The notes below the pieces were generated by a model. It was not told where the DNA came from. It made no database searches and saw only the letters and a list, made by a program, of their open reading frames with translations. The position numbers and the translations under genes were made by a program. From the NCBI RefSeq assembly GCF_014356525.2, contig NC_052511.1:48174182-48238181 (forward strand): a DNA stretch of 64,000 nucleotides, read 5' to 3'. Positions 1-64,000 of the stretch are shown here, piece after piece. The stretch comes from Nilaparvata lugens. Lineage: Eukaryota; Arthropoda; Insecta; Hemiptera; Delphacidae. Position 1 is the first letter of the stretch. Every line of letters begins with the position of its first letter.

Positions 1-639
1 GCATTCGGTAAACCTCGGAATGAATCGTGAGTATTCGTGATACGGATACAGTGCCATCTTAAACTTGCTTATAACCAATAATTTAAATTTGGTGGCAGTA
101 AACAGTAAAAAGCGGTAAACAAGAAAGTAGCCTAAGCGTGACAGTTTTAAGGTATATGGTATGGTTTCGGGTATACACTGTTTACAGTTGTGATACACTG
201 CATTTCTCGTTACATAAATTTGTTTTGCGTGTAGAAGAATATAGTAATTTCTAGTGTGTTTCGTGTATTCGTGAGTATTTCTAATGTGTCCATTTCTTTA
301 AGTGAGAGTGTGAATATAATTTTGTGTTACCGTAACAGCATTTGATGAAGAAATATGATAAGGTTCAGTATTTGTTAAATACAAACAATATTGATATTGA
401 GGGTAGGGGTAAAATAAAACATAATGGTGACCAACTCCCGAAGTGAAAATCAAACAAGAAAAAATATGAACAGGACAAAAAATTTATATTGTAGAAAATA
501 TGCTCATCTTTGGGGTGTAATTCCTTAAATTATTATTGATCACGTTACACTTGATTATGCTCAATACTCTATATCCTCTTGGCTTTTCTCTCCAATAGAT
601 CATGAGGTTGAACCCCCAAGCTAGAAGATCACGAGCCGC
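1..639. other. AT-rich sequence, no gene seen
   Basis: No exon, RNA gene or recognisable element. Presumably aminopeptidase intron or upstream DNA. Confidence 0.5.
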
Positions 640-2520
640 TACTGTGTGAGCGGTGTCTTATGATTGTATGTGTTTCATATCAGTGGTTTCATTTTCTCAG
701 TGTGCATGGTATCGTTTGATTACATGTGTTTCTTATCAGTGATCTCAAGATCTCTGTATGAGCGGTGTCATATGATTTTATTTGTTTCATATCAGAGGCT
801 TCATTTTCTCAGTGTGCACGGTATCATTTGATTACATTTGTTTCAAATCAGTAACATCAAGATCTCTGTGTGAGCGGTGTCATATGATTTTATTTGTTTC
901 ATATCACTGGCTTCATTTTCTCAGTGTGCACGGTATCGTTTGATTACATGTGTTTCTTATCAGTGACCTCAAGATCTCTGTGTGAGCGGTGTCATATATG
1001 ATTTTTTGTTTCAAATCAGCGGCTTCATTTTCTCAGTGTGCACGGTATCATTTGGTTAAGCTTGTTTCAAATCAGTAACCTTAAGATCTCTGTGTGAGCG
1101 GTGTCATATGATTTTATTTGTTTCATATCAGCGGCTTCATTTTCTCAGTGTGCTCAGTATCGTTTGATTACATGTGTTTCTTATCAGTGACCTCAAGATC
1201 TCTGTGTGAGCCGAGTCATATGATTGTATGTGTTTCATCTAAGCAGTTTCATTTTCTCAGTGTGCACGGTTTCATTTTATTACATACATTTCATATCAGT
1301 AACCTCAGGATCTCTTTGTGCACGGTATCATTTGAATACATGTGTTTCATATCAGTAACCTCAGGTTCTCTGTGTGCACGGTATCATTTGATTACATGTG
1401 TTTCAAAACGGTGACCTCAGAATCTCAGTGTGCGCTACATCATTTGATTACATGAGTTTCAAATCGGCGACCTAAAAATCTCAGTGTACGAGGTGTCATC
1501 TGATTACATGAGTTTCAAATCGATGACCTCAAGAACTCAGTGTGCTAGGTTTCAACCGTTTACATGTGTTTCGTATCAGTGACCTCAAGATCTCTGTGTG
1601 AGCGGTGTCATATGATTGTATGTGTTTCATATCAGTGGTTTCATTTTTTCAGTGTGCAAGGTATCGTTTGATTACATGTGTTTCATACCAGTAACCTCAG
1701 GTTCTCTGTGTGCACGGTATCATTTGATTACATGTGTTTTATATCAGTAACCTCAGGATCTCAGTGTGCACGGTGTCATCTGTTCACATGTGTTTCAAAT
1801 CAGTGACCTAAAAATCTTAGTGTTCGAGGTGTCAACTGATTACATGAGTTTCAAATCGATGACCTGAAGAACTCAGTGTGCTAGGTTTCATCTGGACACA
1901 TGTGCTTCAAATCAGTGAGCCCAAGATCTCAGTGTGAGCGGTGTCATATGATTATATGTGTTCCATATCAGTGGTTTCATTTTCTCAGTGTGCATGGTAT
2001 CATTTGGTTACATGTGTTCCATATCAGTAACCTCAAGATCGCTGTGTTCTCGGTATCATTTGATTACATGTGTTTCATATCATTAGCCTCAAGATATCTG
2101 TGTGCACGGAATCATCTGATTACATGAGTCTCAAATCGGCGAGCTCAGGATCTCAGTGTGAGCGGTTTCATATGATTATATGTGTTTCATATCAGTGGTT
2201 CCATTTTCTCAGTGTGCACGGTATCATTTGGTTACATGTGTTCCATATCAGTAACCTCAAGATCGCTGTGTGCTCGGTATCATTTGATTACATGTGTTTC
2301 ATATCAGTAACCTAAGGATCTCAGTGTGCACGGTATCATTTGATTACATGAGTTTCATATCAGTGACCTCAAGATCTCAATGTGCACGATGGCATATGAT
2401 TACATGTGTTTCAAATCGGTGACCTGAAGATCTCAGTGTGAGCTGTGTCATACGATTACATTAGTTTCAAATCAGTGGTCTCAAATTCTCAGTGTGAACG
2501 GTGTCGTTTGATAGTGTATG
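640..2520. repeat. 56-bp satellite-like tandem array
   Basis: About 33 degenerate units of 56 bp. Two unit types alternate in the first part: one with AGATCTCTGTGTGAGCGGTG, the other with ATTTTCTCAGTGTGCACGGT, giving a 112-bp higher-order period up to about 1320. Open frames across it are by-products of the repeat. Confidence 0.93.
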
Positions 2521-3165
2521 TTTAATATTGCACACACTATATCACAAGTGGTCCTAGTTTGACCACAAGTAATTCTAGACAATTGCTTACTGTGGGTTGT
2601 ACTGTATATGAGTGTGTGTTTGAGTGCCACTAAAGCTTCTTAGCTCATATTTCATTGATTAGGCAATACACCACTAGCTATGAACAGAGAGTATAGAATT
2701 AACCATTCTATATTTTTATTGAGTATTGAATGTTACATTTTAAACTCTATGGTTACAAACGTGAAATGGTCAAGTTTCATGAATGAATTCCTTAAATGGA
2801 TGGTGAAATTGATAGTAGTATTCCATCCTTGTTTTCTTTGAGAGAATGTGATGCTATTTGAAATCGTGCAAGTAGGAGATCAGTGTTTTTCATAGCTTTG
2901 AGAATTTTGTTTCATTGATGTCTCAATGAATATGATTGGAATTTCAACTGTAGAACTGAATCTTTTCAGATTATGACTATCTGGAATATTTATCGAGTCG
3001 GGTGGTTTTGCCGTTCATAAATGGAGTAGACGCAGTAAGAAGAAGAAAAGGACGGATAGGAGCAGTAGAATTGATGATAAGAAGAGGAAGAGAATGTGAA
3101 TGAGAACGACTTGATATTGTTAAAACTAGGCACTGGTTTTTTAAAATCAATTTTAGATACTTTCC

Positions 3166-3167
<2 letters not shown>
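2521..3167. other. Unannotated intron sequence
   Basis: No coding or repeat signal recognised before the TTC tract. Confidence 0.5.
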
Positions 3168-3196
<29 letters not shown>

Positions 3197-3426
3197 CTTC
3201 TTCTTCTTCTTCTTCTTCTTCTTCTTCTTCTTCTTCTCCTGTTTTCTTCTTCTTCTCATTCTTGTTCTTGTTCTTGTTCTTCTTCTCTTCTTCTTCTTCT
3301 TCTTCTTCTTCTTCTTTGTTTTCTTCTTCTTCTTCTTCGTTCTTCTTCTTCTTCTTCTTCTCCTTCTTCTTCTGCTTCTTCTTCTTCTTCTTCTTCTTCT
3401 TCTTCTTCTTCTTCTTCTTCTTCTTC
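3168..3426. repeat. TTC/TTG trinucleotide microsatellite
   Basis: About 260 bp of nearly pure TTC repeats with interruptions (CCTGTT, TTGTTC). It gives spurious poly-Phe/Ser/Leu and poly-Arg/Lys frames. It ends about 85 bp before the zinc-site exon acceptor. Confidence 0.97.
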
Positions 3427-3513
3427 TACTCCTATCTTGTTTTTTACCTATATAATATAAATTAATTGATCTGTTCATTTATTTATTCATATTTATCTAT
3501 TTTCATGTTACAG

Positions 3514-3694
3514 CGAACGTTTTCTAGTGGTAGACGACATGAACTCTCTAAAACAAAAGCAACAGGTGGCATTCCACATTTGCCACGAACTGGCCCATCA
3601 GTGGTTCGGAAACCTCGTAACCATGGAGTGGTGGAACCAGGTCTGGCTCAACGAAGGGTTCGCTGAGTTCTTCCAGTATTTCCTCCTAGATATG
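3514..3694 (+). CDS. Aminopeptidase N-like exon with HEXXH zinc site
   Basis: The exon lies between an ATGTTACAG acceptor and a GTGAGT donor. One leading nucleotide completes a codon, then 60 codons follow, ending in phase 0. HELAH is encoded at 3584-3598; the two His are zinc ligands and the Glu is the catalytic base. The third ligand is the Glu of the NEGF motif at 3653-3655, giving the exact HEXXH-X18-E spacing of M1 enzymes. The preceding intron ends in a 260-bp TTC-rich tract, which supplies an extreme polypyrimidine run before the acceptor. Confidence 0.95.
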
Positions 3695-5647
3695 GTGAGT
3701 TTTCCACCTTAATTCACTCATAAACACTCATTTATTACCTTATTTTCAAAGCAAAGTGATAAGTTTTCATATTAAATAAAAAGACTAGGAAATAATTATT
3801 ATTTAATGAAATTCCAATTAAATGCTGTAAATCACCCTGAAGACTTCTGCTACTGCAATTATTGACAACAGGGTTAACAGCTAGATGGAATTTCGATGAG
3901 CGCTACTATACAAAAATTATTTGTCAGCTCGGGAACCGAACCCGGTACCTCCTTATTGACGGTCAGGAATGCTTCAATTTCCATTGCTTGAATTTCCATC
4001 TAGCTGTTTACCCTGTTGTCAATATCTGCAGTAGCAGAAGTCTTCGGGGTGATTTACAGCATTTAATTGGAATTTCGTTTAGATAATAGTTATTCATCAA
4101 TTAGCATTAGAACAAATTTAACTTCCAATTTATTTCCATCTGTAGACTAAGAAATTGTCAAAAACTAGACCTACAGATTTCGTTGAAAGTTACCATTTTC
4201 GAAACCGATACCGGTCTTTCTAACTTTCAAAAAAATCTGGAGTTTTAGACAAGTTCTTAGTCTTTTTATTCAATATGATTAATAAATTACACAATATCAA
4301 CTTCTCAACTTCACAAAAAGTGATAAATTTTCATAATTGAGATAAAATATTTTGTTGATTGATTATAATATTTCTACATTTTCAAAATAATGTTCTTGCA
4401 ACGTTGCACAGATAGAAAAAGAGAGCGCTATCTGCTTTGTTGGATAATAAACAAGTATAACAATACCAATGTTAATCAAATACTGCCATTATAATGTTGG
4501 CCTCACTATAGCAGAGGTTTTTATTGGATCTGTAAACCGAAATAAAAATGGTAAATAAAGACATGTTGATTTCAAAAAGAATATAACCTACGATAATTTA
4601 CAAAGTAATTATACAAAAGATTGTAAATCCTATTATATTGAGCGAGCAATTTCTGTATTTATATATCTGGTTATTTTTATATCTGGTTATTTATGTTTAA
4701 CGGATCTCAAAAACGGCTCTAACAATTTCCACGAAATTTGGAACATAGTAGGTTTATGATAAAAAAATTCGATTGCACTAGGTATCATCCTTGGGAAAAC
4801 TCGCTGAACGACATTAAAAGGATAATTCATCCTTGGCTGAAACAGCTGAGACTTTCGTCGTCATTGGATAGTAAAAAAGTGAGTGAGCGAGTGAGTATGT
4901 GAGAAATCAAAATATATCGCATACCCGAAATTCATAAGATGACGTATAGCCATCTGTGAAATATAAACACGTTCATTTTAGAGAATTGTGTTCTGTTTAT
5001 TAATAAATATAAATCTGGTGTGGCGCACTCACACAACTTTCCTTGCCGTTATGAAAATTGATCACCTGACGCTAGTGTTCACGCGCATCTTAAGTCCACT
5101 ATTCAAAGATTTGAGCCAGCTGGTGACAGGGCAATAACGCTGGAGACACACATGAGGTCTGGATATCTCTTCATAGTGAATGATTTAATAGAATCAACAA
5201 TAATTTGCAATTGAATAATCACATTTTCTCGAATTTGAAGCTTATTTTCAATTTTAGGTGAAATTGTAGAGATTTTCATGCTCAATCTACTCCACTTGAT
5301 TTTTTTCGTTTCAATTGTATCTGAAGCCTGATAATTGGGAATCTATCTGCATTGATGGGGCGAAGCTCCTGAAATTTTTACAGATATGGGACTTGTGGCA
5401 GTTGATAGAGCTTATCGATGACTATTTTAGGAGTGAATTTTATCAAAATCGTTGGAGCCGTTTCCGAGAAAATCACGAAAAACCCTGTTTTTGACAACAT
5501 TTTCGCCATTTTTGCCACCATCTTGAATTGCATTTGATCGAAATTGTTCGTGGTGGATCCTTATAGTGTAAGGACCTTAAGTTCCAAATTTCAAGTCATT
5601 CCGTTAATTGGGAGATGAGATATCGTGTACACAGACGCACATACACT

Positions 5648-5700
<53 letters not shown>

Positions 5701-8700
5701 ACATACAGACCCATCCCAAAAACCATTTTTTTGGACTCAGGGGACCTTGAAACGTATAGAATTTAGAAATTGGGGTACCTTAATTTTTTTCGGAAAGCAA
5801 TACTTTCCTTACCTAGGTAATAGGGCAAGGAAAGTAAAAATAACGATCGAAGCTCTCAGTGCCTCGATATTGGAAGTAGATTGATGAAAAAGCAATTTGT
5901 AATATAATAACTATAGATAATAATTATATTGTTATGCATCTACATAAATTGGCGGAGCTTTGGACTTATCAATGTCCATTCTTCGGAAAGAATATTAAAA
6001 ATATCCTCCCCACTAACTCTCTACCAAAACGTTAATTTCGTTATTTAAACTAAGGATTTATTATTAATGGAAATATTGTAAAAGTTTTAATCAATATGAA
6101 TATTGAAGAGAAAAAAAACAGAAAATTGATAAAGTAAAATAATTATATAGGTAGATAAGATCAAATAATTGATTAATAAAATGAAGTAGGCTGAAAGTAG
6201 ATCAGGGTTATCAACTTTCAGTAATATACAGCATTATGCAGTGGATAATTGAAATAACATGAGTTTATATAATATATATATATATATATACAATTCGTTC
6301 TATAACATGGTTTAAAGGTTTGTATTTGTGGGATGGGTGGGGGATGGTTGTCATGTGATCGTTCTAGGGCCGGACAGTTTCAGTCATTTGTTCCAAAAGA
6401 TGTTTTTTTAAAGTCAGGATGAAGCTCGCTCGGCTCTCGATGGACCTGATAGAAACAGGAAGTGCATTCCATGCACGACAGGCACTGACTAAGAAGGATT
6501 TTGTGAAAATAGTAGTTCGATGATTGGGTATCCTTAAAGTACTTTCTCCGGTTCTAGTATGTGAAGCATCTATCCTCCTACCTTCAGAGACAAATTTGAA
6601 ATCATCTTTAAAATAGTTCGGATTACCGTATTTCAAGATATCTCTAACAAGCTTGACTATTCGAAAAAGCCTCTGATCGGGAAGCTTTAATGTTGAACTA
6701 GCAATGTGGGCTGGGGTGATATGATCATGGCGTTGGAGAGAGTAGACGAAACGTAGACAATAATTTTGGCAACGCTGTAGTTTATCATTCAGAGTGACTT
6801 GCATATCGTTAAGAACAGAATTACAATACATTAAATGTGGGAAGATGAGAGATTGAACCAATAATAATTTAATGTTTCTAGGGAGGATATCGTGCATTTT
6901 CTTCAATGCATGCATGGCTGAGAATACCTTTTTACAAGTTTTGTTCACTTGTTCTGACCAGTCAAGAGTATATTCATAATAATGCCTAAATTTTTAACTG
7001 AGCTACAGTAAGGAATGTCATTACCGTCTACACTAATTTTGTGAATCGATTCAAGGTCAATATTGTTTATAAGACGAGAATATCCAATTATAATGGGTTG
7101 TGTTTTGATGGGATTAAGCTTAAGGCCATTTTTCTTTGTCCATTCCACTATCGAATTGATATCCTGATTCATTATTCCAACTGTTTCATTAATTTTTGTT
7201 ATGGGACAGCTTAAATAGATTTGAAGGTCGTCTGCATAAGTATGCAGAATTTGATAATGGAAGAAAGGTCATTAGCATACAAAGTGAAGAGGAGAGGGCC
7301 TAAAATTGAACCTTGTGGTACTCCATGCATAACGTTTTTCCAAGTTGACTTTTTGTCACCGACAGATACACATTGTTTCCTACCTAATAGATAGGATTTA
7401 AACCAAACTAACGAGTTGTGACTGAAACCAAGAATAGCCAACTTATTCAGAAGGACTGTATGATCAACAGTATCGAATGCTTTAGAAAAATCAAATAGGG
7501 TGAGGATGGTGCATTTTCTTTGGTCCATAGCTAACCTTATATCATCAGTGACACGAAGCAGAGCTGTCTCAGTTGAATGGAATTTTCTAAATCCTCCTTG
7601 TCACATAAGGTGCATGTTTGTCATACAAAGTCAAAGTCCAATTCTCGAAAGTCTTGACCATGTCATCAACTGAGGGTAATGCTTCAATTTGATGCCATGG
7701 AGTCTGAGCCACATCAGTCAGGAAGGCGGCTTCATCAAAGTTTTTGAAGTCTCTATAAGTGATAATTTTCTGTTCTGGCTTAGGTATCTTATGAGAGGGA
7801 GAGTGAGTGAGTGAGAGTTTGTTGAGGGAGTTAGAGGAAATAAAAGAATAAGAGAGTGAAAAGGTGATTGAGTAAGGGAGTGAGTGAGAGAGAAAGAGTG
7901 AGTGATAGTGTAAGGGAGGGAGTGTGAGTGAGAGAGAGTGAGCATGAGAGAGTTTGTTGAGGGAGTGAGAGGAAGTAGGAGAATAAGGGAGTAAAAGGGT
8001 GATTGAGTAAGGGAGTGAGTGAGAGAGAATGAGGGAGTGCAAGTGAGAGAGAGAGAGTGAATGAGAGAGTTTGTTGAGGGATTGATTGATTGATTGAGTA
8101 CTTTATTTATGTAGATTACAATATATACTGGCTTATACACTTATATACAATAGCTTACAATACAGCAAAATTATAGTTAAATTCACATAATATAGACTAA
8201 GAAAATAATTATTGAACTGTATATGATATGAAAAAGCAATTTGTAATATAAATAACTATGGATATTGTCATGCATTATGGATATTGTTATATTGTTATGC
8301 ATCTACATAAATTGGCGGAGCTTTGGACACACCAATGTCCATTTTTCGGAAAGAATATTAAAAATATCCTTCCCACTAACTCTCTACCAAAAGTAGTGAG
8401 AGGAAGTAAGAGAATAAGGGAGTGGAAGGGGAAGTGAGTAAGGGAGAGAGTGTGTAGAAGAGAGGGATCGAGAGAGAGCGTGAGTGTGAAGGAGAGACTG
8501 CGAGTGTGTGAGGGAGATTAGATTAGATTAGATTGGATTTCTTTATCTATGTATGTTACAATATTTACTGACTTAAACACTAATTTACATTAAATGACGA
8601 TAATGCTAGTTATTCAACGACTTTCACAAAGTATAGATAATAAATAAATAATTAATCAATGAGAATAAAGATTGAATGCAATTAGAATAAAGATAATATA

Positions 8701-9716
8701 ATAATGTGATGTAACTTCATAAATCGGCGGTGTTTCAACAAATAATTGTCGATTCTCTAAGAAGGATATACAATATCCTTCTCATTAACACACGACCGGT
8801 TTGTGATGGAATAGAGCTGTTGGGAATATTATAACATGTGAATATGTGATTTGAATCTTAGAAATGGGATGAATGGATGATATTAGAATGAGTAATAGTG
8901 AATACAATATTGCATTAATTATTCAAAATAGATAAATGGAACAAACGTTATAAGGTGTGATTTAAATAAGTTTCAGGAATTGATTGAGTAATAGTTACGA
9001 TATACAATACTAAAAGAACAGAAAATGTTGAGATGAGATGATGAATATGTATTATGGGAGGGAGTGTGAGTGATTGATTGATTGATTGAGTACTTTATTT
9101 ATGTAGATAACAATATATACTGGTTGATACACTTATATACAATACAGCAATATTATAGATGAATTTACAAATATAGACTAAGAAATATTTTGAGCTGTAT
9201 ATGAATTGAAAAAAGCATTTGTAATAACTATATATAAATAGATAATATTGTTATGCTCTACATAAATTGGCGGAGCTTTGGACATATCATGTCCATTCTT
9301 CGGGAAGAATATTCGAAGTATCCTTCCCACTAACTCTCTACCGAAACGTTAATTTCATCAATTCAACCAAGGATTTATTTATAAAAGTAAGAGTATATAA
9401 GTGGAAGAGTAATTATATTGTTTGTTTTTAAATAGAGAAGACAAGTTTTGTTGATTCTAGTACCTAACAGTTCTCTTCGCGACAGGGATGTAGTAATTGT
9501 TATTTAGAGGTTTATAATTTTTCTAAATGACTAAAACTATTTGCTGGTAACTCCCATAAAGGAATCCTCGGGAGTACCTAATTTCTCTGATAAGGAAGCA
9601 ATTGTAATGATTATTTTGTTATATAATTTCATTGAAAATTGAAATGTTTCTTCATACTGTTATGTTATATGTTTTCATTTGAAATTGTAATTGTGATTTT
9701 TCCTTTTACGAGAATA

Positions 9717-9752
<36 letters not shown>

Positions 9753-11535
9753 TATTTATTATATATTATTATTATTATTATTATTATTATATTATTATTA
9801 TTATTATTATTAATTATTATTATTATTATTATTATTAAGAGAGAGTGCGAGAGGGTGAGAGTGAGAGAGAGAGAGGGAGTGTGAGAGAGTGAGAGAGTTT
9901 GTTGAGGAAGTGAGAGGAAGTAAGAGAATAATGGAGTGAAAGGGTGATTGAGTAAGGGAGTGAGTGAGAGAGAATGAGAGAGAGTGCGAGAGGGTGTGAG
10001 TGAGAGTGAGGAAGGGAGGAAGTGAGAGAGAGTGTAAGAGAGTGAGAGAGTTTGTTGAGGGAGTTAGAGGAAGTAAGAGAATAAGGGAGGTGGATGGATG
10101 AGTAAGTTAGTGAGTGAGAGATTGAGTGAAAGAGAGAGTGAAAGTGTAAGGGAGAGAGAGAGATAACGAGAGAGAACCTCCAGAATAATAATTAAGAAAA
10201 GATAAGTGTTGAGTTCACGCTAACGATCTTGGGGTGATGCGGTATCACGCAATACGCTATATGCCCATGCATTTATAATAGGGTGTTACTAATTGTATAC
10301 CTGTATTTATCTGCTCCGTATAAAATTATATGCTAGTAAAGCCGGGTTAAAAATAGATTTACGTCCCTATTTTATTATGGGGGAATACAATGGTAGGTTC
10401 GTGAGATAGGGTACAAAGTATAGGGTACGTATATTCATAGAAAACTTCTATACTGTTTCTAGATTTATATTCTATGGTATAGTATTAAAGGGTTGGAGTA
10501 AAACACAGTAGAATTAATTACAGTTGAAGATAATGAATATTTTTATTCAATTTTCATTTGTGGAATGGAATATTTCCCGTAGTGATAGCGTAGATTTGTG
10601 GATATGATAGGTGGAGGATAATAAATTTCCTCAATATTTTATGGTGGCGTAATATTTCATGAGGATGGAAAATTAACTAACTAGAGAATAGGATAATGAA
10701 AACTCTTATCTAGTGGGGACAAAGCTAGAATAAATGGTGATGGAAATGGTTAATTCTCTAAAATAAATAATTTTCTATAGCAGTATGGTGTGAAATAATA
10801 TTTCTAGGAGTTATATTAACTAGAGAATAGGGGAACTGGCTAATGAAAAAGCTTGTCCATTGTAAGTTTAATTACAGAGGAATGAAATCGGGTCTTTCTG
10901 CCAGTTTATTATCTGACAGATTTGGTAGAATTATTTATTTCAGATATATTATTTTTCTAAATGGACAGGAAGGGAAATTAATATGGCATAACTCTCAGAT
11001 TGAGGTTAGATAATCTGAGATAATTCTATCTCCTTCAATTATATTGAAAAAATGATAGGATATTTTATTATAATTCAATTTTATTTTGATAATAATATGA
11101 GGGAAAAATTTGCATTCATGACATTTATGACTCTCTCGTTAGATCTAATCATGAAGCATATCCATCTCCTCATATTTATTCTCCATTAGTCTTATTCAAA
11201 GACTTGTGGATCTCATATAATAGCATGCCAATAATATTCATAATCTCAAGATAGCATGCCAATAATAATGATAATTATTATTATGATAGCATGCCAAGAG
11301 CATCAACTGAATCTGGCAAAAAGATATTAGCGCATTTTGGAATAGAATATTTCGCACCTAGAGCAGAAAATGAGATTTTTCCGGCTCGAAATCGGTTTTC
11401 AAGTCCGAGGCCGTAGGCCATGGACTAGAAAAGATTGAGAGCCGGAAAAACATTTTTGCACGTGGTGCGAAACGCTATTTTTCGCCACACACAAAAAAAA
11501 CAATATATATATATTATATATATATATATTTATAT

Positions 11536-11567
<32 letters not shown>

Positions 11568-14500
11568 ATATACTACTACTAAGCACTTTCGAAAGCAGAA
11601 GTGGAAGGTGATAGTTCGAGCAAATCTGAGGTAATATGAATATCAGGAAATTGTCCAAGTATTTTTTTTCTTATTCTGATTTGTTTAAATAACCTAAAAG
11701 ATTATGTTCAATTATGTGGGAGGTTGAGTTTATACTTTTTTTTATTCTTTCAAATGACAATAAGATGATATTATTATCCCTCTCATGGGATCATCCCTCT
11801 CATGGGATGTTTATCTCCTCTCATTGCCGCTGTTCTTTGCTCAAAACTTTTTATTTTTTCCTTTCATTTTTGAATTTTTCATTTGACACTTTCAATTTCA
11901 AATTACTTAGTATATGACGGTACTCGTCCCACCACAAGTTATGACTCATGTGGGACTATACCTTTATTGCTGGGTCAGAGCACTTTGATTGGGTATTGTG
12001 TAGGCTATTCATTACATGTTTATTTTCATTTATTTTTTCTAATGGAGTTTGTATTTTTTTTATCATGTAACTTATTTAATTTACGTTTTGCAAGATAAGA
12101 CCTTCAAGACTTTGTGATTATTGGATTCTTCTGTATGTTCTATCGATTTAGTCATTCAACTATAGCTATTCATGTAGTTTAGCCTAGATCAAAAAATTTT
12201 GTTCTAATCATTAATCATTGTGTGCTGAATACCTCAATAAAGAATTATTGAATTGAATTGAATTATAAATGTTTTAATTATTGAATAATGAACACAAATA
12301 ATGGAAAGTTTTTTGATGAGCTGTTTTTTGATCACCTTTCTTAATTCCATGTTAGCGGCTGGAAAGGGTTAGAAAGAAACCTGTTCTGACGTCAGACGAG
12401 AGTCGTCTGCAAACAATGTCTTTCAGATCTACGTAGGGACTGGAAAACAGCTGCTTTCTGTGCAGTGTGGCGAAAAATGTAATTGTTTTTGAACAGAAAT
12501 GTATGTTGGCATATATATTCTAACTCGTAGATATGATAGATGAATATCGGGGCACCGAGCTTCGCTCGTAATATTTTTATTGATGAACAGAACACAATTC
12601 TTTAGAATGATTGGGGACGGTCTTAAAGTGCGTACAGATATACGCGCCGTGAACATGAGCAATTCACTTTTAATCAGCTGACTATATCTGTATTTTTACA
12701 GAAACGGTAAGATATAGATATAAACAGCTTGGCATCAGCTGATTTAAAGTGAATTGCTCATGTTCGCGGCGCGTAAATCTGTACGCACCTTAACAGTTAC
12801 AGCCCAAATCTGTTTCTTCCCTGAGTTTTGATTTATACACTATAAATATAGTCCAAAAAGTACACTTGAATTAAGGTACAATTTTCAGTCCAAACATTTG
12901 AAAACAGAGAAGTTATAATCTAGATTGTTAACAAATCAAATTGAATAACAAAATAACACTCACCAATCACTCAAAACTATAAATTGTGATTAACTCTGAT
13001 TCAGAATGATATACCATGTCATATCATACTATTTTGATCAAGGTGATTGAAATTTCTATATTGTATTTCTCGTGAGATAGGCTGATTTATTCAAGAGCTG
13101 AACATAATACTAACACGCATCTTCTGTTATCGACAGACGACTGAATTATCATCTGTTTTCCAAGGATGATTAATTATTATCCCTTTCATGTCCTTCAGCG
13201 AGTTTTCCTAGGGATAAGACCTAGTGCAATCGAATTTTCATATCATAAATCTACTATGTTCCAAATTTCGTGAAAATCGTTAGAGCCGTTTTCGAGATCC
13301 GTTGGACAAACAAATAACCAAGTATATAAATATATACAGAAATTGCTCGCTTAATATAATAGGATAGGATAAGGTCAAACAGATGATGTGGTCATGTGTC
13401 TGTCAAGTACAGTTCAATCTGATAGATTTCATGAGGATGGCAGAAAATCGAACATCCAATAATCGGTCTATGTGCCAGTTGCACAAAAGTCGGTTAAATT
13501 TTAACCGTGATTGATTCCAGGAGAACCAATCAGAGAAGCCGTCTTTTCAAAAACCCCTTCTCTGATTGGTTCTCGTGAAATTAATCACGGTCAACCCTAC
13601 AGGTACACACTTTATGCACAGTAGACACACTGGGGTGTTGAACACCCAATTTAATTTTGCATTTTTCTTTGAAAAATATAGTAGTGGCAATACAAGTAAT
13701 AAAAGTGTTTGATGAAAGTCCTACGTAAATGACACTCTGGGGTGTTAGACATCCCAAACAAAGAACAAGATGAGCTGGTGACCTTGTAGAATGCTATTAC
13801 TGACTGGAAGTGGTGGAGAGTAGTTGACAATACTACAAACCTAATTTGGACTGGGCATAAATTCCCATCTGTTTGATATTGTCAACTGCAGAACAGAACA
13901 AAAAATCCCTGGTGAGTGAAACACCCCAGTGTGTCTCTTTAGGGTTAAAATTTAACCGGCTTTTGTGGAAACGGGATTATGTTATACAGCCTAGCTGGAG
14001 TTTTACTAAATAATTAGCAGACTTTTTCTTAGTTAGCATCATTAGTGATTGAATGAGTGACGTTGTTTGGTTGAAAAGGTCCTGGTTGGTCTGTGTGTAG
14101 CTGGAGCCCTCGTGGAGACTGATGGACATCTTCGTGGTGAATGAGGTGCAGAGTATGCTGACGCATGACGCGTTTCTCTTCACGCATCCGGTCACGCTGA
14201 ACAAAGTGCGCTCTGTTATTGACATCGAGAAGGTCTTCGACAGCGTGTCTTACTTGAAAGGTGAGGTTATGGTCGAAGTCAAGGTTTATCTAGGTTGAGT
14301 TATGATTAAGGTACACTGTGTTGTAGCAAGAGGTAGTTCAAATAGTAGCAAGTAGTAGCTCAAATTGTAGCGAGAAGTAGTTTAAATTCTGTGTTGTAGC
14401 AAGGGGGAATTCAGATAGTAGCAACATGTAATGGAAGTAGTAGGCTATAGTGTGGTAGAAGCATGTAGTAAAATCTGCATCAAAAAAAGTTATAAAAGGT

Positions 14501-17500
14501 GAGGTCAAGGACGTGTCAAAACAAGATCCACCTAAGTGAATATTAACCTGAGTTAAATTGTTATTGAGAAACTCGTAAAAGTTCAGTTCTAATAAAAGGA
14601 GTCCGGTTCAGACTTCTGTGACAGCTGTGTAGAGAACATAGAATATCTAGAATACAGATAGTATATTAATTGATAGAATACATTCAGTTCATTCTATGCT
14701 AGACTGTTTCTTCTATGGTTGAGAGTCCTATTAGATTAAAGACCATTTGGATCAAGTTATACTAGGATTGAGATAGTTTGGTTGACATTCTACTGGAGTA
14801 AAGATTAAATCATGAAAAGTGCAAGGGCTTGCGTCCTTCAAAATTCTTCATTTCTTTCAAGATTTTTTTAATTCTCCATTCCTACAAAAAGTATAATATC
14901 TCCTCAATGATCATGAGAGGAAAAATGTTACTTTGAGCTTCTAATCGTAGATAAGATTCTGTCCGAAATAACGTTATGATTAGACTGAGCTCACATTGAG
15001 TGGAGGTCATCATTTAAGGCTTTTTATCATGGGTTAAGCTAGAGTAATGTTCAATAGTTAAGTGTAATGGCAATAGTTCACTTATGGAAATATCACCTCA
15101 TAAAATGATATAGCTTGGTTCATCATTCAACATTTTCACTCACGGAAAGGATGCCTCAATTCATCTAAATTCTCGAATCTCAATGTTTATTGAGATCTTA
15201 CTGTTCATAAGAATATTTCCGACTTCAGATAATGTTGTTGGCGACATGAATATATTTATTGAAATAACGTCAACATTCAAATCAATCAGTATATAAATTC
15301 GAATTAAAGTTTATGAAATTGTTTGGCATTCTCAAGGAAAATAATTCATGCAGTCTTTTATTTCAGGAGGAGCACTAGTAAGAATGCTCTACCACATCAT
15401 GACACCTGACCTATTCCAGAAAGCTATCAGGGACTACCTTCAACAAAAGTGAGCATCATCTAGAAGTTAATATGAAGCATTATCTAGAATTTGATTGCAA
15501 TTTAATGATGATAAATTCAAATGGGAATGTTTCAATTGAAAAACTATGGAATGACATTCTCTGGATAACAATTCACCAAATGAAGCAGGATTTTATTCCT
15601 CCCCGTTTTTGTATTGGAGTTTCATACAGCTTCGAATTCCAGGAATTGGTGGGTATCCAGAATTGAGTACCGTATACAGAGTGAGAGAGCCAATACTCTC
15701 TTCATAGGTTTAGTCCAGTTCACAAAATCCGTTTGAAAGGGAACGCTCTCGTATGTGGAATATTGATTACGCCCTTTGATCTCATCTACTGAGTCATTAG
15801 CAGATTGTGTGATTTGGAGTGGAAACTACCAGGAGTCTCTGATTATGATCTTTTATCAGCTTAACATGTTGTCTCGTTTTCATTATTCAATTTCATGAAA
15901 GAATCTTTTGCTGATTTGTGTGAACTATCATCATTTCCAAAGCACTCTTACAAACATGAACTTCAGCGAATCAAAAAAATGATAGGATAAGTTCACCAGA
16001 TTGTTTGAAGTATTAGTTTGGTTGTATTGTGTTATCAGCTCTTATGTGACCTTCGTCAATCTATTATAATGAAAGATATTCCATTATTTCATTTCGCCTT
16101 AGAGTGACTAACCAATTTTTCATTATAATATTAATATATCATATAATTTTCATATACTAAATGGATGGATAATTAAAGTTTGAGACTCCCGATCACTTAT
16201 TGTATTTTTTATTCAGTATTATCTTTAATTCTGAATAAGATTAATATCTTTTGATGCTTACTTACTATAGAGTATCAAGTTCATTTTATTTTAAATATAA
16301 TTTAGTTTTATGATTTGAAGTTTTTTGAGATTTCCATTTTTCCCAATTTTCATTAACCCTATACCCTATTAATCAACCTTAGTTCATCTAATACCCCATA
16401 CTCCTTTTTAAATTCCTAAACTCCCAGTTTCATGATTTTTTTTCCTTAGTTTATTTTGAAAGTTAGCATTCATTCTATTTAAGTATTTCATTATTTGTAG
16501 GCACCTGCTGTAAAATCTTTAAGGTTTAGCAGGACCAATTTTGTAATGAATTTTACTGAATAAAATGATTGATTGAAGAAAAGAATTGGCTATACATGTA
16601 CGGGATCGGAAATACATGATTGGCACATCATCACTACATTATCACATATACATAAATGAACATATAATATATACATTATTTGTAATATATTCATACAACA
16701 GTAAATTAGAAGTTTCCAATTAATATTTCTCTATACCAAATATATAAAGTTATGTTGGCTAACATGTACCAATTCATATTCAATGTCTACCTTAACCTTT
16801 AAGCTTTAGTCAGCTTGAAAATGTGACTGTGTGGTCACGAAACCATGGTCCTGTACCAATTAAAACTGTGTGGAATTTGACAACATATGTGTGTTTTTAT
16901 TCCATTATGGAACGGTTCTACAATATTGACTGTGACTCTTTACTAAATTAACTTGCAACTTATGATCAACCTGCAATTATACATGAAGATTCTGAATTCA
17001 CCGAGGAAAGATGAAGGCCTATTATTATTTTCATGATTCAATTGATTATAATCATCACAATGGATAAGATAAATTTATTCAATTTTCAATGAAATATCAA
17101 TAAAAGGCAAATCAAATAGTTTCCCTGTTATAAATTATTACATTTGTTAATACTTTCGAAATCAGCATTGGAATATGAAACTATATTCAATCTATATTTG
17201 TGCTTTCAAATAGAACCTTGCAAATAGGGATGTCAATCCCGGGACTGATTTCCAATCCCGGTATTTCGGGATTATCCAATATCAATCCCGGGATCCCGGG
17301 ATTGGCAAAAATCAGTTTCATGCATTTCCAACCAATTGTTCCTCCTCAATTACATGTTCAGTAGCAGTGTGTGGAGATGAAAAAGGGCTCATTATAGAGG
17401 GATAGGATATTATTAAAATGAAAAAATACTTAGGAATGTTAAAATTTAACATCCGATTTCTATAAATGTTTCCAAGATTAGGAGTAGCTTTTTTATTTGA

Positions 17501-20500
17501 TGTCCTACCTTCGATTAGGAAGATGACTCAGCAGAGTCTTTTTTATGTAGAACAAAAGCATTTCTATCCTACATCAGGACGAGATAGAGTTCAAACTTTT
17601 AACATTTCAAATACTGTAAATTGAATTAATATCACTTGAATTAATAACAGGATAGAATAATTTTGGTAAGACGCCATACTGACCAAAAAACACGAAAGCT
17701 GAACCATTACTCTACTAAATGAAATTTTGTAGAGCCAACTATATTTACTTCAACTAGATATTCTTCTTATGTTGGAGAAAGAGAAGAGAGTTCTGAGTGC
17801 ATTTCAAGGAAATGACATCAGACACTATTGCAAATATTTCACCGTCTAGACCAGTGAGTATAGAATGTAATTAATATAATCATTATTCTATGTAATGTAA
17901 TGGATATAATTAGATTCTATACTCACTAGTCTAGACTGGTAATAGTGGTGCTGTGTACAGAAACAAACCTAGAGACATAACAACCGATCAACTACGATTC
18001 CGCGAATAATAAAAACCGATAATGAGAATACTATTTAGCCATTACAGAGTACATATTATGTATTATGCAAGTGTAGGCTGTGCCTGTAAAATAAATTAGT
18101 CAAACACTTAGAACAATAAATTGACTATCCAAAACTCATATTCATCAAATGAATTCTATATTTAATTGTTTTTGGAAAGATACGATTCACAATTTCAGGT
18201 TTTCTAATCCCGAAAATCCCGGGATTCACGCTTAAGAATCCCGGGATTGTTAGGTCCATCAAATTTAGGTCCATCCATCATTGTTTTGATCCATCAAAAA
18301 TGGACCAGGATTCGTGATCCCGGGATTGACATCCCTACTTGCAAAGCACGGGTACCTTATCACCTGCTCGTACTGCATAAATTCATTCTCAATTCAACCG
18401 CAGCCTGATATCAGTTACAGACTCTGAGATAGTCTGAGTTCGGTGCAGAATGAGCTGAGTTAGAAGACAAAGACAAAGATATTCTTCATAGAAACATGAG
18501 GAATATTCCACTTTGTTTCAGGTGATTCTAATTGTATTTCTTCTGATCCAACAGCAGCCTGAAGTCTGTAACAGAAGTCGACCTGTGGGATAGTTTGAGT
18601 TCTGTTCAAAATTAGCTGGAGTTCATGACTTCTAGGCAAATTTATTCTAGAAATCTAAAGCTGCGTACACATATTCGCGCTTCCAACCAGCACGGAGCAC
18701 GCTCCTCCCTCGTACCGCCCTCGTACCACCATCGAACCACAGTCACACCGCCCACGCACCCATCATGAACGTTATGGAAGATGTTAGATCTTCTCGCGCT
18801 CCCCGGTCGAACCACTGTTGCTCGCCGGTCGATCATCAATCGCTCTGCTGGAGTGACGTTCGGTTGCGGAGCAGAGCGAAAGTCTGTACGCACCTTAAGA
18901 ATAAACCCAAATATAAATCACTTTGTTCCATGTGATTCTAATCTTATGTCTTCTAACTTTACAGTAGCCTGAAATCAGTAACAGAAGACGACCTGTGGGA
19001 CAGTTTGGGATCGGTTCAAAATGAGCTGGAACTAGATCTTCCGACTGACATAGCTGAGATCATGTACTTCTGGACCCACGAGGCTGGCTTCCCCCTGCTC
19101 ATGGTGGAACGTGATGAGGATGGATCTATCAATCTGACTCAGGTGACAAAATTAATCTGAATTTCATTTATCTCTTGGATTTGAATATGGATGTCCATGA
19201 ATTTGAAACAGAGATGCTTCAAGTACACTACTTTGGCCCATATGCCTCGTGATTTGAAACCGCATCTGTGTACTTTAAAATTGCAGTGGATTAGGATAGG
19301 AGAACAATGTTGACGATTCTCTGTTGACCTATCACGGATCACCTGGATTTGAATATGAATGTTCATGAATTTGATAAAAAAATGCTTCAAGTACACAACT
19401 CAAGCCTATATGCCTCGTGATCTAAAATCGTCTATGTACGTTAAAATTGCAGGGGATAAAGATAGCAGAACAATGTTGCCGATCCTCTGTCTTGTCAAGG
19501 CCATCTATAGACGGTAGCTGATACAAGTATAATTGATGTAATATCAACTGTTAATTCTCGTTTAAAACAATCAAATATATTTTATTAAGCAAGAAATTAT
19601 ATGTCTCAATAATTTCATAATGAATTTCCATAATTAAGATGTGATATTTTGTTAAATGTTATAATAGCAGTATTGAATTAGCAATTGTTGCTATCATTCA
19701 ACAAAGCGGATTGCGCTATCTCTTTCTCGCTTTGCTTTGTGGCCGGATCGTCTTTTAACAATGTAGAATTAGTAAATGATTAACAAAATTCTTCATATTA
19801 ATTATGAAAATTCATTATGAAATTATTGGAAAATATCATTTCTTGCTTAATAGGATATAATTAATTATTTTAAAGGAGAAGGAAAATTGATATTACATCA
19901 ATAAACCTGTTTCAGCTACCGTCTATGGACGGTATTGACAAGACAGTGGGTCGGGAACTTTGTTCTCATTGAATGAAAAGATATTGCCAAAAAATTGACA
20001 ATGGTGTAATAACCGAAACCGGTCTTTCTAAGTATCAATAAATCTATGGTTTTTGACATTTTCTTATTCTTTTCCATTCAATATGAATAATTACCACAAT
20101 ATCAACTTCTCAACTACACAAAAAAACGTTGTTCTCCTCTGCCATTATAACGTAGACATCACTATAAAATGATTTTAATCAGGTGCTGATTTTATAAGTT
20201 GAATCTCACCATAATCAGGTCTTCCTCTACTAACTCAATATTTGAATACTTAACTGTATACACTACATCAATAGGCCTACTATTGTTACTGTATGTATTC
20301 CACAAGATTACTGTACTGTTTCACTGCTTCAATACACTTAATCATTCAATTTTCAATAATTTTGTGTTCGTTTCAGAAACGTTTCCTGATGACCAACTCA
20401 TCGGGCGAGCAATCGGCTAAATCACCCCGCTGGTGGATTCCCCTCTCCTACACGACCAGCACCGAACTGGATTTCAACGACACGAGACCACGTGAATGGT

Positions 20501-23500
20501 TCAACGTGTCCAACCTTCCATCAGGTCGAGATCAACCTCGATGATGATGAGTGGATAATGTTCAATATTCAACTTGCAGGTGATTTTACCATGAGAGAAG
20601 AAAAAATAGTCTTTTTATGTTTTGTCTATGATGTTAGTCTCTGAAACAGAGATTATACAGTCTTGTTTTTTATTTCAGAGAGCATTCTGCACATTATTTA
20701 TTCTCGAATTTACATATCTCTGAAATTATACATTTTCCAGAATAATTTCCTGGAATATTAGTCCAGCCACTATATACATTGGTGCATGCAATTTATATTG
20801 TAGCTCTGATTTTTTAATTTATTATTTGGGCACATAAGAGAAGTCCAGAACCAATTTCTCCATGCAAAATTTCCTTGTGCTAGATACAGAGTGACCCAAA
20901 AACCTCGTATTTTCGGCTAATTCTCCAGTTTTCAGCTATTCCTGCCAAATCTCGGACAGAAACATTTGCACTAGCCATTTTTTAGATTAAAAAATTCTGA
21001 ATAAAATGAGATCATTCGGAACTCTTTATCTCCAATGAGTACTGAGTTATGATTTTTCAAAAATGAGTGAAATTTGAAGGAAAAATCAATTTTGATGAAT
21101 TTCAGTTTTTGATCAACAATATCTTCCGATTGTTAACATTTAGATGTATAATTCAAAATCCCCTCTGGGCGTATTTTTGTGCTCCACAATCTAAAATCAG
21201 GGAGAGCACTCTATCTCAAATAGATTTCCAGGTACACCTGACAACAATGCTCCTTGTATTGTGAAAAACACCTAATTTTCAGCTTCAACCATCATCACCA
21301 ACTACATTTTCCTCACATTGATATTTCGCACAATTAAAAATAATCAAATGAACTAAATAATGCTGAAGAAATTATAATATTTTTGATTGAAAAATATTAA
21401 TTTTGATTAGATGGAAAGATTATCACAGAACTGGATGAATATTATATAAATTCTGGAATAGAAATATATTCTATTCATTGTTTAAATTAACATAAATATT
21501 AATAAATTATGGAATACAAATTCAAACGTGAACTGATTTTGTTAACATTTAAAACAGTTGACATCAGGTACTTGTGGATGAGAATACTGCGTGAGGTCTA
21601 CTGTTCACAGAACTACTAGTTACCTGAGAAGCCTGAAAAAACATACTTTTAAACTGAGAAACCTGACAAAAACCTCTTCATTGCAGGTTTCTACCGTGTG
21701 AGCTACGACCCCCACACCTGGAACCTCCTCATCGACGACATGATCAGCTGTGAGTTCGCAGACATCCACCCTCTCAACAGAGCTCAGCTGTTGGATGATG
21801 CGTTCACACTGGCCAGTGCAGGGTACCTCAACTATACTACTGCACTCAACCTCAGCCAATACCTGGCGCATGAAACCGACATCATACCTTGGACCACTGC
21901 CTTCGATATTTTCAAAACTCTGGAAGCCAAGTTGATTGGCACACCTGCTAGGCCCTTGTTTAGGGTGAGTGGCCGAGTTTCAATAAATTTCCTAGACTGT
22001 TTCCTGACTATTTCTCACTTCTTTAGATCATATTTCTTACTTCTTTATTCTGTTTTTCTTCTTCTCTCATTATCTAGCTTAATTAAGTTATCTATCTCTT
22101 GATATTGTTATCATTGTAATTTTCCGGTTTTCATTCTACTTGTTGTTCTTCTTCCCATGATCCTTATCCTCCTGAACATGATCCTTATTTTGTGGTTGTT
22201 AATTTTGTATCTTCTCATTTTTTCTCCCACTTTTCCCAGTATTTTATCCCATGATCCTTATTTTGTGGTTGTTAATTTTGTATCTTCTCATTTTTTTCTC
22301 CCACTTTTCCCAGTCTTTTATCGTCTCCTTCTTATTTTTCTGTTCTTCTATCTTTAATATTCTCTCTCTCTCTCTTCTTGTTCTATAGTGAGGTCCACGT
22401 TATAATGACAGTATTTGATCAACTTTGGTTCTGCTATCCTTGTCTATCATTCGACAAAGCCGGTGGTACTACCGTTTTCTTGGTCCGAAGCGATGCCAAT
22501 TATGTTTTTGACAGTGTAGAAATATAATTAATTAATGAAAAGAATCGGCATCGCTATTCTTCTATCTTTATCCACTGCCATTATAACGTGGACCTCACTA
22601 TAGCTGTTATTTTTTCTGATCTCTTGCACTTTTTCTTGATCTTCTACTTCCTGGTTCTTGTTGTTGTTGCTTCTTCTCTTCTTTGTCTTCTCATTCTTCT
22701 ATTTTCTCCTTCCTCTTCTACTGTTTCCTCCAGCCACTCCTTTTCATCTCTATCTCCCTCTACTTACTTATTCTTCAATTCTTCTTCTCCTGTCTTCTTC
22801 TTATTATTATTCTTATCTTCTTCTTCTTTCACTACTTCTTCCTCTTATGCTTTCCATCCTCCTCTTCTCTAAATGTTGTTCTCTACATCTTCCACTTTGT
22901 TTCATATGATTTTAATTGTATTTTTTCTTCTTCTTTTTCTGTTCCTTCTTCTCATTTTACTTTTCCTTCTTCTCTTCTTCTTCTTCTTCTTCATCTCCTG
23001 ACTTCTTATTCTCCTCTTTTTTACTTTATGCTTCTCCTTTTTTTACTTCTTCTCCTTCTGAACCAGGAAAAAGATTTTTTCGCAAGAAAAAACTAACTAC
23101 AAATCAAATCACCATCAACCTATTTTCAGTTTTTCATAACTTCCACCTTGTACGTAGTGATACAAGAAAACATAATAGAACTAAATTTGTTCTCCGTTCC
23201 ATTTTCTACAACTTTTGTTCTATGGAGTTTTAGCGTGAAATCAACAATAACACCACAATTCACGAAAAACTAAATCAATGTACAGTTTAGTTACAACTGC
23301 TGCCGCTAGATGGGGCGAGCGCTCCCGTTTGCAGAGTTGCAGGTGACGTTTAGTTAGGATTTCTGCCGCCAGAATGTGCTGACGATCCTTCACTCATCCA
23401 TCAATCAGGCTCCAGAGCTGTCTAAGCTTTGGGCTCTGAGATTTCTGAAGTCTGTGAGAATAAAATTGTGTAGTTCGTGCGGTTTTTGGCTTGTAACTCC

Positions 23501-26500
23501 TCAACCGTGAATCTGAGGTGAATTTTATAGAGAAACAATTTTGAAGTAAATAAAATTATCTACAGAATGTTTTGTTTCAAATGTGTCGATTGTAATAATT
23601 GAAGGAGTTATGGCACTTTGAAAGTGAGACTTGATGAGAAAACTTTTTAATTATTGACTAATGTTTCAATCAACCTAATGGAATCATCTTTCTTTCTCCC
23701 TTTTTTCATCTTATTCTTCTTCCTTCTGTCCTTCGTCTTCTTCTTCTCCTTCTTCTTCATCATATCTTTCTCTTCCTCGTGCTCTCCTTCTTCTCATCCT
23801 CTTCCTCCTCCTCCTCCTCCTCCTCTTCTTCTTCTTCTTCTTCTTCTTCTTCTTCTTCATCTTCTTCTTCTCCATCTTCATCTTCTCTTCCTCTTCCTCT
23901 TGCTCCTCCTTCTTCTCCTTCTCATTATATTAATTATTAATGCAATATTGTATTCACCATCATTCTATATTTTTATTGATTCATTCATCCCATAATTCTA
24001 AAGGTGCGTACAGATTTACGCGCCGCGAACATGAGCAATTCACTTTTAATCAGCTGATGCCAAGCTTTTTATATCTGTATCTTACCGTTTCTGTAAAAAT
24101 ACAGATATAGTCAGCTGATTAAAAGTGAATTGCTCATGTTCGCGGCACGTATATCCGTACGCACCTTTAGATTCAAATCCACTAGTTTTTAACTTATTAA
24201 GTAGAGTTTCATATTTGAACATTACTTCGAGTTATAATTCCCATCATCTCTTTCTCTTCCTCTTGCTCCTCCTCATCCTCCTCCTCATTCTTCTTCTCCT
24301 CCTTCTCCTCCTTCTCCTCCTTCTCCTCCTTCTCCTCCTTCTCCTCCTTCTCCTCCTTCTCCTCCTTCTCCTCCTTCTCCTCCTTCTCCTCCTTCTCCTC
24401 CTTCTCCTTCTCCTCCTTCTCCTCCTCTCCTCCTTCTCCTCTTCCTCCTCCTTCTTCTTCATCTTCTTCTCTTTCTCCTTCTCCTTCTCCTTTTCCTTTT
24501 CCTTCTCTTCCTCCTCTTCCTTCTTCTTTCTCCTTTCTATTATTCTACTATTGTCTGGATTAATAAATTTTTCCCCATTTTATAATAATTTTATGAAATG
24601 GTTTGCAGCGCTACATCCAGATGCTGGTCTCCAACTGGTACTCGTCACTGAGCTTCGACGACGACGCGACACCAGAGTGTGACACCAGTCAGCTGACGCG
24701 GATGACAGTGGTGGCCCTCGCCTGTGGCTTCGGACACCACGGATGCGTCGACAGGGCTCTCAAACAGGTCTACCTGCTCATGTCCGAAGCTGAAACTCAG
24801 TGAGTTAATTGGTCAATTAATCATTAAAACAATATTTAAATCATGATTGTTATTATAGCCGAATTAGAACAGGCAATTCTAAAGTAGATCAGCCAATTAC
24901 ATTGATGAATAGTCATAGAAAGAAGCGCGGCTGCCAAGTTGACGTTCAGACTCAGTCGATGCAGTCAGTGCTTTCAGAGAGGAAACTATAGTCCATTTAT
25001 TTAAACAATATTTAAATCATTATTGTTATAGTAAAACTAAAACAGAAATTCAAAAGTAGATCGGCCAATTACATTGATGAATAGACATAGAAAGTAGTGC
25101 GGTTGCCAAGTTGACTTTCAGACTCAGTCGATGCAGTCAGTGCTTTCAGAGAGGAAACTATAGTCCATTCATTAAAACAATATAAAAACATGATTGTTAT
25201 AGTAAGATTAAAACAGGCAATTCAAAAGTAGATCAGCCAATTACACTGATGAATAGTCATAAAAAGAAGCGTGGTTGCCAAGTTGACGTTCAGACTCAGT
25301 CAATGCAGTCAGTGCTTTCAGAGAGGAAACTATATAGTCTATACAAAATTACCACTGTTGTCTTTTTTCTTTATGGCAACTTTTAATATGAAATAATAAA
25401 ATTATAAATCTCAGTACCCTGACCCATGTTGTGTTCAAAGGGTACTGAGATTCATATTTTTTTATCTATAAAATTACTTTTGACTTGGAGGGATGAACAG
25501 AGCAGAGAAATGGAGGGAGATCTGCCAATTACAGTGATGAATAGACTCATAGTAAGGAGAGCGGTTTGCCAAGTTGTCGATCAGACTCAGTCGATGCAGT
25601 ACTTTCAGAGAGGAAACTAGGTATGCATATCATGAGGTATTGACTACAGAACGCTTTCCGCTTAAGCACGGCAAAATCGCCGCCGCTGTATCTCTACTTT
25701 GCTCTGCATATTCCGCCAAGTCAATTGTAGCTTCAAATCAAGTAGAATAATTGATATGTTGTCCAACAAACAGGACTGTTGCAACGCACACGTCTGTCTG
25801 TCTTCATAATTATGTTTCCTCACGTCTGCATGCAGTCGTTTGACTTTTCGCAGTCTATTTGTGTGTTCTTGCCTTCAAGGTATTCGCCTTGAAGGGTAAA
25901 AACCTTTTTTTGAAAGTACCCTTATCTTAACATTAATATTATGTATCAACATGAAGAAAATATAACCTGAGAGGATATACCTTGTTATAGGGCGTTTATG
26001 TTCCGAATTTCACTGTTAACTGAAGCCGATAGTCCAAGTAGTTATTTTTCGTGAAGTTATGTGACGCTGGTAGTCATTGTGCCGTTCTTATGCCGATTCC
26101 TCACTGAATTTGCCCATGTTTGTCGAACATTTGTTTTCAGTGTGGACCCGGCTTGTAGGAGAGTGACAGCTGATTTACTGATACTTCCCAAATCGTATAC
26201 CACGCTAGTGTTCTCGCGCATCTCAAGTCTACTTATAAACAAAGATCTAAGCCAGCTGGTGACAGGACAATAACGCTGAAGACATACGAGGTCTGCTATC
26301 TCTCCATAGTGAATGATTTAATAGAATCAACAGTTGCCAACAGTTTGTAATTGGCTAATCACATTTTCTCGAATTTCGAGCTTATTTTCAATTTTAGGTG
26401 AAAATGCTGCAGGACATTAATTGTAGAGTTTTTCATGCTCAATCTGTTCCACTTGATATTTTTTGTTTAAATTGTATCTGGAGCCTGATAATTGAGAATC

Positions 26501-26813
26501 TAAAATTAAACTTTGCATAAATGGGGCGGAGCTCCTGAAATTTTTACATGTATCGGACTTATGACAGTTGATAGAGCTTATCAATGACTACTTTAGGTTT
26601 GAATTTAATCAAAATCGTTGTAGCCGTTTTTGAGAAAATCGCGAAAACCCCTGTTTTTGACAAAATTTTCCCCACTTTAGCCGCCATCTTGAATTGCATT
26701 TGATCGAAATGGTTCGTGTCGGATCCTTATATTGTAAGGACCTTAAGTTCCAAATTTCAAGTCATTCCGTTGGAGGGGAGATGAGATATCGTGTACACAG
26801 ACGCACATACACT

Positions 26814-26859
<46 letters not shown>

Positions 26860-28607
26860 GACCAATACCCAAAAACCACTTTTTTGGACTCAGGGGACCT
26901 TGAAACGTATAGAAATTTATGAATTGGGTACGTTAATTTTTTTTCGGAAAGCAATACCTTCCTTACCTATGGTAATAGGGCAAGGAAAGTAAAAATATAG
27001 AATTTATGGAAATACAGCAATAGACTGGCTTCTCCACACATCTGTGTAATCACTTGTCAGCTGATTTACGATGAATAATTCTATAGTCTGATTTTTACTC
27101 TAATATTGGCGTATGAAGGAGGCTCCTTTTTCCTTTTATATTATCCTTGAAATGCAAAATTTCCAAAAACCTTGTATATACGTCGACGCGCAATTAAAAA
27201 GGAACATACCTGTCAAATTTCATGAAAATCTATTACCGCGTTTCGCCGTAAATGCGCAACATATAAACATTTAAACATTAAGAGAAATGCCAAACTGTCG
27301 ACTTGAATCTTAGACCTCACTCCGCTCGGTCAATAAAGGAAGTAAATAGCTACTTATTTTATCTGTTTTACTACTGACCTTTTGGGGAAAAAAGATTCGA
27401 TACTGAGAATATTGAGAGAAGATTTAATGAGAAGATATGCCATGGTATAGGGCGTTTATGTTCCAAATTTCACTGTTAACTCAAGCCGATAGTCCTAGTG
27501 GTTATTTTTGGTGAAGCTATGTGACGCTGGTAGTCTCTCATACTTTGCTGTTCTTACACTCTCACCCCAAGAAAACAGTAAAGATAGACAGTATTTATAG
27601 TCTACAGTAACAGTAATCGGCTTGAGTTAACAAAAAATCGACTTGAAATTTTAAAAATAAACGACCATGGGATATCTTCTTATGCTATTTTCTCTATAGT
27701 ATTAATCTATGTGGATTTTGAATGTTTAGGATCCCGACAGACCTGGAGGACATCCTGTTGTGTACGGCTGTGAATGCCGGCCCAGAGGAGGTGTGGCAGT
27801 TCGTGAGGAAGCAGTACATGTCGACCACCAGTCGCAAGAAGAGGGAGTCCTACCTGGAAGCCATGGCCTGCTCTCAGGATCCCAGCAAAATCATGCAGTG
27901 AGTATTTTTATGGATGTTGACAAATCCAATAATTTATGTCAAAGTTTGAAATTATAGGTCGTCACATACGTGTAGCTTGAAATAAGTATTCGGAAGACCT
28001 TGCCAACGTATCTCCTAATGTCAATCAATATGTAAATTTCATACCAGTAAAGGTGCGTACAGACTGTCGCTCTGCTCCGCAACCGAACGTCACTCCAGCA
28101 GAGCGATTGATGATCGACCGGCGAGCAAGAGTGGATCGACCGGGGAACGCGAGAAGATCTAACATCTTCCGTAACGTTCATGATGGGTGCGACTGCAGAG
28201 CGGGGGCGGAGCGACTGCGGTACGATGGAGGAACGAGGGCGGTACTAGGGCGGAGCGTGCTCGGTGCGGGTTGGAAGCGCGTATATGTGTACGCAGCTTA
28301 ATCTGTCCCGTTCACATCAACGTAGCTTTCAACATTGGGAGATAAGACAGCTTCGTCTTCCGAAGACGTATTTCTATCATAGCCACCTCTAATACAAGGC
28401 CCCGTCCTACGATATTCGGCCAACGTCGCAGTGTAGGCCTAGAATCTAATACATGATTTGTGAAAAAGATCAGCTGTTATTTTTTCTTTCCTTGCCCTAT
28501 TACCATAGGTAAGGAAAGTATTGCTTTCCGAAAAAAATTAAGGTACCCCAATTTCTAAATTTCTATACGTTTCAAGGTCCCCTGAGTCCACAAAAGTGGT
28601 TTTTGGT

Positions 28608-28673
<66 letters not shown>

Positions 28674-31600
28674 AGTGTATGTAAGTCTGTGTACACGATA
28701 TCTCATCACCCAATCAACGGAAAGACTTGAAATTTCGGAACCTAAGGTCCGTACAATATAAGGATCCGACACGAACAATTTCGATCCAATGCAATTCAAG
28801 ATGGCGGATGAAATGGTGAAAATGTTGTCAAAAACAGGGTTTTTCGCGATTTTCTCGAAAACGGCTCCAACGATTTTGATCAAATTTATACCTAAAATAG
28901 TCATTGATAAGCTCTACCAACTGCCACAAGTCCCATATCTGTAAAAATTTCAGGAGCTCCGCCCCATCTATGCAAAGTTTGATTTTAGATTCCCAATTAT
29001 CAGGCTTTAAATACAATTTGAACAAAAAATTCCAAGTGGAGAAGATTGAGCATGGAAATCTCTTCAATTAATGTTCAGTAACATTTTCACCTAAAATTGA
29101 AAATAAGCTCGAAATTCGAGAAAATGTTATTATTACAATTATAAACTGTTGGCAACTGTTGATTCTATTAAATCATTCACTATGAAGAGATAGCAAACTT
29201 CGTGTGTCTCCAGCCTTATTGTCCTGTCACCAGCTGGCTTGGATCTTTGAATAGTAGACTTGAGATGCGCGGGAACACTAGCGTCAGGTGATAAATTTTC
29301 ATAACGGCAAGGAAAGTTGTGTGAGTGCGCCACACCAGATTTTTAAAATCTTTTTCACCAATTATTTATTAGATTGTAGGCCTACACTGCGACGTTGCAA
29401 TATCGTAGACCGGGGCCTTGTATTAGAGGTGGCTATGATTTCTATAGTAAGGTCCACGTTATAAGAGCTGTGTTTGATGAAGCAATGGTATAGCGCTATC
29501 TCTTTCTCGCTTTGCTCTGAGAATGCCAGATCGTCAATTAACAATGTAGAATTAATATTTAACCAACAAAATATTTCATCTTAGTATGAAATTATTGAAA
29601 AATATAATTTCTTGCTTGATAAAATATAATTGACTAGTAGTTCTGTGAACGAACAGTAGACCTCGCGCTCAGTAAGTCACATTGACCTGTTGTTATGTTT
29701 TCTCAGAAATTAATAAATAATTTATCAATTTAAATTGTCTAGAAGAAATCCTAAATAATAATACATAGAGCTTTCTGTCCTATCGTACCGTGACGTGTCG
29801 TCCCGGAATGTGAGTGTGAGCGCTGTTATCAGGTCTGGCTGCCGTCGATACGCCAATCCAATCAACCCATCAGAGAACATTGATTTCTGTGTTGTCGTTT
29901 AGGCGAAAAATCGATGTGATGAAATTAACAAAATAAACTACCATAATGCTGATTTCCAACAAACTTCATTTCTCACTTTTCATGATTTTAGAAATCAATT
30001 TCTTTTTAATCATCAGATTAAAAAGGAAAAATGTAAAAAAAAATGTTTTCTATCAATAACTCCAAACTCCAAACTTGAATCATGGCCTCAGATTATGGAA
30101 AGACAAAGTTGATAGACAACTGTCTACTAATGTTGATGGAAAGATACATTTTCAAAATGTTCTATGTTTTTGAACGGGTAGTATTATAGTCCAATAGACA
30201 GCTGATTTATGATGAATGATTCTATAGTCTGATTTTTACAGTAATATTGGTGTTCGAAGGAAACTCCTTTTCCTTTTGTATTATCCTTAAAATGCAAAAT
30301 TAAAAAAAAACCTTATGTATACGTCGTCGCGAAATTCAAAAAGGAACAGATGTCAAATTTCATAAAAATCTATTTCTTCGTTTTGCTGTAAATGCGCAAC
30401 ATATAAAAACATATAAAGAGTAATGCAAAACCGTCGACTTGAATCTTAGACCTCACTTCGCTCGGTCAACAACATTCCAGTGTTTCATCATCATTTTTCA
30501 TGTTTATGTCATTACGTCATCATGTTTATTTAAACTTTATATAATTAAATTTTTTCTCGTTACAGGATGCTTGAGGATTCTCTGGACGTGAAATCGGAGT
30601 TCTTCAAAAATAACGAGGGAAATACTCTGATTGGAGCACTGGTTCGCAGAAAAACAAATTCGGAGACCATGCTGAACTTTTTCTATAAGAATGCGGAGGA
30701 AATTTCTGCTCTGTAAGTTTGAAACTATCGTATATTCTACTTCAAAACATTTCATTTTAATTCTCTTGATTTTTAATGGTCATCGTTTCCAGGTCATTAC
30801 AATTTTCATCCTGGAGTGATTTTTAGTTTATCATCATGCAGCTTTTTAAGTTTTTAGTTTCCCTCAGTTTATTATTAATTTATCATTCATTACAATAAGT
30901 ACATGATCGAAACTATAGAGAGAGAAAAATAAGGTAACCTTCTGCTATTCCTTTCCCAAACTCAGTCAGATAACATGTAACACATAGTCCGAGATAGTTC
31001 AAGTCTTGTAGTTCTTCAATATTCACAAAATTTTCAGCACTCAAATATTTTCAGAAAGTGGATTTTCAAATTTAGTTGCTTCAAAACTGAACATATTTAT
31101 CAGCTTTTAATCATTCACTTAATTGAATGGAAACTCTTATCAAATTCATTTGAAAACAAAGAAATAATTGAGAACTTGACTTGAGGATTCAGAACAAATT
31201 TATTGGATTAAGTAGATAATAATTGAAAAGCCATGAATACTAAAAGCACCTCTGTTGAGGAATTGATTGATTACATGTCTTTATTAGGGCGGAGTTAGGA
31301 CTCCTGGTCCTCTCTGCCACACAACCCTATGAATAAGATACTATATCACCACAGTATCGTAGCTCTGAAATATTGGGCTATTCTTATTACCTGAGATATA
31401 GTGTGGTCCACGTTATAATGGCAGTGGAGAAAGATAGGAGAACAACGCTGCCGATCCTCACTGTCTAGTCAATGCCTTCTTGACGGTAGCTGATACAGGT
31501 TTATCAAAGTGATATTAACTGTTCATCCTCGTTTAAAATAATCAATTAAATTTTATTAAGCAAGAAATTATATTTTTCAAAAATTTCATAATCAATATGG

Positions 31601-33670
31601 AATATTTTGTGAATTAATTATCAATTCTACATTGTTGAAAGCCGATCTGGCAGCAGATCAAAGCGAGAGATAGAGCTATCCGCTTTGTTGAATGAGAGAC
31701 AAGGATAGCAATACCATTACTAATCAAACACTGCCATTATAACGTGGACTTCACTGTAGCCTAATGTATGAACTTCGCTATCCAAATCATCTCATTTTGT
31801 AACATATTCAGATTTTGATGATCACCTCAATATTTAATTATGATATTAGTTCAGAATCATGAAACTCCCTCGAAATATTTGTTTTACTCATCTTTATATC
31901 AATAATTATTTGCTCATTTCAGATATGGTCCTGAAGATTTACAGAACTATTTCATGTTTGCCACCCTGCATATGAATCCAATTCAGATTGATGAAGTAAG
32001 TATAATACATAAATTATATAATTCTCTTTTAATCCTCTATTAAATAATTGATTGGTATATTGCAGACAAGATTTGATACTTTCTAATACGACCAGTTGGT
32101 TTCTTCATACGTGATTTTACTTTACTCCCTGGCGTTACAGCCCATCCAGGGCCTTGGCCTCCTCTAGAATGCCTCTCTCCACTCCTCTCTGGAGTGATCC
32201 GTGGTCTAGTGGATAGAGTGCTTGCGTAGCAGCATAGAGATCCCGGGTTCAAACCCTCTCAATACCAAAAGTTTTTTAACCAGATCACTCCCGTGTTATC
32301 GGATGGGCACGTTAAAATGTCGGTCCCGGCTGAAGTATGACAGTCGTGAAGCCCATTGACAACTCAAATTATATATTCAGGCGGTGGGACCTTCCCGCAA
32401 GGGCCTCCCCACCTACAAAAGCCATACGAATTTACTTTACTTTTTCCACTCCTCTCTGTCGGCAGCCTTGCGTCTTCATCCACTACCTCCGTAAACAAAG
32501 CCGTAGTGCATTCTGATGACGTCAGCACAGGTAGAGCTCCTACACCAATAAAAATTTGTTGATTTCAGCTGATCTATATCAGCTAGTGCTTTTATTGGTG
32601 TAGGAGCCCTACCTGTGCTGACGTCACCAGAATGCACTATGGCTTTGTTTACGGAGGTAGTGCTCCATCCCCTAACGCCTATTTTCCGAAGATCATCTTC
32701 TACATCCTCCAGCCAGCGTTTTCGTGAACGTCCATTCAGCCATCCTACACCTGGGTTTTCTCTGGAGACTCTTTTAACGGCTCTTGAATCGCTCATTCTT
32801 CCTATTTCATACGTGATTGCGACACTCTTATACTCTTTTTTAATATCTCTCACAATAATTATGTTTTCCGTTACTTGATTGGCAACTTAATCATCTTTGC
32901 CTCACTCATTCTCACTCGTTTTCTCTCACCCTCTCTTTCTCTCAATGAAAATTCCCTCTCTCTCTCTCTCTCTCTCTCAATGAATTCTAAGTTGATGATT
33001 GATTCCCATTTATATTTTTCCCAGCTTCATCCATTCTTCATCCTCATTCAGCAACTTTTTCATTTTATTTCGGAATTTTCTCTAATTTTTTTCATCAATT
33101 TTCCAGCTCCACTCGTTCATGGAGGGCAAAATGAAACAGCTGAACCTGACCGGCATCAACAAAGTATTCTCAATCGAAAAGTACATCTCAACTATGAAAC
33201 AAACCGAAGTGAACACTTGGTACGCCAGCTACTACCACGATATCTACAGGTGGCTGCTACAAGAAAACGAAACACTCGAGACCGAATCGACAGTCGATAC
33301 TACCTTATCGACACGACCTATCGATACTAGCACACAACACATCGATAGCACAACAAGTATCGATACTACAAAAGTATCGACTCTCGATTATGTCACGGAA
33401 GACTATGAGTCGACTACTGACAACGGTATGAGCGGAGCTGGAGAGGGGGAGATTGATTATGATGATGATGATAACGAAGATGATGATGATGATGATAGTG
33501 AGGATGGTGGGGAAGAGAAAGAAGAAGAGAAACATGAGGAAGAATCGGATAAAGAAATAGACAGAGATGAAGTTGGTAAAGAAGGAGAATCGGCTTCTGC
33601 TAGTGGGTTGAGGAGTATGTTGAGAACAGTAATGTTGGTACCTATTCTATGTATTCTGGTTTTTAGTTAG
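3514..33670 (+). CDS. M1 zinc aminopeptidase (aminopeptidase N-like), 3' eleven exons, spliced
   Basis: Eleven GT/AG exons with compatible phases encode about 740 residues, from the catalytic core to the C-terminus of an M1 (gluzincin) aminopeptidase. Exons: 3514-3694, 14101-14260, 15367-15448, 18965-19142, 20377-20579, 21687-21964, 24609-24799, 27730-27897, 30566-30712, 31923-31995, 33107-33670. The family removes N-terminal residues from peptides; insect members are often GPI-anchored on the gut brush border, and the hydrophobic tail here fits that. HELAH followed 18 residues later by Glu gives the zinc ligands. The 5' part (signal peptide, GAMEN motif) must lie before the window. Introns are long (up to 10.4 kb) and full of transposons. 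The exon at 20377 has an extra nucleotide that breaks the frame; all other exons are open. This is one of the large insect APN family, and the exact paralogue cannot be named. Confidence 0.9.
3803..4081. mobile_element. Palindromic MITE with about 90-bp inverted termini
   Basis: The left arm GAAATTCCAATTAAATGCTG is mirrored at the right end by CAGCATTTAATTGGAATTTC. Arms include the phrase GACTTCTGCTACTGCA and its complement. The centre has a tRNA-box-B-like GGGTTCGGTTCCC on the minus strand (about 3940). Relatives occur at 60030-60150 and 61378-61600. Confidence 0.85.
4400..4512. mobile_element. Fragment of CTATAGTGAGG-type MITE
   Basis: The right end reads GCCTCACTATAG, after TACTGCCATTATAATGTTGG. 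Same family as 22383-22604, 29443-29640 and 31396-31759. Confidence 0.6.
4690..4865. repeat. Interspersed repeat, inverted relative of 13170-13370
   Basis: Matches 13170-13370 in reverse: phrases such as AACGGATCTCAAAAACGGCT and CTAGGTATCATCCTTGGG versus their complements there. Class unknown. Confidence 0.7.
5011..5840 (+). mobile_element. Nonautonomous element with internal AC microsatellite, copy 1
   Basis: Bounded by ACTTTCCTTGCC near 5034 and its complement GGCAAGGAAAGT near 5825. It contains an (AC)n run at 5652-5698 preceded by ACAGACGCACATACACTC. The same roughly 820-bp sequence recurs at 26200-26990 and, inverted, at 28484-29340. No coding capacity seen. Confidence 0.85.
5885..7800 (-). 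mobile_element. Broken non-LTR retrotransposon (LINE) with reverse transcriptase remnants
   Basis: Minus-strand fragments of ORF2 follow each other in order. 7790-7587 encodes a pre-RT linker ([13 protein letters not shown], then HAPYVTRRI). 7600-7211 holds RT motifs [12 protein letters not shown] and [13 protein letters not shown]. About 7250-6950 holds the YADD catalytic box in a shifted frame. 6948-6364 is the C-terminal part ending in ETVRP. Several frameshifts and a deletion between linker and RT show it is dead. The 3' UTR at 5885-6050 recurs in truncated copies. The clade is uncertain (CR1/I-like by motif style). Confidence 0.88.
7795..8081. repeat. Purine-rich GAGTGA/GAGAGA low-complexity tract
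   Basis: Imperfect repeats of GAGTGAGAGAGA with larger internal duplications (GAGAGTTTGTTGAGGGAGT occurs repeatedly). It truncates the LINE at its 5' side. Similar tracts lie at 8395-8515 and 9836-10165. Confidence 0.85.
8082..8395 (-). mobile_element. 5'-truncated LINE 3' end with AATC tail
   Basis: Starts with GATTGATTGATTGAGTACTT (the element's 3' tail read in reverse) and ends with TTCCCACTAACTCTCTACC, matching the 3' UTR of the 5885 element. Only the 3' end is present, as expected from incomplete target-primed reverse transcription. Confidence 0.8.
8515..8800 (-). mobile_element. Diverged LINE 3'-end copy
   Basis: GATTAGATTGGATTTCTTTA followed by ATGTTACAATATTTACTGAC and later GGCGGTGTTTC resembles the 8082 copy but is clearly older. 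Confidence 0.6.
9070..9360 (-). mobile_element. 5'-truncated LINE 3' end with AATC tail
   Basis: TGATTGATTGATTGAGTACT and later AAATTGGCGGAGCTTTGGAC and CTAACTCTCTACCGAAACG match the copies at 5885 and 8082. Confidence 0.8.
9716..9838. repeat. ATT trinucleotide microsatellite
   Basis: About 120 bp of ATT repeats with a few interruptions. Confidence 0.97.
9836..10165. repeat. Purine-rich GAGTGA/GAGAGA tract
   Basis: Same type as 7795-8081; shares the phrases GAGAGAGTTTGTTGAGG and GTGAAAGGGTGATTGAGTAA with it. Confidence 0.85.
10166..11495. other. Intron sequence, no gene recognised
   Basis: AT-rich. Three copies of GATAGCATGCCA occur at about 11218-11296. An imperfect inverted repeat around 11375-11465 has GGCTCGAAATCGG-type arms. 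Confidence 0.5.
11496..11572. repeat. AT dinucleotide tract
   Basis: Nearly pure ATAT interrupted by TTATAT. Confidence 0.95.
12510..13390. mobile_element. Interspersed repeat with a MITE inserted; relative at 60200-60640
   Basis: CGGGGCACCGAGCTTCGCTC, then AACAGAACACAATTCTTTA and AGAATGATATACCATGTCAT, are shared with 60200-60640. The 12626-12790 MITE interrupts it. The right part (13170-13370) ends in CAGAAATTGCTCGCTTAATA and recurs inverted at 4690-4865. Class unknown. Confidence 0.75.
12626..12790. mobile_element. Mariner-type MITE, family 1
   Basis: Near-perfect palindrome of 165 bp flanked by TA on both sides. Termini AAGTGCGTACAGAT and ATCTGTACGCACCT. The same element is at 24001-24167. 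The paralogous sequence at 60.28 kb (GGACTAACAGGCACAGCC) is the empty site with a single TA. Confidence 0.9.
13473..13974. mobile_element. MITE interrupted by a second MITE
   Basis: Outer ends read CAGTTGCACAAAAGTCGGTT and AACCGGCTTTTGTGGAAACG. The internal palindrome is around CAATCAGAGAAG and CTTCTCTGATTG. An inner element (about 13623-13937) with ends AGACACACTGGGGTGTT and ACACCCCAGTGTGTCT sits inside it. Confidence 0.8.
14101..14260 (+). CDS. Aminopeptidase N-like exon (post-catalytic segment)
   Basis: The exon follows a GTGTGTAG acceptor and ends before GTGAGG. It starts in phase 0 with [11 protein letters not shown] and ends with [10 protein letters not shown], leaving one nucleotide for the next exon. 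The Trp-x-x-x-Asp-x-Phe pattern and the FD-x-(I/V)SY-x-KG motif are typical of the M1 region between the zinc site and the second half of the catalytic domain, including the conserved Tyr. The 10.4-kb intron before it contains LINE fragments and MITEs. Confidence 0.92.
14261..15366. other. Intron, no element recognised
   Basis: Contains degenerate GTAGCAAG/GTAGTTCAAAT repetition at about 14330-14470; otherwise featureless AT-rich sequence. Confidence 0.5.
15367..15448 (+). CDS. Aminopeptidase N-like short exon
   Basis: The exon follows TTTCAG and precedes GTGAGC. Two nucleotides complete the Gly codon begun in the previous exon. It then encodes [20 protein letters not shown] and the start of DYLQQ, ending with two nucleotides of the next codon. 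This is the conserved KGG(A/S)x(V/L)xRM helix of M1 aminopeptidases. Both phases agree with the neighbouring exons. Confidence 0.9.
15449..17216. other. Intron, no gene recognised
   Basis: AT-rich. A retroelement-like 3' tail (TGAATAAAATGATTGATTGA) at about 16555-16575. Nothing else identified. Confidence 0.45.
17225..18337. mobile_element. hAT-type nonautonomous element with 8-bp target duplication
   Basis: Terminal inverted repeats TAGGGATGTCAATCCCGGGA and TCCCGGGATTGACATCCCTA bound 1113 bp. The flanks repeat CTTGCAAA exactly (17217-17224 and 18338-18345). Extra CCCGGGATT motifs lie inside both ends as subterminal repeats. No transposase frame is visible. 8-bp duplications are typical of hAT elements. 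Confidence 0.92.
18390..18625 (+). pseudogene. Two decayed partial copies of the aminopeptidase 18965 exon junction
   Basis: At about 18400-18462 and 18555-18624 the sequence repeats the start of the 18965 exon (CAGCCTGA, then GTCTGTAACAGAAG and GACCTGTGGGA in the second copy). The preceding intron end is repeated too (CACTTTGTTTCAGGTGATTC near 18510). The second copy keeps an acceptor-like AACAG but has an in-frame TAG; the first is frameshifted. Neither has a donor. They look like two extra tandem units of about 155 bp that captured the acceptor and the first 70 nt of the exon. Confidence 0.8.
18658..18895. mobile_element. Mariner-type MITE, family 2
   Basis: 238 bp flanked by TA (18656-18657, 18896-18897). 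Ends AAGCTGCGTACACATATTCG and AGTCTGTACGCACCT. GC-rich interior. It is the inverted relative of 28050-28298 and lies between the dead exon copies and the functional 18965 exon. Confidence 0.9.
18965..19142 (+). CDS. Aminopeptidase N-like exon (DDLW segment)
   Basis: The exon follows TTTACAG and ends before GTGACA, in phase 0. It encodes [14 protein letters not shown] and then [19 protein letters not shown], matching the M1 pattern A-x-x-x-DLW and W-x-x-x-GFP-x-(L/V)-x-V that joins the catalytic and beta-sandwich domains. Just upstream are two decayed partial copies of the same intron-exon junction (18390-18465 and 18510-18625), and a TA-flanked MITE separates them from this functional exon. 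Confidence 0.93.
19440..20172. mobile_element. Composite of CTATAGTGAGG-family MITE pieces
   Basis: The arms CATCTATAGACGGTAGCTGA (19502) and CAGCTACCGTCTATGGACGG (about 19916) form a large inverted repeat. The right end is TGCCATTATAACGTAGACATCACTATA. CGAAACCGGTCTTTCTAAG at 20007 recurs near 4200 and 58890. Confidence 0.7.
20377..20579 (+). CDS. Aminopeptidase N-like exon with apparent +1 frameshift
   Basis: The exon follows GTTTCAG and ends before GTGATT. It begins in phase 0 with [20 protein letters not shown] and WIPLSYTTS, the expected strand RF-x-(L/M) and W-x-(I/V)PL motifs of the M1 beta domain. After NLPS (about 20523) this frame runs into stop codons at 20545. The frame shifted by one nucleotide reads [19 protein letters not shown] and joins perfectly to the next exon's FYRVSYD. 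The exon is 203 nt where 202 fits the phases. Either one base was inserted between about 20500 and 20525, or the assembly is wrong there. Confidence 0.88.
20580..21686. other. Intron, mostly unrecognised
   Basis: About 21566-21620 carries the repeated phrase GAGGTCTACTGTTCACAGAA, also at about 39710 and, reversed, 29640. Nothing else identified. Confidence 0.5.
21687..21964 (+). CDS. Aminopeptidase N-like exon (FYRVSYD)
   Basis: The exon follows CATTGCAG and precedes GTGAGT. Two nucleotides complete a Gly codon, then [18 protein letters not shown] and 74 further codons follow, ending in Arg. It contains the G(Y/F)YRV-x-YD motif and the [13 protein letters not shown] motif that opens the helical ERAP1_C-like domain. 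It ends in phase 0. Confidence 0.94.
22383..22604. mobile_element. CTATAGTGAGGTCCACG MITE
   Basis: Ends CTATAGTGAGGTCCACGTTA and TAACGTGGACCTCACTATAG form a perfect 20-bp terminal inverted repeat. The interior includes AAGCCGGTGGTACTACCG. Confidence 0.92.
22620..24560. repeat. Pyrimidine-rich low-complexity intron tract (CTT/CCT), interrupted
   Basis: Long stretches of C/T-only sequence occur at 22620-23070, 23690-23930 and 24240-24540. At 24290-24430 there is a 9-bp tandem repeat TTCTCCTCC with about 15 units. The tract leads into the acceptor of the 24609 exon. A non-repetitive 600-bp stretch (23071-23690) and a MITE (24001) lie within. Confidence 0.92.
24001..24167. mobile_element. Mariner-type MITE, family 1
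   Basis: Near-perfect palindrome flanked by TA, with ends AAGGTGCGTACAGATTTACG and CGTATATCCGTACGCACCTT. Same family as 12626-12790. Confidence 0.9.
24609..24799 (+). CDS. Aminopeptidase N-like exon (ERAP1_C-like domain)
   Basis: The exon follows GTTTGCAG and ends before GTGAGT with two nucleotides of a Gln codon. It encodes [19 protein letters not shown], then [19 protein letters not shown], part of the superhelical C-terminal domain of M1 enzymes. The intron upstream holds nearly 2 kb of strand-asymmetric pyrimidine sequence. Immediately downstream is a 172-bp triplication. Confidence 0.93.
24825..25345. repeat. 172-bp tandem triplication
   Basis: CAGACTCAGTCGATGCAGTC recurs at 24947, 25119 and 25291 (one change), exactly 172 bp apart. 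Each unit ends GTGCTTTCAGAGAGGAAACT. A diverged fourth partial unit lies at 25495-25620. The array begins about 25 bp after the aminopeptidase exon donor. Confidence 0.93.
25982..26140. mobile_element. Fragment of TATAGGGCGTTTATG MITE
   Basis: TATAGGGCGTTTATGTTCCG and GTGACGCTGGTAGTC match 27440-27710, 51173-51468 and 62025-62200. Truncated on the right by an unrelated junction. Confidence 0.7.
26200..26990 (+). mobile_element. Element with internal AC microsatellite, copy 2
   Basis: Same sequence order as 5011-5840, including an (AC)n run at 26815-26853 and the closing GGCAAGGAAAGT. The left terminus is missing. Confidence 0.85.
26995..27345. mobile_element. CGTCGACTTGAATC interspersed repeat
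   Basis: Runs from ATACAGCAATAGACTGGCTT to CGACTTGAATCTTAGACCTC and CGCTCGGTCAAT. Relatives at 30185-30475 and, inverted, 37665-38235 and 39345-39670. Class not determined. Confidence 0.8.
27430..27712. mobile_element. TATAGGGCGTTTATG MITE
   Basis: Contains GCCATGGTATAGGGCGTTTA at left and ACCATGGGATATCTTCTTAT at right with complementary interior segments (CTCAAGCCGAT / ATCGGCTTGAG). It ends about 20 bp before the exon at 27730. Confidence 0.75.
27730..27897 (+). CDS. Aminopeptidase N-like exon
   Basis: The acceptor is TTTAG and the donor GTGAGT. One nucleotide completes Gln, then [29 protein letters not shown] and [11 protein letters not shown] follow, and it ends with two nucleotides of Gln. 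The IP-x-(D/N)-x-(R)-x-x-(V/L)-x-C-x-(A/G)(V/I) and L-x-A(L/M)-x-C-x-x-(D) patterns are standard for the M1 C-terminal domain. Confidence 0.93.
28050..28298. mobile_element. Mariner-type MITE, family 2
   Basis: 249 bp flanked by TA (28048-28049 and 28299-28300). Ends AAGGTGCGTACAGACTGTCG and TGTGTACGCAGCT. Inverted relative of 18658-18895. Confidence 0.9.
28484..29340 (-). mobile_element. Element with internal GT microsatellite, copy 3 (inverted)
   Basis: Reverse orientation of 5011-5840: begins CTTTCCTTGCCCTATTACC, holds (GT)n at 28611-28670 and closes with GGCAAGGAAAGTTGTGTGAG. Confidence 0.88.
29443..29640. mobile_element. CTATAGTGAGG-family MITE, partial
   Basis: CTATAGTAAGGTCCACGTTA at the left. 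The interior GCGCTATCTCTTTCTCGCTT is also found at 19710. The right terminus is missing. Confidence 0.7.
29640..30475. mobile_element. Composite interspersed repeat; inverted relative at 37665-38510
   Basis: Phrases GACGTGTCGTCCCGGAATGT, CAGGTCTGGCTGCCGTC and GAACGGGTAGTATTATAGTC recur in reverse at 38225-38430. The right end is CGACTTGAATCTTAGACCTC with CGCTCGGTCAAC. Confidence 0.75.
30566..30712 (+). CDS. Aminopeptidase N-like exon
   Basis: The exon follows CGTTACAG and precedes GTAAGT. It encodes [19 protein letters not shown], then a segment on to [12 protein letters not shown], helical-repeat sequence of the M1 C-terminal domain. Its starting phase (1 nt) and final phase (2 nt left over) match the flanking exons. 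Confidence 0.9.
31396..31759. mobile_element. CTATAGTGAGG-family MITE, long form
   Basis: Left ATAGTGTGGTCCACGTTATA, right TATAACGTGGACTTCACTGT. The interior matches 19440-19700 (GACGGTAGCTGATACA, GTTCATCCTCGTTTAAAATA). Confidence 0.85.
31923..31995 (+). CDS. Aminopeptidase N-like short penultimate exon
   Basis: The exon follows ATTTCAG and precedes GTAAGT. One nucleotide completes Leu, then 24 codons beginning [19 protein letters not shown] end in phase 0. The position and phases fit the transition into the last helices of the M1 C-terminal domain. On its own it would be too short to recognise. Confidence 0.85.
32191..32445 (+). mobile_element. tRNA-derived SINE with 12-bp target duplication
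   Basis: The 5' end has polymerase III boxes: A-box TGGTCTAGTGGATAGAGTG (32202-32220) and B-box GGTTCAAACCC (32246-32256). The body includes GGCGGTGGGACCTTCCCGC and the 3' tail is TTTACTTTACTTTT. The flanks repeat CCACTCCTCTCT exactly (32179-32190 and 32446-32457). A second, 5'-truncated copy is at 35088-35238. Confidence 0.92.
32480..32660. mobile_element. Palindromic MITE inside the RTE remnant
   Basis: Ends CACTACCTCCGTAAACAAAG and CTTTGTTTACGGAGGTAGTG. Arms are about 75 bp (GACGTCAGCACAGGTAG and CTACCTGTGCTGACGTC). The flanks CTTCATC and CTCCATC suggest an imperfect 7-8-bp duplication. Confidence 0.88.
33107..33670 (+). CDS. Aminopeptidase N-like terminal exon with stalk and GPI-type tail
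   Basis: The exon follows TTTTCCAG and ends at TAG after 187 codons. Residues 1-65 complete the helical domain ([14 protein letters not shown], then [17 protein letters not shown]). Residues about 66-105 are Thr/Ser-rich (for example [15 protein letters not shown]) and look like an O-glycosylated stalk. About 50 strongly acidic residues follow, with Asp runs encoded by GAT repeats. The end is a small-residue stretch SASASG and the hydrophobic tail [12 protein letters not shown], consistent with GPI-anchor addition. The stalk codons repeat an ATCGATA-like octamer. The first AATAAA downstream is at 33966. Confidence 0.9.
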   Translation, partial: LHSFMEGKMKQLNLTGINKVFSIEKYISTMKQTEVNTWYASYYHDIYRWLLQENETLETESTVDTTLSTRPIDTSTQHIDSTTSIDTTKVSTLDYVTEDYESTTDNGMSGAGEGEIDYDDDDNEDDDDDDSEDGGEEKEEEKHEEESDKEIDRDEVGKEGESASASGLRSMLRTVMLVPILCILVFS

Positions 33671-35087
33671 TTGTAGCCTGGTTGTTTTTGTTCAATTTTT
33701 AAAAATATATCATTGAATGTGTTAAATGATTTTCATTGGTCATTTGTTGTCCCCAGGGGCGCCATTTAGGGGAGGCAGGGGGGCCTAGACCCCCCCTCCA
33801 AGGATCATATCAGATAAATATAATGAAAATTCGGGTCTATCTACACGAATCCTTAGAATCTCATACTTATTTTAATTCTTTTTTTAAACAGCAGTAGTAT
33901 AATTCCTTCCACAGTATCAACAATGTAGCGAAATTGCCTTGAAAGTAGGGCTATGGGTATAGATTAATAAAGAATATATTTTTCTCTGTGGTATAGTTGA
34001 AGCTTGAATATATATAGAATGGGTACAGTTATTGATCAGGGCACAATAAGTTAGTGATTGCATAAATTTCAACGTGAGAATTAACAAGTTGCAAGATGTC
34101 ACAGTGAAAGCAAAATAAAGGGCACAATCAGACAATCAAAAATGTATGTACAGAGTTGGTGGGAATTATGGGAGCAGCTTAAGGCTGTTCAGTACACTCT
34201 TTTTTACTATTTAAATTGGATCATCTTTTTCATTATAATTGTTAAGATCATTATAAGAGTGAGAAATAGTGACAACTGAAATTTTTAAGTGGTCTAATAA
34301 GCGAGTTATAGGTTGTGGAAGTGCTAACTTACCAGATTCCGTTTTCTTTCCAGATCCTAAACTATTTCGACTATATTATTAGAACTTCCCTTATTAATTC
34401 AAAAAATGTTTCGTTCCAAACTAAAACATTTTATTCCCCATATCGTTCACAGATAAAAAAGTAACATTTTTTGTAAATTCGATAACTTGTTCATTTTGGC
34501 ATTAATCGCGGAAAAACGCATATTAGGACAAAGCCAATGATATTCTGAATGTATTAAAAAAAAATAAATAGGATTTGTTGAATATAGTAATAATTTATGT
34601 TAAAGCCTATGTGTATAGTAGACTATTAATTGAGAAATTGAAAATTATGCAAATATGGTTGTCTGAAATTATATTTTAGCCAATTTTTCAACCTTGAACA
34701 AATGACAAAGCCGATTATTGTAATTCGTTCACTGAATAGCCAATTAGATCATCTTTATACCCACCGGTATTTTATTCTATCCACCAGAAACAATAAATTA
34801 TTGTAATGTGTAAGTTAATTCAGTCAAACTGAACAGTTGAATTGAATTTCGAATATATTTTTTAGCATGTAGGCTATCCTATATTAATAAATTGGAATTG
34901 AAAATAGATTTATTATAATTCATGGTCTTCCAAGTGGATATTTATGGTACTGTACTTAGATAAGTTTGGGAAGTAATGTGAGATTGAAATAAATATAAAT
35001 TAGAAATGAAGAAATGTAAATAAATATATTTTGAATGTTGTTTGTGTATTTCCTTCATTACACCACAATACTTCACAATATCGGATT
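33671..35087. other. Intergenic AT-rich sequence after the aminopeptidase
   Basis: No gene seen. Includes CAGGGGCGCCATTTAGGGG at about 33757, which resembles a hAT-type terminus without a visible partner. Confidence 0.45.
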
Positions 35088-35238
35088 GTTATCGAATGGG
35101 CACGTTAAACTGTCGGTCCCGGCTGAAGTATGACAGACGTAAGGCCCATTGACGGCTTCAACGATAAATTCAGGCGGTGGGACCTTCCCGCGAAGGACTC
35201 CCCACCAACAAAAGCCATACGAATTTACATTACTTCAC
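35088..35238 (+). mobile_element. 5'-truncated copy of the tRNA-derived SINE
   Basis: ATCGAATGGGCACGTTAAAC to AAGCCATACGAATTTACATT matches the body and 3' end of 32191-32445. The tRNA-like head is missing. Confidence 0.85.
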
Positions 35239-36187
35239 ATAATATGAAGTATTTGATTCCTTTTTCTCAATAACTATGCTTAATAATTAATTAACAAAAT
35301 ATTTCATCCTAATTATGAAAATTCATTATGAAATTATATAAAAATATAATAATTTCTTGCTTAACCTTCATCCGCTCGCGCGGGCGGCAAATATGCCGCA
35401 TTTTTACGAATTTTTGTTTTATTTCCCAATGTGGCAATTTCATAGAAATTGTACAGGTGAAATTCTAACCTTATCTTGGACTTTGTCACCTATAAATTTG
35501 GAAGAAAAATAGCATAAGGACTACCTTATTATGTTATCTTTCAATGTTATTACATTAGTGTCATTTGTATTGTAAATAAATAATAAATAAATAAATAAAT
35601 TAGTGAGTGGTGAGAGTGCCATGTAATCCTACCCCACTATCTTCCCTAACTTCTGCAGCCCTTATCCAGCTCAGTTGGTGACTTGCTTGAGCATAGGAGT
35701 GATTTTTAGCGTGTGACAAGCGGTGAGCGGCCTAATTGCCAGAATGCTACACCGCCCATACGAGCGCTTGTGTTGGGATTTCCACCAAAAATTTTTCTGC
35801 AAATATCTCTACAAATTTATCATTTTTATTCACATTATAATGCATCATTTTCATCTCAAACCAAACAATTTGTAATGTATTTATTTTTTCAAGTTATCTC
35901 CTATGGCTTGTAAAATTGCAATAGCCTATAACTGCAAGAAAACATTGAAGTGGATTAGATACTTCTAAATTCTAGTGGATTGTAAACTTCTACACGTTAT
36001 CAAATAGATATTTATCAAAATTAGTGAGAAGTAAATGAACTTTTTACATTCCAACCAATCCCTGATATTTCAAATGAACAACTTTTTATAAGAACGGCCG
36101 GTATTACACTGATACTATGACATAAATGAATTATCAAATGCTCTTGATGAAAAATATTACACTGTAAAAATATTACAGTTTTATAAT
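35239..36187. other. Intergenic, possible element from 35365
   Basis: TTAACCTTCATCCGCTCGCG at 35363 resembles a transposon end adjoining a TTAA. The partner end was not identified. (AAAT)n run at 35571-35600. Confidence 0.4.
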
Positions 36188-37607
36188 AACACTAGCCGTC
36201 AGGCTCGCTTCGCTCGCCATATCCGTCTAGCCAGGGGGCTCCGCCCCCTGGAACCCCGGCTGGATCGACCAAGAATGAAATCAGCAGGCTCGCTTCGCTC
36301 GCCTGCATTTTTCATTTGAGCATTTTTATCATATGTTAGTCGGGGGCCAGACTAAACGTCTGGCTAAACGGATATGGCGAGCGAAGCGAGCCTGACGGCT
36401 AGCAATATGATATTCCCAGGATTGAAGTAGCAGTGCCCAATCAATTTTTCCGCGATAAATGCATTCAAATCTTCAACTTGGTGCCAACCTAACAAAGTCA
36501 ACTCAACTTAATGCCAACCTGACGAAATTATTAATTTAGTTGCCAGTTAACAACTGTTTCGAAGAGGTACTCTATCTAGATTATAGTTCTATAGTAACAT
36601 ATGATATGGAAATTTCAATTATAATTAAGAGATTGGGAGAAGAAGAATATACATGCTAAAAGACCAACTTTGAACCCTTAAAAACAACCTTAGAGTTAAA
36701 ATATTGCCAAAGATTTCTTAGTGCGCCTCTAAATGGTCAACTGAACATACCTACCAATTTGAACATTTTTGGTCCGGTAGATTTTTAGTACTGCGAGTGA
36801 GTGAGTGAGTGAGTGAGTGAGTGAGTCAGTCAGTCAGTCAGTCAGTGAGTGCCATTTCGCTTTTATGTATATAGAAGATATATAAATCTATATAGAAGAT
36901 AATGTATATAGAAGATATATAAATATATATATTATAAAAGCGAAATGGCACTCACTGACTGACTGACTGACTGACTCACTCACTCACTCGCATAACTAAA
37001 AATCTACCGGACCAAAAACGTTCAAATTTGGTAGGTATGTTCAGTTGGCCTTTAGAGGCGCACTAAGAAATCTTTTGGCAATATTTTAACTCTAAGGTTT
37101 GTTTTTAAGGGTTAAAGTTCGTCTTTCAGCATGTATATTCTTCTTCTTCCAATCTCTTAATTATAATTGAAATTTCCATATCATATGTTACTATAGAACT
37201 ATAATCTAGATGGAGTACCTCTTCGAAACAGTTGTTAACTGGCAACTAAATTAATAATTTTGTCAGGTTGGCATTAAGTTGAGTTGACTTTGTTAGGTTG
37301 GCACCAGTTGAAGATTTAAATAAATGCATTTATCGCAGAAAAATTGATTGGGCACTGCTACTTCAATCCTAGGAATATTATATTACTAGCCGTCAGGCTC
37401 GCTTCGCTCGCCATATCCGTTTAGCCAGACGTTTAGTCTGGACCCCCGACTGGATTTGTTCTAACATATGATAAAAATGCTCAAATGAAAATGCAGGCGA
37501 GCAAAGCGAGCCTACTGATCTCATTCTGGGACGATCCAGTCGGGGGTCCAGGGGGCGGAGCCCCCTGGCTAGACGGATATGGCGAGCGAAGCGAGCCTGA
37601 CAGCTAG
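36188..37607. mobile_element. 1.4-kb nested palindrome (foldback-like element)
   Basis: The two halves are inverted copies around a centre near 36890. Left arm phrases (GTCAGGCTCGCTTCGCTCGC, TGAAGTAGCAGTGCCCAATC, GAAACAGTTGTTAACTGGCA as its complement) recur inverted in the right arm. Each arm's outer 210 bp (36188-36400 and 37386-37607) is itself palindromic, bounded by CTAGCCGTCAGGCTCGC and GCGAGCCTGACGGCTAG-like ends. Inner arms end in (GAGT/GTCA)n tetranucleotide runs beside an ATATAGAAG centre. Confidence 0.92.
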
Positions 37608-37664
37608 TTACAATATAAAAATGTACTAATACCATAATAGATCAACTATGGTCATATGTCAATA

Positions 37665-38510
37665 ATTATTGACCGAGCGGAATGAGATTCAAGTCGACGG
37701 TTTGGTATTTCTCTTATGCCCCGTTTCACCAACCTTGGTCAAGGCATTTGAACATGGTTAAAGTCTATCAGCTGATTAAATCAGAAATAATTCGTTCCAC
37801 CAACCCCAGTTACGTTTGACCACGGTCAATCCGATGGTTAAGTTTGACTGCCGCCGAACGGGCGATCAAATTATTTGAACACGGTCAAAAGACTGGTTCG
37901 ATCAATTTCCTTGCTTGTTTCTTTGTGGGTTATGTTTTTGACGCAATGAAAAATTTCAAAGTTTTTAGTGCGATTAAATGTTTGAATGTTTATATGTTTT
38001 TATGTTGCGCATTCATGGCGAAACGCGGTAATAGATTTTCATAAAATTTGACATGTATGTTCCTTTTTAAATGGCGCGTCGACGTATATACAAAGTTTTT
38101 GGAAATTTTGCATTTCAAGGATAATATAAAAAGAAAAAGGAGCCTCCTTCATACGCCAATATTACCGTAAAAATCAGACTATAGAATTATTCATCATAAA
38201 TCAGCTGTCTAGTGGACTATAATACTACCCGTTCAAAAACATCGAACATCTTGAAAATGTATCTTTCCATTAACGTTAGTAGACAGTTGACTATAATACT
38301 ACCTACCCGTTCAAAAACATCAAACATCTTGAAAATTGTATCTTTCCATCAACGTTGTAGACAGTTGCAGCCAGACCTGATAACAGCGCTCACACTCACA
38401 TTCCGGGACGACACGTCACGGTACGATATAGGACAGAAAGCTCTATGTTTATTTAGGATTTTTTCTAGACATTTTTAATTGATAAATTATTTATTAATAA
38501 TATTATCAAA
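37665..38510. mobile_element. Inverted relative of the 29640-30475 composite, with insertion
   Basis: ATTGACCGAGCGGAATGAGA at left. A roughly 150-bp insertion (37722-37870, MITE-like with CCGTTTCACCAACCTTGGTC) precedes AACACGGTC. The right part ends ATTTTTAATTGATAAATTAT. A partial duplication TAGACAGTTGACTATAATAC/TAGTGGACTATAATACTACC lies at 38210-38310. Confidence 0.7.
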
Positions 38511-39344
38511 TGGCAAGTTTTGAACTTTACATTAGTTTGAATAAAATTATTTTTGCCCTTCCCACTAATGTTTTATGGCGTTGTTAAAAGTTTCCGTTAT
38601 TCTGTGTCACCTGTATAAATATGTTTCTGAGATCAGTGTTGAAATATAAGTTCAAGGTAGCACACAATGAAACAAAAGTATAGTTTATCATAGTCTTCAT
38701 TTATAATCTCACTACTTATCAGACTACCTATTTCAAATAATATCAATATTACATCATACAGATTAATATCAATAACTTATCAATAGGAATGTCTAAATTG
38801 TATACCCTATCTCAAGTACCTTACCATATTCAACTAATAGAATATTACTATCATATCCTAATAAAATCGTTACAGTCCTTGGAATAAATAAGGTCTGACT
38901 GGAAAATTGTGATGATCAATTTATATTTATTTATTTATTCGTGGTTACAATCACAAATTATATAAATATCATTAGGAAGGAACAACAGACTTGGCCCAAA
39001 ACTATTTCATTCCCAAATTTTGATAATGAAATGTATAAAAAATAGGTTATGATTCTACTGTAAGAGGTTCCAGTTCAATTTTCGTCCAAAAATATATATA
39101 TATATGCTGGAAATTTTGAATTTAGAAGTATTAAGACACCAAATTATAGTTAAATATTACATTTGATTATCACTTCACATTGAATGAATGAATGAATTAA
39201 TATGAATATAATTTTAATTCATCATTGATCAATTAAAAAACTACATCATATTATATTTTTCGACTAAATAGAAATAAAAAATAAGAATCTTAGTACCCTT
39301 TTTTAAAATTGTTTAGTTACGACAAGTTGACTTTTTTAATTACT
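38511..39344. other. Intergenic AT-rich sequence, nothing recognised
   Basis: No coding, RNA or repeat signal beyond short A/T runs. Confidence 0.5.
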
Positions 39345-39740
39345 TGATTGACCGAGCGAAGTGAGGTCTAAGATTCAAGTCGACGGTTTGGCATTTCTCT
39401 TAATTTTTAAATGTTTATATGTTGCGCATTACAGCGAAACGCGGCAATAGATTTTTATGAATTTGACAGGTATGTTCCTTTTTTAATTGTGCGTCGACTT
39501 ATATACAAGGTTTTTGGAAATTTTGCATTTCATGGATAATATAAAAGGAAAAAGGAGCCTCCTTCATACGCCAATATTAGAGTTAAAATCAGACTACATC
39601 ATAAATCAGTTGACAAGTGATTACACAGATGTGTGGAGAAGCCAGTCTATTGCTGTATTTCCATAAGGTCTATAGTTTCAATCAGGTATTTGTGGATGAG
39701 AATAATGCGTGAGGTCTACTGTTCACAGAACTACTAGTAA
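39345..39740. mobile_element. CGTCGACTTGAATC interspersed repeat (inverted)
   Basis: TTGACCGAGCGAAGTGAGGT at left to GAAGCCAGTCTATTGCTGTA; inverted copy of 26995-27345. A short GAGGTCTACTGTTCACAGAA terminus-like segment follows. Confidence 0.8.
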
Positions 39741-40065
39741 TGACATCATGGCCGAAACTTGTCGTAAGTAAACCATTTTTAAAAAATGGGTACTAAAGCC
39801 GTGTTTACACCAAAGTTATTGTATTGACAAAATTTTAATTTTTCCGTCCTTATAGAATCTATTAGATTGAACATAACTTATCATACACATGATGAACATA
39901 TGTGTTTGTCAAGTTCCGTTCAACCTAATAGAATCTAAAAGGACAGGAAAATAAACATTATGTTAACAGCTTTGATGTAAACGCAGCTTTAGATTCTTAT
40001 ATTTTTATTTCTATTCTAGAGTATCCCTAACAAAAAAATACAATTTTCAACTGAAAATGTTTTCT

Positions 40066-41580
40066 ATAGTAGTTATGAGTTAAATAAACGGGTATCCCTA
40101 CAGCCCTGTCAAACATTGTATTTTCTCAATTAATTTATTAATAAATTTCACGTATTTTGCATGGACTAAAACAACCATCACAGTCTACCAATAACTATTA
40201 TGAGTTATGTTAAACTAGTCATAGTTATTAGTTAAATAAACGGGTATCCCTACAGCCCTGTCAAACATTGTATTTTCTCAATTAATTTATTAATAAATTT
40301 CACGTATTTTGCATGGACTAAAACAACCATCACAGTCTACCAATAACTAGTTATGAGTTATGTTAAACTAGTCATAGTTATTAGTTAAATAAACGGGTAT
40401 CCCTACAGCCCTGTCAAACATTGTATTTTCTCAATTAATTTATTAATAAATTTTACATATTTTGCATGGACTAAAACAGCCATCACAGTTTACCAATAAA
40501 CTAGTTATGAGTTATGTTAAACTAGTCATAGTTATTAGTTAAATAAACGGGTATCCATACAGCCCTGTCAAACATTGTATTTTCTCAATTAATTTATTAA
40601 TAAATTTCACGTATTTTGCATGGACTAAAACAACCATCACAGTCTACCAATAACTAGTTATGATTTATGTTAAACTAGTCATAGTTATTAGTTAAATAAA
40701 CGGGTATCCCTACAGCCCTGCCAAACACTGTATTTTCTCATTAATTTTACATATTTTGCATGGACTAAAACAACCATCACAGTCTACCAATAACTATTAT
40801 GAGTTATGTTAAACTAGTCATAGTTATTAGTTAAATAAACGGGTATCCCTACAGCCCTGTCAACATTGTATTTTCTCAATTAATTTATTAATAAATTTCA
40901 CGTATTTTGCATGGACTAAAACAACCATCACAGTCTACCAATAACTAGTTATGAGTTATGTTAAACTAGTCATAGTTATTAGTAAATAAACGGGTATCCC
41001 TACAGCCCTGTCAAACATTGTATTTTCTCAATTAATTTATTAATAATTTTACATATTTTGCATGGACTAAAACAGCCATCACAGTTTACCAATAAACTAG
41101 TTATGAGTTATGTTAAACTAGTCATAGTTATTAGTTAAATAAACGGGTATCCATACAGCCCTGTCAAACATTGTATTTTCTCAATTAATTTATTAATAAA
41201 TTTCACGTATTTTGCATGGACTAAAACAACCATCACAGTCTACCAATAACTAGTTATGATTTATGTTAAACTAGTCATAGTTATTAGTTAAATAAACGGG
41301 TATCCCTACAGCCCTGCCAAACACTGTATTTTCTCAATTAATTTTACATATTTTGCATGGACTAAAACAGCCATCACAGTTTACCAATAAACTAGTTATG
41401 AGTTATGTTAAACTAGTCATAGTTATTAGTTAAATAAACGGGTATCCCTACAGCCCTGTCAAACATTGTATTCTCTCAATGTTTAATTTGTTTATTAATG
41501 TTTTATTTTCTCAATTAATTTATTAATAAATTTCACGTATTTTGCATGGACCAAAACCACCATCACAGTCTACCAATAAA
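40066..41580. repeat. Tandem array of about 153-bp units carrying the ALG14 stop-codon end
   Basis: About ten units, marked by AAACGGGTATCCCTACAGCC at 40086, 40238, 40391, 40545 (with one change), 40698, 40837, 40988, 41141, 41294 and 41436. Spacing is 151-154 bp, with two shorter units. Each unit contains CATCACAGTCTACCAATAA or a close variant, which on the minus strand is the end of ALG14 (IGRL-stop), plus an AATAAA. The ALG14-proximal unit has an extra AT-rich insertion. Confidence 0.95.
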
Positions 41581-42297
41581 CTTAGCCCTGGGATACTCAG
41601 CAGTCAAATCCGGCCACTGAACTAACACTTCATCTGCAATAAACAACAAAATTTTCCCAGTCAACGACAAAGTCTGTACACGACAAACGCTTTCCACAAA
41701 AATTATCCGATTGTTCGAGACGAAAAAGAGTCTCATCAGAAAGGCTATCACACAAACTGGTATACATGTACCGGGCCCGTTACAGAGTATCAGGTCAGGG
41801 TTTACCCTCAGCATGATTGGTAGAGTATAGAAAATGGATTCCAAAGTTGTGATAACCGAAGTGAGGAAGGATTGGTGTACCTCTCGGCTGCGAGGGATTT
41901 TTAGGATTTTATAGTCTTTATTAACCTCGTTTACCTCGTTTTCACACTCTTTTACCTCGTTTTTAGCCTCGTTTTTACCCTCTTTCACCTCGTTTTCACC
42001 CTCATTTTCACCCTCACACCTCAAAACTTTCCCCTCACTCATAGTATCTGTGTCGGCGATCACATAAGTTCTGGGAGAATAGTTTCTAAAGTCCAACTTT
42101 TCAACTAACAACATCATTTCAGTCGTGTGACCCCCGGATCCAATCACTATCAGAGTTTTCACTTTATCCACACTTTTATCGCGTTTCTTTTCTTTTGGCC
42201 TTGTTTTGTACATGATTTGATACATAAGGTAGGAGAAGCGACAGGCGAAAAAGTAGATAGCGTTGAGAAGTATGAATAAGAAGGCTAGTAACCACAT
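41563..42297 (-). CDS. ALG14: ALG14, UDP-N-acetylglucosamine transferase subunit
   Basis: A single open exon of 244 codons. ALG14 is the ER-membrane subunit that recruits catalytic ALG13 to make the second step of lipid-linked oligosaccharide synthesis (GlcNAc2-PP-dolichol). An N-terminal hydrophobic helix covers residues 1-25. Family motifs appear in order: VIGSGGHTTEM, YSPRTYVIADTD, IPRSREVHQS, NGPGTCIPVC, VESVCRV, LSLTGK and VQWPDLTAEYP, ending FIGRL. Between the ADTD and IPRSRE blocks is a lineage-specific Glu/Asn/Lys-rich insert (repeating ENEVKE-like units), so the protein is longer than the roughly 215-residue vertebrate form. The ATG at 42297 is chosen; extension to 42306 would need a TTG. 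AATAAA lies 39 nt past the stop (41524-41519). Both gene ends lie inside tandem arrays. Confidence 0.95.
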   Translation of the reverse strand: MWLLAFLFILLNAIYFFACRFSYLMYQIMYKTRPKEKKRDKSVDKVKTLIVIGSGGHTTEMMLLVEKLDFRNYSPRTYVIADTDTMSEGKVLRCEGENEGENEVKEGKNEAKNEVKECENEVNEVNKDYKILKIPRSREVHQSFLTSVITTLESIFYTLPIMLRVNPDLILCNGPGTCIPVCVIAFLMRLFFVSNNRIIFVESVCRVQTLSLTGKILLFIADEVLVQWPDLTAEYPRAKFIGRL

Positions 42298-43135
42298 TTT
42301 ATCCAAGATTTTTTTTAGTTTTAAGATTATTTGAGTATTTAGAGTATTTATATTATTAGAGTATGCAAACGTTGTTAATTTTTAGTCTGATGTTTCTTGA
42401 ATTCTCTTGTTTCCTATTTAAGAAGTGTGAAGAGGAAGAAAGGCTGATAACCACATTTTTCAAAGATTTTTTTCAGTTTTAAGATTATTTGTGTATTTAG
42501 AGTATTTATTATTAGAGTATGCAAACGTTGTTAATTTTTAGTCTGTTGTTTATTGAATTCTCTTGTTTTCTAGTTAAGAAGTGTAAATAGGAAAGCTAGT
42601 AACCACATTTTATCCAAGATTTTTTTCAGTTTTAAGATTATTTAGAGTGTTTATATTATTAGAGTATGCAAACGTTGTTAATTTTCAGTCTGATATTTTT
42701 TGAATTCTCTTGTTTCCTATTTAAGAAGTGTGAAAAGAGAGAAGGCTAGTAACCAGATTTATCAAAGATTTTTTTAGTTTTAAGATTATTTTAGTATATG
42801 GAGTATTTATATTATTAAAGTATGCAAACGTTGTTAATTTTTAGTCTGATATTTTTTGAATTCTCTTGTTTTCTAGTTAAGAAGTGTGAAGAGGAAGAAA
42901 GGCTAGTAACCACAATTTATCCAAGATTTTTTTCAGTTTTAAGATTATTTAGAGTGTTTATATTATTAGAGTATGCAAACGTTGTTAATTTTCGGTCTGA
43001 TATTTGTTGAATTCTCTTGTTTCCTAGTTAAGAAGTGTGAAAAGGGAGAAAGGCTAGTAACCAAATTTTTTCAAAGTTTTTTCTTCAGTTTTAAGATTAA
43101 AGTATGCTAACTACGTTGTTAATTTTCAGTCTGAT
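42285..43135. repeat. Tandem array of about 155-bp units carrying the ALG14 start-codon end
   Basis: Five clear units and a sixth degraded one, marked by GCAAACGTTGTTAATTTT at about 42365, 42531, 42668, 42824 and 42975, with a decayed version near 43105. Each has a GGCTAGTAACCACA-like segment, equal to the first codons of ALG14 in reverse. Units at 42455 and 42608 keep an ATG in the same context; more distant units have lost it. Confidence 0.92.
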
Positions 43136-43345
43136 GGTTGTTGATTTTCTTGTTTCCTATTGAAGTCATGTTGTTTTCAACCCAATGTTTGTTGAAATTT
43201 CTTGTTTCCTATTGAATCCATGCTGTTGAAAGAGCTTGTGTTGTTTGATGGAGTAGGCTGGAGTATCTGAAACAAAAATGGAAAGGAATATGATTAAATT
43301 GACGAATAATAATAGTTATATAATAAAATTTAGTTATACTGTAGA

Positions 43346-44490
43346 CTCACTTTTAAGGCTGTGCAAAGGCTAAAAATAAACTTTCTACTGGTGATATTTT
43401 TCAAAGTTTTTCGATTTTTATACTATCAAGCTATCAAAATAATAAAGTTTCCTCAGGAAAACATTTTTTCGATCATTACTTTTGAGATATGAGCGCCTGA
43501 AGTTAAAATTTTTGTGCCAGAACATTTCAAGTTCGGTGAAAGATAAAACCATGAGACTTCAAGGATAGATTCTTCATGGTATTGTTGATCTAATAAAACT
43601 AAAATTTTCTGAAAATATCATTTTCTGAGAAAGTTATTCCATTTACTAAAAATGACCAGAAATAACTTTTAGCCTAGTTGAGTTATTTTCGGTCATTTTT
43701 GGTAAATTGAATAACTTTCTCAAAAATTGATATTTTCAGGAAATTTTTGTTTTATTAGATCAACAATACCAAGAAGAATCTATCCTTAAAGTCTCATGGT
43801 TTTATCTTTCACCGAACTTGAAATGTTCTGGCACAAAATTTTAAAATTTAGGCGCTCATATCTCAAAAAGTCATGATCGAAAAAAAATGTTTTCCTGAGA
43901 AAACTTTTTAATTTTGATAGCTTGATAGTATACAAATCGAAAAACTTTGAAAAATATCACCAGTAGAAAGTTATTTTTAGCCTTTGCACAGCCCTAAAAA
44001 TTTTTATGCCAGAACATGTCAAGTTCGGTGAAAGATAAAACCATGAGACTTCAAGGATAGATTCTTCATGGTATTGTTGATCTAATAAAACAAAAATTTT
44101 CTGAAAATATCATTTTCTGAGAAAGTTATTCAATTTACTAAAAATGACCAAAAATAACTTTTAGTTGAGTTATTTTCGGTCATTTTTGGTAAATTGAATA
44201 ACTTTCTCAAAAATTGATATTTTCAGAAAATTTTTGTTTTATTAGATCAACAATACCAAAAAGAATCTATCCTTAAAGTCTCATGGTTTTATCTTTCACC
44301 AAACTTGAAACGTTCTGGCACAAAAATTTCAAATTTAGGCGCTCATATCTCAAAAAGTAATGATCGAAAAAAATGTTTTCCTGAGAAAAATTTTTATTTT
44401 TGATAGCTTCATAGTATACAAATCGAAAAACTTTGAAAAATATCACCAGTAGAAAGTTTAATTTCAGCCTTTGCATAACCTTAACTATAA
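43346..44490. repeat. Palindromic element, one and a half copies
   Basis: 43346-43995 is a roughly 650-bp palindrome: AAGGCTGTGCAAAGGCTAAA at left, TTTAGCCTTTGCACAGCC at right, centre near 43680. It is followed by a partial left arm (from TGCCAGAACATGTCAAGTTC, 44010) and another right arm to about 44485, giving an arm order L-R-l-R. Confidence 0.9.
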
Positions 44491-44579
44491 CCATTCCTCA
44501 CACAGACTTCATACGCTTCCCATTCTGAGACTGTTTGAGGAGGAAGAAAAATTGATGACAGCGTTTATCTAGCTAATAA

Positions 44580-45928
44580 GTCTTTAAATATTCAAAATCT
44601 TCAAATTCCTGGACCAAAAATCAAGTGACGAAGCAGTGTGAGATTACATAACCTTATCTTTTGGACAACATTAACATTTTATCAAAATTTTTGAAGAGAA
44701 ATAGTACAGGCTCAGCCTAGTTTTTCCTCCAATGTCATAATTGTATTATGATTATAGTATTTTATACAATAAATGAAATGAAAAAAAAATTATTTATTAG
44801 GTACTACAAAATCACTTTTCATTAAAATTATATTGAAAAATCAAAAACAAGCAAACGGAACCCTTTGATATTCCTCTTCCAAATTTAGATTACGAATTAA
44901 AAATAAGTTTTAGTCACTTTTCACTCTTCACTACACATCTCATTATCACAGAAAATTGAAATATTCCCCTTTCTTCTTTGAAATATGTCTGATATCAGAC
45001 AAGGATAATAGAATAGAACTTTATTAACATCAGACAAGGATAAATACCTATGTAAATCAGGAGCTGACATCATAACTTGAATCTTACTTTAGGAAAAAAC
45101 CTTCATTTTTGTGAGCAGCCTAAACAAAAGACCTTCAAATCTTGAAGAAAACCACATTCACTGTGATCAATAAAACACAATTCTAAAACAACAAACTGTT
45201 GTTTTAGGAGTAATTTTGAGTTTCTTTTCAAGTTTTAAAATTTTCAATTATGAATACAGCAGTATTTTTCAGTTATTAGTGATGATTTAGTGAAGTATAT
45301 TCTTATTTAATTTGGTTTTCAACTTTCCTAAATTCTAAGTTCCTAGTTTATAAATATTTTGGACTCAAAATTGGACAAAAATCATTAAGTGTAAACATAA
45401 CCTATTCTTAGACAATTAAAATTGTATTTAAAATTATTTTTTCTATCTAAATTTGGGAAAGGATCAGTTTTGGGCTTTAAGCCTGTTGTTCCTCTCCCAA
45501 TCATTCATAGTTGAGAATTATATTGTATCTATCAATGTATAAATGTAGTCTATGAATGAATTCAACTTGGAAAAAACTACATTTTCATCAGGCCTAAGTA
45601 ATTGATAAACACCATTCAATTTTCAAAAAAACCTACATTTTCATAAGCAATTATTGATAAAACACTATTTTATTTTCAAAAAAACCTACATTTTCAGTAA
45701 GCAGGCCAACCAAGGTCGGCGTGACCATTCCAGACAGAGCACCCGACCCGTTGACCAGCGCCATTATGGTACCCGAGAAGTTGGGACTCAAATCGAGGGC
45801 GTTGACCCGCAGACTGGCGTAGAAGAAACCCATCAAACCCATTCCAACCGCAAACAGAACTGAGACTAGGGTTTTGTCACATCCTGCGTACGAAGCTAGC
45901 ACTACTCCTACTGCAGGGCCCACACCAC
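44580..45928. repeat. Segmental duplication, copy 1 (pairs with 57345-58775)
   Basis: Three blocks match the 57.3-58.8 kb region closely: about 44605-44775, 44806-45005 and 45010-45928. In the other copy the first two blocks occur in the opposite order (57345-57560 matches the second, 57680-57860 the first). Many small indels separate the copies. Confidence 0.85.
45690..45928 (-). CDS. SLC17-like exon (downstream, orphan copy, LDLSPNFSGT)
   Basis: The acceptor is TTTCTAG and the donor GTAGGT. The encoded protein is identical to that of 58775-58537, with 9 synonymous differences. The sequence 3' of it (45.0-45.7 kb) is also closely similar to 57.9-58.5 kb. No convincing terminal exon follows before ALG14, so the transcript it belongs to is unclear. 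Confidence 0.85.
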
Positions 45929-46565
45929 CTAGAAAAATAAAATTCATTCATACAATTTTAATAATAAAATATATCTGAATAACCCTTAAATATTGGAAAT
46001 GTATCTGAATCTATAATAAATATAATATACTAGCAGGTAACCCCTGCTCCGCAAGGGACTAATTAAAAGCTTGGCCTACTGAAATCTTGAAGAATTGAAA
46101 ATATGCCTATAACCATCCTCGGTGAATTAAGAATGTATATGCAAAATTCCAAGTTAATCAGTTGAGTAGTTGAGACGTGATGATGCGTCATACGTGAGTT
46201 TCCTATCCCCTACGTGTGTAAGCCAATTATTCTTTATTTTATTATAGGCTATTATAGATTATCTATGACGTTTCACATAATTTTAAAAAATAGATTATCA
46301 TTATATTCATGTTACATAATATATATTATCCATTGCATCATGTCGTAATTAATTAAATTGAAATTGAAATTGAAACTATTTTTATTCTTCTTCTTAGGAA
46401 ATACTAACAATACAGAATATACATATACAAAACTTGACGAAGGTTCCTCACATGGGCAAAGCCTAATTAATTGTATATCTTGAATTAATATATGTGAATT
46501 ATGAATCTAAACTGATATTTCAATGGAAATAAAATGAATGAATTAAGGAACTTCAAGCAGCTCAC
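45929..46565. other. Intron between the orphan SLC17 exons
   Basis: Contains a retroelement-like segment (GCAGGTAACCCCTGCTCCGC to GTCATACGTGAG, about 46030-46200) common as an interspersed sequence. Not similar to the corresponding intron at 58776-59440. Confidence 0.5.
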
Positions 46566-46698
46566 CAATAGTAGCCAGAACCTTCCGTAAAGTGGTGACT
46601 CCCATTAGTCTATTGGCTAAGACCCAATCAGCTATTACTCCTGAGCAGATAGAAACGAACCACATCACCAAGTAGGGTATAGCTGACAGGATTCCATT
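46566..46698 (-). CDS. SLC17-like exon (downstream, orphan copy)
   Basis: The acceptor is TTTCAG and the donor GTGAGC. It encodes the same 44 residues as 59573-59441, with 19 synonymous differences. It lies 3' of the terminal exon at 50.6 kb. No matching first exon (HDWGLYT) is seen between 46.7 and 50.5 kb. It is part of a partial or rearranged paralogue whose other exons are not visible here. Confidence 0.85.
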
Positions 46699-47321
46699 CT
46701 GAAACCAAATTTATAATGCGATTGAAATATTATGAATAATGTTTAATTCAATGAATTCAATGCCACCAGGATCAAAGATTTGATTCATCAGGGGTGCCCA
46801 AAATGAGAGGGTTTGAACGCAGTCTGCGTCCTTGAAATTCTTGGGGGGGAGCCTCAAAATCAAATCTTAAGGGGACCTAAAAGGGGTCAGCAGTCTTTCA
46901 GTGTTTAGAATAAAAATTGACATTCTTTGGGATCCCAATTCAAGGGGGGACACGTATCAGGGATGGGCACCCTGGATTTAGCCCGAATTTCATGAGGAAA
47001 CCAGACTGGGACATGCAAGTTCGTTCAACCGAGATAAGGGGTGTTATGAATTACCTGTTTATTTTATGTTAGAAGCCTCTTGCTGATGACAAAACATGCA
47101 TAGCAAACATGTGTGATGTGCGCGCAAGATTAACATGCATGTTCACACATGTTTATCATGCATGTACACCATGTGCACAATGTTAATCTTGCATGTACAC
47201 ACTAAGGCCAGTCTAAGGAAACCAGGCTGGGACATCAAGTGTCAAAGCGAGTTCCAGGGTATAAGTTCTTATTTGGTTTATTACACTAGGGATAGTCGCC
47301 GGCTGGTGACTCACTTGAGTC
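46699..47321. other. Intergenic; ATGCATG-rich stretch
   Basis: At 47090-47200 ACATGCATGTTCACACATG and similar imperfect palindromes occur. GATTAACATGCATG and its reverse form a larger inverted repeat. No exon seen. Confidence 0.5.
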
Positions 47322-47819
47322 CAGGGGCGGTCTGGCCAGGTCAGGTGGTCGGAGATCCCCGAGGCCAAGGGACCCCCCAAATTCAAATTCTTTATTCAAA
47401 AAAAAAATAATTATACAATCAAATGCATTCCAAAAATCAAATACAATATTGTTTTCCTAATTTCTAATATGTGTTCCCTATAGGCTACCCTGTGTGGGGA
47501 CACTTGAATATATAATAAATATTTATATACAAATTTAAATATTATATCATGAAGAACATGTAGGCCAATAAAAATTACCTACAAATATTTTAATAAGCTA
47601 CCAAATGCCACTAATTTTTAGACATAATTAGGTATTACATTCTCCAAAACAGTGTAAAAATCAGTTATTAGGCATCAATATTATTATACAAAATTTTCCG
47701 GGGGAGGGCCCCCGACCCTCACCCCTCTTGCTTGAGGTTATTCGACCCACTGACCCCCCGGTGGGGGGCCCCATAATCAGCCATAGCCGAGGGCCCGTAG
47801 CTGAGCCAGGCCGCTCCTG
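47322..47819. mobile_element. hAT-type element with near-perfect 8-bp duplication
   Basis: Ends CAGGGGCGGTCTGGCCAGG and GAGCCAGGCCGCTCCTG are inverted repeats. The flanks CTTGAGTC and CTTGATTC match at 7 of 8 positions. C-rich subterminal blocks (GGGCCCCC) lie at both ends. No transposase. Confidence 0.82.
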
Positions 47820-49859
47820 CTTGATTCTACAGTCCGGTCACCATTCCTAATGTTTCACTGATGTTCAGGCTTGGTTTACACACCACTGATAGCTTACTTA
47901 TGTCCCTTCTTGGTTTACATAGGGACAACACTGATGGCTTACTTTTGTTCAAGCTTGATTTACACACGGACACCATTGGTGGCTCACTGACGACAAAGCC
48001 TGTGTCCTAATGAGTAATATGACCTTCAAGTTGGCTTTAATAAAAGAGTTGTACATGAAACTTTTGAAAGACATGTAAAATGCTGGACGAAAACTAAGCT
48101 TATTATCATACTTCATTAGGAAGAATGTTTCATGTTTGATAAATTTTAAAAATGTACAAGAACTAGATTTAATAATATTGTATAAATGTATAAAGCATCT
48201 GCACTAACCAACTTGCCTTTTATAAACACTTCTTGTTGAAATCCTTTTTACCAAACGTTGAAAATAACTGGACTGTTGAAAGGTTGTTGATTACGTGATG
48301 ATAGAGTTTTATTCAAGTAACAAATAATCATAAAAATCAGTCTAATCCTCCTTTGATCATTTACAATACGTGGGCTAGAGATCACGAGTTTTAGGTTTTT
48401 TGTAGGTTATGTTGTTTTTGAAGACTCAATCTCGATTCTCGAAGATGTTACATCGACAAAATGTCGATGCCGATGGAGAAAACATCGATATATCGATGTA
48501 TCGACTATGATGCATTACTACCATTTGGCGCTGTGTTTGAATAAACGGGCCTATGACCGTTCAATGTTTGCTAATTAATTACCACCAAATTAATTAGCTT
48601 ATTTCTAAATCATTTGTGTCACACTTTTCATGTAAATAAGGTTTGTTTTGGCATGTAGCTGTAAACCTCTTCGAGTTGTACTTTGTTTTTCATGTAATGT
48701 ATTCTCAATAAATAAAATGTGTGTGAGAATATTGACTTGATTTGAACAGTATAAGTACAACATGTTTCTAAGACATGGCTGATACATAAATAAGATCAAT
48801 TTAGCCAGAATCTCTGAATATTTATCAGCCTATCTCAGTTAGTTTCTGTCATATTTTTATAATCACTTGTCCGAACATAGATAATTATTAATTATGTGAG
48901 CATCATTGATATTCATTCATTGATAATCACTCATTCATTCCATCCATAGACAACAAGTGGAATCATAGCTTCCGGTATTTTTGGTCAATAATTGAATCAA
49001 GTTTGACCTTTTCTTTTGTCTTTCATTTTCACGCAATCTATCCAGTAAACTAATCATGAATGTAGAAAGAGGAATTTTGAGGAATAATTTCAAGATTCAT
49101 CAAATCTTGTAATTAAAACTCTCACTTTTCAATGAAAATAATTTTATTCAATAACATATTATACTCTCTGGTCAGACAACAATGACACTTAACAACTTAC
49201 ATTATCAATCTTATCTTAACTACCAGCTCTCAAAAATCTACTCGACAAAAATATTATAATATTCTCTCTTTCAAGAGCTCTTCAACAAACTAGTTACACA
49301 ATACCGTATTGTGCAATCAAATTTTTCCATCACATTCAGAAAATTCCATCATTTCAAACTGTCAGCATTAATGGATTTATAATTATAATATTTTTTCAAC
49401 AACATTGAAATATGATTGCTCATAAATGCTTCCCATGCTGACAGTCTGAATTCAATATTATTTTAATATTACAAAATAATATTATTTGTAACATTATAGT
49501 ATTAACATTCACATCATATTTTGAGGGTTTCAACATTTTTAATATATTTTTTACAATACATTTTTCTAATTACTCGCTAAGTACAATCACAGACTTGCAA
49601 TGACTAATTATTATAATTATTCACGTTTATAAGTATCACACCTAAGAGAATCTAGGTGCATCATTACTAATAGGAATTCGACTTTCTTAGTTCACAGTAT
49701 TATTTACAAAATTAATAACTTCTCACAAGTTGAGAAAAACTTGATGGAGCGTTTCAAATGACGTCATCTATACAGTGAGACCCACTTTAAACTGTCAGTG
49801 GACTTTCTGAAAGTAACTTGAACTTGACAAACTGAACACTGGACCTATTGAAGTTGTCA
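47820..49859. other. Intergenic / SLC17 3' flank, nothing coding
   Basis: GACACCATTGG/GGACAACACTGATGGC-type degenerate repeats at 47860-47990. ATCGATATATCGATG cluster at 48440-48510. Minus-strand AATAAA at 49148-49143 could end the SLC17 transcript. Confidence 0.45.
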
Positions 49860-50480
49860 ATACCCGGGCTGATTGTAGATCAACTGACATCTTGATGAAG
49901 TGAATGTCACCATTCCCATTCAGTCAATGATGGAAGTATGAAATGGAAAACCCAGGCTGATCTTGAGCAACTGAGATCTTGGTGGAGTGGATGTCAACCT
50001 TCCCATTGATCAACTGAGATCTTGGCAAAGTGGATGTCAACCTTCCCATTGATCAACTGAGATCTTGGTGGAGTGGATGTCACCCTTCCATTGATCAACT
50101 GAGATCTTGGCAAAGTGGATGTCAACCTTCCCATTGATCAACTGACATCTTGATGAAGTGGACGTCACCCTCACATTGATCAACTGACATCTTGATGAAG
50201 TGGACGTCAACCTTCACATTGATCAACTGACATCTTGATGAAGTGGACGTCACCCTTCACATTGATCAACTGACATCTTGATGAAGTGGACGTCACCCTT
50301 CACATTGATCAACTGACATCTTGATGAAGTGGACGTCACCCTTCACATTGATCAACTGACATCTTGATGAAGTAGACGTCACCCTTCACATTGATCAACT
50401 GAGATCTTCATGAAGTGGACATCTCCCTATCTATTGATCAACTGACATCTTGATGAAGTGAATTCCATCCTTCCCATCCA
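49860..50480. repeat. 43-bp minisatellite
   Basis: About 14 units of 43 bp with core TTGATCAACTGACATCTTGA and TGAAGTGGACGTCACCCTT. Central units are nearly identical, outer ones diverged (GAGATCTTGGTGGAGTGGATG). It starts about 80 bp past the SLC17 stop codon on that gene's strand. Confidence 0.95.
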
Positions 50481-50558
50481 CCCAAAGCTGGCAGTTTAAA
50501 GTAAGTCTCACTATACATAGATGAAGTCATTCGACCGAATTTCAAAAGCCCTTGTTTG

Positions 50559-50816
50559 TTAGTTCCTCATTCCGTTAGTTTCGCTGATTCCGTTTTTAGT
50601 TGTTCCTGTTTCCAGATGAGCATTATTGCTGAACGTGCCGTTTCTTGTGTCACGCGCATGCGTGGTTGGATCATTGTTTGCTTCGGCGTCTGGTTTTGGC
50701 TTGGGTTCGTTCCAGGGTTGAAGTTCGCCCGAACCGAAAAAGACGAACACGAAGTTTGTGACAATCAGCACCAGCGCCATGATCCAGAATACTACACGCC
50801 ATTCTCCCAGGGTTTT
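50559..50816 (-). CDS. SLC17-like terminal exon
   Basis: The acceptor is TTTTTAG. Eighty-five codons begin KTLGEWRVVFWIMALVLIVT, continue FVFVFFGSGELQPWNEP and end in a hydrophilic Asn/Thr-rich cytoplasmic tail before TAA. This is the last membrane helix and the conserved SGE-x-QPWN motif of SLC17 proteins. A 43-bp minisatellite begins about 80 bp past the stop and could lie in the 3' UTR; AATAAA on this strand occurs near 49148. Confidence 0.92.
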   Translation of the reverse strand, partial: KTLGEWRVVFWIMALVLIVTNFVFVFFGSGELQPWNEPKPKPDAEANNDPTTHARDTRNGTFSNNAHLETGTTKNGISETNGMRN

Positions 50817-53800
50817 CTAAAAATGAATAAAATTTGAATTATGATTGAAGAATTACAATAAGTGATTCAAGTTGCAGTACATTACTTTACTTAGATCATT
50901 ATACTCTGCATCACGCCTTCCACTAATTATTGGGAGCTTGATACGAAAATGCTCTTTATTGCTGAAGAATCAAAGCGATACTCAATAATCCTTTCCCTTG
51001 GTTCTATCATAGAGAAACAATAGCGTAATAATAGCGTAACAATAGCGTCCTTTCAAGAAAAGGAAGAGAAATATTTTCATGAAGATATAGAATTCAGAGT
51101 CAGAAGCTGCATCATAAAATGAGAATTCCCCTGGAAATTGAAATTTCATGAATGTTTTGCTATTAAATGATATATTGATATCATAGAACCATGGAGAAAC
51201 AATAGCATAAGTAGATATCCCATGGTATAGGGCGTTTATGTCGCAACTTTTACTGTTATCTCAAGCCGATTATTGTCGATTTTTACTGTTTTGACCGGGT
51301 GAGAGTGTATGAACGGCACAATATGAGAGACTACCAGCGTCATAAAGCTTCACGGGAAAGAAATACATGACTATAGGCTTGAGATAACAGTAAAAGTTGC
51401 GACCTAAAACCCTATACCATGGATATCTACTTATGCTATTGTTTCTCTATGGTTCTATGATATCAATACATTTTTATTCGCAAAACTTTAATACATTTTT
51501 TTCTCACATTTGAATCGAATCTTCAATTCGAGATCTATGGAACTTTATAGTAAATGTCAGAGTCATCAATAGACGGACAAACTTTTTGACGGAGAATTTA
51601 TTAGTAAATGTTTGTTGCATTGTTCCATGGTGTCACCGAGGCAGGGTTAACAAATTACTAGATAAATATTTATTTAAATCGAGAATATGTATAAAATTTA
51701 AAATAACAGTTTCAAAATAAAGTTTTATTGAGAACAGATGTAGAATGTGAATTCTAAACTTGTAAGTTATAATATTTGGTGACGTGTCTGTAATGTGGAG
51801 GCGTTTGCTTCGTGACTTGCAACTTAGGTTTTTCCGTTTCTTTCTTCTTCTGAAAACATGGCTGGCTGTTGTGTGTGTAATTTTGTGCTCTGAATTATTG
51901 TCTGTTTAAGTGAATTTATTAATGTTTTAAATTGAGTTTTATACAAGTTTATTGTGTACTAGTTTGTTATTAAATAGCTGTTTGTATTTTCAACCAATAG
52001 CCACTGTGTTTCAACTGTAAACTAGATAAGTATTTTAGTTCGTATAACTCTAAATATTAGGCTTAAGATATATTTTCTTTGTGTTTTGTATAAATTCATC
52101 TGAAGATTATAAGTTAATTTGCTCTGAAAACTGGATTTCTCATTCATAGGCAATAGATCCATTCACAGTTTATCAAGAATCTATTTCATTGGAGCCGACA
52201 ACTATCCTTAGGTTGATAGGTGTTAAATGCTATTCCACCGTTTAAGGAAAAATTGTAGCACGGCAAATGGTACCCCTGTGGGACCGAATACAAAATAAAT
52301 ATGTCCCAAATGGTACACCATGAAATCCCTGGTTATAGAAATTATTAGTGGATAGATATCTTGATAGTTATGAATGGTTTGTTGCTGAGTGGGAGGTCGG
52401 TTCAAGAGAGATCAAGTTTTAATGAATCAGTGCATATTACAAAATGGCAAACATTAAAAATGATCTGAATCTTATAGCATTCTTACACACAAAGTTTGAT
52501 GAGCAAAATGCTAAATTTGATGAAGCAATGCTAAGTTAGACCAAATGTTTAAAAATCAAAATGCTAGGTTTGATGATATGAAGCAGAATGTACTAGCTTA
52601 GACTAGAGCAGGTTAGTATAAACCTTCTATTGAAAAATGCACATGAGACATTGATTAAAAATCATAAGATGAAAACAATTGAAGCAGGATGATAGTAGTG
52701 TTAAGTACAAGATCAACTCATTCAAGTTTCTGAAAATGTAGGCCTAGTTACTGTTGTTGAAAAGTCACCCTAGTGAGATAGTAGAATTGAATAAAGAAGT
52801 AGGTAGGGAGTTGTCTTCACTGAAAGTCAACTATCATGAAAGTAATATTGCTACATTGAAGTTAGGAAAACTATAAGTAAAGTGAATGTTACATGAGACA
52901 GGTTTCTGTGGAGTTAGGAACAATGTAAACAAAATGAATCTTGCTTTGAGTCAAGTTGATGAGTTCAATTTTCAACTGAGAATTGAAAAGGTGTATGCAA
53001 TGCATTCTCAAGTGAACATGACTACTTTTGTAGGCAAAACGGCTTTGTTGAAACAAATGAACCCATGAATAAAATCATGCTATTGAAGAAAACAAAACGC
53101 AAAGTTTCCATTGATGTATTAGTATTCAAAGGTTGTTTCAAGTTGCTTATTTACAAGATGATGACAGTGAATCACATGATGAAAGGTATTCCCCAACACA
53201 CAAGGATTAGGAATCCTGTGTTATGCCGGGATTCAGAATAGCATAATCACTACACAGTGTATGGTAAGAGTCCATAATCGTGTCTTTTTTCTTTCCTGTA
53301 GCCTATTTTTCTTGGCCCTTAATCTTTTCAATTTTCGATTCTTCCTGTCTTTGTGTAATGTTCAGTAGAATTCTTCTATGATGCATCTTAACCAATCTTG
53401 TCCATAGTCATTTAAATTTGTATTTTTTCTGAAATAATTTTGGAAGTTGAAATAGTAGCTTATTTTCCTAATCTTTAAATTGTTGATAAAACTTAACTTT
53501 TCTAAAATCTATCCATTGTTGTGTAAATATTGTTTGCTTGTGGTATATTTTTTCATCATGTATCACTTATTGAAATGGTGTGTTGTTTTAGGGAATTTAT
53601 TTACCCAGTTTTCTTTTCCTCTTTTTTGTATTTTTTAGGGAACTTATTTACCCATTATTCATCTTGATCATCTTTGTATTATAGTCTTGAAATGTTTGTA
53701 CTTATTATACAGTCTTTAAATTTAAATTATTTTAAAAATAATGGTTCAATTTAAAACGTTTTGTTATATGTTAATTGAAATAAGTTTTTTTGTGATTGAT

Positions 53801-56800
53801 ATCTTTTTCAAAATTTTAAAACTGTTTGTTCTATAAATTTTGATATGATTGATTATCGTTTGAAATGGATGCTGGAGTGTATGTAGAATTTTTAGTGGGG
53901 TTTGTTGATTAGAATTTTGCTGGTATGTGATTGTTTTTTGAGATGGAAACCCATTATTGCCTAAAGAAGGAATAACAGAGGTTATGACTTAGAGAGGCAG
54001 TAATGAGATAATATTTTTTGTGTTGATTACTTATGTTGATTGCCATAGATGCAAAATAATGATTAATAATGTTGATTGCCATAGATGCAGATTACTTATG
54101 AATATTGTTTGCCTTTGAAGCAAATATTATTGATGTTTTTGAATGGTTTCTTGTTTAATGATTGATAGTAAAGTTTTGTCATGAAATGTAGTTTGTGTTT
54201 AGAACATTGAAGAGTCGAAATAAACTATAGTATCCAACAAACGATGATTAAATAATATTAAATAATTTGCTTTTTATACAATTTTTGAACAAAATTAAAA
54301 CTAAATAATTTTGAAACCCTGAATGATAAATCATAAATGTGAAATGAACTTGCTATAAATGAAATGTTATATTAAATGATAATGAAATGCAGATATATTA
54401 TGAAATGATTGTGAATAGAAGATCAATTGTCTGAAATTATTGAAATTAATTTTTGTTGTGATGATCTGTTGTTTTTACAATTTTGATAATGATACAGGGT
54501 GTTATGAAATTATATTTCTATTTTGAAGAATGGGATAAATGTTGATATTTGAACAGTGAATAGATGAAAATGAATTTTTTTTTAAATTATCATTGATATG
54601 TCCATATTTCACAATTTATGTATTGCTGACTGTATAATAAGATGTTAAGAACAATTTCATAAATACTTAAAAATAATTTTCATGTGTATTAGATTGTATT
54701 GATAGCCTAATCAAATTTTTCTTTTTAGTTTATAAGCATTTAAGATAACAGGTACAGCACAGACATTAACATTGAAATAGTTATCATGTGAATCTCGAAA
54801 TCAGCAACAAGTGAACGCCATGAAGAGTGTTAAGAACATTTGGGTGATTTTCGAACTAGTGTGACATAACTACGCCAATATCTACGCCTAAATCTACGCT
54901 GCGGCCTACACCAATAACGAAGCCATATCTGCGCCAATGCTGATGCCAAAATCTGTGCCAATGCTGATGCCTACACTAATACCTACAACAATATCAACAC
55001 TAATAATACGCCAAAATGCCAAAATCTACGCCGATGCCTGTGCTGATACAATGCTGCGCCAATGCCAATAGCTACGTCAATGCCTGCGCCAATGCAAAAT
55101 CTGCGCCAATGCTGCACCAATGCCAATAGCTACGCCAATGCCAAAATCTGTGCCAATGCTAATGCCAATGCCTGCGCCAATGCCAATATCAACGCCGATG
55201 CCAAAGCCGACACCAAAGCATACGCCAATAGCATGCCAATGCTTATTGCTGACTCTGTATCTCAAACTTCAACACTACTGCATTACCTGGAGGTAATTGC
55301 CATCCATGTTCACATTCACACTTTGAATTCAGAAGAACAGTCACAGTATCATGAAAGAATTGATTCAAAAAATCCTCTCCTAAATTATTCCTGTATGCAG
55401 AACTCTAAACCTTGAAAGCTGAAAATATCAAAAAACCAACCTTACCTAAATTAATCCTCACCTAAATTAATCCTGTATGCAGCGTCTATCTCTTTTCCAA
55501 AAAACGAATTACATGTCATTTCAAGCCTGAAATGTAATTGTATAATTATATGATACAAAATTTATGTGACTCTGTATTGAATTTGGAATGCAGCCGTCTA
55601 CTACAAAATGAAGCATGCTAACTGAGATGTCACTGTATCGAGTTTGTATGCAGCCGTCTACTAAAGCATGAGGCAATGCTAACTGAGATGTCACCTGTAT
55701 CGAGTTTGATGCATCAGTCGACTACAAGTATCAGCCCAACACTACGTGCATCCAGATCAGCCCAACACTTAACGTCATCACATTGGAGTCACACTTAACT
55801 GAAAATCATACTGAGTGCCTTAACGGACTGTTTCCAAAATGTGCATCAATAAAATCAACCACGTCAATAGTGAAAGAAATGAACATTTTTTCTTTATTGA
55901 AATTTTATGTGGAAATTAAATGTAACAATTCATCAATTCATTTAAAAAAAAAAAAAAAAAAAAATAATAATAAAATTTTTATTCAACATACTAATTTTTT
56001 TTTATGCAATAAAAATTAAATTTTTCTATCTATTAAATTTATGTGCAATTTCAAAAAACTATTCTTTACATATTAAACTTTCTGTTGAGATATTTTTCTT
56101 TAAATTATAAAGCTAAATCAAAAGTAAATATGATATTCTATATTTTGAGATATTGTTTGGAAACATATAACAAACGCTATTGATGAATTTTTATAATAAT
56201 TTCAAATTTTGGATGACATGTAATGTTTTTCTAGAAAAAATTGTTACTGTTCTCGAATTTAAATTTCAACAATTTCATTAGGGTCAATGTCAATTTTTTC
56301 TTAAATTTCCAAACAGTAAAATTTTTTTATGTCAAGAGGGGGGTATTTGTAATATTACATTTTTTCTCACATTTGAATCGAATCTTCAATTCGAGATCTA
56401 TGGAACTTTATAGTAAATGTCAGAGTCATCAATAGACGGACAAACTTTTTGACGGAGAATTTTATCGTAAATGTTTGTTGCATGTTCCATGGTGTCACCG
56501 AGGCAGGGTTAACAAATTACTAGATAAATAGTTTATTTAAATCGAGATATGTATATAAATTTAAAATAACAGTTTCAAAATAAAGTTTTATTGAGAACAG
56601 ATGTAGAATGTGAATTCTAAACTTGTAAGTTATAATATTTTGGTGACGTGTCTGTAATTTGGAGGCGTTGGCTGTGTGACTTGCAACTTAGGTTTTTCCG
56701 TGTTCTTTCTTCTGAAAACATGGCTGGCTGTTTGTGTGTAATTTTGTGCTCTGAATTATGTCTGTTAAGTGAATTTATTAATGTTTTAAATTGAGTTTTA

Positions 56801-59800
56801 TACAAGTTATTGTGTACTAGTTTGTTATTAAATAGCTGTTTGTATTTTCAAGCCAATAGCCACTGTGTTTCAACTGTAAACTAGATAAGTATTTTAGTTC
56901 GTAATACTCTAAATAATTAGGCTTAAGATTATATTTTCTTTGTGTATTTGTATAAATCATCTGAAGATTATAATTAATTTGCTCTGAAAACTGGATTTCT
57001 CATTCATAGGCAATAGATCCATTCACATTTATCAAGAATCTATTTCATTGGAGCCGACAACTATCCTTAGGTTGATAGGTGTTAAATGCTATTCCAACCG
57101 TTTAAGGAAAAATTGGTAGCACGGCAACATTCATGAAATTTCAATTCCAGGGGAAATTTTCATTTTATGATGCAGCTTCTGACTCTGAATTCTATTATCT
57201 TCATGAAAATATTTCTCTTAATTTTCTTGAAAGGAAATAGATGCATTCGATTTGACAATTTATTAAAATATTATAAAAAGCTCAATTATCTAGCATTCTC
57301 CCCTCCTTTCCTTCTCACATTTACTCATTTTATTTATTTATTTATTACTACAAAATCACTTCCCATTAAAATTATATTGAAAAATCAAAAACAAGCAAAC
57401 CGAACCCTTTGATATTCTCTTCCAAATTTAGATTACGAGTTAAAAATAAGTTTTAGTCACTTTTCACTCTCCACTACACATCTCATTATCACAGAAAATT
57501 GAATATTCCCCTTTCTTCTTTGGAATATGCTGTGTCGATATCAGACAAGGATAATAGAATAGAATATATATATAATATATTTTTTAAATAAGTGCAATAT
57601 TTCTTAAGTTTTTAATTTATTGTGATACATTCTGTGCTTTATTTAGAGTATCAAATCAACCTTCAAAATTCAAAATTTTTAATCATCATTCCTGGACCGA
57701 AATCAAGTGACGAAGCAGTGTGAGATTACATAACCTATCTTTTGGACAACATTAACATTTATCAAAATTTTTGGCGAGAAATAGTACAGGCTCAGCCTAG
57801 TTTTTCCTCCAATGTCATAATTGTATTATGATTATAGTATTTATACAATAAATGAGTGAAATGGAATATAGAATAGAACTTATTAACATCAGACAAGGAT
57901 AATCCCAATGTAAATCAGGTGCTGACATCATAACTTGAATCTTACTTTAGGAGAAAACCTTCATTTTTGTGAGTAGCCTAAACAAAAGACCTTCAAATCT
58001 TGAAGAAAACCACATTCACTGTGATTAAAACACAATTCTAAAACAACCACTGTTGTTTTAGGAGTAAGTTTGAGTTTTCTTTCAAGTTTTAAAATTTTCA
58101 ATTATGATACAGCAGTATTTTTCAGTTATTAGTGATGATTTAGTGAAGTATTCTTATTTAATTTCGTTTTTAACTTTTCTAAATTCTAAATTCCTAGTTT
58201 ATAAATATTTTGGACTCAAAATTGGACAAAAATCATTAAGTGTAAACATAACCTATTCTTAGACAATTAAAATTGTTTTTAAAAATTATTTTTTCTATCT
58301 AAATTTGGGAAAGGATCAGTTTTGGGCTTTAAGCCTGTTGTTCCTCCCCCATCATCCATAGTTAAGAATTATATTATTCTATCAATGTATAAATGTATAA
58401 ATGAATTCAACTTAGAGAAAACTACATTTCCATTAGGCCTAAGTAATTAATAAACACCATTCAATTTTCAAAAAAAAACCTACATTTTCATAAGCAATTA
58501 TTGATAAAACACTATTCAATTTTCAAAAAAACCCACATTTTCAGTAAGCAGGCCAACCAAGGTCGGCGTGACCATTCCGGACAGAGCGCCCGACCCGTTC
58601 ACCAGCGCCATTATGGTTCCCGAGAAGTTGGGACTCAAATCGAGGGCGTTGACCCGCAGACTGGCGTAGAAGAAGCCCATCAATCCCATTCCAACCGCAA
58701 ACAGAACTGAGACTAGGGTTTTGTCACACCCTGCGTACGAAGCTAGCACTACCCCTACTGCCGGGCCCACACCACCTAGAAAAAGTGAAAGAATGATTAC
58801 AGTAACTATCAGAATAGATTTTATTGTTCTGTCTTCAAGGGTTACTCATATTCCAGCTGACAAGCTCAGTTTATCAGAGATGACATTGGTGTAACAACCG
58901 AAACCGGTCTTTCTAGTATCAATAAATCTGAGGTTTTTGACAATTGCTTAGTATTTTTATTAATATGAAATATTACCACAAAATCAACTTCTCAACTACA
59001 GAAAAAGTCCAAATATCATATTTGAATCGTCGGAAGTCTTCAGTTACTCACACAGCGGCCATTTTTCTTTCTTTACTTACTTTTCTTTCTAAATAATGTT
59101 TGAAATACGGAATTCAAACTGTGCACAATCATTTATAACAACTTTAAACAAAGCTACAAAAAATTATGATAATTTTTCAAATTAATAAAACAAAATGGCG
59201 GTCATTTAAAATTTTGTTCCTATCAAAATTATCAAATACATAATTATCACATTCAGTTTTAATTTCTCCAAATAAGCTAGTGCAGCCAGCATACATCCTT
59301 TTGGATATACTGAATTATCTTGCACTATAGTTTTAGTACAAGGTAGTAATAAGTTATCTTTATGTTGTATAAGTAGAATTTGATACATTAGATCTTTCCA
59401 ATCACTCAATCATGATTGATAAACAATTATCCCAACTCACCAATAGTGGCTAGCACTTTCCGGAGAGTAGTCACGCCCATTAATCTATTAGCCAATACCC
59501 AATCAGCTATCACACCAGAGCAGATAGAGACGAACCACATCACCAAGTAGGGTATAGCTGATAGAATTCCATTCTGGAAAAAAATTACAATGAGATTAAA
59601 ATATTATGAATAATGATTCAATTCACATTATTCTGGTATTTGGAACATCTAAATTCGAAAGAATGTTTTGTATAAATATTTTTGGGCTGAAAATTTTGTG
59701 GAAATCTAGAAGACAACCTCATTTCGGATTTTTAATGTTACCTAATTTGGGAGAGAAATAGTTCAAGGTATTCTTAGTTTTTCTCTCCCGATCTGTGCTT

Positions 59801-61201
59801 TATTGTAAAAAAGAATAAATAAATAAATTTTATTAACTAGTAAAATTTGTGATGTCAATACACAGTTGCCAGAGAAGCGAATGCCAGAGATTAATTCAAA
59901 TAACTTGGAAGTTCATGACTACTATATTAATTTCACCAATCACGAGTATATTATAATAACAGTGAATAAATTATATGATCATTATCAACACAGTATTTAT
60001 CAGAAGGAAATTAAAATTTGATACCGTACTTGGATAGTAGCTCTCATCAAATTTTTATCCAGCTGTTAACCCTGTTGTCAATAATTGCAGTAGCAGAAGT
60101 CTTCGGAGTGGTTTACAGCATTTAACTTCGGATTTTCGTTCAATAATAAAGTAAGTATTATAAATTTGTAACAATAATTAGGTTTTCACTTAATATTATC
60201 AATATCGGGGCACCGAGCTTCGCTCGTTATTTATTTATTGATAAACAGAACACAATTCTTTAAAATGATTGGGGAAGGACTAACAGGCACAGCCCAAAAC
60301 TGTTTCTTCCCCGAATTTTGATTTATAAACAATAAATAGTCCAAAAAGTGGGTTGTTTCCATACACTTGATTCAGGACCAATTTTCAGTACAAACATTTG
60401 AAAACAGAAAGTTCTAATTTAGATTGTTTACAAACCAAATGGAATAACAAAATATAGTACTCACTAATCACTTTAAACTGTAAAATATTATTAACTTTGA
60501 AATTATGATAATACTCTAATTTAGAATGATATACCATGTCATGTCAACAATCAGATTATTTTGATCAAGTCGATTAAAATTTCTAGATATTATTTCTCGT
60601 GAGATAAGATCAATTGCTGGTAAATCCATACTAATTAAATGATAATTCTTTTGGTGCTGTCTGCCATTCTGGAGAGCCTAGCCCAGGCGACATTTGAGGA
60701 ACCTTTTTCAGGAGTCCTCTACGGTCGCAGGTCTCAACTGTCGGGGCTGTTCAAAAATTAAAGAGGCCTCACTGTCGCCTGACACAGGCAACATTTGAGG
60801 CCTCTTTTTCAGAGTTTTCTACCGTCGCTGGCCTCGAATGTCGCAGGTCTCTACCGTCGGTGGTCTCGACTGTCGCAAGACTCTTCTGTCGTTTGCCTCG
60901 TTTGACATCGACCCGTTTACAGCATTTGACTTTGGATTTTCGTTCAATAATGAAGGTAAGTATTTATCAATTTGTAACAGTAATTATTTACTCAATATTA
61001 TCATCATTATTATTAGGTAACTATGAATGTGATGAAGTGAAAAATGGTTACCTCAGCAAAGTTGAAATGCATGACGTCACTCATATATTTGGGTAGATCT
61101 GTGACCATGGTGTACAAACCCCAGTCATGGCCGACTTCCGCTATCAACAGGGCCCACACCGGAACCGATGTAAGGATTTGCGACCAGGGTGTGGCCAGAT
61201 C
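50559..61201 (-). CDS. SLC17/sialin-like MFS transporter, C-terminal four exons, spliced
   Basis: Exons on the minus strand: 61201-61052, 59573-59441, 58775-58537, 50816-50559, with compatible phases (0/0, 0/1, 2/0, 0/stop). Together they give 259 residues, the C-terminal half of a 12-helix anion/phosphate-sodium cotransporter of the SLC17 family (sialin, VGLUT, insect Picot-like). Signatures: HDWGLYTMVTDLPKYM in the first exon, SAIPYLVMW in the second, VNALDLSPNFSGT with GLLTEN in the third, EWRVVFWI and SGELQPWNEP in the last. The N-terminal half is beyond the window or lost in the gap region. The 7.7-kb last intron holds an LTR element. Substrate cannot be deduced. Confidence 0.9.
51052..51165 (+). 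repeat. Inverted flanking repeat, left copy
   Basis: CTTTCAAGAAAAGGAAGAGA to GAAATTTCATGAAT is matched in reverse at 57127-57237, on the far side of the LTR element. Confidence 0.88.
51173..51468. mobile_element. TATAGGGCGTTTATG MITE, full palindromic copy
   Basis: Ends TATTGATATCATAGAACCAT and ATGGTTCTATGATATCAATA. About 100-bp arms include AGATATCCCATGGTATAGGG and CCCTATACCATGGATATCTA. Confidence 0.92.
51487..57047 (+). mobile_element. LTR retrotransposon without recognisable coding genes
   Basis: Two roughly 700-bp direct repeats (51487-52188 and 56348-57047) share CACATTTGAATCGAATCTTC through AGAATCTATTTCA. A polypurine tract AAGAGGGGGGTA (56334) stands directly before the right repeat, which starts TGTAATATT. 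TTGGAGCCGACAACTATCC after the left repeat is a plausible primer-binding/leader region. The 4.2-kb interior has only short frames (one from 52443, MANIKNDLNLIAFLHTKFDE, gag-like at best). The same leader also follows the right LTR. Confidence 0.8.
54870..55245. repeat. GCCAATGCC-type degenerate minisatellite inside the LTR element
   Basis: Repeats of TACGCCAATGCC, TGTGCCAATGCT and AAAATCTGCGCC in steps of 6 bp. They yield spurious Ala/Asn and Gly/Ile repeat frames. Confidence 0.9.
57127..57237 (-). repeat. Inverted flanking repeat, right copy
   Basis: Reverse complement of 51052-51165: ATTCATGAAATTTCAATTCC to ATTTTCTTGAAAGG. It begins immediately after the leader copy that follows the right LTR. 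Confidence 0.88.
57345..58775. repeat. Segmental duplication, copy 2
   Basis: Counterpart of 44580-45928, including the SLC17 exon at its right edge. Starts with TACTACAAAATCACTTCCC, which equals the middle block of copy 1 near 44806. Identity falls sharply beyond the exon, where the two introns are unrelated. Confidence 0.85.
58537..58775 (-). CDS. SLC17-like exon (LDLSPNFSGT; upstream copy)
   Basis: The acceptor is TTTCTAG and the donor GTGGGT. It encodes GVGPAVGVVLASYAGCDKTL through NALDLSPNFSGTIMALVNGS to GLLTEN, covering about three membrane helices. Only 9 of 239 nucleotides differ from 45690-45928, with no amino-acid change. Confidence 0.93.
58776..59440. other. SLC17 intron, nothing recognised
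   Basis: Contains a CGAAACCGGTCTTTCTAGTA segment (58890) shared with 20007 and 4200. No other signal. Confidence 0.5.
59441..59573 (-). CDS. SLC17-like exon (upstream copy of duplicated pair)
   Basis: The acceptor reads TTCCAG and the donor GTGAGT. It encodes NGILSAIPYLVMWFVSICSG and continues to GVTTLRKVLATIG, 44 codons plus one nucleotide. The protein is identical to that of the exon at 46566-46698, although 19 of 133 nucleotides differ. Confidence 0.92.
60030..60160. mobile_element. Half copy of the 3803-4081 palindromic MITE
   Basis: CCAGCTGTTAACCCTGTTGTC, GCAGTAGCAGAAGTCTTCGG and GCATTTAACTTCGGATTTTC match one arm of that family. Confidence 0.75.
60200..60640. mobile_element. Interspersed repeat, relative of 12510-13100 lacking the MITE
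   Basis: CGGGGCACCGAGCTTCGCTC to TTATTTCTCGTGAGATAAGA matches 12543-13080 and preserves the empty insertion site of the 12626 MITE. Confidence 0.85.
60650..60930. repeat. GTCGC/CTCTACCGTCG minisatellite
   Basis: Degenerate short repeats CTACCGTCGCTGGCCTCGA, TGTCGCAGGTCTCTACCGTC and similar, plus a roughly 108-bp duplication (GCGACATTTGAGGAACCTTT / GGCAACATTTGAGGCCTCTT). It is GC-rich relative to its surroundings and lies in an SLC17 intron. Confidence 0.85.
61052..61201 (-). CDS. SLC17-like exon (HDWGLYT)
   Basis: Fifty codons between a CACAG acceptor and a GTAACC donor, phase 0 at both ends. It encodes DLATPWSQILTSVPVWALLI and then AEVGHDWGLYTMVTDLPKYM, the SLC17 transmembrane helix with the conserved H-x-WG-x-Y-T-x-x-TD-x-P motif. 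No second copy of this exon is seen elsewhere in the window. Confidence 0.92.
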
Positions 61202-61377
61202 CTGTGTAAATATTATTTTTAAATTTAAATCTCAATTGATCACTGTATTCAATAATTCACAATCTCAATTGAACAAAGTCCCGTAAACAATACGGTAATT
61301 CACAAGAAAGTTTACAGATGGAAATATACTGAGATGTTGCAATAATTATTCAAATGCTGATGAATTGATAATTATTA

Positions 61378-61602
61378 TTGAACGAAAATCCAAATTAAAT
61401 GCTGTAATTCACCCCGAAGACTTCTGCTATTGCAAATACTGACAACAATTATTTGAATAATTTTGCAAATAATTTTTGAATAGTAGCGCTCATCGAATTT
61501 CCATCTAGCTGTTTACCCTGTTGTCAATATTTGCAATAGCAGAAGTCTTGGGGGTGATTACAGCATTCAATTTGGATTTTCGTTTAATATAATTATTACA
61601 AA
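61378..61602. mobile_element. Palindromic MITE, 3803 family
   Basis: ACGAAAATCCAAATTAAATG at left and CATTCAATTTGGATTTTCGT at right. Arms contain GAAGACTTCTGCTATTGCAA and its complement. Confidence 0.88.
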
Positions 61603-62024
61603 AAGTTTATTGATTCGATGTACAATACCTTATATTAAATATGATTATCTACTTTTCTTTTAGGACTCAGATTATAAAAAAAACAATAAAAACTGTTAAA
61701 TACCCTTTATTTTATTGCAACCAACTAGTTTCAACCTTCAAAAGCCATTTGCAAGTGTGAATGAGATGAATAAACAGTTTATTGAATAAACTTATAAATG
61801 TATATCAATTAATGCTATTTTATTTAGTACCTTGAAATGGCTCTTGCCTCTTGAAGAGTTGAGTCTAATATTGTGTTGCAATAAAATAAATATTACTTGA
61901 TAATTTACATTGTCTTTCAATTAAAACAAAGTTTAAACATCTACTTTGAACATCAATAAATTAAGTTGGAATTATATGTATTTGTTGTCATGTATTCAAG
62001 CATCGTACAATTCTATTTAGCGCT
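61603..62024. other. AT-rich sequence, nothing recognised
   Basis: No coding or element signal. Confidence 0.5.
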
Positions 62025-62200
62025 TTTATATGTTCCAAATTTCATTGTTTATTGTTCAAGCTGAAGCGAGAAGCTATATGTGATGCCGACAGTCTCTCAT
62101 GAACTGTGCCGTTCATACACTTTCACCCAAACAAAACAGTAATACTCAAGAAAAGTAGTCAACACAGTAAACGACAATAATCTGCTTGAAAAACTGTGAA
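62025..62200. mobile_element. Diverged TATAGGGCGTTTATG MITE
   Basis: GCGCTTTTATATGTTCCAAA, GATGCCGACAGTCTCTCATG and GTGCCGTTCATACACTTTCA parallel the 51173-51468 element. Confidence 0.65.
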
Positions 62201-62205
62201 ATTAA

Positions 62206-62355
62206 GGGCCGTTTGCACAGTCAAAGATTAAACTGAATTTAATCAGCTGGTAGCTTAAACTCAAAATGAAACAAATAATAACAAACGAGACTTGATAAGG
62301 ATTTAATCCAGATTAAAATTAAATTTAGTTTAAACTGTCACTGTGCAAACGGCCC
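62206..62355. mobile_element. GGGCCGTTTGCACAG MITE abutting the gap
   Basis: 150-bp palindrome with ends GGGCCGTTTGCACAGTCAAA and GTCACTGTGCAAACGGCCC, preceded by TTAA. The right flank is lost because the N run begins at the very next base. Confidence 0.9.
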
Positions 62356-62455
62356 NNNNNNNNNNNNNNNNNNNNNNNNNNNNNNNNNNNNNNNNNNNNN
62401 NNNNNNNNNNNNNNNNNNNNNNNNNNNNNNNNNNNNNNNNNNNNNNNNNNNNNNN
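62356..62455. other. Assembly gap of 100 N
   Basis: Exactly 100 N, the usual placeholder for a gap of unknown size. Linkage of sequence on its two sides is less certain than elsewhere. Confidence 1.
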
Positions 62456-63105
62456 CACATTGTATTTATTAGCTACACTTAGCTCTTAAGTGTATTTTTA
62501 AGGCCAGTGACGCCTATTAATTTGTTTTATTAATGTCTATCTTATTAGCATGACCTATTCCACCCTCTAGGTTTCCTAATAATTGCGAAGTATTGCTACA
62601 ACGCGGACTAGCTACAGTCGGATATGGGTCGGGGTCAGTAGCCGTACTGACAGGTGGAGATACCGGACCTACACTTCTCCCTCTATCCTGATTCTTTACC
62701 CTCTGCTTCTTTTGCGAGATTTTTACTTTCAGGGGAAGAGTGTTTACCCGTGGCGTTGCTGGCCGATTCGGCCCTCGGCCTTTGGAATACAGGGTGGGTG
62801 TTAAGGGAGATTAAGATAACCCTATACAAGGAGATGGATCTGACTATCAGATCCCTACCAATAATTCTATTTATAAAGGTAGTACACAATCTGAACCAAC
62901 TGCGAATTGACGGCGAGCAGCTGTACCTGCAAGCCGGGATGTGGTTTTTCTATGGGGTTTAAGGTGAGAGCTATGGGGTAAAGGTATGGCGGAACTATGG
63001 AGTTGTTAGTGATATTAAGATATCGTCAAATAGGCACGGTATAAGGTGTAAGCTATAGAGAATAGGGTGCAGGGTATGAGGTATACGGTATAGGGTCTAG
63101 GGAAC
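62456..63105. other. Post-gap sequence with scattered perfect hairpins
   Basis: Less AT-rich than the rest of the window. Perfect stem-loops: 62475-62493 (7-bp stem), 62634-62651 (7 bp, 4-nt loop), 62761-62773 (GGCCGA/TCGGCC), 62836-62854 (GGATCTGA/TCAGATCC, 3-nt loop), 62911-62936 (CGGC and GCAG nested), 63011-63024. No gene recognised. Confidence 0.7.
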
Positions 63106-64000
63106 AGAGAATCAATAATAAGATTATATTCTCTACAGCAAATAAATATCTGCTCAATAATCCGCAATCTGAGAGTTGCGCTCTAGCTCTCAGCAAGCTG
63201 GACTGCTAGCTAAATACAGTATATCAATTTCAATTAGTGGTAATTGAAGCTTAGAGGATAAGGTTTTAGGTGGGATTTCTGAATCGCGAGCCTGCAGCTG
63301 CGAAAGGATTTTCATCAATTCTGAAACTGCTAAACAGGATTTCCGCGCTAATCTGTTGACTGCGTGCCGGTTATTAAGGGCCAATCTGTGACTGCCCTTA
63401 AGGGTATGGGAATCACTCTCAATCGTCCGAAACGCTTTTAAATTAATAGTCAGTATGTCGACTATTATGAGAGGATAGAAAAGATTTTTCACAGACACAG
63501 TCTGTAGAATAATATCGGGAAGACAACAGTCTGTCGTTGTCAGGGTAGGAAAGGATTTTTCAAGGATTTTCCACAAGGAAAATATCGAGTCAGAGACTCC
63601 TAATTCAGGAAAAGATTTCAATAGACTTTTCCAAGTAATTGCCAGTCTAAGGACTACCACAAGATCGATCTCTAATTTGCAACTGAGATCACGGGAAAAT
63701 TCGTGAATTTTCCACAGGTAAAGCCAGCAAATAATATTTGCTATTAAAGAAGACAGGTTTCTAAAAATTTTAGAAAGGATTCGCGGGTCTGAAAACCCGC
63801 GACTAGGACGATCTCGAATCTGGAAATGAGATCAGGAAGGATTTTAAACACAGGAAGATTAAGAGAAGAAAGAGAATGGATGTCGAAGGTCTCAGCTTCC
63901 TCTAGAAACTTCGACAAGGACGAACTCAAGCTGCACCTGAGTTCTCTAGGAAAAGGATGGACTTTTCTACTTGGAATTACAGCAAGTCAGAAACTGCTAG
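63106..64000. repeat. Dense array of distinct back-to-back hairpins
   Basis: Stem-loops follow one another about every 30 bp. Examples with arms: 63106-63134 AGAGAAT; 63169-63193 CTGAGAG; 63229-63248 TTCAATTA; 63374-63401 TTAAGGGC; 63444-63467 TAATAGTC; 63491-63505 ACAGAC; 63522-63541 GACAAC; 63566-63583 ATTTTCC; 63587-63599 GAGTC; 63608-63632 GGAAAAG; 63667-63690 GATCTC; 63694-63713 GGAAAATT; 63726-63742 AGCAAAT; 63758-63776 TTTCTAAA; 63781-63802 TCGCGGGT; 63810-63833 GATCTC; 63881-63916 TGTCGAAG; 63922-63944 GAACTCA; 63950-63967 GAAAAG. Each arm is perfectly complementary to its partner. Open minus-strand frames (63660-63190, 63929-63744) match nothing I recognise. The array runs off the window end. 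Confidence 0.88.

Follow-up and report, generated by a model that had tools for sequence, protein, structure and literature searches.

The hairpin array lies within a retrotransposon LTR

The window analysed here, a stretch of 64,000 nucleotides from Nilaparvata lugens (contig NC_052511.1), ends in a dense array of small hairpins (63106-64000). This array belongs to the long terminal repeat (LTR) of a minus-strand Ty3/gypsy-like retrotransposon. The 3' LTR, which lies to the left, is about 2.6 kb long (62543 to about 65158 in window coordinates; positions 187-2802 of sequence L031), and the LTR pair of this element shares 96.4% identity across 2,526 columns. The element termini read TGTCACAAAG...CATGCTAATA and the 4-bp target site duplication (TSD; AGAT) is identical on both flanks. 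For other copies, TSDs of 4 bp were identified by eye (AGCT in L010, CTGT in L024, TTAT in L025, and GTAC in L028). The preliminary description of this DNA, made from the sequence alone, had named the end of an unusual transposon as one possibility, and this was right in kind, given that the LTR pair and the TSD define an LTR. It had also placed the array directly after an assembly gap, whereas the array starts about 650 bp past the gap (62356-62455). This gap also marks the exact end of a short MITE-like element (62207-62355), whose long inverted termini read GGGCCGTTTGCACAGT...ACTGTGCAAACGGCCC. The 5' LTR on the right is interrupted by an insertion of ~1 kb (L031 8206-9253), the ends of which lie near cagtagcggctcgt and acgagccgccactg.

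The features at the right-hand end of the window are given below; all hairpins were identified by the stem count described in the following section.

62356..62455, no strand: assembly gap of 100 N, 83 bp beyond the TSD
62539..62542, no strand: TSD at the left element end, ATCT (AGAT on the sense strand of the element); the same 4 bp stand beside the other LTR (L031 9382-9385)
62543..64000, minus strand: part of the 3' LTR within the window, continuing to about 65158 (whole LTR, L031 187-2802; LTR pair, 96.4%; ends TGTCACAAAG...CATGCTAATA)
63106..64000, minus strand: hairpin array, putative R-U5 leader (stem counts; AUG depletion on the sense strand)
63106..63134, minus strand: hairpin, stem of 7 bp
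63169..63193, minus strand: hairpin, stem of 7 bp
63190..63831, minus strand: ATG-less sense-strand open frame of 213 codons, interpreted as noncoding (shuffles; flat codon-position variation; no homologue)
63229..63248, minus strand: hairpin, stem of 8 bp
63374..63401, minus strand: hairpin, stem of 8 bp, 8 of 8 pairs the same in the sister family (family alignment)
63444..63467, minus strand: hairpin, stem of 8 bp, 8 of 8 pairs the same in the sister family (family alignment)
63566..63583, minus strand: hairpin, stem of 7 bp
63608..63632, minus strand: hairpin, stem of 7 bp
63694..63713, minus strand: hairpin, stem of 9 bp
63726..63742, minus strand: hairpin, stem of 7 bp
63758..63776, minus strand: hairpin, stem of 8 bp
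63781..63833, minus strand: hairpin pair, stems of 8 and 6 bp with GTCCT between them (sense strand), which looks like a diverged two-hairpin unit (unit order by eye)
63881..63944, minus strand: hairpin pair, stems of 8 and 7 bp, still near the unit of the sister family; the first is perfect solely in the window copy (copy and unit alignments)

A search of the assembly itself (1.085 Gb, 6,870 contigs) revealed at least 39 further places that match the array with 93-96% identity, a lower bound given that scoring covered 40 of the 1,110 initial candidates. Four of these matches span query positions 1-894 at 93% identity and 35 span positions 1-836 at 94-96%, most of the latter with a second piece covering the end. 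For comparisons within the family of the window's element (hereafter, own family), 76 BLAST pieces yielded 43 near-full-length copies, of which 30 are distinct. Tandem copies with a spacing of ~5.6 kb (G000 C1771, C14, C9, C6, C2, and C4671) are as expected of rows in which LTRs and internal regions alternate.

Downstream of hairpin-bearing LTR sequence lies a gag frame (PF03732, E 3.8e-8), and another copy encodes gag, a zinc knuckle, and a protease within one open frame; the inner frames of L031 matched gag and protease only. The internal region measures 2.9 kb in all four cases with both ends (one in L031, two in L034, and one in L038), so the own family looks gag-only. Behind the LTR, some copies (L013 and L015) carry TGGCGCCCAACGTGGGGC, a PBS-like sequence and putative tRNA-Lys primer site, which is altered in the window's element; a tRNA pattern search for its partner gave no match.

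Hairpin density in the window

Counting non-overlapping stems with perfect Watson-Crick pairing and loops of 2-20 nt, we found 18 stems of ≥6 bp, 13 of ≥7 bp, and seven of ≥8 bp in 63106-64000, compared to means of 4.05, 1.34, and 0.36 (maxima of 10, 5, and 2) in 300 dinucleotide shuffles. The preliminary description, which had claimed at least 13 perfect stems of 7-9 bp where chance would give about one, and had named similar counts in shuffled sequence as grounds for rejection, is thus borne out on both points; its total of about 24 hairpins is reached only if weaker ones are included. Among 900-bp segments taken across the 64 kb (step 300), the one starting at 63001 ranks highest with 11 stems (runner-up, 8; mean, 2.6). 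RNA folding gave z-scores of -3.0 for the plus and -3.9 for the minus strand, and the array beats all 20 shuffles on either strand. In the window copy, stems of ≥7 bp are in excess at loops of 1-15 nt but not past 25 nt, and none of these stems contains a single GT or AC pair. As had been suggested, the excess continues beyond position 64000, but it fades past about 64,340. One stem (63881-63916) is perfect solely in the window copy: a pairing base is missing in all 29 other distinct copies, and a 12-column insertion at this stem is absent from the 10 displayed copies among those 29.

Several other identities were rejected. Rfam covariance models returned no match to 62456-64000 at E values up to 1, or to L034 at the gathering score, and searches for phage or plasmid DNA were equally without match. 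No tRNA genes were predicted in the window (bacterial settings). The array is also no simple or ordinary satellite, in agreement with the preliminary description, since this region shows just a weak 7-bp period (63038-63102).

The array lies in a stretch depleted of AUG

Over its final 1.46 kb, the window LTR contains two ATG on the sense strand, compared to 18.5 expected from dinucleotide shuffles (z -4.8, the lowest among the 64 trinucleotides). CAT, the antisense ATG, is mildly low (16 vs. 22.0, z -1.9), AAG is likewise depleted (14 vs. 28.7), and the sense strand is rich in CAG (30 vs. 18.4). The sibling LTR of the same element has one ATG (18.8 expected). We surveyed 33 distinct, mutually non-independent leaders from the own family and the sister family described below, using the last 1,600 nt less 12 (1,588 nt each): 19 have no ATG, 13 have one to three, and one has six, with CAT counts of 11-21. 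This range excludes a position near -1,620, where most own-family copies carry one ATG. Stretches that contained N or were too short were skipped here, as in the open-frame rows and in the screen for single-copy changes. In the sister family, L044 extends for 2,834 nt without ATG, and the next ATG opens gag. The L044 LTR has no ATG (19.4 expected) and 23 CAT (34.4 expected) in its final 2,750 nt. Corresponding values for L048 are one ATG (21.4 expected) and 21 CAT (32.7 expected).

The AUG-poor stretch begins behind an upstream block that is common to both families. From this block to the LTR end there are 1.74-1.86 kb in L013, L015, L005, L045, and L001 of the own family, and 2.77 kb (L044) and 2.57 kb (L048) in the sister family. 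Such an arrangement resembles a scanned 5' untranslated leader, from which we infer that transcription should start near the block. The borders of the hairpin excess coincide with those of the AUG-poor leader, the excess being found in the leader of all six copies compared and not in U3: U3 contains 0-1 stems of ≥7 bp in 700 nt (0.5-0.7 expected), and the leader has 9-11 in its first 1,250 nt (1.3-2.0 expected) and 3-4 in its last 600 nt (0.5-0.7 expected). The internal region, with six stems compared to 2.65 expected, stays inside the range of its 100 shuffles (maximum, 6). Older own-family copies retain the excess (L045: 12 vs. 1.8; L046: 10 vs. 1.6). The motif AAATCCT is enriched in the leader spacers on the sense strand (6 vs. 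0.28 in L031; 6 vs. 0.34 in L006).

A long open frame without ATG

The sense strand of the array has a 213-codon frame without ATG (63190-63831), a length reached by none of 2000 shuffles of 63106-64000, and the frame extends over 383-385 codons in 11 of 28 leader rows. Variants are spread almost evenly over the three codon positions (55/56/67; shared variants: 9/10/10; L002 excluded), and 2 of the 178 variants create a stop where about 8 are expected. No homologue was found among 210 candidates at E values up to 1, nor was any Pfam domain identified in this frame. A PHROGs search with an 80-aa frame in the array gave two weak matches only (E 0.072 and 0.56), and the best match of array frames in the PDB had an E value of 1.4. 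A protein gene in the array was rejected based on the lack of homologues, Pfam domains, and codon-position bias; we read the ATG-less frame as not coding, despite its length.

A sister family carries tandem two-hairpin units

A search with the gag protein recovered, among 112 scored out of 1,941 candidates, the own family and a second group with ~68-70% identity over residues 45-359. Several members of this second group have open frames of up to 1,701-1,702 codons. Two separate pieces of one sister copy contain RVT_1 and RNase H (L049) and, further downstream, the integrase domain rve (L050). Reverse transcriptase (RT) and RNase H ahead of integrase is the order of Ty3/gypsy elements; it was found in the sister-family copy only, and the window's element has just 2.9 kb inside. 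We take the sister family to be an autonomous relative of the gag-only family, which it may mobilise.

The leader of the sister family contains units of 57 or 100 nt in tandem, of which 20 were matched in L044 and 15 in L048. Each unit consists of hairpin A (CTCAGGTACAGCTTGAG), GTCCT, hairpin B (GTCGAAGTCACAGACTGCGAC), and a spacer, which is pyrimidine-rich in the 100-nt form. These units have no stems of ≥6 bp, compared to 7.1 expected, and the whole L048 leader has six of ≥7 bp (2.2 expected; maximum, 7), which is inside the shuffle range. Long perfect stems are therefore not a general need, and the sister units speak against a simple rule. At columns 995 and 1320 of the L022 leader (own family), there are two extra units of the 57-nt type and a four-change cluster that creates a perfect palindrome.

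Evolution of the hairpins

The 30 distinct own-family copies diverge by ~1%, with similar values for stems (0.0092), loops (0.0082), and other positions (0.011). Stems as variable as the rest are expected of young neutral copies, and at this divergence the own family says little about conservation of structure. Most of the 22 pairs with double states in the own family are supported by one copy, some with unrelated flanking sequence.

Comparison of 46 distinct units from both families suggests that the arms of the tandem two-hairpin unit co-vary in part. Pair B2 is CG in 37 units and TA in five, with four intermediates; pair B3 is TA in 28 and CG in 15, with three intermediates; and pair A5 is TA in 23 and AT in 11, with nine TG and three others. 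Positions A6 and B5 are mostly unpaired. Hairpin A is paired in 282 of 368 cases (mean of 2000 shuffles: 255.4; maximum: 272); hairpin B as a whole shows no excess over shuffles (181 of 230; mean: 172.1; maximum: 189).

When the two families were aligned (85% identity, 1,002 columns), the pairs of own-family stems of ≥5 bp appeared in the sister family as 88 unchanged, two compensated, four GU, 12 AC, 19 other, and 65 without counterpart. The reverse count, from sister stems to the own family, gave 74 unchanged, one compensated, two GU, two AC, seven other, and 24 without counterpart. The excess of AC mismatches over GU pairs between families is no argument for selection acting on the sense RNA. 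The preliminary idea that structure is what is conserved is only partly upheld: there are compensating changes among tandem units and at two aligned pairs between families, but broken pairs outnumber compensated ones in the family alignment.

In a comparison without L002, L027, L030, and copies with <5 private changes, substitutions present in at least three copies perturb the sense fold less strongly than randomly placed substitutions do, with 5 of 100 random sets having an equally small effect (antisense: 13 of 100). Private substitutions are nearer to random (61.5 vs. 93.2, sd 19.5; 11 copies). CAG occurs in the loops of 8 of 30 hairpins in L013 (11 vs. 3.9 expected), 23 of 36 in L044 (26 vs. 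9.9), and 6 of 30 in the window copy (7 vs. 4.1).

Interpretation of the array

Our preferred reading, with a probability of roughly 0.6, is that the array is part of the R-U5 leader of a Ty3/gypsy-like LTR, AUG-poor and carrying small stem-loops that derive in part from a two-hairpin unit. On the sense strand, the array would lie inside a 5' untranslated leader of 1.7-2.8 kb that reaches the gag start codon, a placement based on AUG scarcity and position. The leader would be held nearly AUG-free, allowing scanning ribosomes to get to gag. It would form a string of small stem-loops, part of them from a unit that multiplied as tandem copies in the sister family and diverged in the own family, and the arms of the unit may change yet still pair. 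The likeliest role of the hairpins would be in Gag binding and packaging, for which they would provide repeated RNA sites; a second role may be in first strand transfer, because R stands at both RNA ends, and the hairpins would presumably slow translation as well. The structured noncoding RNA considered in the preliminary description fits such a 5' leader, but not a hairpin precursor or free RNA gene, given the lack of Rfam matches and stems of just 7-9 bp. It is a tentative proposal, which we would not yet favour, that these elements represent a new type of leader, namely a 1.7-2.8-kb R-U5 nearly AUG-free in all frames, with a modular string of ~30 or more small RNA hairpins. Tandem growth of a two-hairpin module, with loops alike and arms drifting under a pairing constraint, would then provide an expandable array for Gag binding or strand transfer at both ends of the genomic RNA, common to autonomous and gag-only families.

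An explanation without function, in line with the template-switching process named in the preliminary description, is that reverse transcriptase left the hairpins as scars, through template switching or snap-back synthesis, on minus strong-stop DNA (R-U5), a noncoding and transiently single-stranded intermediate. Perfect, wobble-free stems (≥7 bp, window copy), the confinement of the hairpin excess to the leader, the private insertion that creates a perfect 8-bp stem in the window copy, and clustered single-copy changes that build new palindromes (e.g., in L022) all agree with such a process. We nevertheless regard it as unlikely, as compensated pairs occur across tandem units of both families, several hairpins are the same between families at 85% identity, and the lack of AUG is left unexplained. 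The array might also be the passive relic of a decayed tandem two-hairpin repeat, retained through duplication rather than structural need, with perfect stems arisen by drift. This is improbable: decay should reduce stems, yet the diverged array has 13 of ≥7 bp and the tandem units have none of ≥6 bp, even though the 57- and 100-nt units of the sister family, the unit-like order in the window, and own-family stems that vary like the rest are compatible with it.

Where CTCAG/GTACAG follows a pyrimidine-rich spacer, the sequence looks like a 3' splice site joined to a 5' one, and the units could be repeated sites or decoys masked by hairpins. The unit sequence, the sense-strand CAG count (30 vs. 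18.4), and the over-representation of CAG in loops of L013 and L044, less so in the window copy, are consistent with this module, which we judge very improbable because the motif is absent from many window hairpins and was noticed after the fact. A contaminant or assembly artefact behind the gap, raised earlier as a way in which the array might be dismissed, has a practically negligible probability. The contig does start behind 100 N, and several single-base differences of the window copy from the other displayed copies may be sequencing errors, but the array occurs in at least 39 other places of the same assembly at 93-96% identity and a matching TSD stands on both sides of the element, which refutes this reading.

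An anonymous hairpin array in raw sequence is thus resolved as part of a transposon. Two families with ~70% gag identity in one genome provide a natural experiment, a tandem hairpin module versus diverged hairpins, both nearly AUG-free. This pair makes testable whether ribosomes scan inferred leaders of about 1.75-2.8 kb, which molecules bind the repeated hairpins, and whether hairpins in R-U5 arise through reverse transcription itself.

Comparison with known systems

To our knowledge, descriptions of structured leaders in LTR elements come mainly from retroviruses and from a small number of model retrotransposons; our literature searches found no description of a leader such as this one, which is no proof of absence. 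Retroviral leader RNAs have few and fixed stem-loops (TAR, packaging) in R-U5 upstream of gag. The present elements are similar in having stem-loops in the putative R-U5 ahead of gag, but differ in that these are dozens of small, partly repeated hairpins with putative Gag binding. Dense short hairpins in noncoding DNA are reportedly also formed by repetitive elements of mitochondrial genomes, whereas the present array is a regular component of an LTR in the nuclear genome. Non-autonomous LTR elements of the TR-GAG type, a term used in plant work, have LTRs and gag without RT and integrase; the own family is alike in that its LTRs flank gag and protease, within an internal region that measures 2.9 kb in four of four cases. 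A strand-transfer role is described for the TAR hairpin (PMC13185573).

The Osvaldo lineage of Ty3/gypsy elements (Osvaldo, Ulysses, and mosquito relatives) offers a further comparison. According to the available part of its description, LTRs in Culex range from 997 to 2,055 bp in the text and up to 2,137 bp in a table, TSDs are mostly 4 bp, and the primer tRNA is tRNA-Lys (PMC3286476). The window's element is similar in its long LTR (2.6 kb, the lineage having about 1 kb or more) and 4-bp TSD, but the hairpin array and AUG-free leader go unmentioned in that part of the description (PMC3286476). The element is Ty3/gypsy-like with some Osvaldo-like traits (long LTR, 4-bp TSD), and we do not file it as Osvaldo.

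Other features of the window

The minus strand contains a 272-codon frame with LIVIGSGGHTTEMM (41563-42381), presumably ALG14-like, with tandem repeats of ~153-156 bp nearby, and a 209-codon frame (6364-6993) that resembles the terminal part of a non-LTR reverse transcriptase. Two minisatellites were also found (661-2512: 56 bp, 33 copies; 49963-50460: 43 bp, 11.6 copies).
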